Shown piece by piece: positions 1 to 54,219 of a DNA stretch of 54,219 nucleotides. Every line of letters starts with the position of its first letter. The stretch's first letter is position 1. The translations under genes and the position numbers were made by a program. The DNA lies in assembly GCA_017633985.1 (NCBI GenBank), contig JAGBOF010000018.1, positions 1 through 54,219 on the forward strand, written 5' to 3'. The stretch comes from Bacteroidales bacterium. GTDB taxonomy: Bacteria > Bacteroidota > Bacteroidia > Bacteroidales > P3. The notes under the pieces are model-generated. The model was given only the letters and a program-made list of their open reading frames with translations, did not search any database and had not been told where the DNA came from.

Positions 1-1
1 A

Positions 2-334
2 GGCTTTGTAAACACTGCTGACGGACATTTGATGGGTGACATCAAGACGTTCAAGACGTTGGCAACATCGGGCTTGGCAGAGATAGCAAACATGATGTTG
101 ATAAGCACATATCCTAACCCTACGACAAGCGATGCAACCTTGAGAGTTGAAGGCTTGAATGCAGACGCACAGGTTATTATGACTAATACTAACGGTCAGA
201 TAATCAGTACGAAGACACTTGCAAAGGGTCAGACGGAAATGAGAATAGAGACTTCAGGTTTGGCTGCAGGCGTATACTACATCAGAGTAATATCTGACGG
301 AGTTACAAGAACTGAAAAACTTATCAAAGAGTAA
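2..334 (+). CDS. C-terminal part of a T9SS type-A sorted protein (5' truncated)
   Basis: The reading frame is open from the first bases of the window, so this is the end of a longer gene. The first ATG, at 29, is unlikely to be the true start. The last 75 residues form a type IX secretion sorting domain of type A: a YPNPTTSD motif, a central NTNGQ turn, the GLAAGVYYIRV strand near the end, and a basic final segment (TEKLIKE). In this family the domain directs a signal-peptide-bearing protein through the T9SS outer-membrane pore, after which it is cleaved and the cargo is anchored or released. What remains of the cargo part (about 35 residues) is too short to name. A strong terminator follows within 60 bases. 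The cargo function lies outside the window. Confidence 0.88.
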   Translation, partial: GFVNTADGHLMGDIKTFKTLATSGLAEIANMMLISTYPNPTTSDATLRVEGLNADAQVIMTNTNGQIISTKTLAKGQTEMRIETSGLAAGVYYIRVISDGVTRTEKLIKE

Positions 335-368
335 TTGCAGTTTTTTGAAACTCTGATATATAACCACG

Positions 369-407
369 AACGGGGAAGCAAACACTTCCCCGTTTTCTTT
401 GTTTTTT
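369..407 (+). terminator. Intrinsic terminator after the T9SS cargo gene
   Basis: A perfect 10-bp stem, AACGGGGAAG at 369-378 and CTTCCCCGTT at 385-394, with a 6-base loop, is followed by the T-rich run TTCTTTGTTTTTT. It lies 35 bases after the stop codon. Confidence 0.9.
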
Positions 408-494
408 GAACGCACAGCAACCCAAAACAGAACCACCCAACCAAACACCAGCCGAACATCAAGGCAAACACCTGACACTCAAGAACAAAAAAAA

Positions 495-563
495 CACGCC
501 GTTTTAAGAAAATTTTACGGCGTTTCAGGAAATTTTAACGTCGTTTTAATAAATTTTTACGGC
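495..563. repeat. Member of the dispersed AACGCCGTT repeat family
   Basis: Three spaced copies of a core resembling ACGCCGTTTTA or TTTTACGGCGTTT are separated by AAATTTT-like spacers. The pieces form partial inverted repeats. The same core is found at 6473-6554, 8068-8106, 19334-19440, 22680-22772, 36914-36997, 43141-43246 and 53405-53488, always between genes. Confidence 0.6.
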
Positions 564-728
564 TTAAAAATCCGCACCGAAGCATCAAAAAATTACGAAC
601 TCTCAATGTGGATAAAACCTTTTCAGCGTTGAAACGATTTTGACTTCGCCTCAAAAGTCCGAAAAAACCGTCAAAAACTTATATCAGTGATTTTGAACTT
701 TTTAGCGTGCTTTTCTGCTACTGAACAG

Positions 729-778
729 AACCATGCATGCACGCAACTATATATGTATGAGTGCATGCATGGTTTTTT
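729..778 (+). terminator. Orphan terminator-like hairpin
   Basis: A perfect 14-bp stem, AACCATGCATGCAC at 729-742 and GTGCATGCATGGTT at 761-774, encloses an 18-base AT-rich loop and is followed by TTTT. It is built from overlapping ATGCAT palindromes. No gene ends nearby on the plus strand, since the cargo gene already has its own terminator at 369. It may end an unseen short transcript. Confidence 0.6.
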
Positions 779-1256
779 AACAGGAGATGGAAGTAGTATA
801 TTTTAATATATATACTACTCCCACTCCCTCGACTGTTAACTTTCCACTCACGTGGAATGGTTTTATAATTATTGAGACGAAAAAGAAAAATTTTCTGCCC
901 GCTGATAATTCAAAACCATTGAGGCGGCAAAAAAGTTTTTTGATTTCGGACGTTTACCCGCCCCTCAAAACGCTTTTACCCGTGCATCAAACGGCTTTTT
1001 CAGACGGATTAAGGGCGTAAAGATGTAGGGGATAGGAATTAGGTAGGAAGGCTTGTTAAAGTGTATTATGATGCGGCGGAGAACAAATCTTAGGGCTTGT
1101 CAAAATGCTTAATTATTTTGACGGTTAGGTCGTAGTAATTAAATGATTGCTTGATTGTAAAAAATTATTCAAGTGACACGTATTGTGTAAGATGCCGTTG
1201 TTTGAATGAAATGGGAAATAAATATCGGGGAGTATGAAAAAGGGTAAAAAAAATTG

Positions 1257-1330
1257 CGCCCCCTCAAGGACTTGAACCTTGGACCCCATGATTAACAGTC
1301 ATGTGCTCTAACCAACTGAGCTAAGGAGGC
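1257..1330 (-). tRNA. tRNA-Asn (GUU)
   Basis: Read on the minus strand, the 74-base gene has acceptor arms GCCTCCT and AGGGGGC (one G-T pair), a D-arm with AGCTCAGTTGGTTAGAGC, an anticodon loop with GTT in CTGTTAA, and a T-loop TTCAAGT. The discriminator base is G and CCA is not encoded. It has its own promoter directly upstream (1350-1379). Confidence 0.95.
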
Positions 1331-1349
1331 GTGTTTTTTAAAACGTTTG

Positions 1350-1379
1350 CAAAATTATATTATTTTTTTATAATGACAA
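1350..1379 (-). promoter_or_regulatory. Promoter of tRNA-Asn
   Basis: On the minus strand, TTG (1377-1379) is followed after exactly 19 bases by TAATTTTG (1350-1357). This matches the Bacteroidota -33/-7 pattern TTG-N19-TAnnTTTG. Transcription would start about 12 bases upstream of the mature tRNA. Confidence 0.75.
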
Positions 1380-1567
1380 AATATTTTTATGAAAAATTTG
1401 AAAATATTTTACAGATTGCATTTTATGTTGTTGAAACATAATTATATATAGTGCAGAATATTTTTAATCGTATTGTCTTATAAAACTGATTCTATTGATG
1501 AAAAATATTAAACAATTCTGCTGTTTATAGCAAAAATGGCGGTATGAAACTAGAAAATAAAGATTAT

Positions 1568-2149
1568 TTACAGCGCTGAAAATGTCTGAAAAATTACCTT
1601 TATATCACTTAAAAACGTTCTTGAGTTGATATATTCCAAGTTTATGTTCAGTTTGTCCGGCATTATCACATCAATATAATATTGCTTCGGATTGTCTTGT
1701 TGCTCCAATAACTCGTTTTCGTTCCTATAAGCAATGGAAGCAGGATCGGTTATTCCCGGGCGGACATTTAAAACCTGCATCTGTTGTTTGGTGTACATAT
1801 CAACATAATATCTTACTTCAGGACGCGGGCCCACGAAAGACATGTCGCCTATTAGCACATTGAACAGTTGCGGCAGTTCGTCCAATTTGAATTTGCGGAT
1901 AAAATAACCGACTTTTGTGATTCTGCTGTCACGTCCGCCGATGGTTATAAGTGAACCCTTATCCGCACCGACACGCATCGAACGGAATTTGTAAAGAATA
2001 AAATCCTTGTTGTAACGTCCTACACGTTTTTGTTTGTAAAATACTCCGCCTTTACTTGTTAATCCTACTGCAAACGAGAGAATTATAAAAACAGGACTTA
2101 ATATCAACAGCCCGAAGAATGAAAAAATTATATCAAATGCACGTTTCAT
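1568..2149 (-). CDS. Bacterial sugar transferase (PglC/WcaJ-C-terminal type phosphoglycosyl transferase)
   Basis: This 193-residue protein has the size of the small monotopic phosphoglycosyl transferases such as PglC. These move a sugar 1-phosphate from a nucleotide sugar to undecaprenyl phosphate on the inner membrane. It begins with the hallmark KRAFDIIFSFFGLLILSPV membrane re-entrant segment (residues 2-20). KQKRVGR follows at about residue 40, KFRSMR at about 54, then KFKLDELPQLFNVL and GDMSFVGPRPE at about 87-110, and RPGITDPASI at about 130. The start codon overlaps by one base the stop of the upstream aminotransferase, so the two are co-transcribed. The pairing suggests synthesis of a lipid-linked amino sugar for glycoprotein, O-antigen or capsule. 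The sugar cannot be told, and no glycosyltransferase or flippase gene is adjacent. Confidence 0.9.
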   Translation of the reverse strand: MKRAFDIIFSFFGLLILSPVFIILSFAVGLTSKGGVFYKQKRVGRYNKDFILYKFRSMRVGADKGSLITIGGRDSRITKVGYFIRKFKLDELPQLFNVLIGDMSFVGPRPEVRYYVDMYTKQQMQVLNVRPGITDPASIAYRNENELLEQQDNPKQYYIDVIMPDKLNINLEYINSRTFLSDIKVIFQTFSAL

Positions 2150-3408
2150 TATTTATTTACAATTTCATCGTGAAATTTTATCAGATTTTCAAGTAAGAAA
2201 TCAATTTGTTCATTAGTTAGCTGTGGGTATAAAGGCAGTGTTATTTCGTGTTCAAAAGTCTTGTTTGCAATAGGATAGTCCGAAATTTTAAATCCCATCT
2301 TCTTGAACACTGTCAGTTCAGGTAAAGGAATGTAGTGAACATTTGTCGCAATTTCTTTTTCCGCCAACATATTAATCAATCTATCTCTCTGGTCTGTAGA
2401 TATATCCGCTATACGGAGAGGATACAAATGATAGGCGTTTTCTATTTCTGAAATCGGATTTTGGAGACTGGATTTGACGCTTTCTTCTTCGTTTTTGTTT
2501 GTTTGAAACGGAAGAATTGCCCACTTAAACCGCTGCAAACAAGAGTTATAACGGTCAAATACACGTTTACGCTCTTTAAGTAGGTAATCATATTTACGGA
2601 TCTGGGCTAAAGCGATCGCCGCATTCACATCAGGCATATTAATCTTCAAACCCATATCCACGACATCGTACCGCCAGCCTGCAAGCTGTGTTTTTGCAAA
2701 AGCATCTTTTGTCTGACCGTTCAAAGACATGACTTTGAACCATTTTTTCAATTCCTTATTGTCAAACGGTGCAGGAAGATTCAAACAAATTATACCGCCT
2801 TCGGCCGAAGTTATGTTCTTAACGGCATGGAAACTTAAAACAGATATATCTGTGTAGTTTGCAACGGATTGGCTGTTTATTTTAGCACCTATGGAATGCG
2901 CACTGTCCGAAAGAAGCATAATTCTTCCTAAAACTCTCTGGTTTTCAGAAGTAGGAGTAAATAATTTAATAATATCAGTGGATGTAATAATTTCTTTGAT
3001 TTTAAGATAATTACATGGAAATCCCCCTATATCGACAGGCAATATGGCTTTGGTATTGGGCGTTATGGCTTTAATGATTTGTTCTTCGTCAATGGTCATA
3101 TCTTCTTTGATATCTACCATAACGGGTTTACCTCCTGCCTCAATAACTGCCATAGCCGTGGCGCAATATGTATAAGCTGGCACGATAACTTCGTCAGTCG
3201 GTTTTAGCCCCAGCCATTTTAACGCCAATATTGCACCGCTTGTCCATGAGTTTACAGCGCTGCATGCCTGAACATTAAGTAATCTTTCCGTTTCTTCTTC
3301 CAGAGCTTTAACTTTTGGACCTGTGGTTATCCAACCGCTGCGCAAGGAATCAGTAACTTCATTTATTACATCATCGTCTATATAAGGAGGTGAAAAAGGT
3401 ATCTTCAT
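2149..3408 (-). CDS. DegT/DnrJ/EryC1 family PLP-dependent sugar aminotransferase
   Basis: This 419-residue protein belongs to the fold-type I aminotransferases that convert a 4-keto (or 3-keto) nucleotide sugar to an amino sugar, as PglE and PseC do. Visible family signatures are the N-terminal PFSPPYIDDDVINEV, the SGWITTGPKV segment, IVPAYTYCATAMAVIEAGG, and LLSDSAHSIGAK with the cofactor-binding Asp. FHAVKNITSAEGG carries the Schiff-base lysine and MPDVNAAIALAQI the substrate site. Two stretches look like insertions relative to a typical ~380-residue member: one after INTD-like residues (IKLFTPTSENQRVLGRIM, about 145-165) and one near residue 310. The second, at plus-strand 2441-2476, reads SLQNPISEIEN and resembles the NIQYPIS micro-repeat seen in addB and namZ. 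It is the first gene of a two-gene operon with the phosphoglycosyl transferase. Confidence 0.9.
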   Translation of the reverse strand: MKIPFSPPYIDDDVINEVTDSLRSGWITTGPKVKALEEETERLLNVQACSAVNSWTSGAILALKWLGLKPTDEVIVPAYTYCATAMAVIEAGGKPVMVDIKEDMTIDEEQIIKAITPNTKAILPVDIGGFPCNYLKIKEIITSTDIIKLFTPTSENQRVLGRIMLLSDSAHSIGAKINSQSVANYTDISVLSFHAVKNITSAEGGIICLNLPAPFDNKELKKWFKVMSLNGQTKDAFAKTQLAGWRYDVVDMGLKINMPDVNAAIALAQIRKYDYLLKERKRVFDRYNSCLQRFKWAILPFQTNKNEEESVKSSLQNPISEIENAYHLYPLRIADISTDQRDRLINMLAEKEIATNVHYIPLPELTVFKKMGFKISDYPIANKTFEHEITLPLYPQLTNEQIDFLLENLIKFHDEIVNK

Positions 3409-3493
3409 TATCTGTATTATTTAAGTGTTTGCTGTTTTACCAATTCTCAATGATTAATCAACCGTTTGTTCTTACCATTTCAGAATCATTATG

Positions 3494-3501
3494 CAAAAAT
3501 A
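3494..3501 (-). promoter_or_regulatory. Probable promoter of the aminotransferase-sugar transferase operon
   Basis: TATTTTTG on the minus strand matches the Bacteroidota -7 element TAnnTTTG and lies 86 bases upstream of the aminotransferase start. No clear TTG is seen at the -33 position. Confidence 0.5.
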
Positions 3502-3674
3502 CAAAATTTATTAAATGTAAGATACTTATTCATCTATTAATAAGTTTAATTTCTGAAGCTTTAAACGAATAATGTTTTTATAATTCAGTCAAAATAGCCA
3601 CAAAAATAATATTTCAATAAAATACAAGCAAATTTTATATCATTGTCTTTACAAGTTTAATATTTACGTAAATT

Positions 3675-3704
3675 TTGCCATATCAGAATTTTATTATATT
3701 TTTG
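3675..3704 (+). promoter_or_regulatory. Promoter of the DUF3791-DUF3990 module
   Basis: TTG at 3675-3677, 19 bases, then TATTTTTG at 3697-3704 is a full match to the Bacteroidota housekeeping promoter pattern. The start of transcription would be about 15 bases before the first ATG (3727), so the module has its own short-leader promoter. The rest of the 318-bp gap from 3409 is AT-rich and holds nothing else I can name. Confidence 0.75.
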
Positions 3705-3726
3705 CATTGTAATAAAATTTAAGAAA

Positions 3727-3951
3727 ATGAACTCCTTAAACGAATATAAGACAACATATTTTGTTTATTGTGTAAATCATTTTGCGGATAGATACAAATT
3801 ATCTGCGAAAGATGCTTTCAACTATTTATTTAAATACGGCGGAATGAACTTTTTGGATGAATTTTACCAAGTGGAGCATTTGTTATCTCTCAATGATGCA
3901 GTAGAAGATTTGACTGCAATTTGCAAAAATAACGGAGGAAATCTATCATGA
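3727..3951 (+). CDS. DUF3791-like small protein, probable antitoxin partner
   Basis: This 74-residue protein has the features of the DUF3791 family: an N-terminal helix with FVYCVNHFADRYKLSAKDAF, then YLFKYGGMNFLDEFYQVEHLLS, and an acidic C-terminal helix. Such proteins are often encoded directly before DUF3990 proteins. It has no signal peptide or membrane segment, so it should be cytosolic. Its stop codon overlaps the next start in ATGA (3948-3951), which implies translational coupling. Its role as antitoxin or accessory factor is inferred from its position and small size, not from a known activity. Confidence 0.75.
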   Translation: MNSLNEYKTTYFVYCVNHFADRYKLSAKDAFNYLFKYGGMNFLDEFYQVEHLLSLNDAVEDLTAICKNNGGNLS

Positions 3952-4424
3952 AACTTTATCACGGAACAAATACAGATATTCAAACAATAGATTTCAATAA
4001 ATGTAATCCGAATAAAGATTTCGGTCAAGGGTTTTATCTAACCGACATAAAAGAACAAGCGGTACTAATGGCAAAACGGCGTGTAAGAATAACAAATATC
4101 GGAACGCCGGTTGTACTTGAATATGATTTTGATATAAATTCCCTTTCAGACGGACAATTGCAAGTAAAAATATTTGATAGACCTTCAAAAGAATGGGCTT
4201 TATTTATTCTTGCAAACAGAAAATCATCATCTACAGGATTTAAACATAATTATGATATAGTAATCGGTCTTATTGCAGATGACGGAGTAGTTTTTCAGTT
4301 AGAAAGATACGAACACAATTTAATAACATTAGATACTTTAGTAAGAGAAGTGACATTCAGAGAACTAAATAAACAATATTTTTTCGGAACTAATAAGGCG
4401 GTAGCAACATTAACAAGGATATGA
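3948..4424 (+). CDS. DUF3990 protein, ADP-ribosyltransferase-like, putative toxin
   Basis: This 158-residue cytosolic protein opens with KLYHGTNTDIQTIDF and continues with DFGQGFYLTDIKEQAVLMA. This layout (a His in a YHGT strand, a Tyr in a GFYLT strand followed by a helix) is that of ADP-ribosyltransferase folds of the H-Y-E type and of DUF3990. A candidate third catalytic residue is the Glu in LVREVTFREL near residue 140. The substrate is unknown. It is bracketed by two tiny genes with ATGA overlaps on both sides, which suggests a tightly controlled three-gene operon such as a toxin-antitoxin or defence module. The start at 3948 is preferred because of the coupling overlap. Enzyme activity and toxicity are inferences from fold and context. 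Confidence 0.8.
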   Translation: MKLYHGTNTDIQTIDFNKCNPNKDFGQGFYLTDIKEQAVLMAKRRVRITNIGTPVVLEYDFDINSLSDGQLQVKIFDRPSKEWALFILANRKSSSTGFKHNYDIVIGLIADDGVVFQLERYEHNLITLDTLVREVTFRELNKQYFFGTNKAVATLTRI

Positions 4425-4621
4425 CAAAGGAAATAAGATTTTTAATAGATTGTTTGATAGAAGAATTGTCTTTAAAACTATCTAAAGACAATCATATTCC
4501 CATTATTGATGCCATGAATAAGATTTATAACTCCCAGTGGTATGATAAAATAATGGATTTAGAAACGGGATTATATTATCAAAGCGCAGACTATAATTAT
4601 ATCAACCTATCCAAAGAATAA
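4421..4621 (+). CDS. Small protein, third gene of the DUF3990 module
   Basis: This is a 66-residue protein with no signal or membrane segment. It starts with a predicted helix (KEIRFLIDCLIEELSLKL) and ends with IYNSQWYDKIMDLETGLYYQSADYNY. As I recall, small proteins with a similar LYNS..YEKL.D.ETGLY ending accompany DUF3990 genes in other bacteria, but I could not check this. The ATGA overlap with the upstream gene (4421-4424) shows that it belongs to the same operon. It could be a second antitoxin or immunity factor. No function can be read directly from the sequence. Confidence 0.7.
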   Translation: MTKEIRFLIDCLIEELSLKLSKDNHIPIIDAMNKIYNSQWYDKIMDLETGLYYQSADYNYINLSKE

Positions 4622-4644
4622 GTCTTATTTTACAAAAATACTTT

Positions 4645-4689
4645 TTTATAAAAAGAAAACAGCAGGGATTTTTATTTATTCCTGCTGTT
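4645..4689 (-). terminator. Terminator of the lipoprotein operon
   Basis: The stem AACAGCAGG (4659-4667) with CCTGCTGTT (4681-4689) is followed on the minus strand by TTTTCTTTTTA. It sits between the converging DUF3990 module and lipoprotein operon. The T-tract is on the minus side. Confidence 0.75.
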
Positions 4690-4723
4690 GCGATATTATA
4701 GTGTAGTTCTCAAAAAGTAAATA

Positions 4724-5059
4724 CTATTTCTTCTTTGTGGTTTGAGCCTGTTTTGTGTATTTGCTCTTGTATTTACTTTTGTAGGTTTTGTTGCCCATTG
4801 CCTCCATTCTCTTCTTGGCTTCTTCTTTTTTTCTTTTATCAATGGCTTCTCTTGTCTCGTAAATCTCGGAGGAGTTGTCATAGAACACACCTGTTTCAGG
4901 AGCAACGTCATTGTAATTGACGTTTTCTTGATAGATGCTACTTTCCTGTTGAGTATTTTTCTTTGTTGCCGTCTTTTTGTTAGTATTACTTTGTGCAAAC
5001 ACCGCACCTGTACATAACAATACTGCAACCAATACAAGAATTTTCTTTATTTTATTCAT
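4724..5059 (-). CDS. Small secreted, Lys-rich protein of unknown function
   Basis: This 111-residue protein starts at the ATG at 5059, not at the upstream Met of the longer open frame, because MNKIKKILVLVAVLLCTGAVFAQ is a clear Sec signal peptide with cleavage after AQ. The chosen ATG overlaps the end of the upstream lipoprotein gene (ATGAATAA), so the two are translationally coupled. The mature part is low-complexity: Asn/Thr/Lys-rich, then a stretch with NVNYNDVAPETGVFYDNSSEIY, a basic helix (AIDKRKKEEAKKRMEAMG) and a C-terminal KSKYKSKYTK tail. No known domain was recognised. It is probably periplasmic, acting with the lipoprotein made from the same mRNA. Confidence 0.7.
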   Translation of the reverse strand: MNKIKKILVLVAVLLCTGAVFAQSNTNKKTATKKNTQQESSIYQENVNYNDVAPETGVFYDNSSEIYETREAIDKRKKEEAKKRMEAMGNKTYKSKYKSKYTKQAQTTKKK

Positions 5060-5723
5060 ATCTATTATAATATATATCGTATGCATCAATAGATCTTAAC
5101 TTAATAGAAGTAGAAGCTCCGTTCTCATTAACATTTGTTTCGGACAAATCAAATCTATTAAAGTTCTCAATACTCAATGAAGGATTGTCGCCTGAGTTAT
5201 CATGCCATTTTTTATCTTTAGTTAATACTAATAAGTAGTACTTTCCCGGCTTTGCTTTAATAGAGAATTTACCTGAGGCATCGACAGTAGCAGAATAAAC
5301 TTTAGGATTGTTCTTTACTTTATCCACACTTTCTTGAGCCTTTGCAATAATATCCTCATAGGATAATTGGTAAGTATCTTCTATTTCAGACATCTTATTA
5401 GTAAACTTATCTACAGTTTCTTTCCAATCTATGCTACCAAATTTTGCATACATATTGGTAGCATCTTCCTGTTTCCCCAAGAATATCTCCAATTTAATGG
5501 CATCTTTTACCATCTCTACATTGATAGAGTCCGTCGCTGGTGCTAAATATACTTGCGCACCAACGAATGGTTTATCATAATTGCCAGTTACTACTCCGGA
5601 AACTTCTACAGGTTCTGCCTTTTCATCAACTACTGTTGTGTTGGAATCCGTTGTTCCTTTTCCTCCGCATGATACTGCGAATATCGCTAATGCAGCGATT
5701 AATAAAGTCTTTGCTTTTTTCAT
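5052..5723 (-). CDS. Lipoprotein with carboxypeptidase-regulatory-like (Ig-like) domain
   Basis: This 223-residue protein begins with a lipoprotein signal: MKKAKTLLIAALAIFAVSC with the lipobox AVSC at residue 19. A VSGVVTGNYDKPFVGAQVYL segment (about 41-60) and later YSATVDASGKFSIKAKPGKYYLLV (about 142-165) are the two halves of a carboxypeptidase-regulatory-like beta sandwich. A helical insertion (MVKDAIKLEIFLGKQEDATNM through VDKVKNN) splits it. The role is unknown; such lipoproteins are envelope-associated. It is the first gene of an operon with the small secreted protein (8-base overlap). A promoter is visible 67 bases upstream. Confidence 0.75.
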   Translation of the reverse strand: MKKAKTLLIAALAIFAVSCGGKGTTDSNTTVVDEKAEPVEVSGVVTGNYDKPFVGAQVYLAPATDSINVEMVKDAIKLEIFLGKQEDATNMYAKFGSIDWKETVDKFTNKMSEIEDTYQLSYEDIIAKAQESVDKVKNNPKVYSATVDASGKFSIKAKPGKYYLLVLTKDKKWHDNSGDNPSLSIENFNRFDLSETNVNENGASTSIKLRSIDAYDIYYNRYE

Positions 5724-5789
5724 TTTTGTTTATTTTTAGTTCACGCCTACGTCCTTTACAGCGATTCGGCTTTTCTGTTTTTCGTATTG

Positions 5790-5821
5790 CAAAGTTACGG
5801 ACAGAATATTATTCGTTGCAA
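5790..5821 (-). promoter_or_regulatory. Promoter of the lipoprotein operon
   Basis: On the minus strand TTG (5819-5821) is followed after 21 bases by TAACTTTG (5790-5797), matching the Bacteroidota pattern. Confidence 0.65.
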
Positions 5822-5875
5822 GACAGGACTGTTGAATAAAATTCAACAAAAGTGCAGAAAAATATTCAATATGTT

Positions 5876-6088
5876 TTACTTGTTTTTTGAAAATGTTTCT
5901 TCGGAAAGGTCTTTAAAGAAATCGTGATCCAAAAGTTTGGAAAGCTTTTGTAATAATTCGGTATCGATGGAGGAACGGCGGAAGATATAGTATACATTGC
6001 TGCGCTCGCAAGGCAGGTTCTTTGCAAGCCATGTTACACCCCGTTGTTTTTGCGTCATTACTTCTTTAATCCGTTCCCCTATATTCAT
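5876..6088 (-). CDS. Small XRE/Cro-like helix-turn-helix protein
   Basis: This 70-residue cytosolic protein consists almost only of a helix-turn-helix fold: IGERIKEVMTQKQRGVTWLAKNL (helices 1-2), then PCERSNVYYIFRRSSIDTELLQKLSKLLDHDFF (recognition helix and following helices). It is probably a DNA-binding regulator. No target can be named. It lies alone between the lipoprotein operon promoter and a decayed-looking open frame (6101-6247), with which it may once have formed an operon. The start at 6088 is preferred because the HTH begins immediately after it. Confidence 0.75.
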   Translation of the reverse strand: MNIGERIKEVMTQKQRGVTWLAKNLPCERSNVYYIFRRSSIDTELLQKLSKLLDHDFFKDLSEETFSKNK

Positions 6089-6100
6089 ATTTATAAAAAG

Positions 6101-6247
6101 TTATCGTGAACTTTTTCCTTTGTTTCCAGAGGCTCTGAACATACCTTTCACTACAAATTCTATAAAGTACACGATACAGATACGGTATAACACCGCTACT
6201 GCACCCCAACCTTTGTATAGTTCTTGAAATTTGTCTAGAATTTCATG
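6101..6247 (-). pseudogene. Possible start-less small membrane ORF upstream of the HTH gene
   Basis: On the minus strand an open frame ends at 6101 and reads back to about 6247. Its peptide looks like real protein: ILDKFQELYKGWGAVAV, then a hydrophobic stretch LYRICIVYFIEFVVKG, then a basic tail ending SGNKGKSSR. No ATG, GTG or TTG lies at its expected N-terminus. The nearby ATG at 6246 is in another frame and hits a stop after three codons. This could be a frameshifted small membrane protein, or an ORF using a rare start codon. It ends 13 bases before the HTH gene. Confidence 0.35.
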
Positions 6248-6472
6248 GAAACAAAAGTGCGTGAGTTACGCAATCAAAATTCAATTATATCTTATTACTT
6301 TCTTCTTTTTACATACTAAATTATATTGACAGTTAATTCTATATGCAAAATTGCAAATAAATCCTAAATTGACAAGAAATAATCAGCCATAAAAGTAAAC
6401 TGCCTTATAAAAACGGCTTGTTGTCATAGTTGATTTATAGGCAATTCTGTTAAGAAAATGTCGGGTGAAAAT
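6248..6472. other. Intergenic stretch without recognised features
   Basis: About 225 bp of AT-rich sequence. No gene, promoter or hairpin could be supported here. Confidence 0.5.
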
Positions 6473-6554
6473 AATAAGGCGTTTTACGAAATTAAAACGC
6501 CTTATTAATAAAATAAGACGGCGTTTTAATTTACTCAAACGCCGTCTTATTTTT
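6473..6554 (-). repeat. Tandem double hairpin of the AACGCCGTT repeat family, terminator of the sugar transporter
   Basis: Read on the minus strand just after the transporter stop there are two consecutive hairpins. The first has stem arms AATAAGACGGCGTTT and AAAACGCCGTCTTATT, the second AATAAGGCGTTTTA and TAAAACGCCTTATT. Each is followed by a T-rich run. They carry the core of the dispersed repeat family and very probably terminate transcription. Confidence 0.75.
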
Positions 6555-6566
6555 AAAGGATGCAGG

Positions 6567-7967
6567 TTACTTTAATGATTTGCCGATTTTGTAGCCTTTT
6601 AAACCGTAAAAACATAAGTAACAATATGATATCATCGGGATAATAAACGAATATTTTATACCGATTGCATCAGCTAATAAGCCCTGCAGAGGCGGCAATA
6701 ACGCTCCGCCCACAATCATCATAATCAATATTGATGATGCGGAAGCCGTTTGTTTGCCCAAACCGTCAATTGCCAGTGTGAATACATTGCCCCACATAAT
6801 TGAGTTAAACAATCCTATTGCCAATATACACCAAACGGCAACTGTCGGAGCAGCAATAAAGGAAGAAATTATTAATCCTAAATTTACCAAAGCAAAGATG
6901 CTTAAACTCAAAGCAGGTTTGCCTTTTCCAAGATAAAAGAACAAGAAATTCAAGGCAATAAATACGATAAAGAACCAAACTTGATGAAATACCAAACCGT
7001 GAAGTGAGTAATTGACAAGGAAGATTATAAGGAATGCTGCAACGGCAAGCAGTACCATGTAAATTACTTTGTTTGTTGCCTTTGCGTTTGACAAAGACAC
7101 TGCACCAAGGAATCTGCCTATCATCGTTCCGCCCCAATAGTAGCTTAAGAATGCGGATGCTACGGCTTCAGGTTTGTTTAACATCTCTTTCATATAGGAT
7201 ACAAAGTTGCTGCCTATGCTTACCTCTGCACCCACATAGAAGAATATACCCAATGCACCTAACAATACGTAAGGTTTCTTGAATATGCTTTCCTGTTGGG
7301 TTACGCTTTCTTCTTTTTCTTCGGTGTAAGAGATTTTGGAAGTATAGATAAAAACGGTTACTGCCAACAATAAGCAGGCAAGGAATAGGTAAGGGATAAA
7401 CACGGCATCCGTTCCCGTAGAATTTTTTGCGAAGTAGTTGAATACGAAATAGCCTCCCAATGCAGGACCAAGTGTTGTGCCCAAAGAATTAAACGCTTGG
7501 GTAAGGTTTAATCTTGATGATGCGGTTTCTCTGTCGCCGATGATGGAAACAAAAGGATTGGCTGCGATTTGTAAAAACGTCAGACCGATACCCAATAAGA
7601 AAAGCGTCAATAAAAATACCGAGAAATCCAAATTGGCTTTAGCGGTCATTGCAAACAAAAAGCATGCTACGGCGGCAATAATCAAGCCGATAACCAGCGT
7701 GTTTTTGTAACCCATTTTGGTGATAGGGTCTTTGCCTTTGCGTGCGAACAAATAGAAGACAAAAGCTCCGACAAAATATGCTCCGAAGAATGCGAACTGA
7801 ACGATATTTGCCTGAAAATGGCTTAAAGAATAGACGCCTTTCAGATAAGGAATAAGAATATCATTTAAAGACGTGATAAAACCCCACATAAAGAACAGTA
7901 CCGTTACCGAAATCATCGGCATAAGTGAGGAGTTTTTTGTTTGTAATTGTGAATTAGTATTTTTCAT
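6567..7967 (-). CDS. FucP-type sugar:H+ symporter (MFS)
   Basis: This 466-residue inner-membrane protein has about 12 hydrophobic helices. Signatures of the fucose/glucose-galactose permease group (FucP/GluP) are the first helix FFMWGFITSLNDILIPYLK, LSHFQANIVQFAFFGAYFVGA, GIGLTFLQIAANPFV, and the conserved SRLNLTQAFNSLGTTLGPALGG. The second half contains GTMIGRFLGA and SIMWGNVFTLAIDGLG. It should import a neutral monosaccharide such as fucose, glucose or galactose with protons. The exact sugar cannot be told and no catabolic genes are adjacent. It is monocistronic, with a promoter-like TATCTTTG 36 bases upstream and a double terminator downstream. Confidence 0.88.
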   Translation of the reverse strand: MKNTNSQLQTKNSSLMPMISVTVLFFMWGFITSLNDILIPYLKGVYSLSHFQANIVQFAFFGAYFVGAFVFYLFARKGKDPITKMGYKNTLVIGLIIAAVACFLFAMTAKANLDFSVFLLTLFLLGIGLTFLQIAANPFVSIIGDRETASSRLNLTQAFNSLGTTLGPALGGYFVFNYFAKNSTGTDAVFIPYLFLACLLLAVTVFIYTSKISYTEEKEESVTQQESIFKKPYVLLGALGIFFYVGAEVSIGSNFVSYMKEMLNKPEAVASAFLSYYWGGTMIGRFLGAVSLSNAKATNKVIYMVLLAVAAFLIIFLVNYSLHGLVFHQVWFFIVFIALNFLFFYLGKGKPALSLSIFALVNLGLIISSFIAAPTVAVWCILAIGLFNSIMWGNVFTLAIDGLGKQTASASSILIMMIVGGALLPPLQGLLADAIGIKYSFIIPMISYCYLCFYGLKGYKIGKSLK

Positions 7968-8002
7968 ATTATTATTTGTTTAGTTATCTGTAAATGCAGG
8001 TG

Positions 8003-8010
8003 CAAAGATA
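8003..8010 (-). promoter_or_regulatory. -7 element of the sugar transporter promoter
   Basis: TATCTTTG on the minus strand, 36 bases upstream of the start codon, fits TAnnTTTG. A -33 TTG is not evident. Confidence 0.5.
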
Positions 8011-8067
8011 AATGTTTTTTCTCAAATTTCTACTGATTTACAAAGAAATTATGTTGATATAAGATCA

Positions 8068-8106
8068 TGAAAACGGTGTTTTAGTAAGTAAAACACCGTT
8101 ATTATT
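8068..8106 (-). terminator. Hairpin after the ATPase remnant, AACGCCGTT-like core
   Basis: The arms AAAACGGTGTTTT and AAAACACCGTT form a stem around AGTAAGT. It lies just downstream (minus strand) of the DUF4143 remnant and resembles the dispersed repeat family with one changed base pair. Confidence 0.5.
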
Positions 8107-8130
8107 TTTGTTCATATTGTTTTTTTATAA

Positions 8131-8319
8131 TTATAATACAAAATCTTCAATATTCTTCGGAGTAATTACTTTAAACTCCGAATCAGGGTAGGCATTTGAA
8201 AAAGTTATTGATAGCCGTGCTTTTGCTTTGTCGCTGTATTTGAATTCGTATGCGTATAAACCTCCGTCGTATTCTTCCAAATAATCTATTTCTTGCTGTT
8301 GTCGTGTCCTCCAAAAGTA
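8131..8319 (-). pseudogene. C-terminal remnant of a DUF4143 (AAA_14) ATPase
   Basis: The minus-strand frame reads YFWRTRQQQEIDYLEEYDGG, then LYAYEFKYSDKAKARLS, and ends at a stop at 8131 after NIEDFVL. This matches the C-terminal nuclease-like end of ATP-binding proteins with an AAA_14 domain plus DUF4143. In-frame stop TGA lies directly before it (8320-8322) and no ATPase part is present upstream, so about 60 of roughly 380 codons remain. It is a dead fragment left by deletion. Confidence 0.75.
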
Positions 8320-8532
8320 TCAGAGTTTAGCCTTTTTCTTATATTTTCATTTAAAATACGCTTTATCATAACTTTATATCATAATTTCAATTTGCAAATA
8401 TATAACATTTTTGGAATACAATCCTAAAAAGTTATGATTTTTTCGGAATTAATTCCTGAAAAATCAATTTTTGAAAAGATTGAAATCATAATATTTAGCA
8501 ATAAAAGATCTCTTTAATTCGAAATTTCTTTG

Positions 8533-8540
8533 TACTTTTG
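8533..8540 (+). promoter_or_regulatory. -7 promoter element for structured RNA C
   Basis: TACTTTTG fits TAnnTTTG. Transcription would begin near 8547, about 310 bases before the next start codon, and would first produce the long hairpin RNA at 8547-8751. The -33 TTG is not perfect. Confidence 0.5.
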
Positions 8541-8546
8541 CAGTTG

Positions 8547-8751
8547 TATTTGGTGTAAACCGAAGTATTTGGCATATTAAGAAGATTACTTATTATCTTT
8601 GAATACTGAAAACTCGCCATTTTCAATTATTCATTCAAAGTGAAGTCAGTAATTGTTCGCAGTATGTTCTGTGAACTTTACTTATTTGAATGAATAGTTA
8701 GGCGAGAACTTCAGTGGCAAATAAGAAAATAATAAAGTTCACTTCTTTTTA
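8547..8751 (+). ncRNA. Candidate structured RNA, paralogue C of a three-member family
   Basis: A rod-like hairpin is formed by ACTGAA (8605-8610) with TTCAGT (8710-8715), CTCGCC (8613-8618) with GGCGAG (8701-8706), and an 11-bp perfect inner stem ATTCATTCAAA (8629-8639) with TTTGAATGAAT (8685-8695), extended by further pairs. The head (TATTAAGA, then TTATTAT before the stem) and the tail (AAAGTTCACTTCTTTTT, 8734-8750) resemble those of two other hairpin RNAs at 43348-43582 and 41501-41737. It could be an independent small RNA (6S-like in shape) or the leader of the T9SS gene at 8858. Promoter, fold and shared ends are seen; function is unknown. Confidence 0.55.
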
Positions 8752-8857
8752 TGTTCTGTTAAACAAAAATTATTAATCCGATGTAGTCAAAACAGATGAC
8801 AGAATGATTACATCACAAAACCGAGGGGCTTAATGGGATAACAGAGCAAAAACAATT

Positions 8858-9709
8858 ATGGTTAAATTACAAAAAACCTTTAAACTTTTAACTCTTGCTG
8901 CGATGTTGTTTGTCGGTAGTAATGTTTCAGGACAAGGAATTACCGAAGGTAAGACATGTAATCAAATGTTAGTACAATCTTCTGCGGACAGTAAAATATT
9001 ACATACTCAACATATATGGGCATGGTATAATTGGGATACCCACTCTTTTGAGTATGAAGACGGAGATCTAACTTTCAAGATCTACAATACAGATTTGGAA
9101 GAGCTTAAATCAATAGACTTTTCCTATCTTTTAAACGCTGTTACAGGAGAAGATATTGATAAGGGATTTTATCCTTATTTTAAGTTTGTCGGAAAGAATA
9201 TTTTCACAAACAGCGGTAAGTATGAGTTTTTGTTGATTGCAGATAAAGTGTCCGGTATATATGACGAGGACGGTAATAAGATTTATGCCTTACCAGATGT
9301 TATATATAGAGACGATAACGACTATGAACATCCGTTTATAACAGACGGAAAGTTATTTATTCATGCTTATGATACAATCGGATATTACGAGGAGTACGAT
9401 GAGCCAATGGTGGTAACGGTTACTAAATCTTATAACCTTGCAGGCAGCAATGCTTCAAGTATTACTGCTGTTCAACAGCAAAATCCGACAAGACTGTATC
9501 CTAATCCTGCAAAACATTCCGTTATATTGGAATATAATATACAAGGACAAATGCAAGAAATGCAGATTGTGAATATGCAGGGCAGAGTAGTAGCCTCTTA
9601 TTTGCTTGATCCGAGTCAGAAACAAGTTAAGATAAACACATCCAATTACAAAAAAGGTGTTTATATCTACCGTTACGGCAATAATTCAGGTAAATTCACA
9701 GTACAGTAG
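8858..9709 (+). CDS. T9SS type-A sorted secreted protein, unknown cargo
   Basis: This 283-residue protein has a signal peptide (QKTFKLLTLAAMLFVGSNVSGQ, cleavage after about residue 26). An unrecognised, acidic and aromatic-rich cargo domain of about 180 residues follows (WAWYNWDTHSFEYEDGD, FYPYFKFVGKNIF, DGKLFIHAYDT). The type-A T9SS sorting domain begins at RLYPNPAKHSVILEY (about residue 212) and ends KKGVYIYRYGNNSGKFTVQ. It should be exported by Sec, then T9SS, to the cell surface or medium. No enzymatic motif is visible. A structured RNA lies in its long upstream region, and a bidirectional terminator separates it from the peptidase. Confidence 0.8.
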   Translation: MVKLQKTFKLLTLAAMLFVGSNVSGQGITEGKTCNQMLVQSSADSKILHTQHIWAWYNWDTHSFEYEDGDLTFKIYNTDLEELKSIDFSYLLNAVTGEDIDKGFYPYFKFVGKNIFTNSGKYEFLLIADKVSGIYDEDGNKIYALPDVIYRDDNDYEHPFITDGKLFIHAYDTIGYYEEYDEPMVVTVTKSYNLAGSNASSITAVQQQNPTRLYPNPAKHSVILEYNIQGQMQEMQIVNMQGRVVASYLLDPSQKQVKINTSNYKKGVYIYRYGNNSGKFTVQ

Positions 9710-9753
9710 CAGAGAATTAAGCTATCAGCAAGATAAAAGCAAGGGTTAAAAGA

Positions 9754-9790
9754 AAAGGTGCAGAATCTATTTCCTGCACCTTTATTTATG
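9754..9790. terminator. Bidirectional terminator
   Basis: The arms AAAGGTGCAG (9754-9763) and CTGCACCTTT (9774-9783) are followed by ATTTATG on the plus strand, and by TTCTTTT on the minus strand. It ends both the T9SS gene and the converging M16 peptidase gene. Confidence 0.8.
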
Positions 9791-9819
9791 TAATATATTA
9801 TAAAATCTTCACAAAAGAT

Positions 9820-11055
9820 TTATTTCTTTGCAGTATAATACAGCGTGTTGTGTTTGTTTGTGAAAAAGATTCTTTGTGCTAGTTTCGTTAAATCATTAAC
9901 CGTTACTTTTGCATAATAATCTTTCTCGGTATTAATACGTTCCAACATATCCAAGTGTGCATAGTATGCCAGATTCAGTGCTTTGTCAGCAATCTTTATG
10001 TTATTGAATGTTGCATTTGCACGGTTTTTATTCTTTACCTTTTGAAACTCCCGCTCACTCGGAGGATTGGAAATAAGATTATTTAATTCCTGCCAAATCA
10101 TTTCTTCGCCCGTTTTCATATCCAAACCGTCGGTACATTTGGCTACTATCATAAACAAACCCTTGTCATCATCACCCGAAACAACTGCATCAATGCCCGT
10201 GAAGACTTGTTTATTGCGAACCAAAGAATCATACAAACGCGAACTTTTGCCGTTAGACAAAATATCGGAAAGCAAATCAAAGGTATAGAATTCAGGATTT
10301 ACTCTCTCGCACATAGGAAATGTCATAATTATTACCCCGGCAGGTACGTCCCTTTCAACACTGATGAAACGGTCTTTAGTTTGCAGCGGTTCATCCTTAT
10401 AATCTATTGTCTTAATTCCTCTGTTGTCAAAATTGAATATTGATTGGCAGAGACTGAACACTTCCTCTGCCCGGACATTACCCGATATTGCAAGCACAGA
10501 GTTAGCAGGATTGTAATATTTCTTATAAAAAGCTCGCACAATATCCAAATCGGCACTTTCAATATGCGAAATATCCTTGCCTATTGTCTGCCATTTGTAA
10601 GGATGTTGCTTATAAGATAATTCACGCATAAGTTTGTACAAATCACCGTACGGTTGATTAAGATAACGTTGCTTAAACTCCTCGGTAACTACCTTTTTCT
10701 GAACACTCAAGTGCTCTTCGTCTATTATAAGATTGCGCATACGGTCGGCTTCTATTCTCAATATTGTCCCCAAATATAAGGACGGAACGGTGCAATAGAA
10801 GTTTGTTATGTCACATGTGGTAAAGGCGTTGCTCTCTCCGCCGATTGAGTTGATAAGATTGTCAAAATCAGGAAAGTTTTCGCTGCCCGAGAACATCAAA
10901 TGCTCAAACAAATGGGCAAATCCCGTATGCTCTTCGTTTTCGTTCTTACTTCCCACTTTGTAAAGCAGATTGACTGTAACAAGTTCTGTCATTGCGTCCT
11001 CGTTTACTATAATCTGCATTCCGTTATCAAGTTTTGTCTCTTTATATTGTATCAT
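9820..11055 (-). CDS. M16 family (pitrilysin-like) zinc metallopeptidase
   Basis: This 411-residue protein is close to the usual length of single-unit M16B peptidases (about 410-430). It carries the inverted zinc motif HLFEH at about residues 48-52 (GFAHLFEHLMFSGSENF), with the downstream Glu in LSVQKKVVTEEFKQR. Later come the family's RGIKTIDYKDEP-type linker and the GKSSRLYDSLVRNKQVFTGI segment of the C-terminal lobe. There is no signal peptide, so it may be cytosolic, or one half of a two-protein peptidase. It lies 62 bases downstream of addB on the same strand and may be its operon partner. The substrate is unknown. Confidence 0.9.
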   Translation of the reverse strand: MIQYKETKLDNGMQIIVNEDAMTELVTVNLLYKVGSKNENEEHTGFAHLFEHLMFSGSENFPDFDNLINSIGGESNAFTTCDITNFYCTVPSLYLGTILRIEADRMRNLIIDEEHLSVQKKVVTEEFKQRYLNQPYGDLYKLMRELSYKQHPYKWQTIGKDISHIESADLDIVRAFYKKYYNPANSVLAISGNVRAEEVFSLCQSIFNFDNRGIKTIDYKDEPLQTKDRFISVERDVPAGVIIMTFPMCERVNPEFYTFDLLSDILSNGKSSRLYDSLVRNKQVFTGIDAVVSGDDDKGLFMIVAKCTDGLDMKTGEEMIWQELNNLISNPPSEREFQKVKNKNRANATFNNIKIADKALNLAYYAHLDMLERINTEKDYYAKVTVNDLTKLAQRIFFTNKHNTLYYTAKK

Positions 11056-11117
11056 CGTTTGTATGTATTATGTAATATGTAGTAAGTAGTATATATTACG
11101 TGTAAATTCTTGTGTTT

Positions 11118-13985
11118 TTATATGCTGCAAAGCAGTTTGTATTCGCACCATTTGCATTTTTCTTCACCCATCAAGGCTTCATACGGTTCCTTATCCTGTT
11201 TTTCCAATAAGGAATTAAGCAATTGTATTAAGCACCTCTCAAATTCATCATTCATTGCCTTATCATAATAAAACACCTCCTTACCTCTGCCACGTCCGTA
11301 GTCTATTGCCAAATCCCTTTCCTTCATTTGCGAAAGGTACATCAGTTCTGGTTTTATAATTGATATGTTTTCGTTATTAAATACCAAATAACAATAAAGC
11401 AATATCTCAAAAATGTTTTCGTATCCGTCCTTCCGAACCTGTGAGTCTTGATTACAAAACATCAAATCCTCAAAACATTTAAAATGTCTGTCTTTTAGTT
11501 TTCCTGTTTTGTAGTCTACAATCCTTAAGACCTTACTTCCGTCTTTGCCTGTCACATAATCCATTCTGTCCAAGCGGCCTTTTAAATGTACCGTATGATT
11601 TCCGACTTTCAGATCCCGTGAATATTCTTTCTCACCGCAAAGATACTCAATTTTTTCCTCACAGTCCGACAAATAAACGTCTTTTATGTATTTTCTTATC
11701 ATATTCAAATGAATCAAATCGCCGCAAACACGCTTTTCTTTGGCGTTTTCTTCCTTTGATATATAATCATTGACAACCTGTTCTATGATTTTATCAACCT
11801 CTTGCGATGAAGGATTTTTGCCTTTTATTGTTTGATAAAAAATATTTGCGCAGTTATGAAAAACATTACCGAAAGCAACGGCTAAATACTCCTCGTCCTC
11901 AATTTCTTCCCTTAAATAACGCACATTATTCAGGTAAAATTTTTGCTGACAGTGGATAAGGTTGTTCAAAGCCGACGGAGAAAGAGTTTTTTCTTTGTTA
12001 TCAATAAATTGTAATTTGTTTATATCAAAATAATATTCCCTTTTATCCGCACGCAATGCCTTAACGGACGTCAAACTCTTGTAATTAATCTGTTTGTTTA
12101 CATCTTTAAGATTGGCAAACTCCGTTTCAATCTGGCGGATAAACCTGCTTTTTTCCTTTAACTTGTTTTCACCGCCTACGGTTGTGTAAATATAATCCAC
12201 ACGCTTGGCTTTATGCAAAAGGCGGTAGAAATAATAAGCAAAGACACCCGCCTTACGGTCGGTATTCATCATTCCGTATGCCTTACGGAACGAATAAGGA
12301 ATAAAAGAAGTCTCTTTGCTGAGATTAGGCAGGTTATCGTCGTTCGCACTTAACATCAAAATATATTCAAAATCCAAGGCACGCGTTTCCAACATACCCA
12401 TAAGCTGTACACCGTTTATTCCGTCGGAAAGGATATCCAGATTAAGCGAAGAAAGTTCCTTTTTAATTACATTTTTTATAATCTCACCGCTTAAAACAGG
12501 CTCTTTAGACTCCGTATATGCGGAATTGACTTTTTCAACAGAAGAAATAAATCCTAAAAGAGCCTTACAAACTTTCTTAAGCACCGCTATCTGCCACAAA
12601 TTCTCTTCTTTATTTTCCTGTGTTATGCTTTCGGCAACGGATTTTACGGAGTTAAAAACATTTTCTTTCGTAAAACAGCCTTTATCCGCCAATTTATTCA
12701 TTTCAGTCAGCACTTCGTTGTAAAGCCATGTCTGATTGAACGGATAACCCATAGTAATATTTATCTTATCCTTGAATTCTTCGGGCAGAGACTTTATTAC
12801 AAGCGGGATTAACGACTCATCATTTAATATAATTGCGACATTGGATAGTTCTATATCGGATATTGGATATTGGATATTGGATATTTCTGTGTGGGAGTCT
12901 GTATTTTCCGTATCGCCGTCGGGTTTCACTCCAATATCCAATCTCTTACGTCCGATATCTTTTGTATTCAATATCTCATACAGCCATTTGGAGATATAGG
13001 CAAGCGAAGTCGTTTCGTAAGGTGATGAAATAATGTTTATCTGCTGGTCATTTGATGCAATATTATCGAACTTAAAATCTTTCAAGTCCTGATTTTGCGG
13101 GAATAACTTGAGGTTTTCCCGTATGAAAATTCCCGCTTCGTTGCTTTCGTCCTTGAAATAATACTCGTCATAATCCCAATAAAAATCCGTATCGTAGTTT
13201 TCCTTTAACAGACGGAATATTTTCTTCTCCACATTGTTCAAAACAGAAAATCCGATCACCTTTATCTTGCCGCAGGACAGGACAATATCCTTGTTTTCCA
13301 ACCTTTGGGCAAATTCCCTGTACATCTTACCAGGATAGGCCACGTGATTGGCATCCAGAAGTGCGTTGAATTTTTCGTATATATCGTAAAGACAATTCCA
13401 TATCTTGACAAAATTCTTACGCATTGAGGAACTGTCTTTTTCAAGCGAAGTATTGAACAAACGGTTCACCAATTCTATTTGTTCTTTGGTCAAATAACCG
13501 CCGGGGTCCGCCTCCAAATTCTTGTATTCCTCCAAATTGCGGAACAAAGCCTTCGCATCAACCAATTCTTTATCTATCTGATCAAAATCATTCAGTATAA
13601 TATTACCCCAAAAATAGAATTCGTCAAAAGTTTCAGTACTTTCCGCACCCATGACATCGCAATATGCGGTGTAAAGCATGTACAAAAGTTCAAGATTTTC
13701 GCCTTTTTGGAAATCATTCATCGAACTGACGACCATCTCATCAATGGAAAAAATCTCGGGAACGAAGAAATTTACATTTGACGTTGGATATTGTATATTG
13801 GACAGTGGATATTTTTGACTCGGTGTTTGATTTGCTTGGGCAGATAAGGCAAATTCTTTCAGATATTCGAAGAAAAAGCGTATTGCACGGCGGTTTGGGA
13901 ACAGCACCATGACATTATGCAGATTGTTTTTTTCGTTTTCGAAAATCTTTCTTGCCGTTTGTTTTAAAAATCCTTCGTTTTGCAT
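11118..13985 (-). CDS. addB: AddB-like PD-(D/E)XK nuclease of the AddAB-type recombination complex
   Basis: This 955-residue protein fits the AddB-like subunit of Bacteroidota that works with AddA in processing double-strand breaks for RecA loading. The N-terminus (VMVLFPNRRAIRFFFEYL) resembles the degenerate helicase part. The C-terminus has LSPSALNNLIHCQQKFYL, the nuclease residues HLKGRLDRMDY and RIVDYKTGKLKD, and a final CKWCEYKLLC. The Cys in HCQQKFY with the last three Cys fit the AddB iron-sulphur site. It is in line with addA (16205-19258), but a restriction island now separates them. Two in-frame micro-repeats (near residues 60 and 345-380, giving SNIQYPTS and SNIQYPISD) look like insertions. 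The start at 13985 follows the end of the duplicated repeat closely. Confidence 0.85.
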   Translation of the reverse strand: MQNEGFLKQTARKIFENEKNNLHNVMVLFPNRRAIRFFFEYLKEFALSAQANQTPSQKYPLSNIQYPTSNVNFFVPEIFSIDEMVVSSMNDFQKGENLELLYMLYTAYCDVMGAESTETFDEFYFWGNIILNDFDQIDKELVDAKALFRNLEEYKNLEADPGGYLTKEQIELVNRLFNTSLEKDSSSMRKNFVKIWNCLYDIYEKFNALLDANHVAYPGKMYREFAQRLENKDIVLSCGKIKVIGFSVLNNVEKKIFRLLKENYDTDFYWDYDEYYFKDESNEAGIFIRENLKLFPQNQDLKDFKFDNIASNDQQINIISSPYETTSLAYISKWLYEILNTKDIGRKRLDIGVKPDGDTENTDSHTEISNIQYPISDIELSNVAIILNDESLIPLVIKSLPEEFKDKINITMGYPFNQTWLYNEVLTEMNKLADKGCFTKENVFNSVKSVAESITQENKEENLWQIAVLKKVCKALLGFISSVEKVNSAYTESKEPVLSGEIIKNVIKKELSSLNLDILSDGINGVQLMGMLETRALDFEYILMLSANDDNLPNLSKETSFIPYSFRKAYGMMNTDRKAGVFAYYFYRLLHKAKRVDYIYTTVGGENKLKEKSRFIRQIETEFANLKDVNKQINYKSLTSVKALRADKREYYFDINKLQFIDNKEKTLSPSALNNLIHCQQKFYLNNVRYLREEIEDEEYLAVAFGNVFHNCANIFYQTIKGKNPSSQEVDKIIEQVVNDYISKEENAKEKRVCGDLIHLNMIRKYIKDVYLSDCEEKIEYLCGEKEYSRDLKVGNHTVHLKGRLDRMDYVTGKDGSKVLRIVDYKTGKLKDRHFKCFEDLMFCNQDSQVRKDGYENIFEILLYCYLVFNNENISIIKPELMYLSQMKERDLAIDYGRGRGKEVFYYDKAMNDEFERCLIQLLNSLLEKQDKEPYEALMGEEKCKWCEYKLLCSI
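12851..12958. repeat. Palindromic micro-repeat inserted in frame in addB
   Basis: At 12851-12885 the unit GGATATTG occurs in tandem after a GATATCGG-like start. At 12929-12958 the inverted form CCAATATCC is found, followed by GTCCGATATC. Together they make an inverted repeat around about 45 bases, all in frame within addB. It encodes an extra segment ending EISNIQYPISDIE. A related single piece lies at 13781-13815. Confidence 0.6.
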
Positions 13986-14050
13986 ATTTTATACCGTTGT
14001 TTGTCTGTTTCTTATAGTTGTAAATTTCTTCTTTCAGTTATTTTCTTTTT

Positions 14051-14199
14051 GCCGTTTGGTGGGTTGCGGGGGCTTTACCGCGGTTTGCAGCCGCCCTGTG
14101 CCGTGTTATTTTCAAAAAAACTATTTTTTTGACCTAAAAAAACTGTTTTTTTAGTGAAAAAACCCATTTTTTTCAAATTATTATGCGACAGGGCAGAAA
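14051..14199. repeat. A/T-tract module element, copy 1
   Basis: G+C-rich ends (GCCGCCCTGTGCCGT; GACAGGGC) enclose alternating runs of six to eight A and T separated by short spacers (ACT, GACCT, ACTG, AGTG, CCCA). The arms GCCCTGT and ACAGGGC are complementary. Copies lie at 15923-16072 (near identical) and 48143-48267 (diverged). The element family is otherwise unknown to me. Confidence 0.7.
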
Positions 14200-14206
14200 A
14201 CTTTCT

Positions 14207-14299
14207 CCACACAGCATCCGTATCATCACTCACAGCCACCGTATTTTCACTCACAGCCACCGTATTTTCACTCACAGCCATCATATTCTTACATAAAGC
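14207..14299 (-). repeat. 21-bp tandem array, copy 1 (about 4 units)
   Basis: Two perfect 21-base units (ACCGTATTTTCACTCACAGCC) and two or three diverged ones lie in register. On the minus strand the array stays open and would encode heptads such as AVSENTV and AVSDDTD, continuing into SALSHNNLKKMGFFTKK. A similar array of seven more diverged units lies at 16073-16209. Confidence 0.75.
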
Positions 14300-14316
14300 A
14301 TATACAGTTTGGCAAT

Positions 14317-14717
14317 TTACTTTAATATCTTTTCTAAAAAACGTTGTCTTACTTCTTTATCTTGAATTTGTTTGTATCTTAAACGGCTTAACTCTAAATA
14401 GGATTTTTCTTGTTCTATGCCTAAATATTTTCTATTAAGAAGATTTGCCGCTATTCCCGTAGTCGCACTACCCGAAAAGGGATATTAACTTTCAAGATGA
14501 TTTACAATGTCATGTTATACCTATACTCAATATCTTTATTAACCACAACCAGTCAATGAATGTTAGTCAAAGAGCCATAATTATTTATTAGCCAATCATC
14601 AATAAAAGTATCAGTTTTATCTTGTCATATTTATTGATGATAAATATCGTGTTTTTTTCCACGATTCCTTTATCGTAATCAAAAACGCCAGGTGTAATGA
14701 AATTTATTTTTGTCATA
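14317..14717 (-). pseudogene. Decayed N6-adenine or N4-cytosine methyltransferase (beta-class-like)
   Basis: A start codon at 14717 overlaps the DpnI stop in ATGA, giving MTKINFITPGVFDYDKGIVE, but the frame stops after 42 codons. A second frame follows with TDTFIDDWLINNYGSLTN (about 14560-14615), then further stops. At 14484-14317 a third frame reads PFSGSATTGIAANLLNRKYL and GIEQEKSYLELSRLRYKQ to a proper stop. The last piece is the motif I region and C-terminal end of DNA methyltransferases in which motif I comes last (DpnA type). The catalytic DPPY-like centre is missing. It appears to be a former partner methylase, now broken by frameshifts and deletion. Confidence 0.7.
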
Positions 14718-15483
14718 ATTTTCTGTATTTGCCTCTTTCTGTAAATTCAATAAAATTTCTGTCCCTTAAAAATTGTAATTGTTGTCTTATCTTTGCTTCT
14801 ATGTTATTGTTAGTCGGATGTTTCTGTTTTAAAATATCAACAAATTCATATACTTGGCGTAAAGAAAATTCGTTGCTCTGAATTTCGTCAATGCATGTTA
14901 GAATATCCATCAACCAACCCCTATTATCCAGATTTTTTGTTTGCAAAGACTTTACTTTTTTATAATTTTCAAGGACATATTGTTTGTCAATTTCAACTCC
15001 GTTACGGACGATAAATATTTTACCGCTATCGGGAATGGATGCTATATTAATATTGCACCCTATCCATCCTGCACGGCGGGCTGTTTGAGACAAAGGCTTG
15101 CGTTGTTCTATGATGTCGGTTGTGAAAAAGTGGTTAGGAATCAGCAGGACATTGATAACACTGTCCGCATTGTAGGAAAGGAAGAAAAAGTTTGGGTTAT
15201 TGAAAGATGATATTCTGTTTATCATAGTTTCATATGCCCCATCCGTAATTCTCGTACCGAGAGTTCCGTATTTATTCCGTTTACTTTTTAATTCATAATC
15301 GGAATGGCAGTGGTTGCAATAAAAGTCGGCCACCGGTTTGTTTGCTTTATAATGACTTAATGTTGGATTACCGCATATAGGACAAAACATATTTTTGGCA
15401 ATCCAATCTTCAGAAAGTACTCTTGCTTTTTGAACGTTACTTTTATAGGAATCTGCTAAATGAGTATTGAACTGTAAATTCAT
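14713..15483 (-). CDS. dpnC: DpnI-type methyl-directed restriction endonuclease (cuts Gm6ATC)
   Basis: This 256-residue protein has the length and full layout of DpnI. Zinc-binding Cys lie at 34 and 37 (CPICG) and at 56 and 59 (CNHC). The PD-(D/E)XK active site is Asp53 (VADFYC) with Glu64 and Lys66 (YELKSK), the spacing I recall for DpnI. TINDGAYxTM-like RITDGAYETMINRISSF, NPNFFFLSYN and QRKPLSQTARRAGWIGCNI follow. The C-terminal winged helix ends KIRQQLQFLRDRNFIEF then GKYRKL and reads the methylated site. DpnI cuts GATC only when the adenine is methylated, so the host must lack Dam methylation. It is encoded between two methylase fragments inside a duplicated repeat. It looks intact and is probably active. 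Confidence 0.95.
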   Translation of the reverse strand: MNLQFNTHLADSYKSNVQKARVLSEDWIAKNMFCPICGNPTLSHYKANKPVADFYCNHCHSDYELKSKRNKYGTLGTRITDGAYETMINRISSFNNPNFFFLSYNADSVINVLLIPNHFFTTDIIEQRKPLSQTARRAGWIGCNINIASIPDSGKIFIVRNGVEIDKQYVLENYKKVKSLQTKNLDNRGWLMDILTCIDEIQSNEFSLRQVYEFVDILKQKHPTNNNIEAKIRQQLQFLRDRNFIEFTERGKYRKL

Positions 15484-15646
15484 AGGTCAGTAAGAAATTT
15501 TTATTATTAATAATGTAAGGAGTTTTTAGTTATGACAATATTATTATATTACATATTGTATTGACGTTTTTACATATTTTATTATTATGGGATGAATATT
15601 TATGTGTTTTGTTTGTTAAATGGTTGTATATAATTAAAAAAATAAA

Positions 15647-15820
15647 TTAATATTTTTGCAGAATCCAAAACAGAACAGCCCCTCCGCCGATGAAAGGTTC
15701 CACATAAGTTATGTTTTTCTTTGTCATCAGAGTCTCCGGTAACGATTTCTCAATTTCATTTAATAATTGAGTTTTTCCGCCAGCCCATTTAACAAAAGGT
15801 TTCGCCTGTTTAATTTCCAT
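15647..15820 (-). pseudogene. N-terminal remnant of a Dam-type (D12 class) adenine methyltransferase
   Basis: The minus-strand frame starts with ATG at 15820 and reads [20 protein letters not shown], then [20 protein letters not shown] and a stop, 57 residues in all. [10 protein letters not shown] and [11 protein letters not shown] are the AdoMet-binding motifs of the alpha-class methylases (Dam, M.DpnII). Full-length members have about 260-290 residues, so the target recognition domain and the DPPY motif are lost. The DpnI gene starts 164 bases further on. Loss of this methylase would leave GATC sites unmethylated, as a DpnI host requires. Confidence 0.8.
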
Positions 15821-15922
15821 AAATCAAATAAAATTTATTTGCAAATATACAAAAATTTAGTAATATGATTAAATGCTATATTTATAATACACATAGAATT
15901 TGTAAGACAAAGTAAAATAGAA

Positions 15923-16072
15923 GCCGTTTGGTGGGTTGCGGGGGCTTTACCGCGGTTTGCAGCCGCCCTGTGCCGTATTATTTTCAAAAAAACTATTTTT
16001 TTTGACCTAAAAAACTGTTTTTTTTAGTGAAAAAACCCATTTTTTTCAAATTATTATGCGACAGGGCAGAAA
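15923..16072. repeat. A/T-tract module element, copy 2
   Basis: Nearly identical to 14051-14199, with one substitution and slightly different lengths of A and T runs. Because these runs are prone to slippage, the divergence between copies appears small. Confidence 0.7.
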
Positions 16073-16209
16073 TCTTTTCACATAAAGCATCTCTATTCTC
16101 CCACAAAGCATCATTATCATCACTCAAAGCATTCGTATTTTCACGTAAAGACACCTTCTTCTCACATAAAGCTGCCTTCTTTTCATAAAAAAACATTCAT
16201 ATTCTCACA
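16073..16209 (-). repeat. 21-bp tandem array starting in the addA stop codon (about 7 units)
   Basis: On the minus strand the units begin ATGCTTTATGTGAGA-like. The first unit contains the last codons and stop of addA (TGC TTT ATG TGA). Seven 21-base units in register vary at several positions. One frame stays open through all of them, encoding heptads such as SLRENTN, ALSDDND and ALWENRD, followed by ALSHNNLKKMGFFTKK. Confidence 0.75.
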
Positions 16210-19200
16210 TAAAGCATCGTTCAATTGTACTTTCGGTGGGGTTTTCAGGGTTGATATAATACAAATAACCAGTAATATTTCTGTCTTTAAACGCTTGAGT
16301 CTGCCCGATTAACTGCATATATTGCCGAACCTGCTTATTGTATTTTTCTTCCCGCTTTCCGAATTTGTAATCAACCACGATAACCTCCTTATCACTGTAC
16401 ATAACCCTGTCAGGCCGTTTTATATTAAGTCCGTTTGCTTCGTCAAAGCATATAAGTGCCCTTTCGTTAAGTATTTTATATGTGTTGTCATACCAATGCA
16501 TGTCTTTGGTGCTGGCAATCACCGTATCAAATATCTGACGCAGCATTTTGGTGTCTTCATTTGCCTTTTGAGCCTGCCAAAGTATGTTCTCAATGTCGTT
16601 TTCAGTCTTCAAACGGGAAATATATGCGTGATACTTCGAACCTTTCTCCCTTTGCGAAAGCTCATTATAGGTATCTGCAAAATATTCCTCCAGTTCCTCC
16701 TCTTGGGACGCTGCAAAGACAACATTATTGTCCGATAACTCTATTTTATCAACCGTTATTCCGCCCTCATCTTCCGTATTTGCAGGCTTTTTTGATGATT
16801 TTGTTTCTTCGCAATTGCGGTATAGGAAAAGATTACCGCCTTTGTCGGCAAAATCCTGCGGATTGACAACCGTAGCATAATTAAACAGTAGTGTATTAAG
16901 TGCTTTGGGTTCGCTTTTAAGCGCATTGGCTGACGGTATTGCGGATATTACCGACAGATTATCGCGGCTGCGGGTAAAAGCAACGTACAACAAATTGACA
17001 GTATCCATAAACTGCGAATGCTTTTCGCTTTCGAACAAATCGTTATACGAAGTATTCTCAAGATTTGACGCATTTGTCATAAAGACAGGCAGTTTTGCGG
17101 AAGTACCGCCGCTTTTTACCCAGATGTTTTCCGATTTGTAGAAATTATTATCGCAATACGGCACAATGACTACGCGGTACGCCAACCCCTTACTCTTATG
17201 TATTGACGTAAGACGCACACCTGCTTTTACGCCGCTCATATCCACGCTGCGCTCTTGCAGTGTCTGTTGCCAATAATCGAGAAATTCGTTAAGATTGCCG
17301 CTGCGCGTTTTGATATAATCCTTTATAGTGTCATAGAAAGCGGGTAAGAATACGGCGTCACCGTCAATTTTCAAAATATTTGCTATTTTCATCACCACCT
17401 CTAACAGTGATTTTTCTTTGCGGTATGTTTTTGCCAAATCATCAAGGCGTTTTTGTGCCGTATCATCCGCATTGATTATTTCCTTTGATATACATTTTGT
17501 GCTGTCATCAAGGTATTTTAACGTCTCTACGATTTTGTTAACCGCCAAAGACGATGAGAATTTAAAGGCTATATCACTTACGGGGTTGTAATCAACATCC
17601 GTTTCGTTTTTCAAACGGTTGGCTACATCAATAAGCTTTTCGTTTGAACGGAAAAGCAATGCTATGTCGCTTAAATCATATCCTTTTTCGTTGTGGTAAT
17701 AGTCTATTTCATGCTTTATATAATCGTATACGCCGTCTTTGCTGTCGGTGAATTTTATGCGGACAATCCCCGTGTTGTCATCACGTTTGATTTCCTGTTC
17801 AACGAATTGTACGCCGTTATTTTCGTATATTGCTTTGAAGAAATCATTATTAAATCGGACGATATTACCGAGCGATCGGAAATTTTCCTTTAAATGTATA
17901 ACGCTGCCGCTGTTGTCTTGGGCAAGGTGTTGCAATATGGTGAAATCTCCGCCGTTGAATCGGTAGATACTTTGTTTTATATCGCCGAAAATAAGAGAAG
18001 AGCCGCCCGATTGCAGACTTTCGTCAATTAATTTCCTAAGATTTTCATACGAAGCGTGATTGGTGTCCTGGAATTCATCAATAAAAATATGTTCAATGCG
18101 TTGCGAAATCTTTTCAAACACAAAAGGCACGTCTCCTTCGTTGAGTTTACTCAAAAGATATGCGGTATCATTCAATATAAATATGTTATCCTTTTTGAGA
18201 ATCTCGCTTTTGATTTGCGAAATATTGTTCAAGACCCCCAATTGATAGATATTGTCGTAATAAATCTTATTCAAACGGTAATCATTATAGTTTTCTTTCA
18301 AATAATTAATGATGTCGTATGTTTCTTCAGCGACTTGAGGCAACGTTTTCCGCTCTTCCAACTGCTCAATCTCCGCAATATCTTCGGGCATCTTTGCAAT
18401 ATAATTATAAACACCGTTTTTTCTGCCGTCTTTGAAGTCTTTAGCTTCCAAGGACAGCGATTTGCATTTGCTGATAAACGTTTCCTTTTTGTCTTTTAAG
18501 GTTTTTTCGAAATCTTTAGTCTCTTTGGCTAACTGTTTACGCAAGGTTTCAAGATGTTCAAGCGACAATAAGCGGTTGTTTTCCGATTGTAAGACTGATG
18601 AAACTTCGTCTGATTTAAATGCTTTGGCGGCAAACTTATTCAAAGTCTTTTCTATGTTCCACGATTTGCCGTCTTCCTGATTTTTTACAAAAAAATTTAT
18701 CAGCCAATTCAAGGTTGAAGGTTTTAAGTTGCGGTTTTGTTCGTTTGTGTCTTGAGTTTCCGATGCGCCGCTGCCATCAGAGACTTCGGAAGTGATTAAT
18801 GTTTTTACTGCGAGCTCATCATATTTTTGCGAATCCAGTGCTAAAAGATAGTTTCCCGTAACTCCGAGTTCTTTTGTTAAGTTTTTTAAAACCAATTGGA
18901 AGAAAGAATCTATCGTGGAGACATTGAAAAACGAATATCGGTGGAGAATTTGTTTTAAAACGGTTTGTGCCATGTCTTTTAACTGCTTGTCGGTAAGCAA
19001 AATCCCCGTTTGCTGATGATAAAGACGCAGAATGTTTTCCTTATATCCCGCAGTATCGCCCTCGTTACGTTCAAAAGCAATATTTTGCAACACGTCAATA
19101 ATACGGTCCTTCATCTCCTTGGCTGCGGCATTGGTGAAAGTTACGGCAAGTATGGTCTCAAAACCGCTGATCATAGCCGTAACAATATAATTGCACGTAA

Positions 19201-19258
19201 GGTTGAACGTCTTTCCGCTTCCCGCCGAGGCGTCATATATTTTAAAATTGGTTTGCAT
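16205..19258 (-). CDS. addA: AddA-type helicase-nuclease (UvrD-like ATPase plus PD-(D/E)XK nuclease)
   Basis: The start is set at 19258 (MQTNFKIYDASAGSGKTF), giving 1017 residues. The longer open frame up to 19444 only translates a repeat element and extends past the promoter at 19293-19300. Helicase motifs in order are ASAGSGKTF (Walker A, residue 11), AVTFTNAAAKEMKDRI, IFIDEFQDTNHASY (motif II), FGDIKQSIYRFNGGD (III), RLTSIHKSKGLAYRVVIVP (V) and NLLYVAFTRSRDNL (VI). The C-terminal nuclease motif is VVDYKFGKREEKYNKQ. It should unwind and degrade broken DNA ends with AddB during recombinational repair. The gene is full length, but its stop codon lies inside the first unit of a tandem repeat and a restriction island has separated it from addB. 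SNLKPSTLN-like residues near position 180 may be another micro-insert. Confidence 0.92.
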   Translation of the reverse strand: MQTNFKIYDASAGSGKTFNLTCNYIVTAMISGFETILAVTFTNAAAKEMKDRIIDVLQNIAFERNEGDTAGYKENILRLYHQQTGILLTDKQLKDMAQTVLKQILHRYSFFNVSTIDSFFQLVLKNLTKELGVTGNYLLALDSQKYDELAVKTLITSEVSDGSGASETQDTNEQNRNLKPSTLNWLINFFVKNQEDGKSWNIEKTLNKFAAKAFKSDEVSSVLQSENNRLLSLEHLETLRKQLAKETKDFEKTLKDKKETFISKCKSLSLEAKDFKDGRKNGVYNYIAKMPEDIAEIEQLEERKTLPQVAEETYDIINYLKENYNDYRLNKIYYDNIYQLGVLNNISQIKSEILKKDNIFILNDTAYLLSKLNEGDVPFVFEKISQRIEHIFIDEFQDTNHASYENLRKLIDESLQSGGSSLIFGDIKQSIYRFNGGDFTILQHLAQDNSGSVIHLKENFRSLGNIVRFNNDFFKAIYENNGVQFVEQEIKRDDNTGIVRIKFTDSKDGVYDYIKHEIDYYHNEKGYDLSDIALLFRSNEKLIDVANRLKNETDVDYNPVSDIAFKFSSSLAVNKIVETLKYLDDSTKCISKEIINADDTAQKRLDDLAKTYRKEKSLLEVVMKIANILKIDGDAVFLPAFYDTIKDYIKTRSGNLNEFLDYWQQTLQERSVDMSGVKAGVRLTSIHKSKGLAYRVVIVPYCDNNFYKSENIWVKSGGTSAKLPVFMTNASNLENTSYNDLFESEKHSQFMDTVNLLYVAFTRSRDNLSVISAIPSANALKSEPKALNTLLFNYATVVNPQDFADKGGNLFLYRNCEETKSSKKPANTEDEGGITVDKIELSDNNVVFAASQEEELEEYFADTYNELSQREKGSKYHAYISRLKTENDIENILWQAQKANEDTKMLRQIFDTVIASTKDMHWYDNTYKILNERALICFDEANGLNIKRPDRVMYSDKEVIVVDYKFGKREEKYNKQVRQYMQLIGQTQAFKDRNITGYLYYINPENPTESTIERCFM

Positions 19259-19292
19259 CTGTTTTGTATGTTCAGTATGATATATCAATCTG

Positions 19293-19300
19293 CAAAAATA
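19293..19300 (-). promoter_or_regulatory. -7 promoter element of addA
   Basis: TATTTTTG on the minus strand, 34 bases upstream of the ATG at 19258. It supports the shorter AddA start. Confidence 0.6.
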
Positions 19301-19333
19301 GTGAATTTTTTGCTTAAAGAAATAAGTGATAAA

Positions 19334-19440
19334 ATTAAAACGCCGTTTCGCTGAATTAAAACGGCGTTTTAATAAATTAATCAGCCTGATTAATAAAATA
19401 ATCAGCGATAAAAATTTACTGAAACGCCGTCTTATTTTTT
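19334..19440. repeat. AACGCCGTT family repeat between addA and the DUF4230 genes
   Basis: AAAACGCCGTTT and AAAACGGCGTTTT form a first hairpin (19337-19370). A TTAATCAGCCTGATTAA palindrome and an AATCAGCGATAAAAATT stretch follow, then AAACGCCGTCTTATTTTTT. It lies between divergent promoters, so here it cannot be a simple terminator for either neighbour. Confidence 0.7.
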
Positions 19441-19485
19441 GCATGTGTATTTGTCTGTAAATATGTTCGTTGTTAAAAATTTTAT

Positions 19486-19493
19486 TATCTTTG
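19486..19493 (+). promoter_or_regulatory. -7 promoter element of the DUF4230 pair
   Basis: TATCTTTG lies 24 bases before the ATG at 19517 and rules out the longer open frame starting at 19439. Confidence 0.6.
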
Positions 19494-19516
19494 CAGAATC
19501 AAGAATTTTGTCGGAT

Positions 19517-20107
19517 ATGTTTTACGGAATAAAGAAATATTTGATATGTATTGCGTGCTGTTTGCTTGTTTTGGCTTGTGAGGATAAGGATTCGCTTGAC
19601 TATAAGGCAAAAGCGGCGGTTGAACAGATGCAGGACGTATCGCAGTTGGCTACGGTGGAGTATACAGTCAGCAAAGTGATTAAGGCTGAAGATAATGCGT
19701 GGTACAAGATAGGGGACAGGAAGATTCTTTTTACCTGTGAAGCGTATTTGAAAGCCGGAGTGGATTTAAGCAATTTTTCTATGCAGAGCGTGGAAATTGA
19801 CGGGGCTGAAAAATCCGTTACAATCACAATTCCGCATGCCGAATTGTTGGTTATAAACATTCCGCCCGATAAAATAAAGAACGTTTATCAGAAGGTAGGG
19901 GTTTTGCGCAGCGATTTTTCGGCACAGGAACGTAATGCATTGGTAAAACAAGGCGAGCAGGATATTTTAAAGGATATTGAAAGTTTCGGAATATTGCAAC
20001 AGGCGGATCAAAATGCCGTTGAATTTTTTACATCAATGTTCCGACAAATGGGTTTTGAGCATGTTACGGTTAATTTTTATGTAAAAAATGAGAAAAACAG
20101 ACTTTAA
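19517..20107 (+). CDS. DUF4230 lipoprotein
   Basis: This 196-residue protein starts at the ATG at 19517, because the promoter lies between this codon and the earlier in-frame ATG. It has a lipoprotein signal (FYGIKKYLICIACCLLVLAC, lipobox LVLAC at about residue 21). Then come QDVSQLATVEYTVSKVIKAED, KILFTCEAYLKAGVDLSNFS, a beta strand with VTITIPHAELL, and an amphipathic C-terminal helix ending in HVTVNFYV. These are the features of DUF4230, an envelope protein of unknown function common in Bacteroidota. The gene overlaps the next one, a paralogue, by 20 bases, so they form an operon and perhaps a heteromeric complex. Confidence 0.8.
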   Translation: MFYGIKKYLICIACCLLVLACEDKDSLDYKAKAAVEQMQDVSQLATVEYTVSKVIKAEDNAWYKIGDRKILFTCEAYLKAGVDLSNFSMQSVEIDGAEKSVTITIPHAELLVINIPPDKIKNVYQKVGVLRSDFSAQERNALVKQGEQDILKDIESFGILQQADQNAVEFFTSMFRQMGFEHVTVNFYVKNEKNRL

Positions 20108-20696
20108 ATTGGCGGGATTTATATACAAATCGGTAATATTAGCGGTTTTGATTGCGGCGGTTATCATTATTGCCGTAAAATGTGGCGGTAATAAAAAATC
20201 GGACAGCAAAAAGGAATTGAAGATAGACGAAACGGAGAACGTGGTTACGCAAATAAGAAAAATATCTGAATTTGTTACGGCGGTTTATTACGGGGAGATT
20301 GTTTTGCATTACAACAAACCGAGTACCAAGCTGATAGATAGACGTAAAGATGAGATTGTTATTTTAGCAAAAGGTAAGGTCAGGGCTGGTTTGGAGTTAA
20401 GTGGTATTGAAAAAGATGATGTTGAGGTAAACGAAGATACTGTTAAGTTGTATTTGCCGCAGGTTAAGATAATTGATGCGGTTGTCAATCCGTCTGATTT
20501 CGAAGTTTATGATGAAAGCGGGAAGTGGTCGCAGAATCTTGTGTCGCAAATAGAAAGTGAAGCGATTGAAAAATTGAAAGCCGACGCAATAAAATCGGAT
20601 ATACTCACCAAAGCACGGATTTCTGCGGAAGATAAAATAACCGCTTTGCTGAAAGCTTCTGGATTTAAAGAAGTGGTGCTTATAATAAAAGACTGA
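20088..20696 (+). CDS. DUF4230 membrane-anchored protein, paralogue of the upstream gene
   Basis: This 202-residue protein has one N-terminal transmembrane segment (YKSVILAVLIAAVIIIAVKC, about residues 13-32) and a periplasmic or extracytoplasmic DUF4230 domain. VVTQIRKISEFVTAVYYGEI parallels the paired region of the upstream protein, as do KVRAGLELSGIEKDDVEV, LYLPQVKIIDAVVNP and the ending GFKEVVLII. It overlaps the upstream gene by 20 bases and is followed by a terminator at 20717. One copy is lipid-anchored and the other has a helix anchor; this may suggest two membranes, but that is an inference. An alternative reading of the N-terminus as a lipoprotein signal (VKC) is possible. Confidence 0.8.
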   Translation: MRKTDFKLAGFIYKSVILAVLIAAVIIIAVKCGGNKKSDSKKELKIDETENVVTQIRKISEFVTAVYYGEIVLHYNKPSTKLIDRRKDEIVILAKGKVRAGLELSGIEKDDVEVNEDTVKLYLPQVKIIDAVVNPSDFEVYDESGKWSQNLVSQIESEAIEKLKADAIKSDILTKARISAEDKITALLKASGFKEVVLIIKD

Positions 20697-20716
20697 ATAT
20701 TTTTATGTGATAAAGT

Positions 20717-20757
20717 AACGGATTTGTAGAATCATGCCGCAAATCCGTTTTATTTTG
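20717..20757 (+). terminator. Terminator of the DUF4230 operon
   Basis: The arms AACGGATTTG (20717-20726) and CAAATCCGTT (20740-20749) are followed by TTATTTTG. The remaining sequence to 20980 is AT-rich without a recognised gene. Confidence 0.85.
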
Positions 20758-20979
20758 CTATATTGATAAAATATTGTAAAATAGTGTAATAATATTATAA
20801 TTTAATGAATTAATATGCTTTTAAATTCAATTAAAATTTCTGTCTGATAAAAGTATCGAATGATTTAAGCCATGAAGGCTTTGAATTAGATTTCTGATTT
20901 GATTATTCGGGAAAATATTTTGCGGTATAAAAAATATTATAAATTATTTGTTTGCAGTTATATAGTGAATAAAATTAAT

Positions 20980-21020
20980 GAAAACATAAAAGAGAGATTT
21001 TTTATTAAAAATCTCTCTTA
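20980..21020 (-). terminator. Terminator of the MFS transporter gene
   Basis: AAGAGAGATTTTT pairs with AAAAATCTCTCTT around TATT. On the minus strand it is followed by TTATGTTTTC. It lies about 50 bases after the transporter stop. Confidence 0.75.
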
Positions 21021-21067
21021 AAATTTTGCAAACAAGATGATTATTTGCAGTAGATATTTTAATTGAA

Positions 21068-22507
21068 TTACTTCTTAATGTTCGGTTCTTCCAATCCAAG
21101 ATGTTTTTTAGAATCCATAACTTTTAAGTAAAGAGCAATGATAAGGGCTAATACACCGAAACTTGCGAATAATATCAACGGCATGGTGTAATCATAAGGA
21201 ATGAAGTCTGCATTTGCTGCTTTGGCTGCCAAAACTGCAGGATTGTCTGCGTTTGAAGAATCCAATACGCTTCCGATCAATACGGGAACAAAGCAAAGAC
21301 CTACATTTTGTACCCAGAAAATCAAAGAATAAGCACTTCCTAAATATCTCGGGTCCATAATCTTCGGAACACTCGGCCATAAAGCTGCAGGAACCAAAGC
21401 AAAAGATACTCCCAAGACTACGATAGTTGCGTATGCCAAAACTTTACTGTGAGTTGCAGGCAATAAGAATGCAAATACCAAGTGGCAGATAATTAGTAAT
21501 AAGGCCCCGAATATTAACATTGTGGCACCTTTACCCTTTCTGTCAAGGAAATTGCCTAAAAACGGAGTAATAACAGCTGCTCCTATCGGGAACCAACGGA
21601 ATATGTTGGATGCTTCTTGAGGACTCATGTTGCCTATGTTGCATTGCAACATGTTGGCGCCGTATCTTTGGAACGGGAATATTGCGGAATAATACAATAC
21701 GCATAATAAAGCAACAACCCAGAATGTTTGGGAAGACAATATCTTACCTATATCACTTACTTTGAATTCTTCTTCGGAAGAACCGTCGGCTGCGGCTTTT
21801 TGTCCTAACTGATGGTCAAGTTTTCTGTCCATAACACAGAATACCAGGAAGAAGATAAGACCTATTAATAATAAGGTCGTGCAGAATGCAACCGAAGCAA
21901 CAACTGTCGGTTTGCCGAACATGGATTGTCCCAAATGTGTTGCAATCCACGGAGATATGGAGAAAATAGCGAAAACGCCTACACGGGCAATTGCCATCTC
22001 CAAGCCCATAGCCAAAGCCATCTCTTTGCCTTCAAACCACTTTGCAATAGCACGCGAAACCGTGATACCTGCCATTTCGCATCCGCATCCGAAGATCATA
22101 AATCCGAAAGCAGCCATTTTTGCACTGCCCGGCATAGCCGTCCACCACGTATTCAACCATTCGTTAAAGGATGTCGTTTGGAACCAGTCGCTTACAGCCA
22201 TGAATTTTATGCAGGCACCTAAAAACATCAGCGATGCTGACAATGTGCCTGTGAAACGTATTCCGCACTTATCCAAGATTATACCTGCCAAGATAAGGAA
22301 TCCGCAAACGTTAAGGATATATTCACCTGCGGCGTAGGTACCGAAAATTGTAGGTGTCCATCCTCTTTCTGCTTCAATCATTTGTTGAAGCGGGGACATT
22401 AAGTCCACGAACATGTAGCCGAAGAACATCATCAATGCGATGAGTATCAGCGCCGTCCAGCGGGCTGCCGGACTGTCATTAATAAGTTTTTGAATTTTTT
22501 CAGTCAT
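21068..22507 (-). CDS. Major facilitator superfamily transporter, substrate unknown
   Basis: This 479-residue inner-membrane protein has about 12 hydrophobic helices. The first is ARWTALILIALMMFFGYMFV. It is followed by GTYAAGEYILNVCGFLILAG and GIILDKCGIRF, the motif A-like loop between helices 2 and 3. A long hydrophilic segment (about residues 225-255, KLDHQLGQKAAADGSSEEE) separates the halves, and FLGNFLDRKGKGATM repeats the motif in the second half. The overall pattern resembles MFS members related to nitrate/oxalate permeases or the MFSD1 group; no assignment is firm. It is monocistronic with its own promoter and terminator, and no neighbours hint at the substrate. Confidence 0.8.
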   Translation of the reverse strand: MTEKIQKLINDSPAARWTALILIALMMFFGYMFVDLMSPLQQMIEAERGWTPTIFGTYAAGEYILNVCGFLILAGIILDKCGIRFTGTLSASLMFLGACIKFMAVSDWFQTTSFNEWLNTWWTAMPGSAKMAAFGFMIFGCGCEMAGITVSRAIAKWFEGKEMALAMGLEMAIARVGVFAIFSISPWIATHLGQSMFGKPTVVASVAFCTTLLLIGLIFFLVFCVMDRKLDHQLGQKAAADGSSEEEFKVSDIGKILSSQTFWVVALLCVLYYSAIFPFQRYGANMLQCNIGNMSPQEASNIFRWFPIGAAVITPFLGNFLDRKGKGATMLIFGALLLIICHLVFAFLLPATHSKVLAYATIVVLGVSFALVPAALWPSVPKIMDPRYLGSAYSLIFWVQNVGLCFVPVLIGSVLDSSNADNPAVLAAKAANADFIPYDYTMPLILFASFGVLALIIALYLKVMDSKKHLGLEEPNIKK

Positions 22508-22539
22508 ATCTTTATGTATTTAATTAATATTTCAGGTTG

Positions 22540-22547
22540 CAAAGATA
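22540..22547 (-). promoter_or_regulatory. -7 promoter element of the MFS gene
   Basis: TATCTTTG on the minus strand lies 33 bases before the start codon. Confidence 0.55.
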
Positions 22548-22679
22548 TTATTATTTATTGAAAAAATGCATAACTGACGGTAAATTTTTGTTTGTGTGAA
22601 TTGTTGCATGCTCTGTAAAGATTTTGTTTATTTCTGCCAGGCGGTGCATTTTGATGTAATGATTCAGCGATGTGCCGTA

Positions 22680-22772
22680 TTAAGAAAATAAAACGCCGTT
22701 TCGTTAAAATAAAACAATGTTTTAATTTATTTAAACGCCGTTTTATTTTCTTAATACGCCTTCTTAATAAAT
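22680..22772. repeat. AACGCCGTT family repeat upstream of secDF
   Basis: Arms TTAAGAAAATAAAACGCCG and the matching GTTTTATTTTCTTAA form a stem of about 22 bp with one mismatch around a smaller internal hairpin. The element lies between the divergent MFS and secDF promoters, in a 429-bp gap with no other recognised feature. Confidence 0.65.
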
Positions 22773-22882
22773 TTTAAAATTGATGTGAGATTAAAAATTT
22801 TGTTTTCAGTTATTTAGATTATAAAAAATAAATTTTTTTTCAAAAAGTTGTAAAGAAATTATGCAGTTTGCAAATAAACGCC

Positions 22883-22890
22883 TAACTTTG
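22883..22890 (+). promoter_or_regulatory. -7 promoter element of secDF
   Basis: TAACTTTG lies 46 bases before the secDF start codon. Confidence 0.55.
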
Positions 22891-22936
22891 CAACTTTAAA
22901 AAACGATGAAAACTAATAAAAATTTAATAAAGATCT

Positions 22937-25900
22937 ATGAAGAACAAAGGAGCTATTAAAGTCATTGCCATTGTGTTTGCATTGATTTGCTTATACCAAC
23001 TTTCGTTTACGTATTTTACCAAACGGGTGGAATCAAATGCGAAAGAGTATGCAACTAATGTTATTGCACAAAATGAGGCAAAGAAACTGTCCGGCGGTAA
23101 CGACTTACGTTATCAGGAAGTGTTTGATTCCATTTCAAGCATGAGAGAAAATTCTTACCTTGATTCTATTTCGGAACAGCCTGTTTACAATTTTTTATTT
23201 ATACGTAAATTTACTTATAAGGAATGTAAGGCAAGAGAAATTAATTTGGGATTGGATTTGAAAGGCGGTATGAACGTTATGATGGAGGTATCAACCGTTG
23301 ATGTTATTAAAAATTTAGCCATCAATCCTGAAGATCCTGCATTGGTTTCCATAATAAATCAGGCAACAACCATTCACCGGAATGACGGAGGTAAGTACAT
23401 TGATTGTTTTGAGAAAGCGGTTAATGCTGCAAACGGAAAACAGCGTGTTGATCTTTCTTCATTTTTCAGAGTTAAATTACAAGAAAAAGGAATTACTGCC
23501 ACTTCTTCGAATTCACAGGTGATAAGTGCAATAAGAAAAGAGTGTACAGATTCTTATGAGAGAACTTTCCAAGTTTTGTCTAAACGTATAGATAAATTCG
23601 GAGTTGCACAACCAACCATTCAGAAATTGGATCAGTCGGAAAGAATAGCAATAGAACTTCCGGGTATAAAGGATCCGCAACGTGTTGCCAACTTGTTGGA
23701 AGGAAGTGCACAGTTGCAGTTCTGGTTAGTTGAAAAAGATTTGAATAAAGCATATAAAGCTTTGCAGGATGCAGATTCTTGGTTGGCTGCAGTTAACAGC
23801 GGAAAAGCAGTTAATGCAGAAACGGAAACTTTAACCGACTCTGACAGCGAATTAGCACAAAGTGTTCAAAATACAAAAACATCCGACACCTTATCTGCAG
23901 AACAGAAATCACATCCGTTGTTATCTTTGTTCTCTTCAATGGGTAATCCGCAGATAACTTTGGCAGTCGGAACAGCTTCTTCGGCAAATAAAGCCGAAAT
24001 TACCCAATTATTGAAAGATTGTAAAGTGCTTCCTAAAGATATTATGTTTTTGTGGAGTGCTAAACCTATTAATAAGACCAATCAATACGAACTTTATGCC
24101 ATTCATTTGGATAAGAGCCGTGCTGCATTGTTAGACGGAGATGTTATTTCCGATGCAAAAGATGACTTCAGTCAGCAAGGCAATCCTGTCGTTACTATGG
24201 TAATGAAAAGCGAAGCGGCAAGCAAATGGGCAAAGATAACAGCAAATCACAGAGGTGAATGTATTGCTATTGTTTTGGACAGTGCTGTTTATTCGGCTCC
24301 GAGAGTTAACAGCGAAATTACGGGAGGACGTTCAGAAATATCAGGTTCGTTTACCGTAGATGAAACAAAGGATTTAGCTAACATATTAAAGTCAGGTAAA
24401 TTGACGGCTCCTGCAAAAATCGTTCAGGAATCAGTTGTAGGTCCTTCGTTAGGTGAAGAATCAATTAAAGCAGGTATGATGTCTTTCTTATTTGCATTCA
24501 TACTTGTACTTATTTATATGATATTCTTCTACAGCACTGCAGGTATTGCCGCATGTGTTGCATTGATTTGTAACTTATTCTTCTTGTTCGGAGTTTTGGC
24601 ATCATTGGGTGCAGTATTGACTTTGCCTGGCATAGCAGGTATCGTACTTACAATGGGTATGGCTGTGGACGCTAACGTTATTATTAATGAACGTGTAAAA
24701 GAGGAAATATTAAAAGGTAAGAATATTGCAAGTGCAATATCAGACGGATACAAGGTAGCTTATTCGGCAATTATAGACGGTAACGTTACTACATTGTTGA
24801 CAGGTATTGTTTTGGCATATTTCGGAAGTGGTCCTGTACAAGGTTTCGCTATCACATTATGTATAGGTATTCTTACATCTTTATTCTGCGGTATCTTTAT
24901 TTCAAGATTAGTTTTTGAAGCATTGTTGAACCGTAAGGGTGAAAAGAAATCAAATATTGCATTCTATACAAAACTTACCCAGCATTTCTTGGAAGACCCT
25001 AAAGTTAATTTCGTAGGAACCCATAAGAAACAAATGATAGTTGTTGCAATATTGGGATTGATAGCAATAGGATCATTAGCAATAAAAGGTTTGGACTTCG
25101 GAGTTGATTTCGCAGGAGGAAGAACATACGTATTGCGTTTTGATCAGGATGTAACTCCGGAAAGTGTTAAATCTTCATTGACTAAAGAATTCGGTTCTGC
25201 TCCTGAAGTTAAAACATACGGACCTAACTATCAGGTAAAAGTTACAACGGATTACAAAGTAAAAGAAGACAGCGAAGAAGTTAAAAGAGAAGTTATATCC
25301 AAGTTATTTAACGGTACAAAAGATTTATTCAAAGATAAAACCATAACCGAAAAGAAATTCCAATCTACGGAAACTTCACCGTTAGGAATTATAAGTTCGG
25401 AAATAGTAGGACCTACGATGGCAGAGGATATTCAGCGTTCTGCAATTATTGCCGTGATTATATCTTTAGTTTTGATATTTATCTATATCGCAATCAGATT
25501 CAATAAATGGCAATACGGTTTGGCTGGTTTGGCATCACTGTCATTTGATGCATTGATAACAATAGGTGCATTCTCGTTATTCAATAAGATATTACCGTTT
25601 ACATTGGAAGTAGACCAACAGTTTGTTGCCGTTGTGTTGACGGTTATAGGTTATTCAATTAATGATACGGTTATTGTGTTTGACCGTGTAAGGGAGAATG
25701 TTAAACTGTTCCCTAAAGAAAATTACGGTAAATTGATGAATGATGCAATGAATCAGACATTGAGCCGTACATTCAATACATTGGGAACTACATTGTTAAC
25801 ATTGTTAATCATATTCTTATTCGGCGGTGAAGGATTGAGAGGATTTTCTTTCTCAATGTTCATCGGTATAGCTACGGGATGTTTTGCTTCTCTATGTGTA

Positions 25901-25960
25901 GCTTGTCCTACGGCTTATTATTTGATAACAAGAAAAAATAAGGAAGTTGATAAAAAGTAA
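22937..25960 (+). CDS. secDF: Fused SecDF protein-export membrane protein
   Basis: This 1007-residue protein combines SecD and SecF, as is usual in Bacteroidota. They use the proton gradient to pull proteins through SecYEG. The SecD part has an N-terminal membrane helix (KVIAIVFALICLYQLSF), the LGLDLKGGMNVMMEV motif (about residue 103), a large periplasmic P1 domain, and a membrane block including LPGIAGIVLTMGMAVDANV and INERVKEEI. The SecF part starts near residue 690 with a membrane helix, then GLDFGVDFAGGRTYVLRFDQ, and a second membrane block with VVLTVIGYSINDTVIVFDRVREN. A Thr/Ser/Asp-rich insert near residues 285-320 is unusual but lies in the periplasmic part. Export by this machinery serves the T9SS cargo genes seen in this window. 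Confidence 0.96.
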   Translation: MKNKGAIKVIAIVFALICLYQLSFTYFTKRVESNAKEYATNVIAQNEAKKLSGGNDLRYQEVFDSISSMRENSYLDSISEQPVYNFLFIRKFTYKECKAREINLGLDLKGGMNVMMEVSTVDVIKNLAINPEDPALVSIINQATTIHRNDGGKYIDCFEKAVNAANGKQRVDLSSFFRVKLQEKGITATSSNSQVISAIRKECTDSYERTFQVLSKRIDKFGVAQPTIQKLDQSERIAIELPGIKDPQRVANLLEGSAQLQFWLVEKDLNKAYKALQDADSWLAAVNSGKAVNAETETLTDSDSELAQSVQNTKTSDTLSAEQKSHPLLSLFSSMGNPQITLAVGTASSANKAEITQLLKDCKVLPKDIMFLWSAKPINKTNQYELYAIHLDKSRAALLDGDVISDAKDDFSQQGNPVVTMVMKSEAASKWAKITANHRGECIAIVLDSAVYSAPRVNSEITGGRSEISGSFTVDETKDLANILKSGKLTAPAKIVQESVVGPSLGEESIKAGMMSFLFAFILVLIYMIFFYSTAGIAACVALICNLFFLFGVLASLGAVLTLPGIAGIVLTMGMAVDANVIINERVKEEILKGKNIASAISDGYKVAYSAIIDGNVTTLLTGIVLAYFGSGPVQGFAITLCIGILTSLFCGIFISRLVFEALLNRKGEKKSNIAFYTKLTQHFLEDPKVNFVGTHKKQMIVVAILGLIAIGSLAIKGLDFGVDFAGGRTYVLRFDQDVTPESVKSSLTKEFGSAPEVKTYGPNYQVKVTTDYKVKEDSEEVKREVISKLFNGTKDLFKDKTITEKKFQSTETSPLGIISSEIVGPTMAEDIQRSAIIAVIISLVLIFIYIAIRFNKWQYGLAGLASLSFDALITIGAFSLFNKILPFTLEVDQQFVAVVLTVIGYSINDTVIVFDRVRENVKLFPKENYGKLMNDAMNQTLSRTFNTLGTTLLTLLIIFLFGGEGLRGFSFSMFIGIATGCFASLCVACPTAYYLITRKNKEVDKK

Positions 25961-25970
25961 GGGTAAATAG

Positions 25971-26006
25971 GAATCTTACCCTGTTATAGGGGTAAGGTTC
26001 TTTTAT
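25971..26006 (+). terminator. Terminator-like hairpin after secDF
   Basis: GAATCTTACCC (25971-25981) pairs with GGGTAAGGTTC (25990-26000), followed by TTTTATAT. It lies between secDF and the next small gene and may only partly stop transcription. Confidence 0.7.
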
Positions 26007-26013
26007 ATATGTT

Positions 26014-26316
26014 ATGAAGGGTTTAATTATATTAATTATTATCGGTTTTTTGACTTCTGTATTGTCAAAAAAGAAAGTCGGAAATGTACAGAAAAATATT
26101 TCCGAAGTTTTTGGAGACGATATAGAAGGCAATAATATTAAAGATGATACAAATATTAATATGAAAGAAACTCAATATAACGAAAATGTTTACCATCAGA
26201 ATCAAACTTCTGATTTTACAAAGAAAGAGGTGTTGACCGATGTTAAGAATAAAAAAGCGTTTGATTTAAAAAGAGCTGTTGTATATTCCTCAATATTGGA
26301 AAGACATTATAAATAA
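26014..26316 (+). CDS. Small single-pass membrane protein of unknown function
   Basis: This 100-residue protein has an N-terminal hydrophobic helix (GLIILIIIGFLTSVLS) followed by a basic KKK. A long polar, Asn/Asp-rich linker follows, ending in a conserved-looking segment, KKAFDLKRAVVYSSILERHY. A C-terminal FDLR.AVIYSEIL.R.Y motif is, from memory, shared by many small Bacteroidota proteins of unknown role. The short helix could be an anchor with the polar part in the cytosol. The gene lies between the secDF terminator and the TonB receptor start (26 bases away). It may be read with either. The function is unknown. Confidence 0.65.
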   Translation: MKGLIILIIIGFLTSVLSKKKVGNVQKNISEVFGDDIEGNNIKDDTNINMKETQYNENVYHQNQTSDFTKKEVLTDVKNKKAFDLKRAVVYSSILERHYK

Positions 26317-26341
26317 TAATGAAAATAAATCAATACACTAT

Positions 26342-29300
26342 ATGAGTATGCTTAAGAGAATATTAATTACGCTCGGGCTGTTTATTACAGCCGGTTTGGG
26401 ATTGTACGCTCAAGGAGTACTGACGGGTACAATTACCGACGCAAAAACAGGAGAACCCTTGCCGTTTGTTAATGTCATAGCAGTACAAAATGGACAACAG
26501 ATGGGAGGTGCGGCCACTCAAATGGACGGTACCTTCCAGATTAAACCGTTGAATCCTGGTACGTATGATATTCAGGCATCTTTTATGGGTTATAAGACAG
26601 TATTAAAAACCGGAATTAAGGTTGCGGCATCCGGCTTCTCTACAGGAGGTGACATTAAGATGGAACCTACTTCAGAGCAGTTGGATGTTGTTGAAGTAGT
26701 CTCATATCAAGTTCCTTTGATAGAGTCTGGATCTGCTGAAAGTGGTAAACGTATCACCGCGGAAGAAATAGACAAGATGTCTGCAAATTCCGTGGACGGT
26801 ATTATTGCCTCTGTCGGCGGTGTCACTGATGACGGAAACGGCGGAAGCGGAAGTGCCAGAGGTGAAAGTAACATGCAAACTTATGTAAACGGTGCCAAAA
26901 GACAGGGTGCAAGTATGCCTAAAAGTGCAATCCAAGAGATTCAGGTCATCTTGGGAGGTACTCCGGCTCAATACGGAGAGGCTATCGGAGGTACAACTAA
27001 TATTACATTGAAACCGCCTCAGAACAAATTTGAAGGAATGGTTTCATACAGAACTTCCGAACCTTTTGATACAAGAGGATATCACAGAGGTGAGTGGTAT
27101 TTGACAGGACCTGTTATAACCAAAACAAACAAAACAACGGGCAGTCAAAACACAATACTTGGTTTCCGTTTAAGCGGATTTGACCAATATACACACGATC
27201 CTTATTTAAGACCGAGTGACAGATATTATTATTTGGCTAAAGCACAGACAAGACGTGAGTTAGCTCAATCCCCATTAAGACTTGATCCTACAACAGGTTC
27301 CATACAATACAGCGCTTCTTATTTAACATCTGATGCATTCGAAAGAGTAGGCAGAAAGCCTAATGTTTGGAGTAACGGATTGTATTTGGAAGGTGGTTTG
27401 GATTTCCGTCCTAATAAGACAACAGCGTTGAAAATTAACGGTGAGTATATATATAGTTTGGGAACAAATAACGGAATTCAGCCTTTGTTGAATAATGACA
27501 TCAATGCTGAAAGCAAATCCAACAGTTTCCAAATAATGGCAGACTTCAGCCAAAAACTTTCTTCTGATGAAAGTTCTTCAAAAATAAAGAACGTTATGTT
27601 TGACATTTTGGGTTCTTATCAGAGATCTTATTCGGAAGCATATAATAAAGATTTCAAAGATGATTACTTCCGTTACGGTCACATAGGAAAATTCACTACA
27701 TATAAACGACCTACTTATACATTGACTAGAAAGGATATTGACGGAGACGGAATAGAAGAGTACGTTTACGAACAAAACGGCTGGTTGGATTACAGAGTTG
27801 ATTTTGAGTCCTACGGAACAAATCCAGGTTCTGCAGACTACAGTGATCAATCAGGATTAGCTGCATATACAAGACAGATTTATGAAGATTCGGTGTTCTC
27901 ATCATACCGTGCTTCTTTAATCAACTATGATAACATACGTGCATTAAACGGTTTGGTTAACGGTGATACTCCGGGAAGTATTTACAGTATGTTCAATAAT
28001 ATAGGTTTGACAACTACTTCTTATTCCAAATCCGAGAGTCAATACATTTATGCGGCAGCAAAAATAACAGCGGACATAGGCAAACATTCATTGGAATTAG
28101 GTTTCCAGTATGATCAGCAGATTTTCCGTTCTTACGGATTGAACGCAGGTGCGTTATGGACTTTGATGAAACAAGAGGCTAACCAACATATATTATATAT
28201 GGATTTGGATAATCCTCAATATGATTACAGCGGATATTATCCTACAATAAGTTATGACAGAAAAGATGATAAAGGCTCCCAAACTCATTTTGACGAGGAA
28301 TTGAGAAAGAAATTGAATATAGAATCTACTAAATTTATCAATATTGATGAATTGGATCCTTCTGTATTTTCTTTGAGTATGTTTTCTGCATACGAACTTT
28401 ACAATTCTGGAAATGCCATTGTTTCATATTCAGGTTATGACTACATGGGTAATAAAGTTACCGGAAAGACTTCACTTGATGAATATTTTCACAGAGAAAA
28501 CATGAAATTGGGTGCATGGCAGCCTATATACATGGCAGGATATATTCAAGACCAATTCTTGTTTAAAGATTTGATCTTTAATATCGGTGTACGTGTTGAC
28601 AGATTTGACGGTAACCAAATGGGATTGAAAGACCCTTATTTGTTGTACGATTCCTATAGAGTAAAAGATTTCAGAAATTATTATCAGCAACAAGGGTTAA
28701 GCGGTGATGCATTGGAGGCGAAGTTAAGAGAAAGAGGTATTGTTGCTGGAATATCTGACGAGGCTGTAGTATATGTAAATACATTGAATTCAGGATTGTC
28801 AAACAGTTTTGACGGTGTTCAGATTACAGGTTTCCGTTCAGGAGAAGGTTCGGCATCTACTTGGTATAATTCTGACGGAGTTATTGTTTCTGACCCTCAA
28901 TCTGTGGCAGGTGCTTCAGGACAACCGTTGCCTTTCAGAAAAGGAGATTTGTTAGACACAGGTTTACCTGAATATGTATCTACTAATGCATTTAAGGATT
29001 ATAAACCACAGATAGTTGCAATGCCTCGTATCGCATTCTCTTTCCCTGTTTCAGACCAATCAGAATTTAAAGCATCTTATGATATTATTGCCCGCCGTCC
29101 GGGTTCAGGAAACTGGCAGGCAAGTTATGCAAGTTATTTGTTTATGGAACAAATGAACGGTGCTACATTGACGAATCCTAATTTGAAACCTGAAAAGATA
29201 ACGAACTATGAGTTAGGTTTCCAACAGGTTTTATCAAAGAGTTCGGCAATGACTATTTCCGCATACTACAAACAAACCAGAGATTTGATTGCATTGGTTC

Positions 29301-30088
29301 AATATACTGGAGCAGATCCTGCAAACATGTATTATTCTTATGACAATCAAGATTTCAGAACTACAAAGGGATTGACTATCGCTTATGATTTAAGACGTTT
29401 GAAAAATATCAGAATAAACGCAAACTACACTTTGCAATATGCAGAAGGTACTACAGGTTTGCCTCAAACGACATTGGTTTCTTTGATCAGAGCAGGTTAT
29501 CCTAATGTTAAGATGATGTTCCCTATCAGTGATGACAGAAGACATGCATTTAAGTTAGGTTTGGACTTCCGTTATGAAGGCGGAGACAGATATAACGGAC
29601 CTGTAACAAAGAGAATCGTTAAAGATAAAGACGGTAATGACAGAGTTCAAAATATTAAATGGTTACAAAACTTCGGTGTTAATATCACGGGTTTGGCAGA
29701 ATCAGGAGCTCCTTATACAAAATATTTCAGTAACCTTCAAAGCACTATCGTAGGTAGTTACAGAGGTGCACGTTTACCTTGGATATTCCGTATAGACATG
29801 ACTCTTGATAAAGCATTTATGATAAAAGTCGGCAAGAGAAACACTATGTTAGACGTATTCTGTTCTGTATACAACCTTCTTAATATGAAGAATATCACGG
29901 GAGTATTCGGTGTAACCGGAGACCCTGATGATAACGGATATTTGACAGACCCTGAGACTCAAACCTTGATCCAACAACAATTGGATGAGGAATCATACAG
30001 ATGGTATTATATGATGTCTCTAAATAATTCCACATATTACTATTCTACTCCGCGAAGAGTTGAAATAGGAGTTTCTTATCAGTTCTAA
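26342..30088 (+). CDS. TonB-dependent outer-membrane receptor, large, with carboxypeptidase-regulatory-like N-domain
   Basis: The start is set at 26342 (MSMLKRILITLGLFITAG), giving 1248 residues. The longer frame from 26279 would put 21 hydrophilic residues before the signal peptide. After the signal peptide (cleavage after YAQ) comes a GVLTGTITDAKTGEPLPFVN domain (about residues 25-110), then a plug domain with RITAEEIDKMSANSVDGIIA, GNGGSGSARGESNMQTYVNG and TPAQYGEAIGGTTNITLK. A beta-barrel of more than 900 residues ends in TPRRVEIGVSYQF, with the terminal aromatic residue of outer-membrane barrels. The substrate is unknown and no SusD partner is present. It is followed by a giant secreted protein and a PorV-like barrel in the same orientation, which suggests a surface complex rather than a sugar-uptake locus. 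Confidence 0.9.
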   Translation: MSMLKRILITLGLFITAGLGLYAQGVLTGTITDAKTGEPLPFVNVIAVQNGQQMGGAATQMDGTFQIKPLNPGTYDIQASFMGYKTVLKTGIKVAASGFSTGGDIKMEPTSEQLDVVEVVSYQVPLIESGSAESGKRITAEEIDKMSANSVDGIIASVGGVTDDGNGGSGSARGESNMQTYVNGAKRQGASMPKSAIQEIQVILGGTPAQYGEAIGGTTNITLKPPQNKFEGMVSYRTSEPFDTRGYHRGEWYLTGPVITKTNKTTGSQNTILGFRLSGFDQYTHDPYLRPSDRYYYLAKAQTRRELAQSPLRLDPTTGSIQYSASYLTSDAFERVGRKPNVWSNGLYLEGGLDFRPNKTTALKINGEYIYSLGTNNGIQPLLNNDINAESKSNSFQIMADFSQKLSSDESSSKIKNVMFDILGSYQRSYSEAYNKDFKDDYFRYGHIGKFTTYKRPTYTLTRKDIDGDGIEEYVYEQNGWLDYRVDFESYGTNPGSADYSDQSGLAAYTRQIYEDSVFSSYRASLINYDNIRALNGLVNGDTPGSIYSMFNNIGLTTTSYSKSESQYIYAAAKITADIGKHSLELGFQYDQQIFRSYGLNAGALWTLMKQEANQHILYMDLDNPQYDYSGYYPTISYDRKDDKGSQTHFDEELRKKLNIESTKFINIDELDPSVFSLSMFSAYELYNSGNAIVSYSGYDYMGNKVTGKTSLDEYFHRENMKLGAWQPIYMAGYIQDQFLFKDLIFNIGVRVDRFDGNQMGLKDPYLLYDSYRVKDFRNYYQQQGLSGDALEAKLRERGIVAGISDEAVVYVNTLNSGLSNSFDGVQITGFRSGEGSASTWYNSDGVIVSDPQSVAGASGQPLPFRKGDLLDTGLPEYVSTNAFKDYKPQIVAMPRIAFSFPVSDQSEFKASYDIIARRPGSGNWQASYASYLFMEQMNGATLTNPNLKPEKITNYELGFQQVLSKSSAMTISAYYKQTRDLIALVQYTGADPANMYYSYDNQDFRTTKGLTIAYDLRRLKNIRINANYTLQYAEGTTGLPQTTLVSLIRAGYPNVKMMFPISDDRRHAFKLGLDFRYEGGDRYNGPVTKRIVKDKDGNDRVQNIKWLQNFGVNITGLAESGAPYTKYFSNLQSTIVGSYRGARLPWIFRIDMTLDKAFMIKVGKRNTMLDVFCSVYNLLNMKNITGVFGVTGDPDDNGYLTDPETQTLIQQQLDEESYRWYYMMSLNNSTYYYSTPRRVEIGVSYQF

Positions 30089-30131
30089 TTTAGTTGTATT
30101 GAAGAAAAACAAGTAGAAATATCAAAAAGTT

Positions 30132-33100
30132 ATGAGACATATTGGTTTAAAATTATCGTTATTAATACTTAGTATGTGTTTTGTCTCCGTCTCGGCAGAT
30201 GCATTGCCTTGCAAATGGGAAGGCAAGAAGAAATCTGCCCCTGTTAAGGCCGATTTGGAGAGATGTAGAAAGGCACAGGGATCAGCAGAACTAAGTTTAA
30301 ATAATGTTCGTACCCGTATTAACCAAGGCGGTAATATGTGGTTTGACGGATCTACTGCCAGATATTATGTTCCTAAAGACGGAAGTGCAACGGCACTTTA
30401 TGCGGCAGCTTTATGGATAGGCGGAGAGGATGATAACAAACAGTTAAGAGTCGCAGCTGTAAGATTTGCAGCAGAAGGAGATGACTTCTGGCCGGGTCCT
30501 TTGACCGTTGACGGCAATGCTTCCATTAATAAAGCTATTTGTGATAAATGGGATAAATTTTATAAAATAAAAAAAGCTACCGTTCAACAGTATGTTAATT
30601 CTTTCCAAAAGGATTCAAGAGGTATTCCTATTCCTGGAACAGGAATGCAACCTATTCCTGAAGAAATCTTGAATTGGCCTGCTCACGGAACGGATCCTAA
30701 TACATCCAGATATTTGGCACCGTTTTATGATTGGGGTAATGACGGAGAGTATAATCCAGAAGAAGGTGACTATCCTTACTATGACTTCAGCGGAGAATTG
30801 TGCCCTACAACAATTAAAGCTAATTTACCTGCAGGAAGTACTTACGAGCCTAAACCTACAATGGAAACAAAATTGGGAACGGGCGGTTCGGTTCCAGCAA
30901 TACACGGATTGTTAGTAGACCAGGTATTGAAAGGTGACGAAACTTTATGGTGGATATTTAACGATAAAGGAGCATCACATACAGAATCCAAGTCGGAAAA
31001 TCCTATCGGATTGGAAATCCATGCACAGGCTTTTGCTTTCACTATGAATAATGAAATCAATAACATGACGTTTTATTCGTATGAAATTATCAACCGTTCC
31101 ACTTATACGTTGAATAATACCTATTTCAGCCAATGGGTTGACCCTGATTTGGGATATGCATATGATGATTATGTAGGATGTGACGTTGAAAGAGGATTGG
31201 GTTATTGCTACAACGGTACTGCAACAGACGGACCTGCAACAATGGCATATATAGGCAACCCTCCTGCAGTAGGTATAGACTTTTTTCAGGGACCTTACAT
31301 GGATCCTACTCCTAACGGCGTAGACAGACCTAAAGTACATAAAGATGCTTTGATCAAATATTACGGCGGAGGTTTGGAATCTTACCTTGAACGTTTTTAT
31401 GATTCAACGGGACATTGGAATGATGAATACAGTAATATAATCTTGGCTGATAATGCTGATCTATATAAGAAAGCATGGTTCCCAGTGGATTATACGAGAG
31501 ATACTTTTGCAGCATGTTCCATTAACGGTGTTAACTTCGGAAACGGTATTGCAGATGACGAGAGATTCGGAATGAGACGTTTCGTTTATTATAATAATTC
31601 TGCAAATGATCCTAACGGAGAACCTTCAAAGGCATCTGACTACTATAACTATTTAAGAGGTTTCTGGAAAGATAATAAGAGAATGTTATACGGCGGAGAC
31701 GGTTATAATACAGGAACCGAAGCCGGTATTTATTCAGACTTCATGTTCCCGGGAAATTCTGATATGTGGGGATGGGGAGTTTATTCTGCAGGAGAAGCAG
31801 GAGTTGACGGTGATTATACAGGTGCTAAAAACCCTTGGAGTGAAAAAACTGCCGGTAATTCACCTAATGACAGACGTTTCATGCAATCTGCAGGACCTTT
31901 CACATTAAAGCCTGGAGCTGTTAATTACATCACCGTAGGTATTCCTTTTGCACAGGCTGCATCCGGCGGTCCTGAGGCTTCGGTTGAGTTGTTGAGACTT
32001 ATAGATGATAAATGTCAGGCTTTGTTTGATAACTGTTTCAATGTACTTGAAGGACCTGATGCTCCTGATGTTGTCGTACAAGAACTTGACAGAGAAATAA
32101 TTTTGTATTTGACTAACACTGTAGGAAACAATGTAAGGGAACAATTCCATCAGGCAGATATTACGATACCTAAATACTCGATAGATACTACCGGCGGAAA
32201 ATCTGATACAACATGGTATGATAATGAATATAGATTTGAAGGATATCAAATTTTCCAATTGGTCGACGAAAGTGTTTCCGTTGCTGATATTTATGATAAC
32301 AGTAAAGCACGTTTGGTTGCACAGTGTGATATTGAAAATTACAGTGATGCAGAAAAAACTAATCCTATCGGAGAATTGGTTAACGTAACTATAACAAACG
32401 GTAATCCATCTTCACAGGTTATGGTTTCTGGATCAAATACCGGTATTAAACACTCTTTCAGAATAACGGAAGATCAATTTGCAACCACAACAGACAGACG
32501 TGTTGTTAATAACAAGAAATATTATTACATAGCAGTAGCTTATGCATATAACAATTTCAAACAATACAATGTAGAAGACCCTACCAAATTGGACGGACAG
32601 AAAGAACCTTATTTGGCATCACGTAAGAAAGGTGACGGCTCTGGTATAGAACCTGTTGTTGCTATTCCGCATAAGTTAGAACCTGAACAAAACGGAACAT
32701 TGGTTCAATCTTCTTACGGAGTATCTCCTGAAATTATGAGAATTGAAGGAAACGGAAACGGCGGTATGGTATTGAATCTTACACAAGAGTCTATAGATAA
32801 ATTGATGACCAATACCGAAGGATCCGATCCTATAAACTTCCTTGATACTGTTAGATATCAACAGAATTACGGACCTGTTAATATTGCTATTGTAGATCCA
32901 TTGAAAGTAAAGGCAGGAGAATACGAAATAAGATTGCTTCCTACGAGTGATACTTTGGATTATTGCGGTTGGGTACTTTACAGAAAGGACGGACAACCTT
33001 TGTTCGGAGAAAAGAACTCATCAGTGGATTCAATAGTTTATACTTATAGTATCAATTCAGACACATCTATTGCAATGGCTAATGAGCAAATCATTTTCGA

Positions 33101-34760
33101 GTTAGGATTGGCAATTACATTTACAAATGTTCCTGCCATTGCACATGCAATAGATTTAACAAAGAGCGAGACACAGTATATTAATAATAAACTGAACGAC
33201 GGAGTATTATTATCTTCTGGTATTGAGCATAAAGATCCTAACCAAGCATGGTTAAGCGGATTTATGGACAATGATGCTTCGCCTGCATTAGATTGGATTA
33301 AGAGTGGTCCTTCCACGGATTCCGATGACGGTGATTACGGATTTACTTTGGAAACTGCGACGGCGTCAAGTAATCCTGAGCCGATAGACGGTTCATCACA
33401 GTTTGAAAACTGTGTAAGCGGTACATGGACGGCTTACAGATTGGCATCTATATACAGTACACACCCTGCATTTACGAGAAGATACTTTATGACCAATGAA
33501 GAAGCTTACGCAAATACCAGTGGTGTTACAAAATATACTGATACTAAACAAATCGCATCTTTAGTTTACAATGACTTGAATAACCTAGCATCTGTGGATA
33601 TTGTTTTCACAAGCGATAAGTCAAAATGGACAAGATGTCCTATTATAGAAATGGGAACTGATTATACATTGACGGAAGAAGGTGCAATGAAGTTTATGTT
33701 AAGACGGCATAATTCAGTTGATAAAGAAGGTGCTGATACTTCTTATTCATGGGAAAGCAACGGTAGTACAGTCACAGCCGATAAAGGTATGGGTTGGTTC
33801 CCTGGATATGCGATCAACATTGAAACCGGAGAGAGATTGAATATAATATTCGGAGAGAATTCTTCTTACGGCCAGTATAACGGAAGGGATATGATGTGGA
33901 ATCCGACACTTTCTGGTAACGGTTCTACATACGGCGGTATGCACTTCGTGTACGTACTTGGAACATCTAAATTTGTTATGAAGAATGATGGTAGGGAATA
34001 CCAAGTTACACCTCCGCGTTATGATGAAGGAAAATGGGCTTATGAACATTTGAAAGCATTGGATAATTTGAGCGGTGATATCTTCGGAAACGATGATAAT
34101 TCCCAGATATTGGATACGGCAGAACAGGTATTTGCTTCCGTAATGTGGGCAGGAATGCCGGCTCCTTGGTATGATTTGTTTGCACAAGGAATACATGCTC
34201 CGTTAGACACTAAATCACCTTCATTGATACCTACCGATGCAACGGTTAAAATAAGAATGAGAAAACCTTATGCTATAGGCTGGTCTTCATCAGCAAGCGG
34301 AGCAATGGCTGCAACACCTCAAAATGCAAACTATCCTATGTATAGATTTATAATAGGAGAAGATTTGGAAACCAGAACAGGATTGGTTGATGCGAAAGGT
34401 GTCGCAGAAAGTGCATTGGATTATATAACCGTTGTTCCTAATCCGTATTTCGCATACGACGAATATGAAAAGGATCAAATTCAAAACTTGGTTAAGATTA
34501 CAAATCTGCCTCCTGAATGTTACATAACAATCTATTCTGTTGACGGAACGGTTATACGTAAATTCAGAGGACCGTCAAAGAGTTTGGTTTCCGGAGGAAA
34601 GACAGCTTTGACAAGTATTGACTGGGATTTGAAAAATGAACGCGGTTTGCAAATATCCGGCGGTGTTTATCTGATACACATTAAGGCTGACGGAATAGGA
34701 GAGAAGTTAATTAAATGGTTCGGAGCTTTGCGTCCTGTTGACTTAAATTCATTCCAATAA
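30132..34760 (+). CDS. Giant secreted protein (1542 residues) with PNPY-type C-terminal T9SS-like domain
   Basis: A signal peptide (GLKLSLLILSMCFVSVSADA) is followed by LPCKWEGKKKSAP and a very large region rich in Tyr, Asp and Gly. Recurrent phrases include NNVRTRINQGGNMWFDG, YAAALWIGGEDDNKQLR and NRSTYTLNNTYFSQWVDPDLGYAYDDYVG. I recognise no enzyme. The C-terminus (from about residue 1435) reads ITVVPNPYFAYDEYEKDQI, then KITNLPPECYITIYSVDGTV, a WDLKNERGLQISGGVYLIHI strand pair, and a distinctive tail KWFGALRPVDLNSFQ. This matches the fold of T9SS type-A sorting domains but carries an extra conserved-looking tail. It lies 43 bases after the TonB receptor and 46 before the PorV-like gene, which suggests that its export or surface attachment involves them. 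Confidence 0.75.
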   Translation: MRHIGLKLSLLILSMCFVSVSADALPCKWEGKKKSAPVKADLERCRKAQGSAELSLNNVRTRINQGGNMWFDGSTARYYVPKDGSATALYAAALWIGGEDDNKQLRVAAVRFAAEGDDFWPGPLTVDGNASINKAICDKWDKFYKIKKATVQQYVNSFQKDSRGIPIPGTGMQPIPEEILNWPAHGTDPNTSRYLAPFYDWGNDGEYNPEEGDYPYYDFSGELCPTTIKANLPAGSTYEPKPTMETKLGTGGSVPAIHGLLVDQVLKGDETLWWIFNDKGASHTESKSENPIGLEIHAQAFAFTMNNEINNMTFYSYEIINRSTYTLNNTYFSQWVDPDLGYAYDDYVGCDVERGLGYCYNGTATDGPATMAYIGNPPAVGIDFFQGPYMDPTPNGVDRPKVHKDALIKYYGGGLESYLERFYDSTGHWNDEYSNIILADNADLYKKAWFPVDYTRDTFAACSINGVNFGNGIADDERFGMRRFVYYNNSANDPNGEPSKASDYYNYLRGFWKDNKRMLYGGDGYNTGTEAGIYSDFMFPGNSDMWGWGVYSAGEAGVDGDYTGAKNPWSEKTAGNSPNDRRFMQSAGPFTLKPGAVNYITVGIPFAQAASGGPEASVELLRLIDDKCQALFDNCFNVLEGPDAPDVVVQELDREIILYLTNTVGNNVREQFHQADITIPKYSIDTTGGKSDTTWYDNEYRFEGYQIFQLVDESVSVADIYDNSKARLVAQCDIENYSDAEKTNPIGELVNVTITNGNPSSQVMVSGSNTGIKHSFRITEDQFATTTDRRVVNNKKYYYIAVAYAYNNFKQYNVEDPTKLDGQKEPYLASRKKGDGSGIEPVVAIPHKLEPEQNGTLVQSSYGVSPEIMRIEGNGNGGMVLNLTQESIDKLMTNTEGSDPINFLDTVRYQQNYGPVNIAIVDPLKVKAGEYEIRLLPTSDTLDYCGWVLYRKDGQPLFGEKNSSVDSIVYTYSINSDTSIAMANEQIIFELGLAITFTNVPAIAHAIDLTKSETQYINNKLNDGVLLSSGIEHKDPNQAWLSGFMDNDASPALDWIKSGPSTDSDDGDYGFTLETATASSNPEPIDGSSQFENCVSGTWTAYRLASIYSTHPAFTRRYFMTNEEAYANTSGVTKYTDTKQIASLVYNDLNNLASVDIVFTSDKSKWTRCPIIEMGTDYTLTEEGAMKFMLRRHNSVDKEGADTSYSWESNGSTVTADKGMGWFPGYAINIETGERLNIIFGENSSYGQYNGRDMMWNPTLSGNGSTYGGMHFVYVLGTSKFVMKNDGREYQVTPPRYDEGKWAYEHLKALDNLSGDIFGNDDNSQILDTAEQVFASVMWAGMPAPWYDLFAQGIHAPLDTKSPSLIPTDATVKIRMRKPYAIGWSSSASGAMAATPQNANYPMYRFIIGEDLETRTGLVDAKGVAESALDYITVVPNPYFAYDEYEKDQIQNLVKITNLPPECYITIYSVDGTVIRKFRGPSKSLVSGGKTALTSIDWDLKNERGLQISGGVYLIHIKADGIGEKLIKWFGALRPVDLNSFQ

Positions 34761-34806
34761 TAGTTAGTTCGGTTTTAGTGTACAACATAAATAAGAGAAT
34801 GAAGTT

Positions 34807-35895
34807 ATGAATAAGATACATAAAATAATTAGTACAGTCGTATTATTGACTGTTTTGTTGCCGGGCACGGTACTTAATGCCGGTAATGATGACAGACGAG
34901 GTACTGCAGGAGCAGGGGAATTGTTGATTAACCCTTGGGCAAGAAGTGCCGGATGGTCAAATGTTAATACTGCTAACGGTACCGGTATAGACGCATTGTT
35001 TACCAATGCTGCAGGTTTGGGACACACACAGGGAACAGACTTCTATTTCAATTATACTAACTATTTGAATAATTCTGATATAGGCCTTATTTCAGCAGGT
35101 TTGGCCCAGTCATTAGGAGACTATGGTGTTTTAGGATTGAGTGTTAATTCGATGTCATTCGGAACAATTCAAAGAACTAAAACAAGTTCTCCTGAAGTCG
35201 GGGATAACGGAACATTCAAACCTACGTTAATGAATATCGGAGTCTCTTTCGCAAAAGCTTTCTCAAGCAGTATTTATGCCGGTGTAACATTGAAAGTTGT
35301 TTCCGAAGGAATAGATAACGTTACTGCGACAGGAGTCGGTTTTGATGCAGGTATACAGTATGTCACAGGTGCTGACTACGAAATAAAATTCGGTATATCT
35401 TTGAAAAACTGGGGTCCTTCGATGAGTTTCTCCGGTGACGGATTGGCTATCAGTTCCACTGTTCAGAATGCAACATTCCCTATGACTACCGAACAGCGTT
35501 CATTAGCATGGGAATTGCCTTCAAGTTTGAATATCGGAGCTTCTTACGACTTTCTGTTTTCTGAAAAAGAACACCGTTTGACTGTTGCAGGTAATTACGA
35601 GTCAATGGCATTCACTAAAGACTTATATACTCTCGGTTTGGAATATGGTTTCAGAAGTTTGTTTATGGTCAGATGCGGTTATACCTACCAAGGTGGTGGT
35701 ACTAACGACATATATGACAGTGACAGCGACAAAACCAACTTCTCTACGGGATTTGCAGCAGGTGTAACCGTTAATGCCCCTATAATTAAAGCAAAGGGTG
35801 ATAAGAGAAGTAAAGATCTATCCATTGATTATGCTTACAGAATGACGGTTATCATGGGCGGTTTGCATACTGTCGGAGTTCGTTTAACATTGTAA
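34807..35895 (+). CDS. PorV/PorQ-family outer-membrane beta-barrel protein
   Basis: This 362-residue protein has a signal peptide (STVVLLTVLLPGTVLNAG) and then the family signature GTAGAGELLINPWARSAGW, followed by NTANGTGIDALFTNAAGLGH. Alternating beta strands and a strand-rich C-terminus (GGLHTVGVRLTL) fit an outer-membrane barrel of the PorV/PorQ group (FadL-like fold). PorV shuttles T9SS cargo from the translocon to the attachment complex, and paralogues may serve dedicated cargo. Its place directly after a giant secreted protein suggests such a dedicated shuttle. That link is an inference. A terminator follows at 35940. Confidence 0.8.
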   Translation: MNKIHKIISTVVLLTVLLPGTVLNAGNDDRRGTAGAGELLINPWARSAGWSNVNTANGTGIDALFTNAAGLGHTQGTDFYFNYTNYLNNSDIGLISAGLAQSLGDYGVLGLSVNSMSFGTIQRTKTSSPEVGDNGTFKPTLMNIGVSFAKAFSSSIYAGVTLKVVSEGIDNVTATGVGFDAGIQYVTGADYEIKFGISLKNWGPSMSFSGDGLAISSTVQNATFPMTTEQRSLAWELPSSLNIGASYDFLFSEKEHRLTVAGNYESMAFTKDLYTLGLEYGFRSLFMVRCGYTYQGGGTNDIYDSDSDKTNFSTGFAAGVTVNAPIIKAKGDKRSKDLSIDYAYRMTVIMGGLHTVGVRLTL

Positions 35896-35939
35896 AAATT
35901 AAAAGCGAAGACAGAAAAACACAGTATATTCAAAAATTT

Positions 35940-35980
35940 GAATAGAAGGCTTTGTCAAAGAAGTCTTCTATTCATTTAAT
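35940..35980 (+). terminator. Terminator of the TonB receptor-giant protein-PorV-like operon
   Basis: GAATAGAAG (35940-35948) pairs with CTTCTATTC (35965-35973), followed by ATTTAATTTG. Confidence 0.75.
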
Positions 35981-36006
35981 TTGTGAAAATTATAAAATAA
36001 TTTGAT

Positions 36007-36480
36007 ATGTCAGAAATAAAATATTATTCAGCGGAAGGACTGAAAAAGTTAAAGGACGAATTGCATCACTTAATAGCTGTTGAACGTCCTGCCGTATCAG
36101 CAGCGATAGCGGAAGCAAGGGAAAAAGGCGATTTGAGCGAAAATGCCGAATATGATGCTGCCAAAGAAGCACAGTCACATTTGGAAGCAAAAATCGTTCA
36201 GATGCAGGATATGCTGGCAAATGCGCGTTTGTTGGATGAAAGTAAGATAGATACTTCAAAAGTATTATTGTTGTCAAAGGTGGAGTTTGAGAATTTGGCG
36301 TTGAAGAAGAAAATGACATACGAAATTGTTCCTGAAAACGAAGCGGATCTGAAAAAAGGTAAGATATCCGTCACTTCTCCGATAGCGGCAGGGCTGTTGG
36401 GCAAACAAGTCGGTGATATAGCCGAGGTAAAAGTGCCTGCAGGTGTTATGAAACTAAAAATAACCAATATATCAAGATAA
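36007..36480 (+). CDS. greA: Transcription elongation factor GreA
   Basis: This 157-residue protein has the normal GreA length. The N-terminal coiled coil contains the acidic tip that inserts into the RNA polymerase secondary channel (AREKGDLSENAEYDAAKEAQ, residues 38-57). The C-terminal FKBP-like domain has KISVTSPIAAGLLGKQVGD and ends VPAGVMKLKITNI. GreA stimulates cleavage of backtracked RNA and so rescues stalled polymerase. It is separated by 4 bases from the HIT-family gene, with which it forms an operon. Confidence 0.95.
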   Translation: MSEIKYYSAEGLKKLKDELHHLIAVERPAVSAAIAEAREKGDLSENAEYDAAKEAQSHLEAKIVQMQDMLANARLLDESKIDTSKVLLLSKVEFENLALKKKMTYEIVPENEADLKKGKISVTSPIAAGLLGKQVGDIAEVKVPAGVMKLKITNISR

Positions 36481-36484
36481 GATT

Positions 36485-36877
36485 ATGGCATCGTTGTTTT
36501 CAAAAATTATAGCAGGAGAGATTCCGTCATACAAAGTTGCAGAGAATGACAAATTTTATGCATTCTTGGATATATCACCGCTTCAAAAAGGACACACATT
36601 AGTTGTTCCTAAAAGGGAAGAAGACTATATCTTTGATATTTCTGACGGAGATTTGCAGGAATATATTTGTTTTACCAAACAGATAGCAAATGCCATAAAG
36701 AAGGCTTATCCTTGCACGAAGGTGGGAATGGCGGTTATAGGATTGGAAGTCCGTCATGCGCATATACATTTAGTTCCTATGCAAAAGGAAGGTGATTTGA
36801 ATTTTGCAAATCCTAAATTGACTTTTACGGAAGAAGAATTTAAGGAAATCGCATCCAATATCGCAAAGTGCTTATAA
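36485..36877 (+). CDS. HIT-family nucleotide hydrolase/transferase
   Basis: This 130-residue cytosolic protein carries the histidine-triad motif HAHIHL (about residues 96-101), with the catalytic middle His. The N-terminus SLFSKIIAGEIPSYKVAEND and LDISPLQKGHTLVVPKRE are typical of HinT-like proteins, which cleave nucleoside phosphoramidates or similar adducts. The natural substrate is not known. It lies 4 bases after greA. An AACGCCGTT-family repeat follows and probably ends transcription. Confidence 0.92.
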   Translation: MASLFSKIIAGEIPSYKVAENDKFYAFLDISPLQKGHTLVVPKREEDYIFDISDGDLQEYICFTKQIANAIKKAYPCTKVGMAVIGLEVRHAHIHLVPMQKEGDLNFANPKLTFTEEEFKEIASNIAKCL

Positions 36878-36913
36878 TTAAATATTTGACTGTTGTGCAA
36901 AAACGGTCAAAAT

Positions 36914-36997
36914 ATTACGGCGTTTTAAAAAATTAATCAGCGTGATTAATAAAATAAAACGCCGTAATAATTTTTTTTAACGGCGTCTTATTTTTTT
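36914..36997. repeat. AACGCCGTT family repeat between the HIT gene and ffh
   Basis: ATTACGGCGTTTTA pairs with TAAAACGCCGTAAT around TTAATCAGCGTGATTAA. It is followed by a T-run and a second ACGGCGTCTTATTTTTTT piece. The T-runs suggest a terminator on the plus strand after the HIT gene. Confidence 0.7.
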
Positions 36998-37042
36998 GAC
37001 ATCATAATTACCGTCCGTGATGAAATTATTGAATGCAGTGTA

Positions 37043-37072
37043 TTGCGTTTTTATAAAAAATTCGTAACTTTG
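37043..37072 (+). promoter_or_regulatory. Promoter of ffh
   Basis: TTG at 37043-37045, 19 bases, then TAACTTTG at 37065-37072 is a full match to the Bacteroidota pattern, 25 bases before the ATG. Confidence 0.75.
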
Positions 37073-37097
37073 CAACTCAAAATAAAGAGAGAATAAA

Positions 37098-38438
37098 ATG
37101 TTTGAGAATTTATCCGAAAAATTAGACAGAGCCTTTAAAATCATAAAAGGTAACGGCAAGATAACGGAGATTAATATTTCCGAGAGCATTAAGGAAGTCA
37201 GAAAAGCCTTAATTGATGCCGATGTCTCGTATCCGATTGCCAAGGAATTTTGCGATGAAGTTAAGAAAAAGGCTTTGGGACAAAATGTGCTGACAAGCGT
37301 TGAACCCGGACAGATGATGGTCAAAATGGTTCACGATGAACTTGTCAATTTGATGGGACGCACAACCGAAGAAATTAATCTTAAGGCTAATCCTGCTATC
37401 ATATTGAATGCAGGTCTGCAAGGCTCGGGTAAAACAACTTTTTCGGGAAAATTAGCTCTTTATTTGAAATCCAAGAAAAGTAAGAAAGTACTTTTGGTTG
37501 CTGCCGATGTGTACCGTCCCGCTGCTATTAATCAGTTGCAGGTTTTGGCGGACAGTATTTCGGTTGATGTGTACAGGGAAGACGGTAATAAGAATCCTGT
37601 AGAGATTGCTTTGCATGCCGTAGCCAAGGCAAAAGCGGAAAACTATCAGGTTGTCATAATAGACACCGCAGGACGTTTGGCTGTGGATGAGGAAATGATG
37701 ACAGAGATTGCCGATATCAAGAATGCGGTCAATCCTACCGAGACATTGTTTGTCGTAGACTCCATGACGGGTCAGGATGCAGTCAATACAGCCAAAGCAT
37801 TTCACGACAGATTGAATTATGACGGCGTAGTACTAACCAAACTTGACGGAGACACACGCGGAGGTGCTGCATTGACAATCAGACGCGTTGTTACAAAGCC
37901 TATAAAGTTCATGTCAATAGGTGAAAAACTTGAAGCATTGGATGTTTTCCACCCCGACAGAATGGCGAACCGTATTTTGGGAATGGGAGATATTGTTTCG
38001 TTGGTCGAAAGAGCCCAACAGCAATATGATGAAGAGGAAGCGCGCAAATTAAGTAAGAAGATACATACGAATTCTTTCGATTATAACGACTTTTTATCGC
38101 AGATCCAGCAGATAAAAAAGATGGGTAATTTGAAGGACTTGGTAGGCATGATACCGGGAGTGGGTAAGGCTTTGAAGGATGTGGATATTAAGGACGATGC
38201 ATTCAAATCCATTGAAGCCATTATAGGCAGTATGACACCGCAAGAGAGGGAAAATCCCGACATTATTGATGCCTCGAGAAAGAACCGTATAGCTAAAGGT
38301 TCGGGTTGTAAGTTGGAAGAAGTGAACAAACTTATCAAACAATTTGATCAAACACGTAAGATGATGCGTTCGCTTTCGGGTAACAAAATGCAACAATTGA
38401 AGCAGATGCGTAATATGAAAAAATTCTCAAGAAGATAA
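37098..38438 (+). CDS. ffh: Signal recognition particle GTPase Ffh (SRP54)
   Basis: This 446-residue protein has the usual Ffh length. An N-terminal four-helix domain is followed by the GTPase: NAGLQGSGKTTFSGKLA (P-loop, about residue 107), DVYRPAAINQL, IIDTAGRLAVDEEMM and TKLDGDTRGGAAL. The Met-rich M domain, which binds signal peptides and 4.5S RNA, occupies residues 300-446 and includes the SKKIHTNSFDYNDFLSQIQQ start and MRSLSGNKMQQLKQMRNM near the end. It delivers nascent membrane proteins to the Sec translocon. It is transcribed from its own promoter, and folD follows 98 bases later. Confidence 0.96.
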   Translation: MFENLSEKLDRAFKIIKGNGKITEINISESIKEVRKALIDADVSYPIAKEFCDEVKKKALGQNVLTSVEPGQMMVKMVHDELVNLMGRTTEEINLKANPAIILNAGLQGSGKTTFSGKLALYLKSKKSKKVLLVAADVYRPAAINQLQVLADSISVDVYREDGNKNPVEIALHAVAKAKAENYQVVIIDTAGRLAVDEEMMTEIADIKNAVNPTETLFVVDSMTGQDAVNTAKAFHDRLNYDGVVLTKLDGDTRGGAALTIRRVVTKPIKFMSIGEKLEALDVFHPDRMANRILGMGDIVSLVERAQQQYDEEEARKLSKKIHTNSFDYNDFLSQIQQIKKMGNLKDLVGMIPGVGKALKDVDIKDDAFKSIEAIIGSMTPQERENPDIIDASRKNRIAKGSGCKLEEVNKLIKQFDQTRKMMRSLSGNKMQQLKQMRNMKKFSRR

Positions 38439-38536
38439 TTAATTTATGTATTATGCAGTGTGTATAATGTAGTAAATATCCTTAGATGGATAAAAACTAC
38501 CGTCCTCGGGCCGACATATTGCATATTACGTACTAA

Positions 38537-39430
38537 ATGCAACATAATATGAACAATCCTATTCTTATTGACGGCAAAGTAATTGCCAAAACCATTAAAG
38601 AGGAAATAAAAGCAGAGGTTGCTTCACTTTTGGACAGCGGTAAGCGGCCTCCTCATCTTGTTGCCGTGCTTGTGGGTAATGACGGCGCATCATTGTCTTA
38701 CGTTAAAAGTAAAGAAAATCAGAGTAAGGAAGTAGGTTTTACTTCTTCTGTATATAAATTCCCCGAGACAATAACGGAAAAGGAGTTTTTAGAGACATTG
38801 GATTTCTTAAACAACGATCCTGAAGTTGACGGCTATATTGTACAACTGCCACTTCCGAAACACATTAACACGAAAAAGGTTATCGCCCACGTAGATCCTA
38901 AAAAGGATGTGGACGGATTCCATCCTGCCAATGCAGGACGTATGTTGCTTTCCATGCCGTCGTATCTGCCTGCAACGCCTTACGGAATTGTCACTTTGAT
39001 TGAGCGTATGGGCATAGAGACTTCGGGCAAAAATTGCGTTGTTTTAGGAAGAAGCGATATTGTAGGGACACCTATGGCGGTTTTGATGTCAAGAAAAGGT
39101 ATGGATTGCACGGTTACCCTTTGTCATTCCAAGACTGCAAACCTTAAAGAAATATGTAAAAATGCCGACATATTGATTGCCGCTATCGGCAAGCCGCATT
39201 TTGTTACCGAAGATATGGTTAAAGAAGGTGCGGTGGTAATTGATGTAGGTATTCACCGTATAGAAGACGGTAGTGAGAAGGGCTATTACGTTACGGGCGA
39301 TGTTGATTACAATAAGGTTGCACCTCATTGCTCTTATATAACACCTGTTCCCGGTGGCGTGGGACCTATGACTATCGTTTCGTTGCTTACCAATACGCTT
39401 AAGGCATATAAGCACGAAATTTACGAATAA
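38537..39430 (+). CDS. folD: Bifunctional methylenetetrahydrofolate dehydrogenase/cyclohydrolase FolD
   Basis: This 297-residue protein has the standard FolD length. It interconverts 5,10-methylene-THF and 10-formyl-THF with NADP. Motifs are VGNDGASLSYVKSKEN with the catalytic Lys, DGYIVQLPLPKHINTKKVI, VDGFHPANAGRM, the dinucleotide-binding LGRSDIVGTPMAVLM, and TPVPGGVGPMTIVSLL near the end. The first Met may be either 38537 or the Met four codons later; both precede the conserved start of the fold. A terminator lies at 39482, so folD is the last gene of its unit. Confidence 0.95.
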   Translation: MQHNMNNPILIDGKVIAKTIKEEIKAEVASLLDSGKRPPHLVAVLVGNDGASLSYVKSKENQSKEVGFTSSVYKFPETITEKEFLETLDFLNNDPEVDGYIVQLPLPKHINTKKVIAHVDPKKDVDGFHPANAGRMLLSMPSYLPATPYGIVTLIERMGIETSGKNCVVLGRSDIVGTPMAVLMSRKGMDCTVTLCHSKTANLKEICKNADILIAAIGKPHFVTEDMVKEGAVVIDVGIHRIEDGSEKGYYVTGDVDYNKVAPHCSYITPVPGGVGPMTIVSLLTNTLKAYKHEIYE

Positions 39431-39481
39431 AAATCGGTGATTGTTACTGAAAGATTAAAATATCAGCAGTTTTATATACAG

Positions 39482-39507
39482 GGCAGATAATATTGTCTGC
39501 CTTTTTT
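39482..39507 (+). terminator. Terminator of folD
   Basis: GGCAGATAA pairs with TGTCTGCC (one mismatch), followed by TTTTTT. Confidence 0.85.
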
Positions 39508-39534
39508 AATAAGTATTAGATTTAATTTGTTATT

Positions 39535-40155
39535 ATGGCGGATTTACCTGTTTTCGAAATGTTTTATTCCCTTCAAGGAGAAGGCTCTAATGCGGGGACG
39601 GCGGCATATTTCATACGTTTGGCGGGCTGTAATGTCTGTTGCGATTTTTGTGATGAGAAACGGGCGTGGCAAACCTCCGATGTGCCGTTAGTTTCTGTCA
39701 GAACAATACTTGATGAAGTAAAAAAAGCAAGCGCAGATACGGTTATCGTAACAGGAGGCGAGCCTACAATGTATGATTTAAGCGAATTGACGGAAACGTT
39801 GCATGGTGAGGGTATAAAAACATTTATTGAAACAAGCGGTGTTAATGAAATTACTGGAATATGGGACTGGATTACCGTTTCGCCGAAACAGAATAAATTA
39901 CCTTTGCGTTCATCTTTGTTAATGGCTGATGAAATCAAAACAGTGATTGCAAAAGAGAATGATTTCTTATTTGCAGAACGTATGTTAAGTTGTGCAAATG
40001 CTGCAGCGGGTGATGATAAGAAAAAGAAACTGTACTATCTTCAAGCGGAATTTTCGCAAAAAGACAAGGTATTGCCGCTGATTATTGACTACATCAAACG
40101 GAATCCTGTTTGGAGACTGTCATTACAAACCCATAAAATGATAAATATAAGATAG
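39535..40155 (+). CDS. queE: 7-carboxy-7-deazaguanine synthase QueE (radical SAM)
   Basis: This 206-residue protein starts with FEMFYSLQGEGSNAGTAAYF, the QueE signature, followed by the radical SAM cluster motif CX3CX2C in GCNVCCDFCDEKRAW (Cys 33, 37 and 40, with one additional Cys). TVIVTGGEPTMYDL holds the SAM-binding GGEP. It converts 6-carboxy-tetrahydropterin to 7-carboxy-7-deazaguanine in queuosine synthesis. The other queuosine genes are not in the window. The usual last residues (LSLQTHKMINI) are present, so it is complete. Confidence 0.93.
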   Translation: MADLPVFEMFYSLQGEGSNAGTAAYFIRLAGCNVCCDFCDEKRAWQTSDVPLVSVRTILDEVKKASADTVIVTGGEPTMYDLSELTETLHGEGIKTFIETSGVNEITGIWDWITVSPKQNKLPLRSSLLMADEIKTVIAKENDFLFAERMLSCANAAAGDDKKKKLYYLQAEFSQKDKVLPLIIDYIKRNPVWRLSLQTHKMINIR

Positions 40156-40340
40156 TAATGAGTGTTATTAAACTTATTAAACATTTATGGGAGATTTAAA
40201 GATTCTTTACGGATTTTATAATCGCAATAGAACTGTGATATTTTAAATTTAAGTATAATTTCCTATGCAAATAAAGATATAGGAGAGAATTATTCGGATA
40301 TTTAAGTAATATTTAGAATTTAAGTTTTGCGGAATAAATC

Positions 40341-40374
40341 ATGAGGAATAACCTGAATTTAGGTTATTCCTCAT
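40341..40374. terminator. Perfect hairpin between converging queE and the SGNH gene
   Basis: A 14-bp stem ATGAGGAATAACCT / AGGTTATTCCTCAT encloses a 6-base loop. The T-tract is weak on both sides, but its place between converging genes suggests a bidirectional terminator. The rest of the gap (40156-40422) is AT-rich and holds nothing else. Confidence 0.65.
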
Positions 40375-40422
40375 AGTTATGGGATATTATGTCTGAAGAT
40401 TGGATATTTTATTTGACAGGCG

Positions 40423-41448
40423 TTAGTATTTAAGTTCTTTAAACTTATTGTAAACTTGCTTGGCAATCAGTTCATATCCTTTTTTGTTGAAATGAACTTT
40501 GTCTGCCAGTAAAGAAGGCGGGACTTGACCGTGATTAACAGAGTCTTTGTCTGTTTGCGTAGGAGTAATGCCTGCATCGTTTAATCCGTTATTTACCATA
40601 TACAAGCGGAGATTAAGATAATGTTTGCCGAAAACGGAGGAAAGCGAATCTTCCATGTCTTTTAATCTGTCAACAGTCGGTAGAACTTTATTTACAGCGT
40701 GAAAACTGATAATAATATATTTATCACATTTACTGTAAGCAACCATAGCTTGCAGTTGCTTGAGCAAATCGGCAACATCACTAAAACCTCCGTTCTGTCC
40801 GATAAAGAAAATATTGCAATAAGTGTTTTTAAGATTATTCATAGCATATGTAGTGATTACCGAGCCTGCTTTCAATGTGTCTGTATTGTTGTTATCGTTC
40901 AATCTGTTTATGTAATAATTGTATTCGAATTGATATTCTCCGTTTATACGCCAATAACAACTTTCCGAACTTAATGTATACGGGATATTGTTTATGTAAC
41001 ATTCGTTTATAAATGCAGAAGATTTCTCTTTTTTATAACCGCGTTGCAATAAAGGTTGTACAACGGAGTTGTTATAGGATGAAATAAATGCCGGAATGTC
41101 ATTATTGCCGATAAACATTTTGTATTTACGTTTATCTTTCGGAAGAATGATTACATCGTGTGCCAGTTTCATAGGATAAGCACCTTGACGTGCCATAATT
41201 GTCAGGGTATTCTCGCCTCCGACACCTGCGTTAATGACATTGTAATCTTTTGACAGCATCTTTTGTAGTTTATAAGGGTAACAGAATTCTCCGCCGTGTA
41301 AGAAATAAGAAATTTTTGATTTGAGAGAATTTCCATCATGCGGGGCTGTGAGCGAATCGCCCCAACAAACGACATTTTTCTTTTCCGTTTTGTCGCTGCA
41401 AGATGCAAACAGTAATAATACTGTTGCGAATAAAATTGTTTTCTTCAT
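40423..41448 (-). CDS. SGNH/GDSL-type hydrolase lipoprotein
   Basis: This 341-residue protein has a lipoprotein signal (KKTILFATVLLLFASC, lipobox FASC at residue 17). The SGNH blocks follow: VVCWGDSLTAP (catalytic Ser), INAGVGGENT (Gly), FFIGQNGGFSD (Asn) and DKVHFNKKGYELIA (Asp and His). A 120-residue insert between the Gly and Asn blocks is rich in Tyr and Asn. Such enzymes remove acyl groups from polysaccharides, peptidoglycan or lipids; which one is unknown. It sits in the envelope. It is divergent from namZ and lies just downstream of structured RNA A, whose transcript could continue into it. A TAGTTTTTG-like -7 element close to the gene may serve as a separate promoter. Confidence 0.82.
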   Translation of the reverse strand: MKKTILFATVLLLFASCSDKTEKKNVVCWGDSLTAPHDGNSLKSKISYFLHGGEFCYPYKLQKMLSKDYNVINAGVGGENTLTIMARQGAYPMKLAHDVIILPKDKRKYKMFIGNNDIPAFISSYNNSVVQPLLQRGYKKEKSSAFINECYINNIPYTLSSESCYWRINGEYQFEYNYYINRLNDNNNTDTLKAGSVITTYAMNNLKNTYCNIFFIGQNGGFSDVADLLKQLQAMVAYSKCDKYIIISFHAVNKVLPTVDRLKDMEDSLSSVFGKHYLNLRLYMVNNGLNDAGITPTQTDKDSVNHGQVPPSLLADKVHFNKKGYELIAKQVYNKFKELKY

Positions 41449-41500
41449 AGTTTTTACATTTGTCTATTGCAAAAACTATATCTCACACATGAAATGAGGA

Positions 41501-41737
41501 TAAATAAAAAAGGTGTAAACTTTTCCATTCACGTTCAGGGAAAGCCTAGGAACGAAACCCCGTCACAACTTTTAGAAGAGTTTATCACCATAAGGCGAAG
41601 CTTGTTGTGACATAATAAAAAAATCCTGACTTTGTCCTGAACCTATCATTTCATTTTGTCAAAATCAGTTTCCTAGGCTTATCTTGAACGTGAAATAATA
41701 GATATTGCGTTATTTTAAGGCACTATTGCCGATTAGT
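41501..41737 (-). ncRNA. Candidate structured RNA, paralogue A of a three-member family
   Basis: On the minus strand the RNA would begin near CAATAGTG and end in AAAAGTTTACACCTTTTTT. Two stacked long-range stems close it: TTCACGTTCA (41685-41694) with TGAACGTGAA (41528-41537), and AAGCCTAGGAA (41670-41680) with TTCCTAGGCTT (41542-41552). An inner 8-bp stem GTCACAAC/GTTGTGAC lies at 41604-41611 and 41562-41569. RNA B at 43348-43582 has the same head, tail and stem positions with different paired bases, which supports a conserved fold. It could be an independent small RNA of about 235 nt (shape similar to 6S RNA) or a leader of the SGNH gene. Confidence 0.65.
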
Positions 41738-41743
41738 TTTTTG

Positions 41744-41773
41744 CAAAAATACGACAATTTTCCGAATTAACAA
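41744..41773 (-). promoter_or_regulatory. Promoter of structured RNA A
   Basis: On the minus strand TTG (41771-41773), 19 bases, then TATTTTTG (41744-41751) is a full match to the Bacteroidota pattern. It lies about 300 bases upstream of the SGNH start, so it would transcribe the hairpin RNA first. Confidence 0.7.
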
Positions 41774-41876
41774 GTTCTTAAGCAGTAATATTTGTAGTTT
41801 GACGGCAGGAGGAATATTATAATACCGTTATCTTAAAAAATTTGCAGTTTATGGCAAAAACTTAATAAAAACATTA

Positions 41877-41884
41877 TAAATTTG
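41877..41884 (+). promoter_or_regulatory. -7 promoter element of the NamZ-like gene
   Basis: TAAATTTG lies 27 bases before the ATG at 41911. Confidence 0.55.
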
Positions 41885-41910
41885 CAGTCTGATAAATATT
41901 TATTTAATCC

Positions 41911-43104
41911 ATGAAAAAAGTATTTTTCTTGTTAGTTGCGGTTTTGATCGGCGGATTTGCTTCGGCTCAATTGGTAAAAGGCGGCGAAAGATTCGCAGAA
42001 TATTTGCCTATGTTGCAAAATAAACGTGTCGGAATAGTTTGTAACCATACCTCCGTGGTAAACGGAGTACATTTGGCAGATACTCTTTTAGCCCAAGGCG
42101 TGAATATCAAAATTCTTTTCACTCCCGAACACGGCCTTAAGGGAACGCAGGAAGCAGGAAAGTTAATTAACGGTATCAGCTACTATAAAGACAGCATCAA
42201 AATCATATCCCTTTACGGCAAAAACAAGAAACCGACTCCGCAACAGATGAATGAAACGGATATTATATTGTATGATTTGCAGGATGTGGGATGTAGGTTT
42301 TATACCTACATATCTACACTCGAGTATGTGATGCAAGCATGCATTGAAACAGGTAAACAGCTTATTGTGTTGGATCGTCCGAATCCTAATAACTTCGTTG
42401 CGGGACCTGTTTTAAGGAATGATTGCAAAAGTTTCGTAGGTATGCAAAATATTCCTATATGTTACGGACTTACCGTCGGAGAATACGCCAAAATGTTATT
42501 GGATATCGGACTTGGGACATTGAATTCAGAGGTTGATACGGCAAATAAAAAGAATATTCTTACTGTTATAGAAATGCAAAACTATAAACGCGACAGTATT
42601 TACGCCCTTGACGTCTATCCTTCGCCCAATTTGCAGAGTATGCAGGCGATAAAGAATTATCCGACGCTTTGTTTATTTGAAGGAACGCCTATATCAGTCG
42701 GCAGAGGTACCGACAGACCGTTTGAAATAATAGGTTTCCCAGGTTACAATAGGGAGAAAATAAATCCGATATCCAATATCCTAAATCCTAAATCGGAGAT
42801 AATCTCATTTACTCCCGTATCAATCAAAGGAGTTGCCGAGAATCCGCCCTTTAAAGACAAATTGTGCAGGGGAGAGGTGATAACGATTCATTCGGATGCG
42901 ATAGAATTGGAGTATATCATTGATATGTATAATGCCTATCCGCAAAAGGACGGTTTCTTTACGCGTATGTTTGATTTGCTTACGGGAGATAAGACAGTCA
43001 AAGAGCAAATCATTGCAGGTAAAAGTGCGCAAGAAATAAGAAAGTCGTGGGAAAAAGACCTTGAAGCATACGAAAAGACCCGTCAAAAGTACCTTATTTA
43101 TTAA
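41911..43104 (+). CDS. namZ: Exo-beta-N-acetylmuramidase NamZ-like (DUF1343, GH171)
   Basis: This 397-residue protein has a signal peptide (MKKVFFLLVAVLIGGFASAQ) and the features of DUF1343: LQNKRVGIVCNHTSVVNGVH, FTPEHGLKGTQEAGK, ILYDLQDVGCRFYTYISTLE, IVLDRPNPNNFVAGPV, and FEGTPISVGRGTDRPFEIIG. Characterised members (B. subtilis NamZ and family GH171) remove N-acetylmuramic acid from peptidoglycan chain ends, so it should act in the periplasm in wall turnover or recycling. A segment near residue 285 (INPISNILNPKSEI, DNA 42762-42795) is encoded by the GATATCCAATATCC micro-repeat and looks like a small in-frame insertion. It lies between two structured RNAs. Confidence 0.88.
   Translation: MKKVFFLLVAVLIGGFASAQLVKGGERFAEYLPMLQNKRVGIVCNHTSVVNGVHLADTLLAQGVNIKILFTPEHGLKGTQEAGKLINGISYYKDSIKIISLYGKNKKPTPQQMNETDIILYDLQDVGCRFYTYISTLEYVMQACIETGKQLIVLDRPNPNNFVAGPVLRNDCKSFVGMQNIPICYGLTVGEYAKMLLDIGLGTLNSEVDTANKKNILTVIEMQNYKRDSIYALDVYPSPNLQSMQAIKNYPTLCLFEGTPISVGRGTDRPFEIIGFPGYNREKINPISNILNPKSEIISFTPVSIKGVAENPPFKDKLCRGEVITIHSDAIELEYIIDMYNAYPQKDGFFTRMFDLLTGDKTVKEQIIAGKSAQEIRKSWEKDLEAYEKTRQKYLIY
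42762..42795. repeat. GATATCCAATATCC micro-repeat inserted in frame in namZ
   Basis: The DNA reads AATCCGATATCCAATATCC, then CTAAATCC twice and a closing AATCGG. It shares the CCAATATCC unit and the encoded NPISNI peptide with the inserts in addB. Confidence 0.55.
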
Positions 43105-43140
43105 AAAAGCAGTATTGAAAAACAGGTAAATAGTTTGGGT

Positions 43141-43246
43141 AAATTAATCTGCGAGATTAATAAATTATTCTGCGATGTCAGTAAATTAATCTGCGTGATT
43201 AATTTTTTAAAGCGGCGTATTAATTTTTTAAAACGCCGTTATTTTT
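43141..43246. repeat. AACGCCGTT family repeat after namZ
   Basis: Two TTAATCTGCGNGATTAA palindromes precede GCGGCGTATTAATTTTTTAA and AAAACGCCGTTATTTTT. The T-runs after the last stem would serve as a terminator for namZ. Confidence 0.65.
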
Positions 43247-43333
43247 CCGCCGCGTTATAACGCAGCAAAATAAAGCTGAATAAAATTTTGATATTTTTTC
43301 GTATCCTATTGCCACCGTTATAAAAAACTTTTG

Positions 43334-43341
43334 TATTTTTG
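43334..43341 (+). promoter_or_regulatory. -7 promoter element of structured RNA B
   Basis: TATTTTTG. A TTG lies 22 bases upstream (43309-43311), slightly further than usual. Transcription would begin near 43348. Confidence 0.55.
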
Positions 43342-43347
43342 CATTGC

Positions 43348-43582
43348 AATAGTGTATTAAGACTTGATGCTTAACTATTATTTCACATTCAAATTAAGAA
43401 CTCGGGACTCTTTGTTTGAATTTCATAAGAAATAATAATTTTCGGACAAGTTGTCGGTATGAACGGCAATATTATTATAATAGTATTGGTTTTGCGCCTG
43501 TTTTGGTGTGAACTTTCTAAAATAATATGGGTGTTCATCCGAGTTCTTAGCCCGAATGTGATAGCAAAGTTTACATCTTTTT
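43348..43582 (+). ncRNA. Candidate structured RNA, paralogue B of a three-member family
   Basis: The head CAATAGTGTATTAA and the later CTATTATTTCACATTCAA match RNA A (41501-41737) closely, as does the tail AAAGTTTACATCTTTTT. The stems are TCACATTC (43383-43390) with GAATGTGA (43554-43561), and AAGAACTCGG (43396-43405) with CCGAGTTCTT (43539-43548). Compared with RNA A, the paired bases changed together on both sides, for example G-C to A-T in the first stem and most of the second stem. This compensatory change is strong evidence for a conserved RNA. It lies about 215 bases before the TonB receptor gene and may be independent or part of its leader. Confidence 0.68.
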
Positions 43583-43797
43583 GTTTGCTTTCGCTTCTTA
43601 TGGAAAGAAATCGTAGTTAGAATTTAGTTTTCAGCATATTGCATATAAATATAATGTGTAGAGGTTGTTGTAAAAAGTGATAAAATTCAAAAAAATCCGC
43701 ATGCGGTTGTAACTTTTTACCCCTTTGAGGTGTTATATTTATATAGGGACAATATTTTTTAATAACTAACATTAACAAATTAAAAAAACAAAGAGTA
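43583..43797. other. Leader region of the TonB receptor gene
   Basis: No gene is seen. A hairpin formed by GTAAAAAGT (about 43670) and ACTTTTTAC (about 43712) encloses the palindrome CCGCATGCGG. An AT-rich leader (AACATTAACAAATTAAAAAA) precedes the start codon. No clear TAnnTTTG is visible, so the gene may be read from the RNA B promoter. Confidence 0.45.
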
Positions 43798-46308
43798 ATG
43801 AAGCGATTCAGTTTAATGATTGTTGCACTTTTGATTTGTAACACACTGTTTGCCCAAAGCGTAAACATAAAAGGAGCGGTTAAAGACGCTCAAACAAACG
43901 ATAAACTGCCGTACGCCAACTGCATTTTGCAGTATAAAACCGATACTGTGGGTATTTATAAAGGTATGGTTACCGATGATGACGGCAGCTTTACGTTTAA
44001 GAAAATTAGAAAGCGTGATTTGATTCTTAAAATATCGTTTGTGGGCTATAAGACGTATAGGCAGGAGATTAATTCATCGCAATTTGACGGCGGAAAGGAT
44101 ATTGATTTGGGTGAAATAGCATTGGAATTGGATGAAACGTTGGATGAAGTAAAAATTGTGGCTGAACGTAAGCGTATAGTTACCGAAGGCGACAAGCTAA
44201 CGATGAATGTGGACGACGGAATGGCGAATATGGTTACCAATGCGTTCGAACTGTTGAAACTTGTGCCTGGTGTTATGATTGATAACTCGGAAAATATCAC
44301 CCTTAACGGACAAAGCGGCGTTTCTTTCCAGTATAATGGCAGGGATATGAAACTTGATTGGTCTGCGGTGAAGGATATGTTAAAGGGAATGACACCAGAA
44401 ATGATTGATTCGTACGAAGTGCTCAAGAATCCGGGAGTTAAATACGATGCCGAAGGGACTGCGGGCATTATAAACATAAAAACCAAGAAGAATCAGCAAT
44501 ACGGTATCAACGGTTCGGCATCCGTGGTCGGTAATTACAGGGATGATCTCACTTATCACTACAATCCGTCCGTCAGATTGAATTATGTGAATGATAAATG
44601 GATAATTTCGGGCGGTGTCGGCGGCACTGACAATTATTATGGCGATCCTTACGGGGCGGATTCGTCACACCGTTACACTTGGATAGTACAGGATACTGCG
44701 CTTTTCCGCAATATTGACGACAAATGGCAGAGTGACACCAAGGGAGTGGATTTTAATTTCTCTGCATCGTATTCTTTAGACAGCGTTTCCACGATTGGTT
44801 TTTACAGTTACTACGGTAATTATCACCAACCGACATCTGAAGGCAAGCATTTCACGTTTATGTCGCACAATCCTGCATATTACACAACCGATTCGTTATA
44901 TAACCAAACGGGAAAGGTGAAAACACAGAACAATCTTGCATATCTCGGGTTTAACTATGTGAAAAAACTTGACACAATGGACAGTAAATTTTCTATGGAC
45001 TTGGATTACAACAACCGTTCTAACATTGGTGAGCGTCAAACGATACTTGATTATTATAATGTGTTGCCTGACGGCAGTAATACATTATCCCGCAGCACCG
45101 ATAACAAAAGAAAAACTGATGACAGGCAACAAAATCTATCCCTTCGGGCAGATTACTACAAGCCTTTTACGAAAGATTTGATTTTTGAAGCGGGTGCAAA
45201 AACTGCGTTCGCATTTAACGACAGGGATTACAAGTCTGAAGTGTTGCAGGAGGCGGAATACGTCAACAATGTTATGGAAACGAACCGTTTTAAGTACCAT
45301 GAAAACATCAATTCCTTATATGCATCCGTTACGGATAAGTTTTTCTCCTCTAAACTGTCCGTTCGCTTGGGCGTAAGGCTGGAACAAACCAATACAAAGG
45401 GAGCGCAGGTCGTTAATGACACAACTATCAAGACGCATTACTTGAATCTTTTCCCTAATCTAAAACTTGGTTGGAAGTTTAAGGAGGATAACGAAATTTC
45501 TTTGAATTATAACTACCGTATATCGCGGCCTTATCCAAGTAATTTGGACCCTTTTATAGTTAAAACGTCGGAATACTCTTACGAAACGGGTAATCCCGAA
45601 ATCAAACCGCAATATTCCCACCTTATCTCCCTGTCTCATTCCTATAAGTATATGCTTTTCACGTCCGTTTACTATTATTACTCCACCGATAACATACGTA
45701 ATCTGTCTACTCCGCTGAATGACTCTTACGGATTTGCATATAATCCGCTTGCAGTAATATCCCGTCCTATTAATATGGGAAAAAGCCACAGCATAAACGG
45801 AAATGTAAGTTTTGATAAGCAACTTTTTGACATTTGGAACATAAATCTGTCGCTTACTTCTTATTATCTTTATGCCGATATGGCACTTGACGGCAATCAA
45901 ACTTCACTTGACACTTGGGGATATAATTTTAATTTATACACTTCGCTAAATCTTCCGAATAAATGGCGGTTTTCCCTTTATTATGGGTGTGGTTCTGCAG
46001 GCCAATATGGAATTACCAAATATAACGGGTGGCAATGGTTGAGTTTTGACGCAGGTAAATCTTTCTTTGAGGACAAACTGAACGTTGATTTCTCAATCGG
46101 TTGGTCTGTTGGCAAGAAAGATTACAGCAAGACAGAATATCTTAATAATATAACCGAGGATTGGTCGCGTGCAACACCGCCTTATGTGTCTTTAACACTG
46201 CGTTATAGGTTCGGAAAGCATTATGACAATAAGCAAGTGCAGAAACGTCAACTTGAAAGCTTTGATGAGCGGACAGGAGGGGCTGATAAGGGTGGCGGAA
46301 GGCGTTAA
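43798..46308 (+). CDS. TonB-dependent receptor of the outer-membrane beta-barrel (OMP_b-brl_3-like) group
   Basis: This 836-residue protein has a signal peptide (FSLMIVALLICNTLFAQ) and a carboxypeptidase-regulatory-like domain (NIKGAVKDAQTNDKLPYANC to about residue 105). A plug-like domain follows with NAFELLKLVPGVMID, ITLNGQSGVSFQYNGRDMKL and DSYEVLKNPGVKYDAEGTAG, then IINIKTKKN. A long barrel carries many Tyr/Asn strands, NYNYRISRPYPSNLDPF and LTLRYRFGK near the end. A short Lys/Gly-rich tail follows the last strand. This group is often found near regulatory or envelope-stress loci rather than SusD genes. The ligand is unknown. The start is fixed by the signal peptide. Confidence 0.88.
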   Translation: MKRFSLMIVALLICNTLFAQSVNIKGAVKDAQTNDKLPYANCILQYKTDTVGIYKGMVTDDDGSFTFKKIRKRDLILKISFVGYKTYRQEINSSQFDGGKDIDLGEIALELDETLDEVKIVAERKRIVTEGDKLTMNVDDGMANMVTNAFELLKLVPGVMIDNSENITLNGQSGVSFQYNGRDMKLDWSAVKDMLKGMTPEMIDSYEVLKNPGVKYDAEGTAGIINIKTKKNQQYGINGSASVVGNYRDDLTYHYNPSVRLNYVNDKWIISGGVGGTDNYYGDPYGADSSHRYTWIVQDTALFRNIDDKWQSDTKGVDFNFSASYSLDSVSTIGFYSYYGNYHQPTSEGKHFTFMSHNPAYYTTDSLYNQTGKVKTQNNLAYLGFNYVKKLDTMDSKFSMDLDYNNRSNIGERQTILDYYNVLPDGSNTLSRSTDNKRKTDDRQQNLSLRADYYKPFTKDLIFEAGAKTAFAFNDRDYKSEVLQEAEYVNNVMETNRFKYHENINSLYASVTDKFFSSKLSVRLGVRLEQTNTKGAQVVNDTTIKTHYLNLFPNLKLGWKFKEDNEISLNYNYRISRPYPSNLDPFIVKTSEYSYETGNPEIKPQYSHLISLSHSYKYMLFTSVYYYYSTDNIRNLSTPLNDSYGFAYNPLAVISRPINMGKSHSINGNVSFDKQLFDIWNINLSLTSYYLYADMALDGNQTSLDTWGYNFNLYTSLNLPNKWRFSLYYGCGSAGQYGITKYNGWQWLSFDAGKSFFEDKLNVDFSIGWSVGKKDYSKTEYLNNITEDWSRATPPYVSLTLRYRFGKHYDNKQVQKRQLESFDERTGGADKGGGRR

Positions 46309-46332
46309 AAATAAAAAAGATTAGAAAAAATT

Positions 46333-46362
46333 TTGTCAGTTTAAGGAAAAACATTATTTTTG
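46333..46362 (+). promoter_or_regulatory. Promoter of the choice-of-anchor-L T9SS gene
   Basis: TTG at 46333-46335, 19 bases, then TATTTTTG at 46355-46362 is a full match. The start codon follows after 51 bases. Confidence 0.75.
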
Positions 46363-46413
46363 CGTCAGATTTTAATAAATTAATTTGATAACATAAAAAC
46401 ACTGTTTAAGGTT

Positions 46414-48018
46414 ATGAAAACATTACGTGTAAGTTCGGTTTTGTTATTGCTGTTGATTATGTTTTCCTGCGGATTGCAGGCACAAAACAATGCAGCAGAA
46501 AGAGGTGTTATCGTGCAAAGTTCGACAAAGATTGCCAATAAAACCGCCGCAAGTTTGGTTCAGCAGTATTTGGTAGGACCGAATATCGAACTGATTATAG
46601 ATTCCCTTCACAAGGTAACGTTTAATGAGTTGGAAGTTATTCTGGGTACTTATCAGAACATAAGTACATTCTACAATACCGATACGACTGGATGCCACAT
46701 GCCGATGGATACGGGAATAGTTATTGCAACAGGTCTTGCAATAGAAGCAGGTGCTGAAACTTGTGGCTCTGTAGGAAGTGAATCTCCGCAGAAAGCGATA
46801 ACATATTCTCCTAAAAAGGATCCTGACGGAACGAGTCCTTACCGCGACTTCTATTATACATATTATAAGTATGCAGAAGAAAACAGTTATCCTAAATCAG
46901 GTATGAGTGATATCGGTTACTTGACTTTCTGGATAAAGCCTAAAATTAATAACTTCGCATTTACCTATTGTTTTGCATCAAGAGAATACCCTAAACAAGT
47001 CAATTCATCCAAATCGGATTTCTTCGGATTCTACTTTTCAGGTCCTTACGATTCATTAGGACAGCAAATAACGGGAACAACTTTATATGAAATGCAGAAC
47101 ATAGCATTGGTTCCCGGAACTAATACCCCTGTTATGATTAATACGGTGAATCACGGTACTGCCAAATCGCCGGAAAGTGAACATGATTTATCCGTTGCAA
47201 GTTATCCCGAGTATCATAAAATAAATTGTGATCTACACGCGTGCCGTATGAATGAATATACGACCAAGCTTTCCACTACTTTGGTAAACGTGTTGGCAGA
47301 TTATTATTACAGAATAGATATAGGAATAGCCGACATAGGTGATAACGGTTATACATCGGCGGTATATATCTCAAAAGACCTACGTAGATTTGACACCATA
47401 TACATTGATACCGCTATATGCGACAATCAGGTCTATTACTTTGAGGAATTGGATCAGGAACTTTACGAAACGGGAGTTTATAAATACACTACGCAGAACG
47501 AAACAGGCGGAGACGTTTACAAAATAGTCAATTTGACCGTATACCCTACCGATTACGTAAGCCAATGCTGGACATTGAGACCTGGCGAAACGTTGGAAAT
47601 GAACGGTATTGTTATAGATAAACCCGGTAGATACATAACTTCTTTGGAAACTGACTTTGGTTGTGACTCTACGGTGGTGTTTGATGTTTACGAAGGCAGC
47701 ACTACGGGAATTGTAAACTGCGACAGCGTTATGCAATACCAGCCTATAAACGACACAACAAACGACAGCGGTATAAATGAAATAGATTTGGCAGAACAAA
47801 TCAAGGTTTATCCTAATCCTGCCGACAACGCAGTTTATGTTACAGGCTTGTCACACGGTGCAACTGCAGTTATATTTGACAACAACGGCAAAATAGTTAA
47901 GGAAATTGACGTATTGCCAGACGGAGAAATTGACATATCCGATTTAGCAAGCGGAATCTATTACATCAATATCCGTTATGACAATCTGAATATACGCAAG
48001 CGGTTGATGAAGCAATAA
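46414..48018 (+). CDS. T9SS type-A sorted protein with choice-of-anchor-L domain
   Basis: This 534-residue protein has a signal peptide (SSVLLLLLIMFSCGLQAQ; a Cys in FSC could alternatively make it a lipoprotein). Residues about 40-310 fit the choice-of-anchor-L domain: AASLVQQYLVGPNIELI, MDTGIVIATGLAIEAGAETC, YLTFWIKPKINNFAFTYCFA, SREYP, and SDFFGFYFSGPYDSLGQQI. A region with Cys-containing repeats (DTAICDNQVYYFEEL, LETDFGCDSTVVFDVYEG) is followed by the T9SS type-A sorting domain, from IKVYPNPADNAVYVTGL to LASGIYYINIRYDN with a basic end. It is probably a surface-exposed adhesin-like protein; its partner is unknown. Confidence 0.82.
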   Translation: MKTLRVSSVLLLLLIMFSCGLQAQNNAAERGVIVQSSTKIANKTAASLVQQYLVGPNIELIIDSLHKVTFNELEVILGTYQNISTFYNTDTTGCHMPMDTGIVIATGLAIEAGAETCGSVGSESPQKAITYSPKKDPDGTSPYRDFYYTYYKYAEENSYPKSGMSDIGYLTFWIKPKINNFAFTYCFASREYPKQVNSSKSDFFGFYFSGPYDSLGQQITGTTLYEMQNIALVPGTNTPVMINTVNHGTAKSPESEHDLSVASYPEYHKINCDLHACRMNEYTTKLSTTLVNVLADYYYRIDIGIADIGDNGYTSAVYISKDLRRFDTIYIDTAICDNQVYYFEELDQELYETGVYKYTTQNETGGDVYKIVNLTVYPTDYVSQCWTLRPGETLEMNGIVIDKPGRYITSLETDFGCDSTVVFDVYEGSTTGIVNCDSVMQYQPINDTTNDSGINEIDLAEQIKVYPNPADNAVYVTGLSHGATAVIFDNNGKIVKEIDVLPDGEIDISDLASGIYYINIRYDNLNIRKRLMKQ

Positions 48019-48043
48019 ACCAACCGTTGGATACAACAAAAAA

Positions 48044-48084
48044 CAATAAGGGGTGGGTTGAAAAATCCGCTCCTTATTTGTTTT
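48044..48084 (+). terminator. Terminator of the choice-of-anchor-L gene
   Basis: CAATAAGG (48044-48051) pairs with CCTTATTTG (48072-48080), followed by TTTTG. Confidence 0.7.
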
Positions 48085-48142
48085 GTCCGAATTGAAGGGC
48101 AAATTGTCATTGCCTTTTACGAAAAAATTACTGCCCACATAC

Positions 48143-48267
48143 GTTTGCCTGCCGCCCCGTGGCGTATTAATCTAAAAAAAACACTTTTTTTGACTCAAAA
48201 AAACAGTTTTTTTAATGCAAAAAAACACTTTTTTCTGAAATAAAACAGCAAGGGGCGGCAGGCAAAC
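48143..48267. repeat. A/T-tract module element, diverged copy 3
   Basis: Perfect 16-bp inverted ends GTTTGCCTGCCGCCCC (48143-48158) and GGGGCGGCAGGCAAAC (48252-48267) enclose alternating A and T runs with the same spacers as the copies at 14051 and 15923 (GACTC, ACAG, AATG, ACAC). The left part GCCGCCCCGTGGCGTATTA is recognisably the same as GCCGCCCTGTGCCGTATTA of copy 2. It is not followed by a 21-bp array. It fills most of the gap before rimP. Confidence 0.7.
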
Positions 48268-48416
48268 AACAATGGGCACGGTTTTAATGCGAAAAGGCAT
48301 GCAAACTATGCCGAAAAACGGGGCGGAAAGATTGTTTTACAGCCTTGATTTCTGGTGGCGGAACACGGAAATGAAAAAAAATCAGAAAATTTCTTTGTCA
48401 GATGAAAATAATGTTA

Positions 48417-48424
48417 TATCTTTG
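48417..48424 (+). promoter_or_regulatory. -7 promoter element of the rimP-nusA-infB operon
   Basis: TATCTTTG lies 55 bases before the rimP start at 48480 and after the upstream in-frame ATG at 48402, which it therefore excludes. Confidence 0.6.
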
Positions 48425-48479
48425 CAAACGGAATGGAGGGGAGCGAATCGGTTCCCCTTATTTTATAGAAATATTTGTT

Positions 48480-48908
48480 ATGGTTGATAAAAAATTCACG
48501 GAAGATATCGTAAGCACATTTCTTGAAGGTAAGAAAATATTCCTTGTCGGTGTCAAAATCACCAAATCCAATGTCATTACGGTGACAATTGACGGCGATG
48601 AAGGGGTTGTTGTGGAAGATTGCATAGCCGTTTCGAAGTACATAGAGTCCAAATTGGACAGGGATAAGGAAGATTTTGAACTTACGGTGACTTCTTTCGG
48701 ATTGGAAGAGTACTTTAAGATGCCAAGACAGTACGTTAAAAATATCGGACAGAACGTGGAAGTGGTTTTAAAAGACGGAACGAAGCTTAACGGCATCCTT
48801 TCCTCGGTTGAGGACGGCAAGGTGACTTTGACAAATAAGAAACAAAAAGACCCGTTGGTTGTGGATTTCGATCAGATAGACAAAACAAGGGTATTATTAA
48901 ATATATAA
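48480..48908 (+). CDS. rimP: Ribosome maturation factor RimP
   Basis: The start is set at 48480 (MVDKKFTEDIVSTFLEG), giving 142 residues. The longer frame from 48402 starts upstream of the promoter and its extra 26 residues do not resemble the family. RimP features are VTIDGDEGVVVEDCIAVSKYIE (N-terminal domain) and LTVTSFGLEEYFKMPRQY with the GL..P hinge, followed by the C-terminal SH3-like domain (NVEVVLKDGTKLNGILSS). It aids 30S subunit maturation. The order rimP-nusA-infB is conserved in many bacteria. Confidence 0.92.
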   Translation: MVDKKFTEDIVSTFLEGKKIFLVGVKITKSNVITVTIDGDEGVVVEDCIAVSKYIESKLDRDKEDFELTVTSFGLEEYFKMPRQYVKNIGQNVEVVLKDGTKLNGILSSVEDGKVTLTNKKQKDPLVVDFDQIDKTRVLLNI

Positions 48909-48952
48909 GACATTTTAAACACGGAAACTTTATACGAAATACTATATAAGTT

Positions 48953-50212
48953 ATGGAAAAATTAAGTTTGATTGACTCATTTTCTGAATTTAAAGAACTC
49001 AAAGGTATAGATACCGAAACGTTAATGCGTATCTTGGAGGACGTATTAAGAGGACTTTTGACAAAGAAATACGGGACTGATAAAAACTTTGATATTATTG
49101 TCAATCCGGACAAAGGTGATTTGGAAATATGGCGTTCGAGGACAATCGTTAATGATGACGAATTGACGGATCATAATGCCCAGATAGCATTGAGCGAAGC
49201 CGTAAAGGTGGAACCTGATTTTGAAGCCGGAGATGAATTTGCGGAAGAAATAAGAATGAATAATTTCGGAAGAAGGGACATATTGGCAATCCGCCAAAAC
49301 CTTATCGGAAAGATTCAGGATTATGAAAGGGCAAGCGTATATACTAAATATAAGGAAAGAGTAGGACAGATAGTTATTGCGGAGGTTTATCAGGTTTGGA
49401 AACGTGAGGTTATGGTTAAGGACGAAGACGGTATAGAACTTATTTTGCCTAAAACCGAACAAATACCGGGTGATTTCTATCATAAAGGAGATACTGTAAA
49501 GGCGGTTGTATTGAAAGTTGAAATGCGTAACGGCATTCCTAACATTGTAATATCGAGAGTGTCGCCTATATTCCTTGAAAGACTGTTTGAACAGGAAGTA
49601 CCTGAAATATATGACGGATTGATTACCATAAAGAATGCGGTAAGACAACCTGGTGAAAGGGCTAAATTGGCTGTTGAAAGCTATGATGACCGTATAGATC
49701 CTGTAGGTGCATGCGTCGGAATGAAGGGCAGCCGTATACACGGGATTGTAAGGGAATTGAAGAACGAGAATATAGACGTTATAGCCTATACGCCTAATGC
49801 TGATTTGTATATTTCACGTGCTTTGGCACCTGCCAAAGTTATTTCGGTAAATGTTAATGAGCAGACAAAGAAGGCTGACGTGTTTATGAAATCCGATCAG
49901 GTTTCTTTGGCAATAGGAAAAGGCGGTTATAATATAAAACTTGCGGGTAAATTGACGGGATACGACATTGACGTATACAGAGACACGGATATGAAGTATG
50001 AAGATGACGTCGATTTGCAGGACTTTTCAGATGAAATCGATCAGTGGATTATTGATACCTTGAAAGGTATAGGTTGTGATACGGCCAAAGATGTGTTGGC
50101 TATAAGTAAGGAAGATTTGGAACTTCGTACGGATCTTGAAACAGAAACTATCGATCATATAGTTGAGGTATTGAAGTCCGAGTTTGAAGATGAGGATGCA
50201 CAACAACAATAA
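48953..50212 (+). CDS. nusA: Transcription termination/antitermination factor NusA
   Basis: This 419-residue protein has the N-terminal RNA polymerase-binding domain (residues 1-125, with FKELKGIDTETLMRILEDVL). An S1 domain follows (ERVGQIVIAEVYQVWKREVM), then KH1 with DPVGACVGMKGSRIHGIVREL and KH2 with SLAIGKGGYNIKLAGKLTGY, ending in an acidic helical tail. It regulates pausing and termination. It is short of the E. coli-type C-terminal repeats, as is common in Bacteroidota. It lies 44 bases after rimP and 76 bases before infB. Confidence 0.95.
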   Translation: MEKLSLIDSFSEFKELKGIDTETLMRILEDVLRGLLTKKYGTDKNFDIIVNPDKGDLEIWRSRTIVNDDELTDHNAQIALSEAVKVEPDFEAGDEFAEEIRMNNFGRRDILAIRQNLIGKIQDYERASVYTKYKERVGQIVIAEVYQVWKREVMVKDEDGIELILPKTEQIPGDFYHKGDTVKAVVLKVEMRNGIPNIVISRVSPIFLERLFEQEVPEIYDGLITIKNAVRQPGERAKLAVESYDDRIDPVGACVGMKGSRIHGIVRELKNENIDVIAYTPNADLYISRALAPAKVISVNVNEQTKKADVFMKSDQVSLAIGKGGYNIKLAGKLTGYDIDVYRDTDMKYEDDVDLQDFSDEIDQWIIDTLKGIGCDTAKDVLAISKEDLELRTDLETETIDHIVEVLKSEFEDEDAQQQ

Positions 50213-50288
50213 TCACAGGTCGGATAAAGACAATAACGGACATAAAACAGATTATACTGCAAAATATTAATTAAAAAAGGAGTAAATA

Positions 50289-53264
50289 ATGCCGGAAGGA
50301 AAGAAGTCTATACGTTTACCTAAAGCCGCAAAAGAATTTAATGTAGGCATAGCAACGATAGTTGAGTTTCTCAACAAGAAAGGAAAAAAGATTGAAAACA
50401 ATCCTAACGCCAAACTTGATGAGGAAGCATACGAGTTGTTGTCTGCCGAATTTCAGGGGGAGAAGCATAAGAAAGATATTGCAGACAGTCTGCAGATTTC
50501 TATTAATAAGAAGAACGAACCGAAAGACATCGTTGCCGAAGATCCGCGTCAAAGGCAAGCGGAGGATAGCCGCGTGGATGATTCTAACAGCGGAGATATA
50601 ATAATAAAGAGTACGACGTTAGACTTCAAACAACCTAAAACCAAGAAATCACAGGAGACCAAGAACGTTGATGCAAGCGTAAAGAAAACAGAGTCTACGG
50701 AAGACAACGTTAAGGCATCGGCTGAAGATTCCGTTAAGGCACCTGTTATTGACAGCGATTCACAGGAATCAATAAAGGTAGGTGAGCAGCAGATTAATAT
50801 TTTGGGTAAAATAGACTTATCATCGCTTAATACAAAAGTAAAACCAGATAAAAAGGTTAAGGAAAAGCGGGATAATACCGATAAGAAAGACAATAAGAAA
50901 AAGAAAGATAAAAGTAAAGATACTCCGAAGAAAAAGGAGGATAAGGAGAATAAAGTTACAGTTCAAAAAGACAGTACGGTTCAAATACATGAAAAATCCG
51001 AAACCGCAGCAAATAAACCTGCGGAAGATGTGCCTAAAACAGATACTGTAAAAGAGGAAAAGAAAGAAAACTTTATTCAGACTACTTATGTAAAACTTAC
51101 AGGACCTAAATTAACTGGCGAAAAGGTGGATTTGTCACAATTCACCACTCCTGATAAGAAGAAAGACCATAAGGATAATAAGGAAAGCGGCGGTGAGAAT
51201 AAGAAAAAAAGAAAGAGAATCAAGACAGCATCCGCTACACCTGTTAATAAAGAGGGAAAAAACATACCATCTGTTCAATCCGATGTTAAAAAGGACAAGG
51301 ATAATAAGGACAAAAAGAAAGACCGAAAGAGAGATAAGAGAAAGCGGGTAGAGATAGACAATACAGAGATAGAAAAGCAGATAAAAGAGACTTTGGCAAG
51401 ATTGTCTCCGCTTGGTAAGAGTAAAACTTCCAAACACAGAAGGGAAAAACGTCATGAGATTGCAGAACAGCATCAGATGGAATTGCTGGAAGCACAAGAG
51501 CAGCAGAATATTCTGAAGGTTACCGAATTTGTTACGGCTAATGAATTGGCTACAATGATGAATGTTCCTGTAACTAAAATTATTGCTTCCTGTATGCAAT
51601 TGGGAATGTTCGTTTCCATTAACCAACGTTTGGATGCAGAGGCATTGCAATTAATTGCGGATGAATTCGGATATAAGATAGAGTTTGTTTCAGCGGAAGT
51701 TGTTAATGCATTGGAGACGGAAGAAGAACAGGATAACGAAGAAGATTTGCAACCGCGTTCACCTATTGTTACCGTTATGGGACACGTAGACCACGGTAAG
51801 ACATCTTTGCTTGACTATATAAGAAAGACGAATGTTATCGCAGGCGAAGCCGGAGGAATTACCCAGCATATAGGTGCATACGAGGTTACGCTTAATGACG
51901 GAAGAAAAATTACTTTCCTTGATACACCGGGACACGAAGCATTTACTGCTATGCGTGCACGTGGTGCCAAGATGACGGATATTGCGATAATAGTGGTTGC
52001 ATGTGACGACAAGATAATGCCTCAAACCATAGAAGCAATCAATCACGCACAAGCCGCAGGTGTTCCTATTGTTTTCGCATTGAATAAGATTGATAAACCG
52101 GGAGCAGACCCAGAAAGAATCAAAGGTGAATTGGCAAATATGAACCTATTGGTTGAAGATTGGGGTGGTAAGATTCAGTCGCAGGAAATAAGTGCAAAAC
52201 AAGGAACTAATGTTGATTTGCTTTTGGAGAAGGTGTTACTTGAGGCTGAAATGTTGGATTTGAAAGGTAATCCTAACAAACGTGCCAAAGGTACCGTAAT
52301 AGAATCATCTTTGGATAAAGGAAGGGGATATGTAGCCAAGATATTGGTTCAGGACGGTACTATAAACCAGGGAGATTTTGTATTGGCTGGTGCTACATTC
52401 GGCAGAGTTAAGGCAATGTATAACGAACGTAATCAATTGATGAAGTCTGCAGGACCGTCCGCACCCGTATTACTTTTGGGCCTTAACGGAGCTCCGCAGG
52501 CAGGTGATACGTTTAATGTCGTTCAGAACGAAAAAGAAGGCAAGGATCTTGCGAATAAACGTCTGCAATTGCAACGTGAACAAGGTTTGAGAACTCAAAA
52601 ACATATAACGCTTGATGAAATAGGCCGCAGAATAGCCATAGGTGATTTCAAACAATTGGATCTTATCATCAAAGCTGATGTAGACGGTTCGGTAGAAGCT
52701 CTTGCGGATTCTTTATTGAAGTTGTCTACGCCTGAAGTTCAGGTTAACGTTATTCACAAGTCGGTAGGACAGATAACGGAAAGTGATGTATTGCTTGCAA
52801 CTGCATCCAATGCTATTATCATAGGCTTCCAAGTGCGTCCTTCTGTTGCTGCCCGTAAGTTGGCAGAGCAGGAAGAAATTGACATACGTCTTTACTCCAT
52901 CATTTATGATGCTATCAACGAGTTGAAAGATGCTATAGAGGGAATGCTTTCTCCTGAAATAAAAGAAAAGGTTGTGGCTAATTTGGAGATAAAGGAGACA
53001 TTCAAGATTTCCAAGGTCGGAACGATTGCAGGATGTATGTGTCTGGACGGTAAGATTAACAAAAACACCAAAGTACGTGTTATACGTGACGGTATTGTGG
53101 TATATTCCGGTAATTTGGCGTCGCTTAAGCGTTTCAAAGATGAGGTTAAGGAAGTTGTCAGCGGACAGGATTGCGGTCTGAATATAGAGAATTTCAACGA
53201 TATCAAGGTCGGCGATATAATAGAAGGATATGAAGAAATAGAAGTTAAGCGTACGCTTAAATAA
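50289..53264 (+). CDS. infB: Translation initiation factor IF-2
   Basis: This 991-residue protein has an N-terminal IF2_N-type fold ([20 protein letters not shown]) and a long Lys/Asp/Glu-rich linker (about residues 70-375). A second IF2_N-like domain follows ([18 protein letters not shown]). The GTPase starts near residue 493: [17 protein letters not shown] (G1), [15 protein letters not shown] (G2), [18 protein letters not shown] (G3), [12 protein letters not shown] (G4) and [11 protein letters not shown] (G5). The C-terminal domains bind fMet-tRNA ([21 protein letters not shown]). The linker is very charged and low-complexity, as in many IF-2 proteins but long. It is the last gene of the rimP-nusA-infB operon. 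Confidence 0.96.
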
Positions 53265-53303
53265 CAGACATGCTGCGGCGTGTGAATATGCTGCGGTAAT
53301 AAC

Positions 53304-53375
53304 GGCCTCTTAGTTCAACGGATAGAACGGAAGTTTCCTAAACTTTAAATGAGGGTTCGATTCCCCCAGGGGCTA
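53304..53375 (+). tRNA. tRNA-Arg (CCU)
   Basis: This 72-base gene has acceptor arms GGCCTCT and AGGGGCT (one G-T at the end, one T-G), a D-arm GTTC/GAAC, an anticodon stem GAAGT/ACTTT with loop TTCCTAA (anticodon CCT), and a T-arm GAGGGTTCGATTCCCCC with one mismatched pair. The discriminator is A and no CCA is encoded. It lies 39 bases after infB and may be co-transcribed with it. Confidence 0.9.
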
Positions 53376-53404
53376 CTTCTCCAAAACAAGGTTATTAATA
53401 CAAA

Positions 53405-53488
53405 AAATAAAACGCCGTTTTAAGAAATTAATCAGCGATAAAAATTTTTTAATCAGGCTGATTAATATTTTTTTACGCCTTCTTTTTT
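53405..53488. repeat. AACGCCGTT family repeat after tRNA-Arg
   Basis: AAAACGCCGTTTTAAG, ATTAATCAGCGATAAAAATT, a TTAATCAGGCTGATTAA palindrome and ATTTTTTTACGCCTTCTTTTTT follow in order. The T-runs on both strands fit a terminator between the converging tRNA and T9SS genes. Confidence 0.65.
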
Positions 53489-53501
53489 CAGCCTTTTGTT
53501 A

Positions 53502-54219
53502 TCATCTGAAAATAACTAACTTATCTGTTTGAATAATTTTGCCGTTTTCAGCCACATTATAGTAATACGTTCCCGACGGAAGATGCTTTAAAGATATGGT
53601 TTCCTTGCCGTTATTTATTTGCCTTGAAAGAGCTTCCTTGCCGTCCGTACTGTATAATGTAAATACGATTGGACTGTCGGTTTTCACATTGCAAGTTACC
53701 GTTACCTCATCTTTGGTAGGGTTCGGGGCAAGGTCTACACTCTCAATATTAATGTAACCGTCAATGTCTTCCAATCCGCTTTTGACGGTTAGATTTAGAA
53801 TATACACGCTGTCGCAACCGTTGATGGTTTGCAGGGAATCATAATATGTGCCTGCGAAAGAAAGTATCTGCCCGTGGAAGTCGTATGTTTCGCCCTCGTT
53901 GATTTCAACTGTCTTTTCATCTTTGAAAGATGGTCTTATGCGGACGCGATAGATAACGATGCTGTCGTATCCGTCTGCGGCCGCAAGCGTATCGTAATAA
54001 TCGCCTTTCCAGGTTATATGCTGCCCACGCCAATCCGTCGAATCACAGACAGTATCATGAATAACCGTATAATGATTTAACAACGAGGAATCCTGCAATA
54101 CAAACATATAAGCATTATTATCGCCGATCTTGCGCGAAACTAGCAACGTGTCCTGCAGATTCAGTGTATCAGATTCAAACCGTCCTGAAATAAATATCTC
54201 TGTCGGATTGCTTACATTC
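53502..54219 (-). CDS. T9SS type-A sorted protein, C-terminal part (5' end outside the window)
   Basis: The frame is open to the end of the window (239 codons visible), so the N-terminus is missing. Two repeats with SITVIHDTVCDSTDWRGQ-like and TINGCDSVYILNLTVKSG segments resemble the small Cys-Asp repeats found before sorting domains in other T9SS cargo. The same style occurs in the gene at 46414 (FGCDSTVVFDVYEG). The type-A sorting domain runs from SVDLAPNPTKDEVTV to HLPSGTYYYNVAENGK and ends KLVIFR. It should be a secreted or surface protein. The cargo function is not visible. Confidence 0.85.
   Translation of the reverse strand, partial: NVSNPTEIFISGRFESDTLNLQDTLLVSRKIGDNNAYMFVLQDSSLLNHYTVIHDTVCDSTDWRGQHITWKGDYYDTLAAADGYDSIVIYRVRIRPSFKDEKTVEINEGETYDFHGQILSFAGTYYDSLQTINGCDSVYILNLTVKSGLEDIDGYINIESVDLAPNPTKDEVTVTCNVKTDSPIVFTLYSTDGKEALSRQINNGKETISLKHLPSGTYYYNVAENGKIIQTDKLVIFR

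Follow-up and report, generated by a model that had tools for sequence, protein, structure and literature searches.

The window, that is, the whole stretch of 54,219 nucleotides that was analysed, is contig 17 of the 36 that make up the 2.39 Mb genome of a Bacteroidales bacterium. It contains two structured RNAs, C17m on the minus strand and C17p on the plus strand, which were found at the places proposed by the first-pass annotation, each one preceded by the promoter box TATTTTTG that had also been predicted and followed by a gene on the same strand. The features of both loci were localised as follows.

41744..41751, minus strand: -7 promoter box TATTTTTG of C17m
41506..41731, minus strand: leader RNA C17m, from P0 to the U-tract (R2 score 177.1 bits)
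41719..41730, minus strand: P0 of C17m, a 5' hairpin with an ATAG loop
41690..41710, minus strand: head segment H, overlapping the P1 5' strand; complements both D and the PK1 segment
41686..41695, minus strand: P1 5' strand TTTCACGTTC (covariation)
41670..41680, minus strand: P2 5' strand AAGCCTAGGAA (covariation)
41643..41652, minus strand: PK1 segment GAAATGATAG, complement of H (0/2000 swaps as good)
41604..41611, minus strand: P4 5' strand (swap test)
41594..41601, minus strand: segment a, pairing weakly with b in C17m
41573..41589, minus strand: segments b and b'; the partner of b is a or c
41562..41569, minus strand: P4 3' strand (swap test)
41542..41552, minus strand: P2 3' strand TTCCTAGGCTT (covariation)
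41529..41536, minus strand: P1 3' strand GAACGTGA (covariation)
41512..41527, minus strand: segments c' and c, the latter complementing b
41506..41511, minus strand: U-tract, immediately 3' of c
41466..41479, minus strand: segment D, also the 5' arm of P6, the start-codon hairpin (11 bp)
41449..41460, minus strand: segment E, the 3' arm of P6, adjoining the start codon
40423..41448, minus strand: downstream gene of C17m, a 341-aa lipoprotein-like protein with a marginal GDSL lipase match
43334..43341, plus strand: -7 promoter box TATTTTTG of C17p
43344..43583, plus strand: leader RNA C17p, from P0 to the U-tract (R2 score 159.8 bits)
43371..43386, plus strand: head segment H
43381..43390, plus strand: P1 5' strand TTTCACATTC (covariation)
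43396..43405, plus strand: P2 5' strand AAGAACTCGG (covariation)
43429..43438, plus strand: PK1 segment GAAATAATAA
43490..43498, plus strand: segment a
43505..43519, plus strand: segments b and b'
43539..43548, plus strand: P2 3' strand CCGAGTTCTT (covariation)
43554..43561, plus strand: P1 3' strand GAATGTGA (covariation)
43562..43577, plus strand: segments c' and c (read from sequence)
43578..43583, plus strand: U-tract (read from sequence)
43607..43619, plus strand: segment D (class B) GAAATCGTAGTTA, complement of H (-13.1 kcal/mol)
43798..46308, plus strand: downstream gene of C17p, an 836-aa outer-membrane beta-barrel protein (OMP_b-brl_3)

Alignment of the two RNAs recovered the common blocks that had been noticed before, namely the head CAATAGTG, the block CTATTATTTCAC and the tail AAAGTTTACA.CTTTT, and in both of the stems named in the first-pass annotation the letters differed between the two copies while the pairing was kept. 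Folding gave z-scores of -4.81 and -6.07 against shuffled sequences, and 0 of 200 shuffles were as good for either RNA. The description of the fold as a long interrupted rod was right in its general shape, although pseudoknots and alternative partners had been overlooked. The suggested kinship with 6S RNA or Bacteroidales-1, in contrast, was not supported: a scan of the window with Rfam 15 returned two tRNAs and nothing else, without any covariance-model match to 6S RNA (RF00013), 6S-flavo (RF01685) or Bacteroidales-1 (RF01693), on the assumption that these three families are present in Rfam 15. A permissive scan of four loci bearing copies gave seven rows far below the gathering scores, none of them 6S or Bacteroidales-1, and L13_leader, HDV-F-prausnitzii and the other weak rows were taken as chance.

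Six further strong copies were found in the same genome, which makes eight with C17m and C17p, and the conserved unit extended beyond the RNAs first described, in the direction of the downstream gene's start codon. A model built from seven of these copies (R1) gave matches in 10 of 41 genomes, including the own genome, and the number of copies per genome within one genus ranged from 0 to 10. With a model of 36 full copies (R2), the RNA was present in at least 57 of 190 genomes of the same taxonomic family (4 of 12 genera) and in at least 22 of 393 genomes across the order (12 of 207 genera, belonging to ten families), these counts being lower bounds because few candidates were scored per genome. 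When a model of 75 copies (R3) was used, the own genome alone was positive among 395 genomes of the phylum and among 395 of the class; such large searches miss copies, those of the order, class and phylum showing five of the eight copies of the own genome. The 75 copies analysed below are those with fetched loci, all other order and family matches, strong ones included, being left out; the partial copy G003:C39 (196 nt) was excluded from the alignments, and L116 is the same place as L097. A pattern search of contigs gave seven matches, of which L104 alone fitted R2 well. Two of three short patterns occurred in nine viral contigs, but the best match when R2 was applied had an E value of 0.79, and an association with viruses was rejected. 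The leader measures about 215-255 nt, plus a tail that reaches the start codon, and the Bacteroidales family to which the two RNAs belong is large and apparently undescribed.

The first-pass annotation had read the base changes as compensatory and as a sign of a selected RNA structure, and this was strongly supported by covariation in 36 copies, by a scan of all column pairs and by swap tests. Across the 36 copies, 89.0% of the cells of P0, P1, P2, b:c and PK1 were paired, compared with 77.9% in shuffles and at most 46.8% with slid partners, and two-sided changes were counted in 181 cells, where shuffles averaged 52.8 and none of 500 reached the native count. P0 was paired in 81.8% of its cells, with changes on both sides in three of its five pairs, and the changes supporting PK1 were mostly one-sided. 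P1 and P2 were also recovered by RNAalifold alone, and 13 of their 16 pairs were changed on both strands. When all column pairs of the 75 copies were scanned for covariation with no structure supplied, ranks 1 to 9 belonged to P1 and P2 and rank 10 to b:c; pairs of P0, a:b, PX and P6 followed among the 70 listed, interspersed with many column pairs that do not correspond to base pairing. P4, PX, PK1 and b'c' each beat all of 2000 swaps of partners between copies, both in the 75 copies and in the 39 that were not used for R2, although the results of this and the other swap tests are inflated because the copies are related. PX joins a UUCAGG-like strand with a CCUGAA-like one. Many G-U pairs were retained in the helices of the leader.

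Segment b (GGUGUGAACUU-like) had two possible partners, a, located just upstream, and c, located at the 3'-end and running into the U-tract. In the 39 non-R2 copies, 289 of 312 cells of a:b were paired (92.6%; 87.4% with swapped partners and 89.7% in the best swap), as were 373 of 428 cells of b:c (87.1%; swapped mean 83.4%, best swap 86.7%); 0 of 2000 swaps were as good for either helix, the margin of b:c over the best swap being thin. The alignment itself gave b:c no advantage because the R2 structure contained a:b only. The b'c' helix (UCUA with UAGA), which is short and of low stability (-1.7 to -2.0 kcal/mol), extends b:c and is not common to a:b. At least five T were found among the eight bases after c in 68 of the 75 copies, and the span from b to c was about 75 nt. 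An intrinsic terminator would usually have a shorter span, and a C often broke the U-tract.

The promoter box TANNTTTG was present no more than 100 nt upstream of 57 of the 75 copies, compared with a mean of 5.3 and a maximum of 16 in mono-shuffled sequences, and the other 18 copies were without it. The next gene lay on the same strand in all 73 copies with room for one. This was true of all 36 full copies in the first set, whose upstream neighbours were on either strand, and of 37 of 39 in the second, where the other two (L114 and L115) had no room for a gene. L144 has an open methylase frame of 378 codons 55 nt downstream, and L150 one of 347 codons at 45 nt. The gap between the leader and the gene as called was 40-130 nt in 65 of 73 copies; the called start codons of G11_C260, L126 and L148 are probably too far upstream. 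Within genomes, the unit shared by the class A copies, defined by a gap of up to 70 nt to the gene, began at the promoter and ended near the start codon, with the exception of homologous genes and intergenic repeats.

The first-pass annotation had placed the RNAs near envelope genes, which fits the own genome; none of its eight copies precedes a recognised restriction-modification (R-M) gene. Across the order, most of the examined copies precede R-M genes. Such genes, of unrelated types, followed the leader in 44 of 73 copies: 28 EcoRI-type methylases (10 tested with Pfam, 16 placed by blastp clustering, and two, L144 and L150, recognised from the first part of the protein as read from the DNA), four C5 methylases (two tested), four Mrr or ResIII helicase genes (three tested), two MmeI and one weakly MmeI-like gene, two D12, one HsdR, one Eco57I and one N6_N4 methylase. 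A further 19 had other leads, namely four acyltransferases (two tested), three GDSL proteins (two marginal), one hexapeptide transferase, three sulfatase-domain membrane proteins (one of them matching EptA below the threshold), two BspA-like LRR proteins, one outer-membrane barrel, one Sel1 protein, one subtilase, one HAD protein preceded by a short ORF, and two Cys-rich peptides, one of which resembled radical-SAM targets below the cut-off. The remaining 10 had no Pfam family. Most of the genes not related to R-M look envelope-related or lack a family. Reading further downstream covered 16 loci, with later genes tested in six R-M operons: GmrSD/HNH genes were found in L156 and L168 (the latter with two short frames between and an interrupted methylase), HaeIII in L165, HinP1I in L166, and an HNH gene with a second methylase in L167, whereas the later gene of L159 matched no family.

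A reverse test started from EcoRI-type methylases identified by their protein in 35 of 295 genomes, which gave 37 matches; loci were available for 30 of these. The leader was detected at E < 1e-4 in 10 of the 30 loci, always directly upstream and in the sense direction; six of these loci were already in R3, three more had been matched earlier in the order search, and one, L190 (E 1.8e-5), was new. The leader is therefore not obligatory for EcoRI-type methylases, because the other 20 loci had none at E 1e-4. Methylases with near-identical starts occurred in different taxonomic families, L124 and L139 having one difference in 50 residues; together with the occurrence of the same operon types in several families, this fits co-transfer and a self-contained sensor, or else a factor present in every host.

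Besides a:b and b:c, a second set of mutually exclusive conserved helices was found, H:D and D:E, the latter in class A only, with D lying beyond the U-tract. Here D and E are the arms of the hairpin P6, whose 3' arm E ends beside the AUG. The test, made in 70 of the 75 copies with 60 shuffles each, considered stems whose end lies no more than 8 nt from the AUG. At the 0.05 level, 36 of the 50 class A copies had a hairpin better than shuffled sequence, compared with 2 of the 20 class B copies; translational gating does not, therefore, span the whole family. The stem was kept with changed letters in L132 (GGGAAGUGGUU/AACCACUUUCC) and in L149 (GCGGA.AAUAG/CUAUUAUCCGC) with respect to the usual GUGAUUGAUAG/CUAUCAAUCAC. 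In G10_C5 no such stem was detected (7 bp, equalled by 67% of shuffles), but H:D was kept with other letters. In C17m 15% of the shuffles were equally good for the hairpin, and H:D was weak (-6.8 kcal/mol). An upstream ORF starting from the AUG present in many P6 loops was discarded, being absent in several copies and, by eye, differing in frame between L124 and L126.

Segment D, formed by the 5' arm and the loop of P6, complements the head H (GCAUUA[GA]CUAUUA-like). In 48 of the 50 class A copies (two with called gaps under 35 nt were omitted, and the search pattern assigned a wrong head to L149), the mean energy of H:D was -10.72 kcal/mol compared with -5.22 when D was shuffled, and 47 of the 48 beat the shuffle mean; 0 of 5000 swaps were as good, by a thin margin over the best swap (-10.71). 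In the 20 class B copies, where the D that pairs with H sits closer to the U-tract, the native pairing gave -12.6, the swapped -9.5 and the shuffled -5.9, again with 0 of 5000 as good. That H and D fit better within than between copies points to an action in cis. Constrained folding of 43 class A leaders, with pseudoknots excluded, favoured the pairing of D downstream over H:D in 38 of them, by a median of 4.2 kcal/mol over all 43, and because of this difference the default state is probably OFF.

Taking together the observed conservation, covariation, position and gene association, as well as the existence of both partners, we consider it reasonably probable, with moderate confidence, that this RNA is an undescribed cis-acting attenuator or riboswitch-like leader in which segments with two partners would gate both transcription and translation. 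A same-strand gene in 73 of 73 copies and a 5' head that pairs beyond the U-tract fit a cis-acting mRNA leader. The helices would compete in the cell: b:c followed by the U-tract would terminate transcription, while a:b would let the polymerase pass; since the D:E hairpin ends beside the AUG, it would block the start codon, and H:D would free it. H may also pair with the PK1 loop segment inside the fold, as an alternative to D beyond the U-tract. The conserved P2-P4 core would act as the sensor, and this sensor is expected to be self-contained and to respond to a signal that the hosts have in common, because the leader accompanies like R-M genes in distant hosts. A more specific version, which we put forward tentatively and regard as possible but doubtful, is that the leader is a new class of sensory, transferable control module common to immunity and envelope genes of Bacteroidales. 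R-M operons that begin with the methylase, and genes that modify the surface, would then stay OFF until the two coupled switches are flipped by a signal, which might be an attack by phage or the entry into a new host.

The leader could instead be bound by a dedicated or host trans-acting protein, which would act on the core or on the start-codon hairpin, either repressing or antiterminating; UpxY-type and ribosomal-protein leaders are precedents for protein-bound leaders. D and the arms of P6 are conserved in sequence as well as in pairing, and the patchy presence, with its variable copy number within one genus, would suit an equally patchy partner. However, the following genes vary so widely that autoregulation by one shared product is improbable, and copies in ten families suggest a factor that is present in all hosts, or none at all, so we regard this explanation as unlikely. 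Somewhat less likely still are independent self-terminated small RNAs, 6S-like or otherwise trans-acting, located upstream of genes by chance. The promoter box in 57 of 75 copies, the U-tract at the 3'-end, the rod-like fold and the several copies per genome are all features of such RNAs, but a same-strand gene follows every testable copy, the H:D helix extends to the far side of the U-tract, with H and D of one copy matching each other better than those of different copies, and Rfam recognised only tRNAs in the window. A DNA-level element (a recombination site, a protein-binding site or the end of a mobile cassette) whose inverted repeats mimic an RNA is very improbable, for although R-M genes move between genomes and the copies are several, patchily distributed and associated with these genes, G-U pairs are kept, strand and position are fixed, the promoter box lies upstream of most copies, the shared sequence ends near the start codon instead of flanking the gene (for which reason a mobile cassette was rejected), and one query each of plasmid records and phage records gave no match to the leader.

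The preferred reading, a cis-acting leader with two-partner segments, can be compared with several known systems. With 6S RNA and 6S-flavo the family shares the length and the rod-like look, and it differs in its lack of an Rfam match, in having eight copies in one genome and in its leader position. Bacteroidales-1 (RF01693), named in a table of PMC2864571, is likewise a structured RNA reported from Bacteroidales, but again one that the leader does not match in Rfam; PMC2864571 and PMC8040213 name other Bacteroidetes motifs. At the level of titles and abstracts, the literature gave no description of the leader family, and an unnamed earlier prediction of it is possible.

Capsule leaders of Bacteroides that are antiterminated by UpxY proteins gate surface genes. 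They too are Bacteroidales leaders, and differ in that the genes following the present leader are mostly R-M. How a mobile R-M operon spares an unmethylated host is an old question that has been answered mainly through protein regulators and antisense RNAs, and R-M systems are known to be controlled by C-proteins and by antisense RNA. The control of R-M expression would be common to those systems and to the leader, but here it is a structured leader that precedes the methylase, and of the six R-M operons tested for a further gene, five have one of endonuclease type behind it.

The family also resembles attenuators and riboswitches, in which three strands switch between terminator and antiterminator. 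Common to both are the 5' leader position and the alternation of a:b with b:c, the latter running into a U-tract; many copies have, in addition, a hairpin at the start codon and a partner that would undo the sequestration. The terminator-like helix, however, is pseudoknotted here, with its span of about 75 nt, and the leader has no Rfam match. Its core is a candidate for a new ligand-binding RNA. The leader differs also in that one and the same leader serves unrelated R-M operon types and envelope genes: it lies ahead of EcoRI-type, C5, MmeI, Eco57I, D12, Mrr-helicase and HsdR-type genes and ahead of acyltransferases and GDSL-like and sulfatase-domain membrane proteins, which suggests that immunity and envelope genes of Bacteroidales have a common control at the RNA level.

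Across the same-genus genomes G001-G013, between 0 and 10 copies of the leader were found per genome, suggesting that this RNA is gained and lost fast within the genus. Two weak matches to R3, the model built from 75 copies, are possible distant members of the family:

L182:1232-1423, plus strand, 13.6 bits, directly 5' of an EcoRI-type methylase gene
L190:2460-2652, minus strand, 31.5 bits, directly 5' of an EcoRI-type methylase gene

A GmrSD/HNH-like gene, assigned by Pfam in L156 and L168 and from a similar N-terminal sequence in L157, L160, L161 and L170, was located 3' of the EcoRI-type methylase gene in these loci, and the pair constitutes a recurrent restriction-modification operon.

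Upstream of C17p, the plus-strand leader copy in the window, lies an AT-rich intergenic repeat of AATTAATCTGCG-like units (about 43141-43211). When it was compared within the genome, 70 bases 90% alike were found adjoining the leader copy on contig 30, with weaker matches at other places as well; the repeat is a separate dispersed intergenic family, distinct from the leader.

Cys-rich peptide genes followed the leader in two loci:

L028:883-1188, minus strand, 102 aa
L079:2408-2722, plus strand, 105 aa

Both peptides are similar in their N-terminal part, and that of L028, whose tail is a Cys-Xaa-Xaa-Xaa repeat, resembled the TIGR04117 radical-SAM target proteins with a score below the cut-off.
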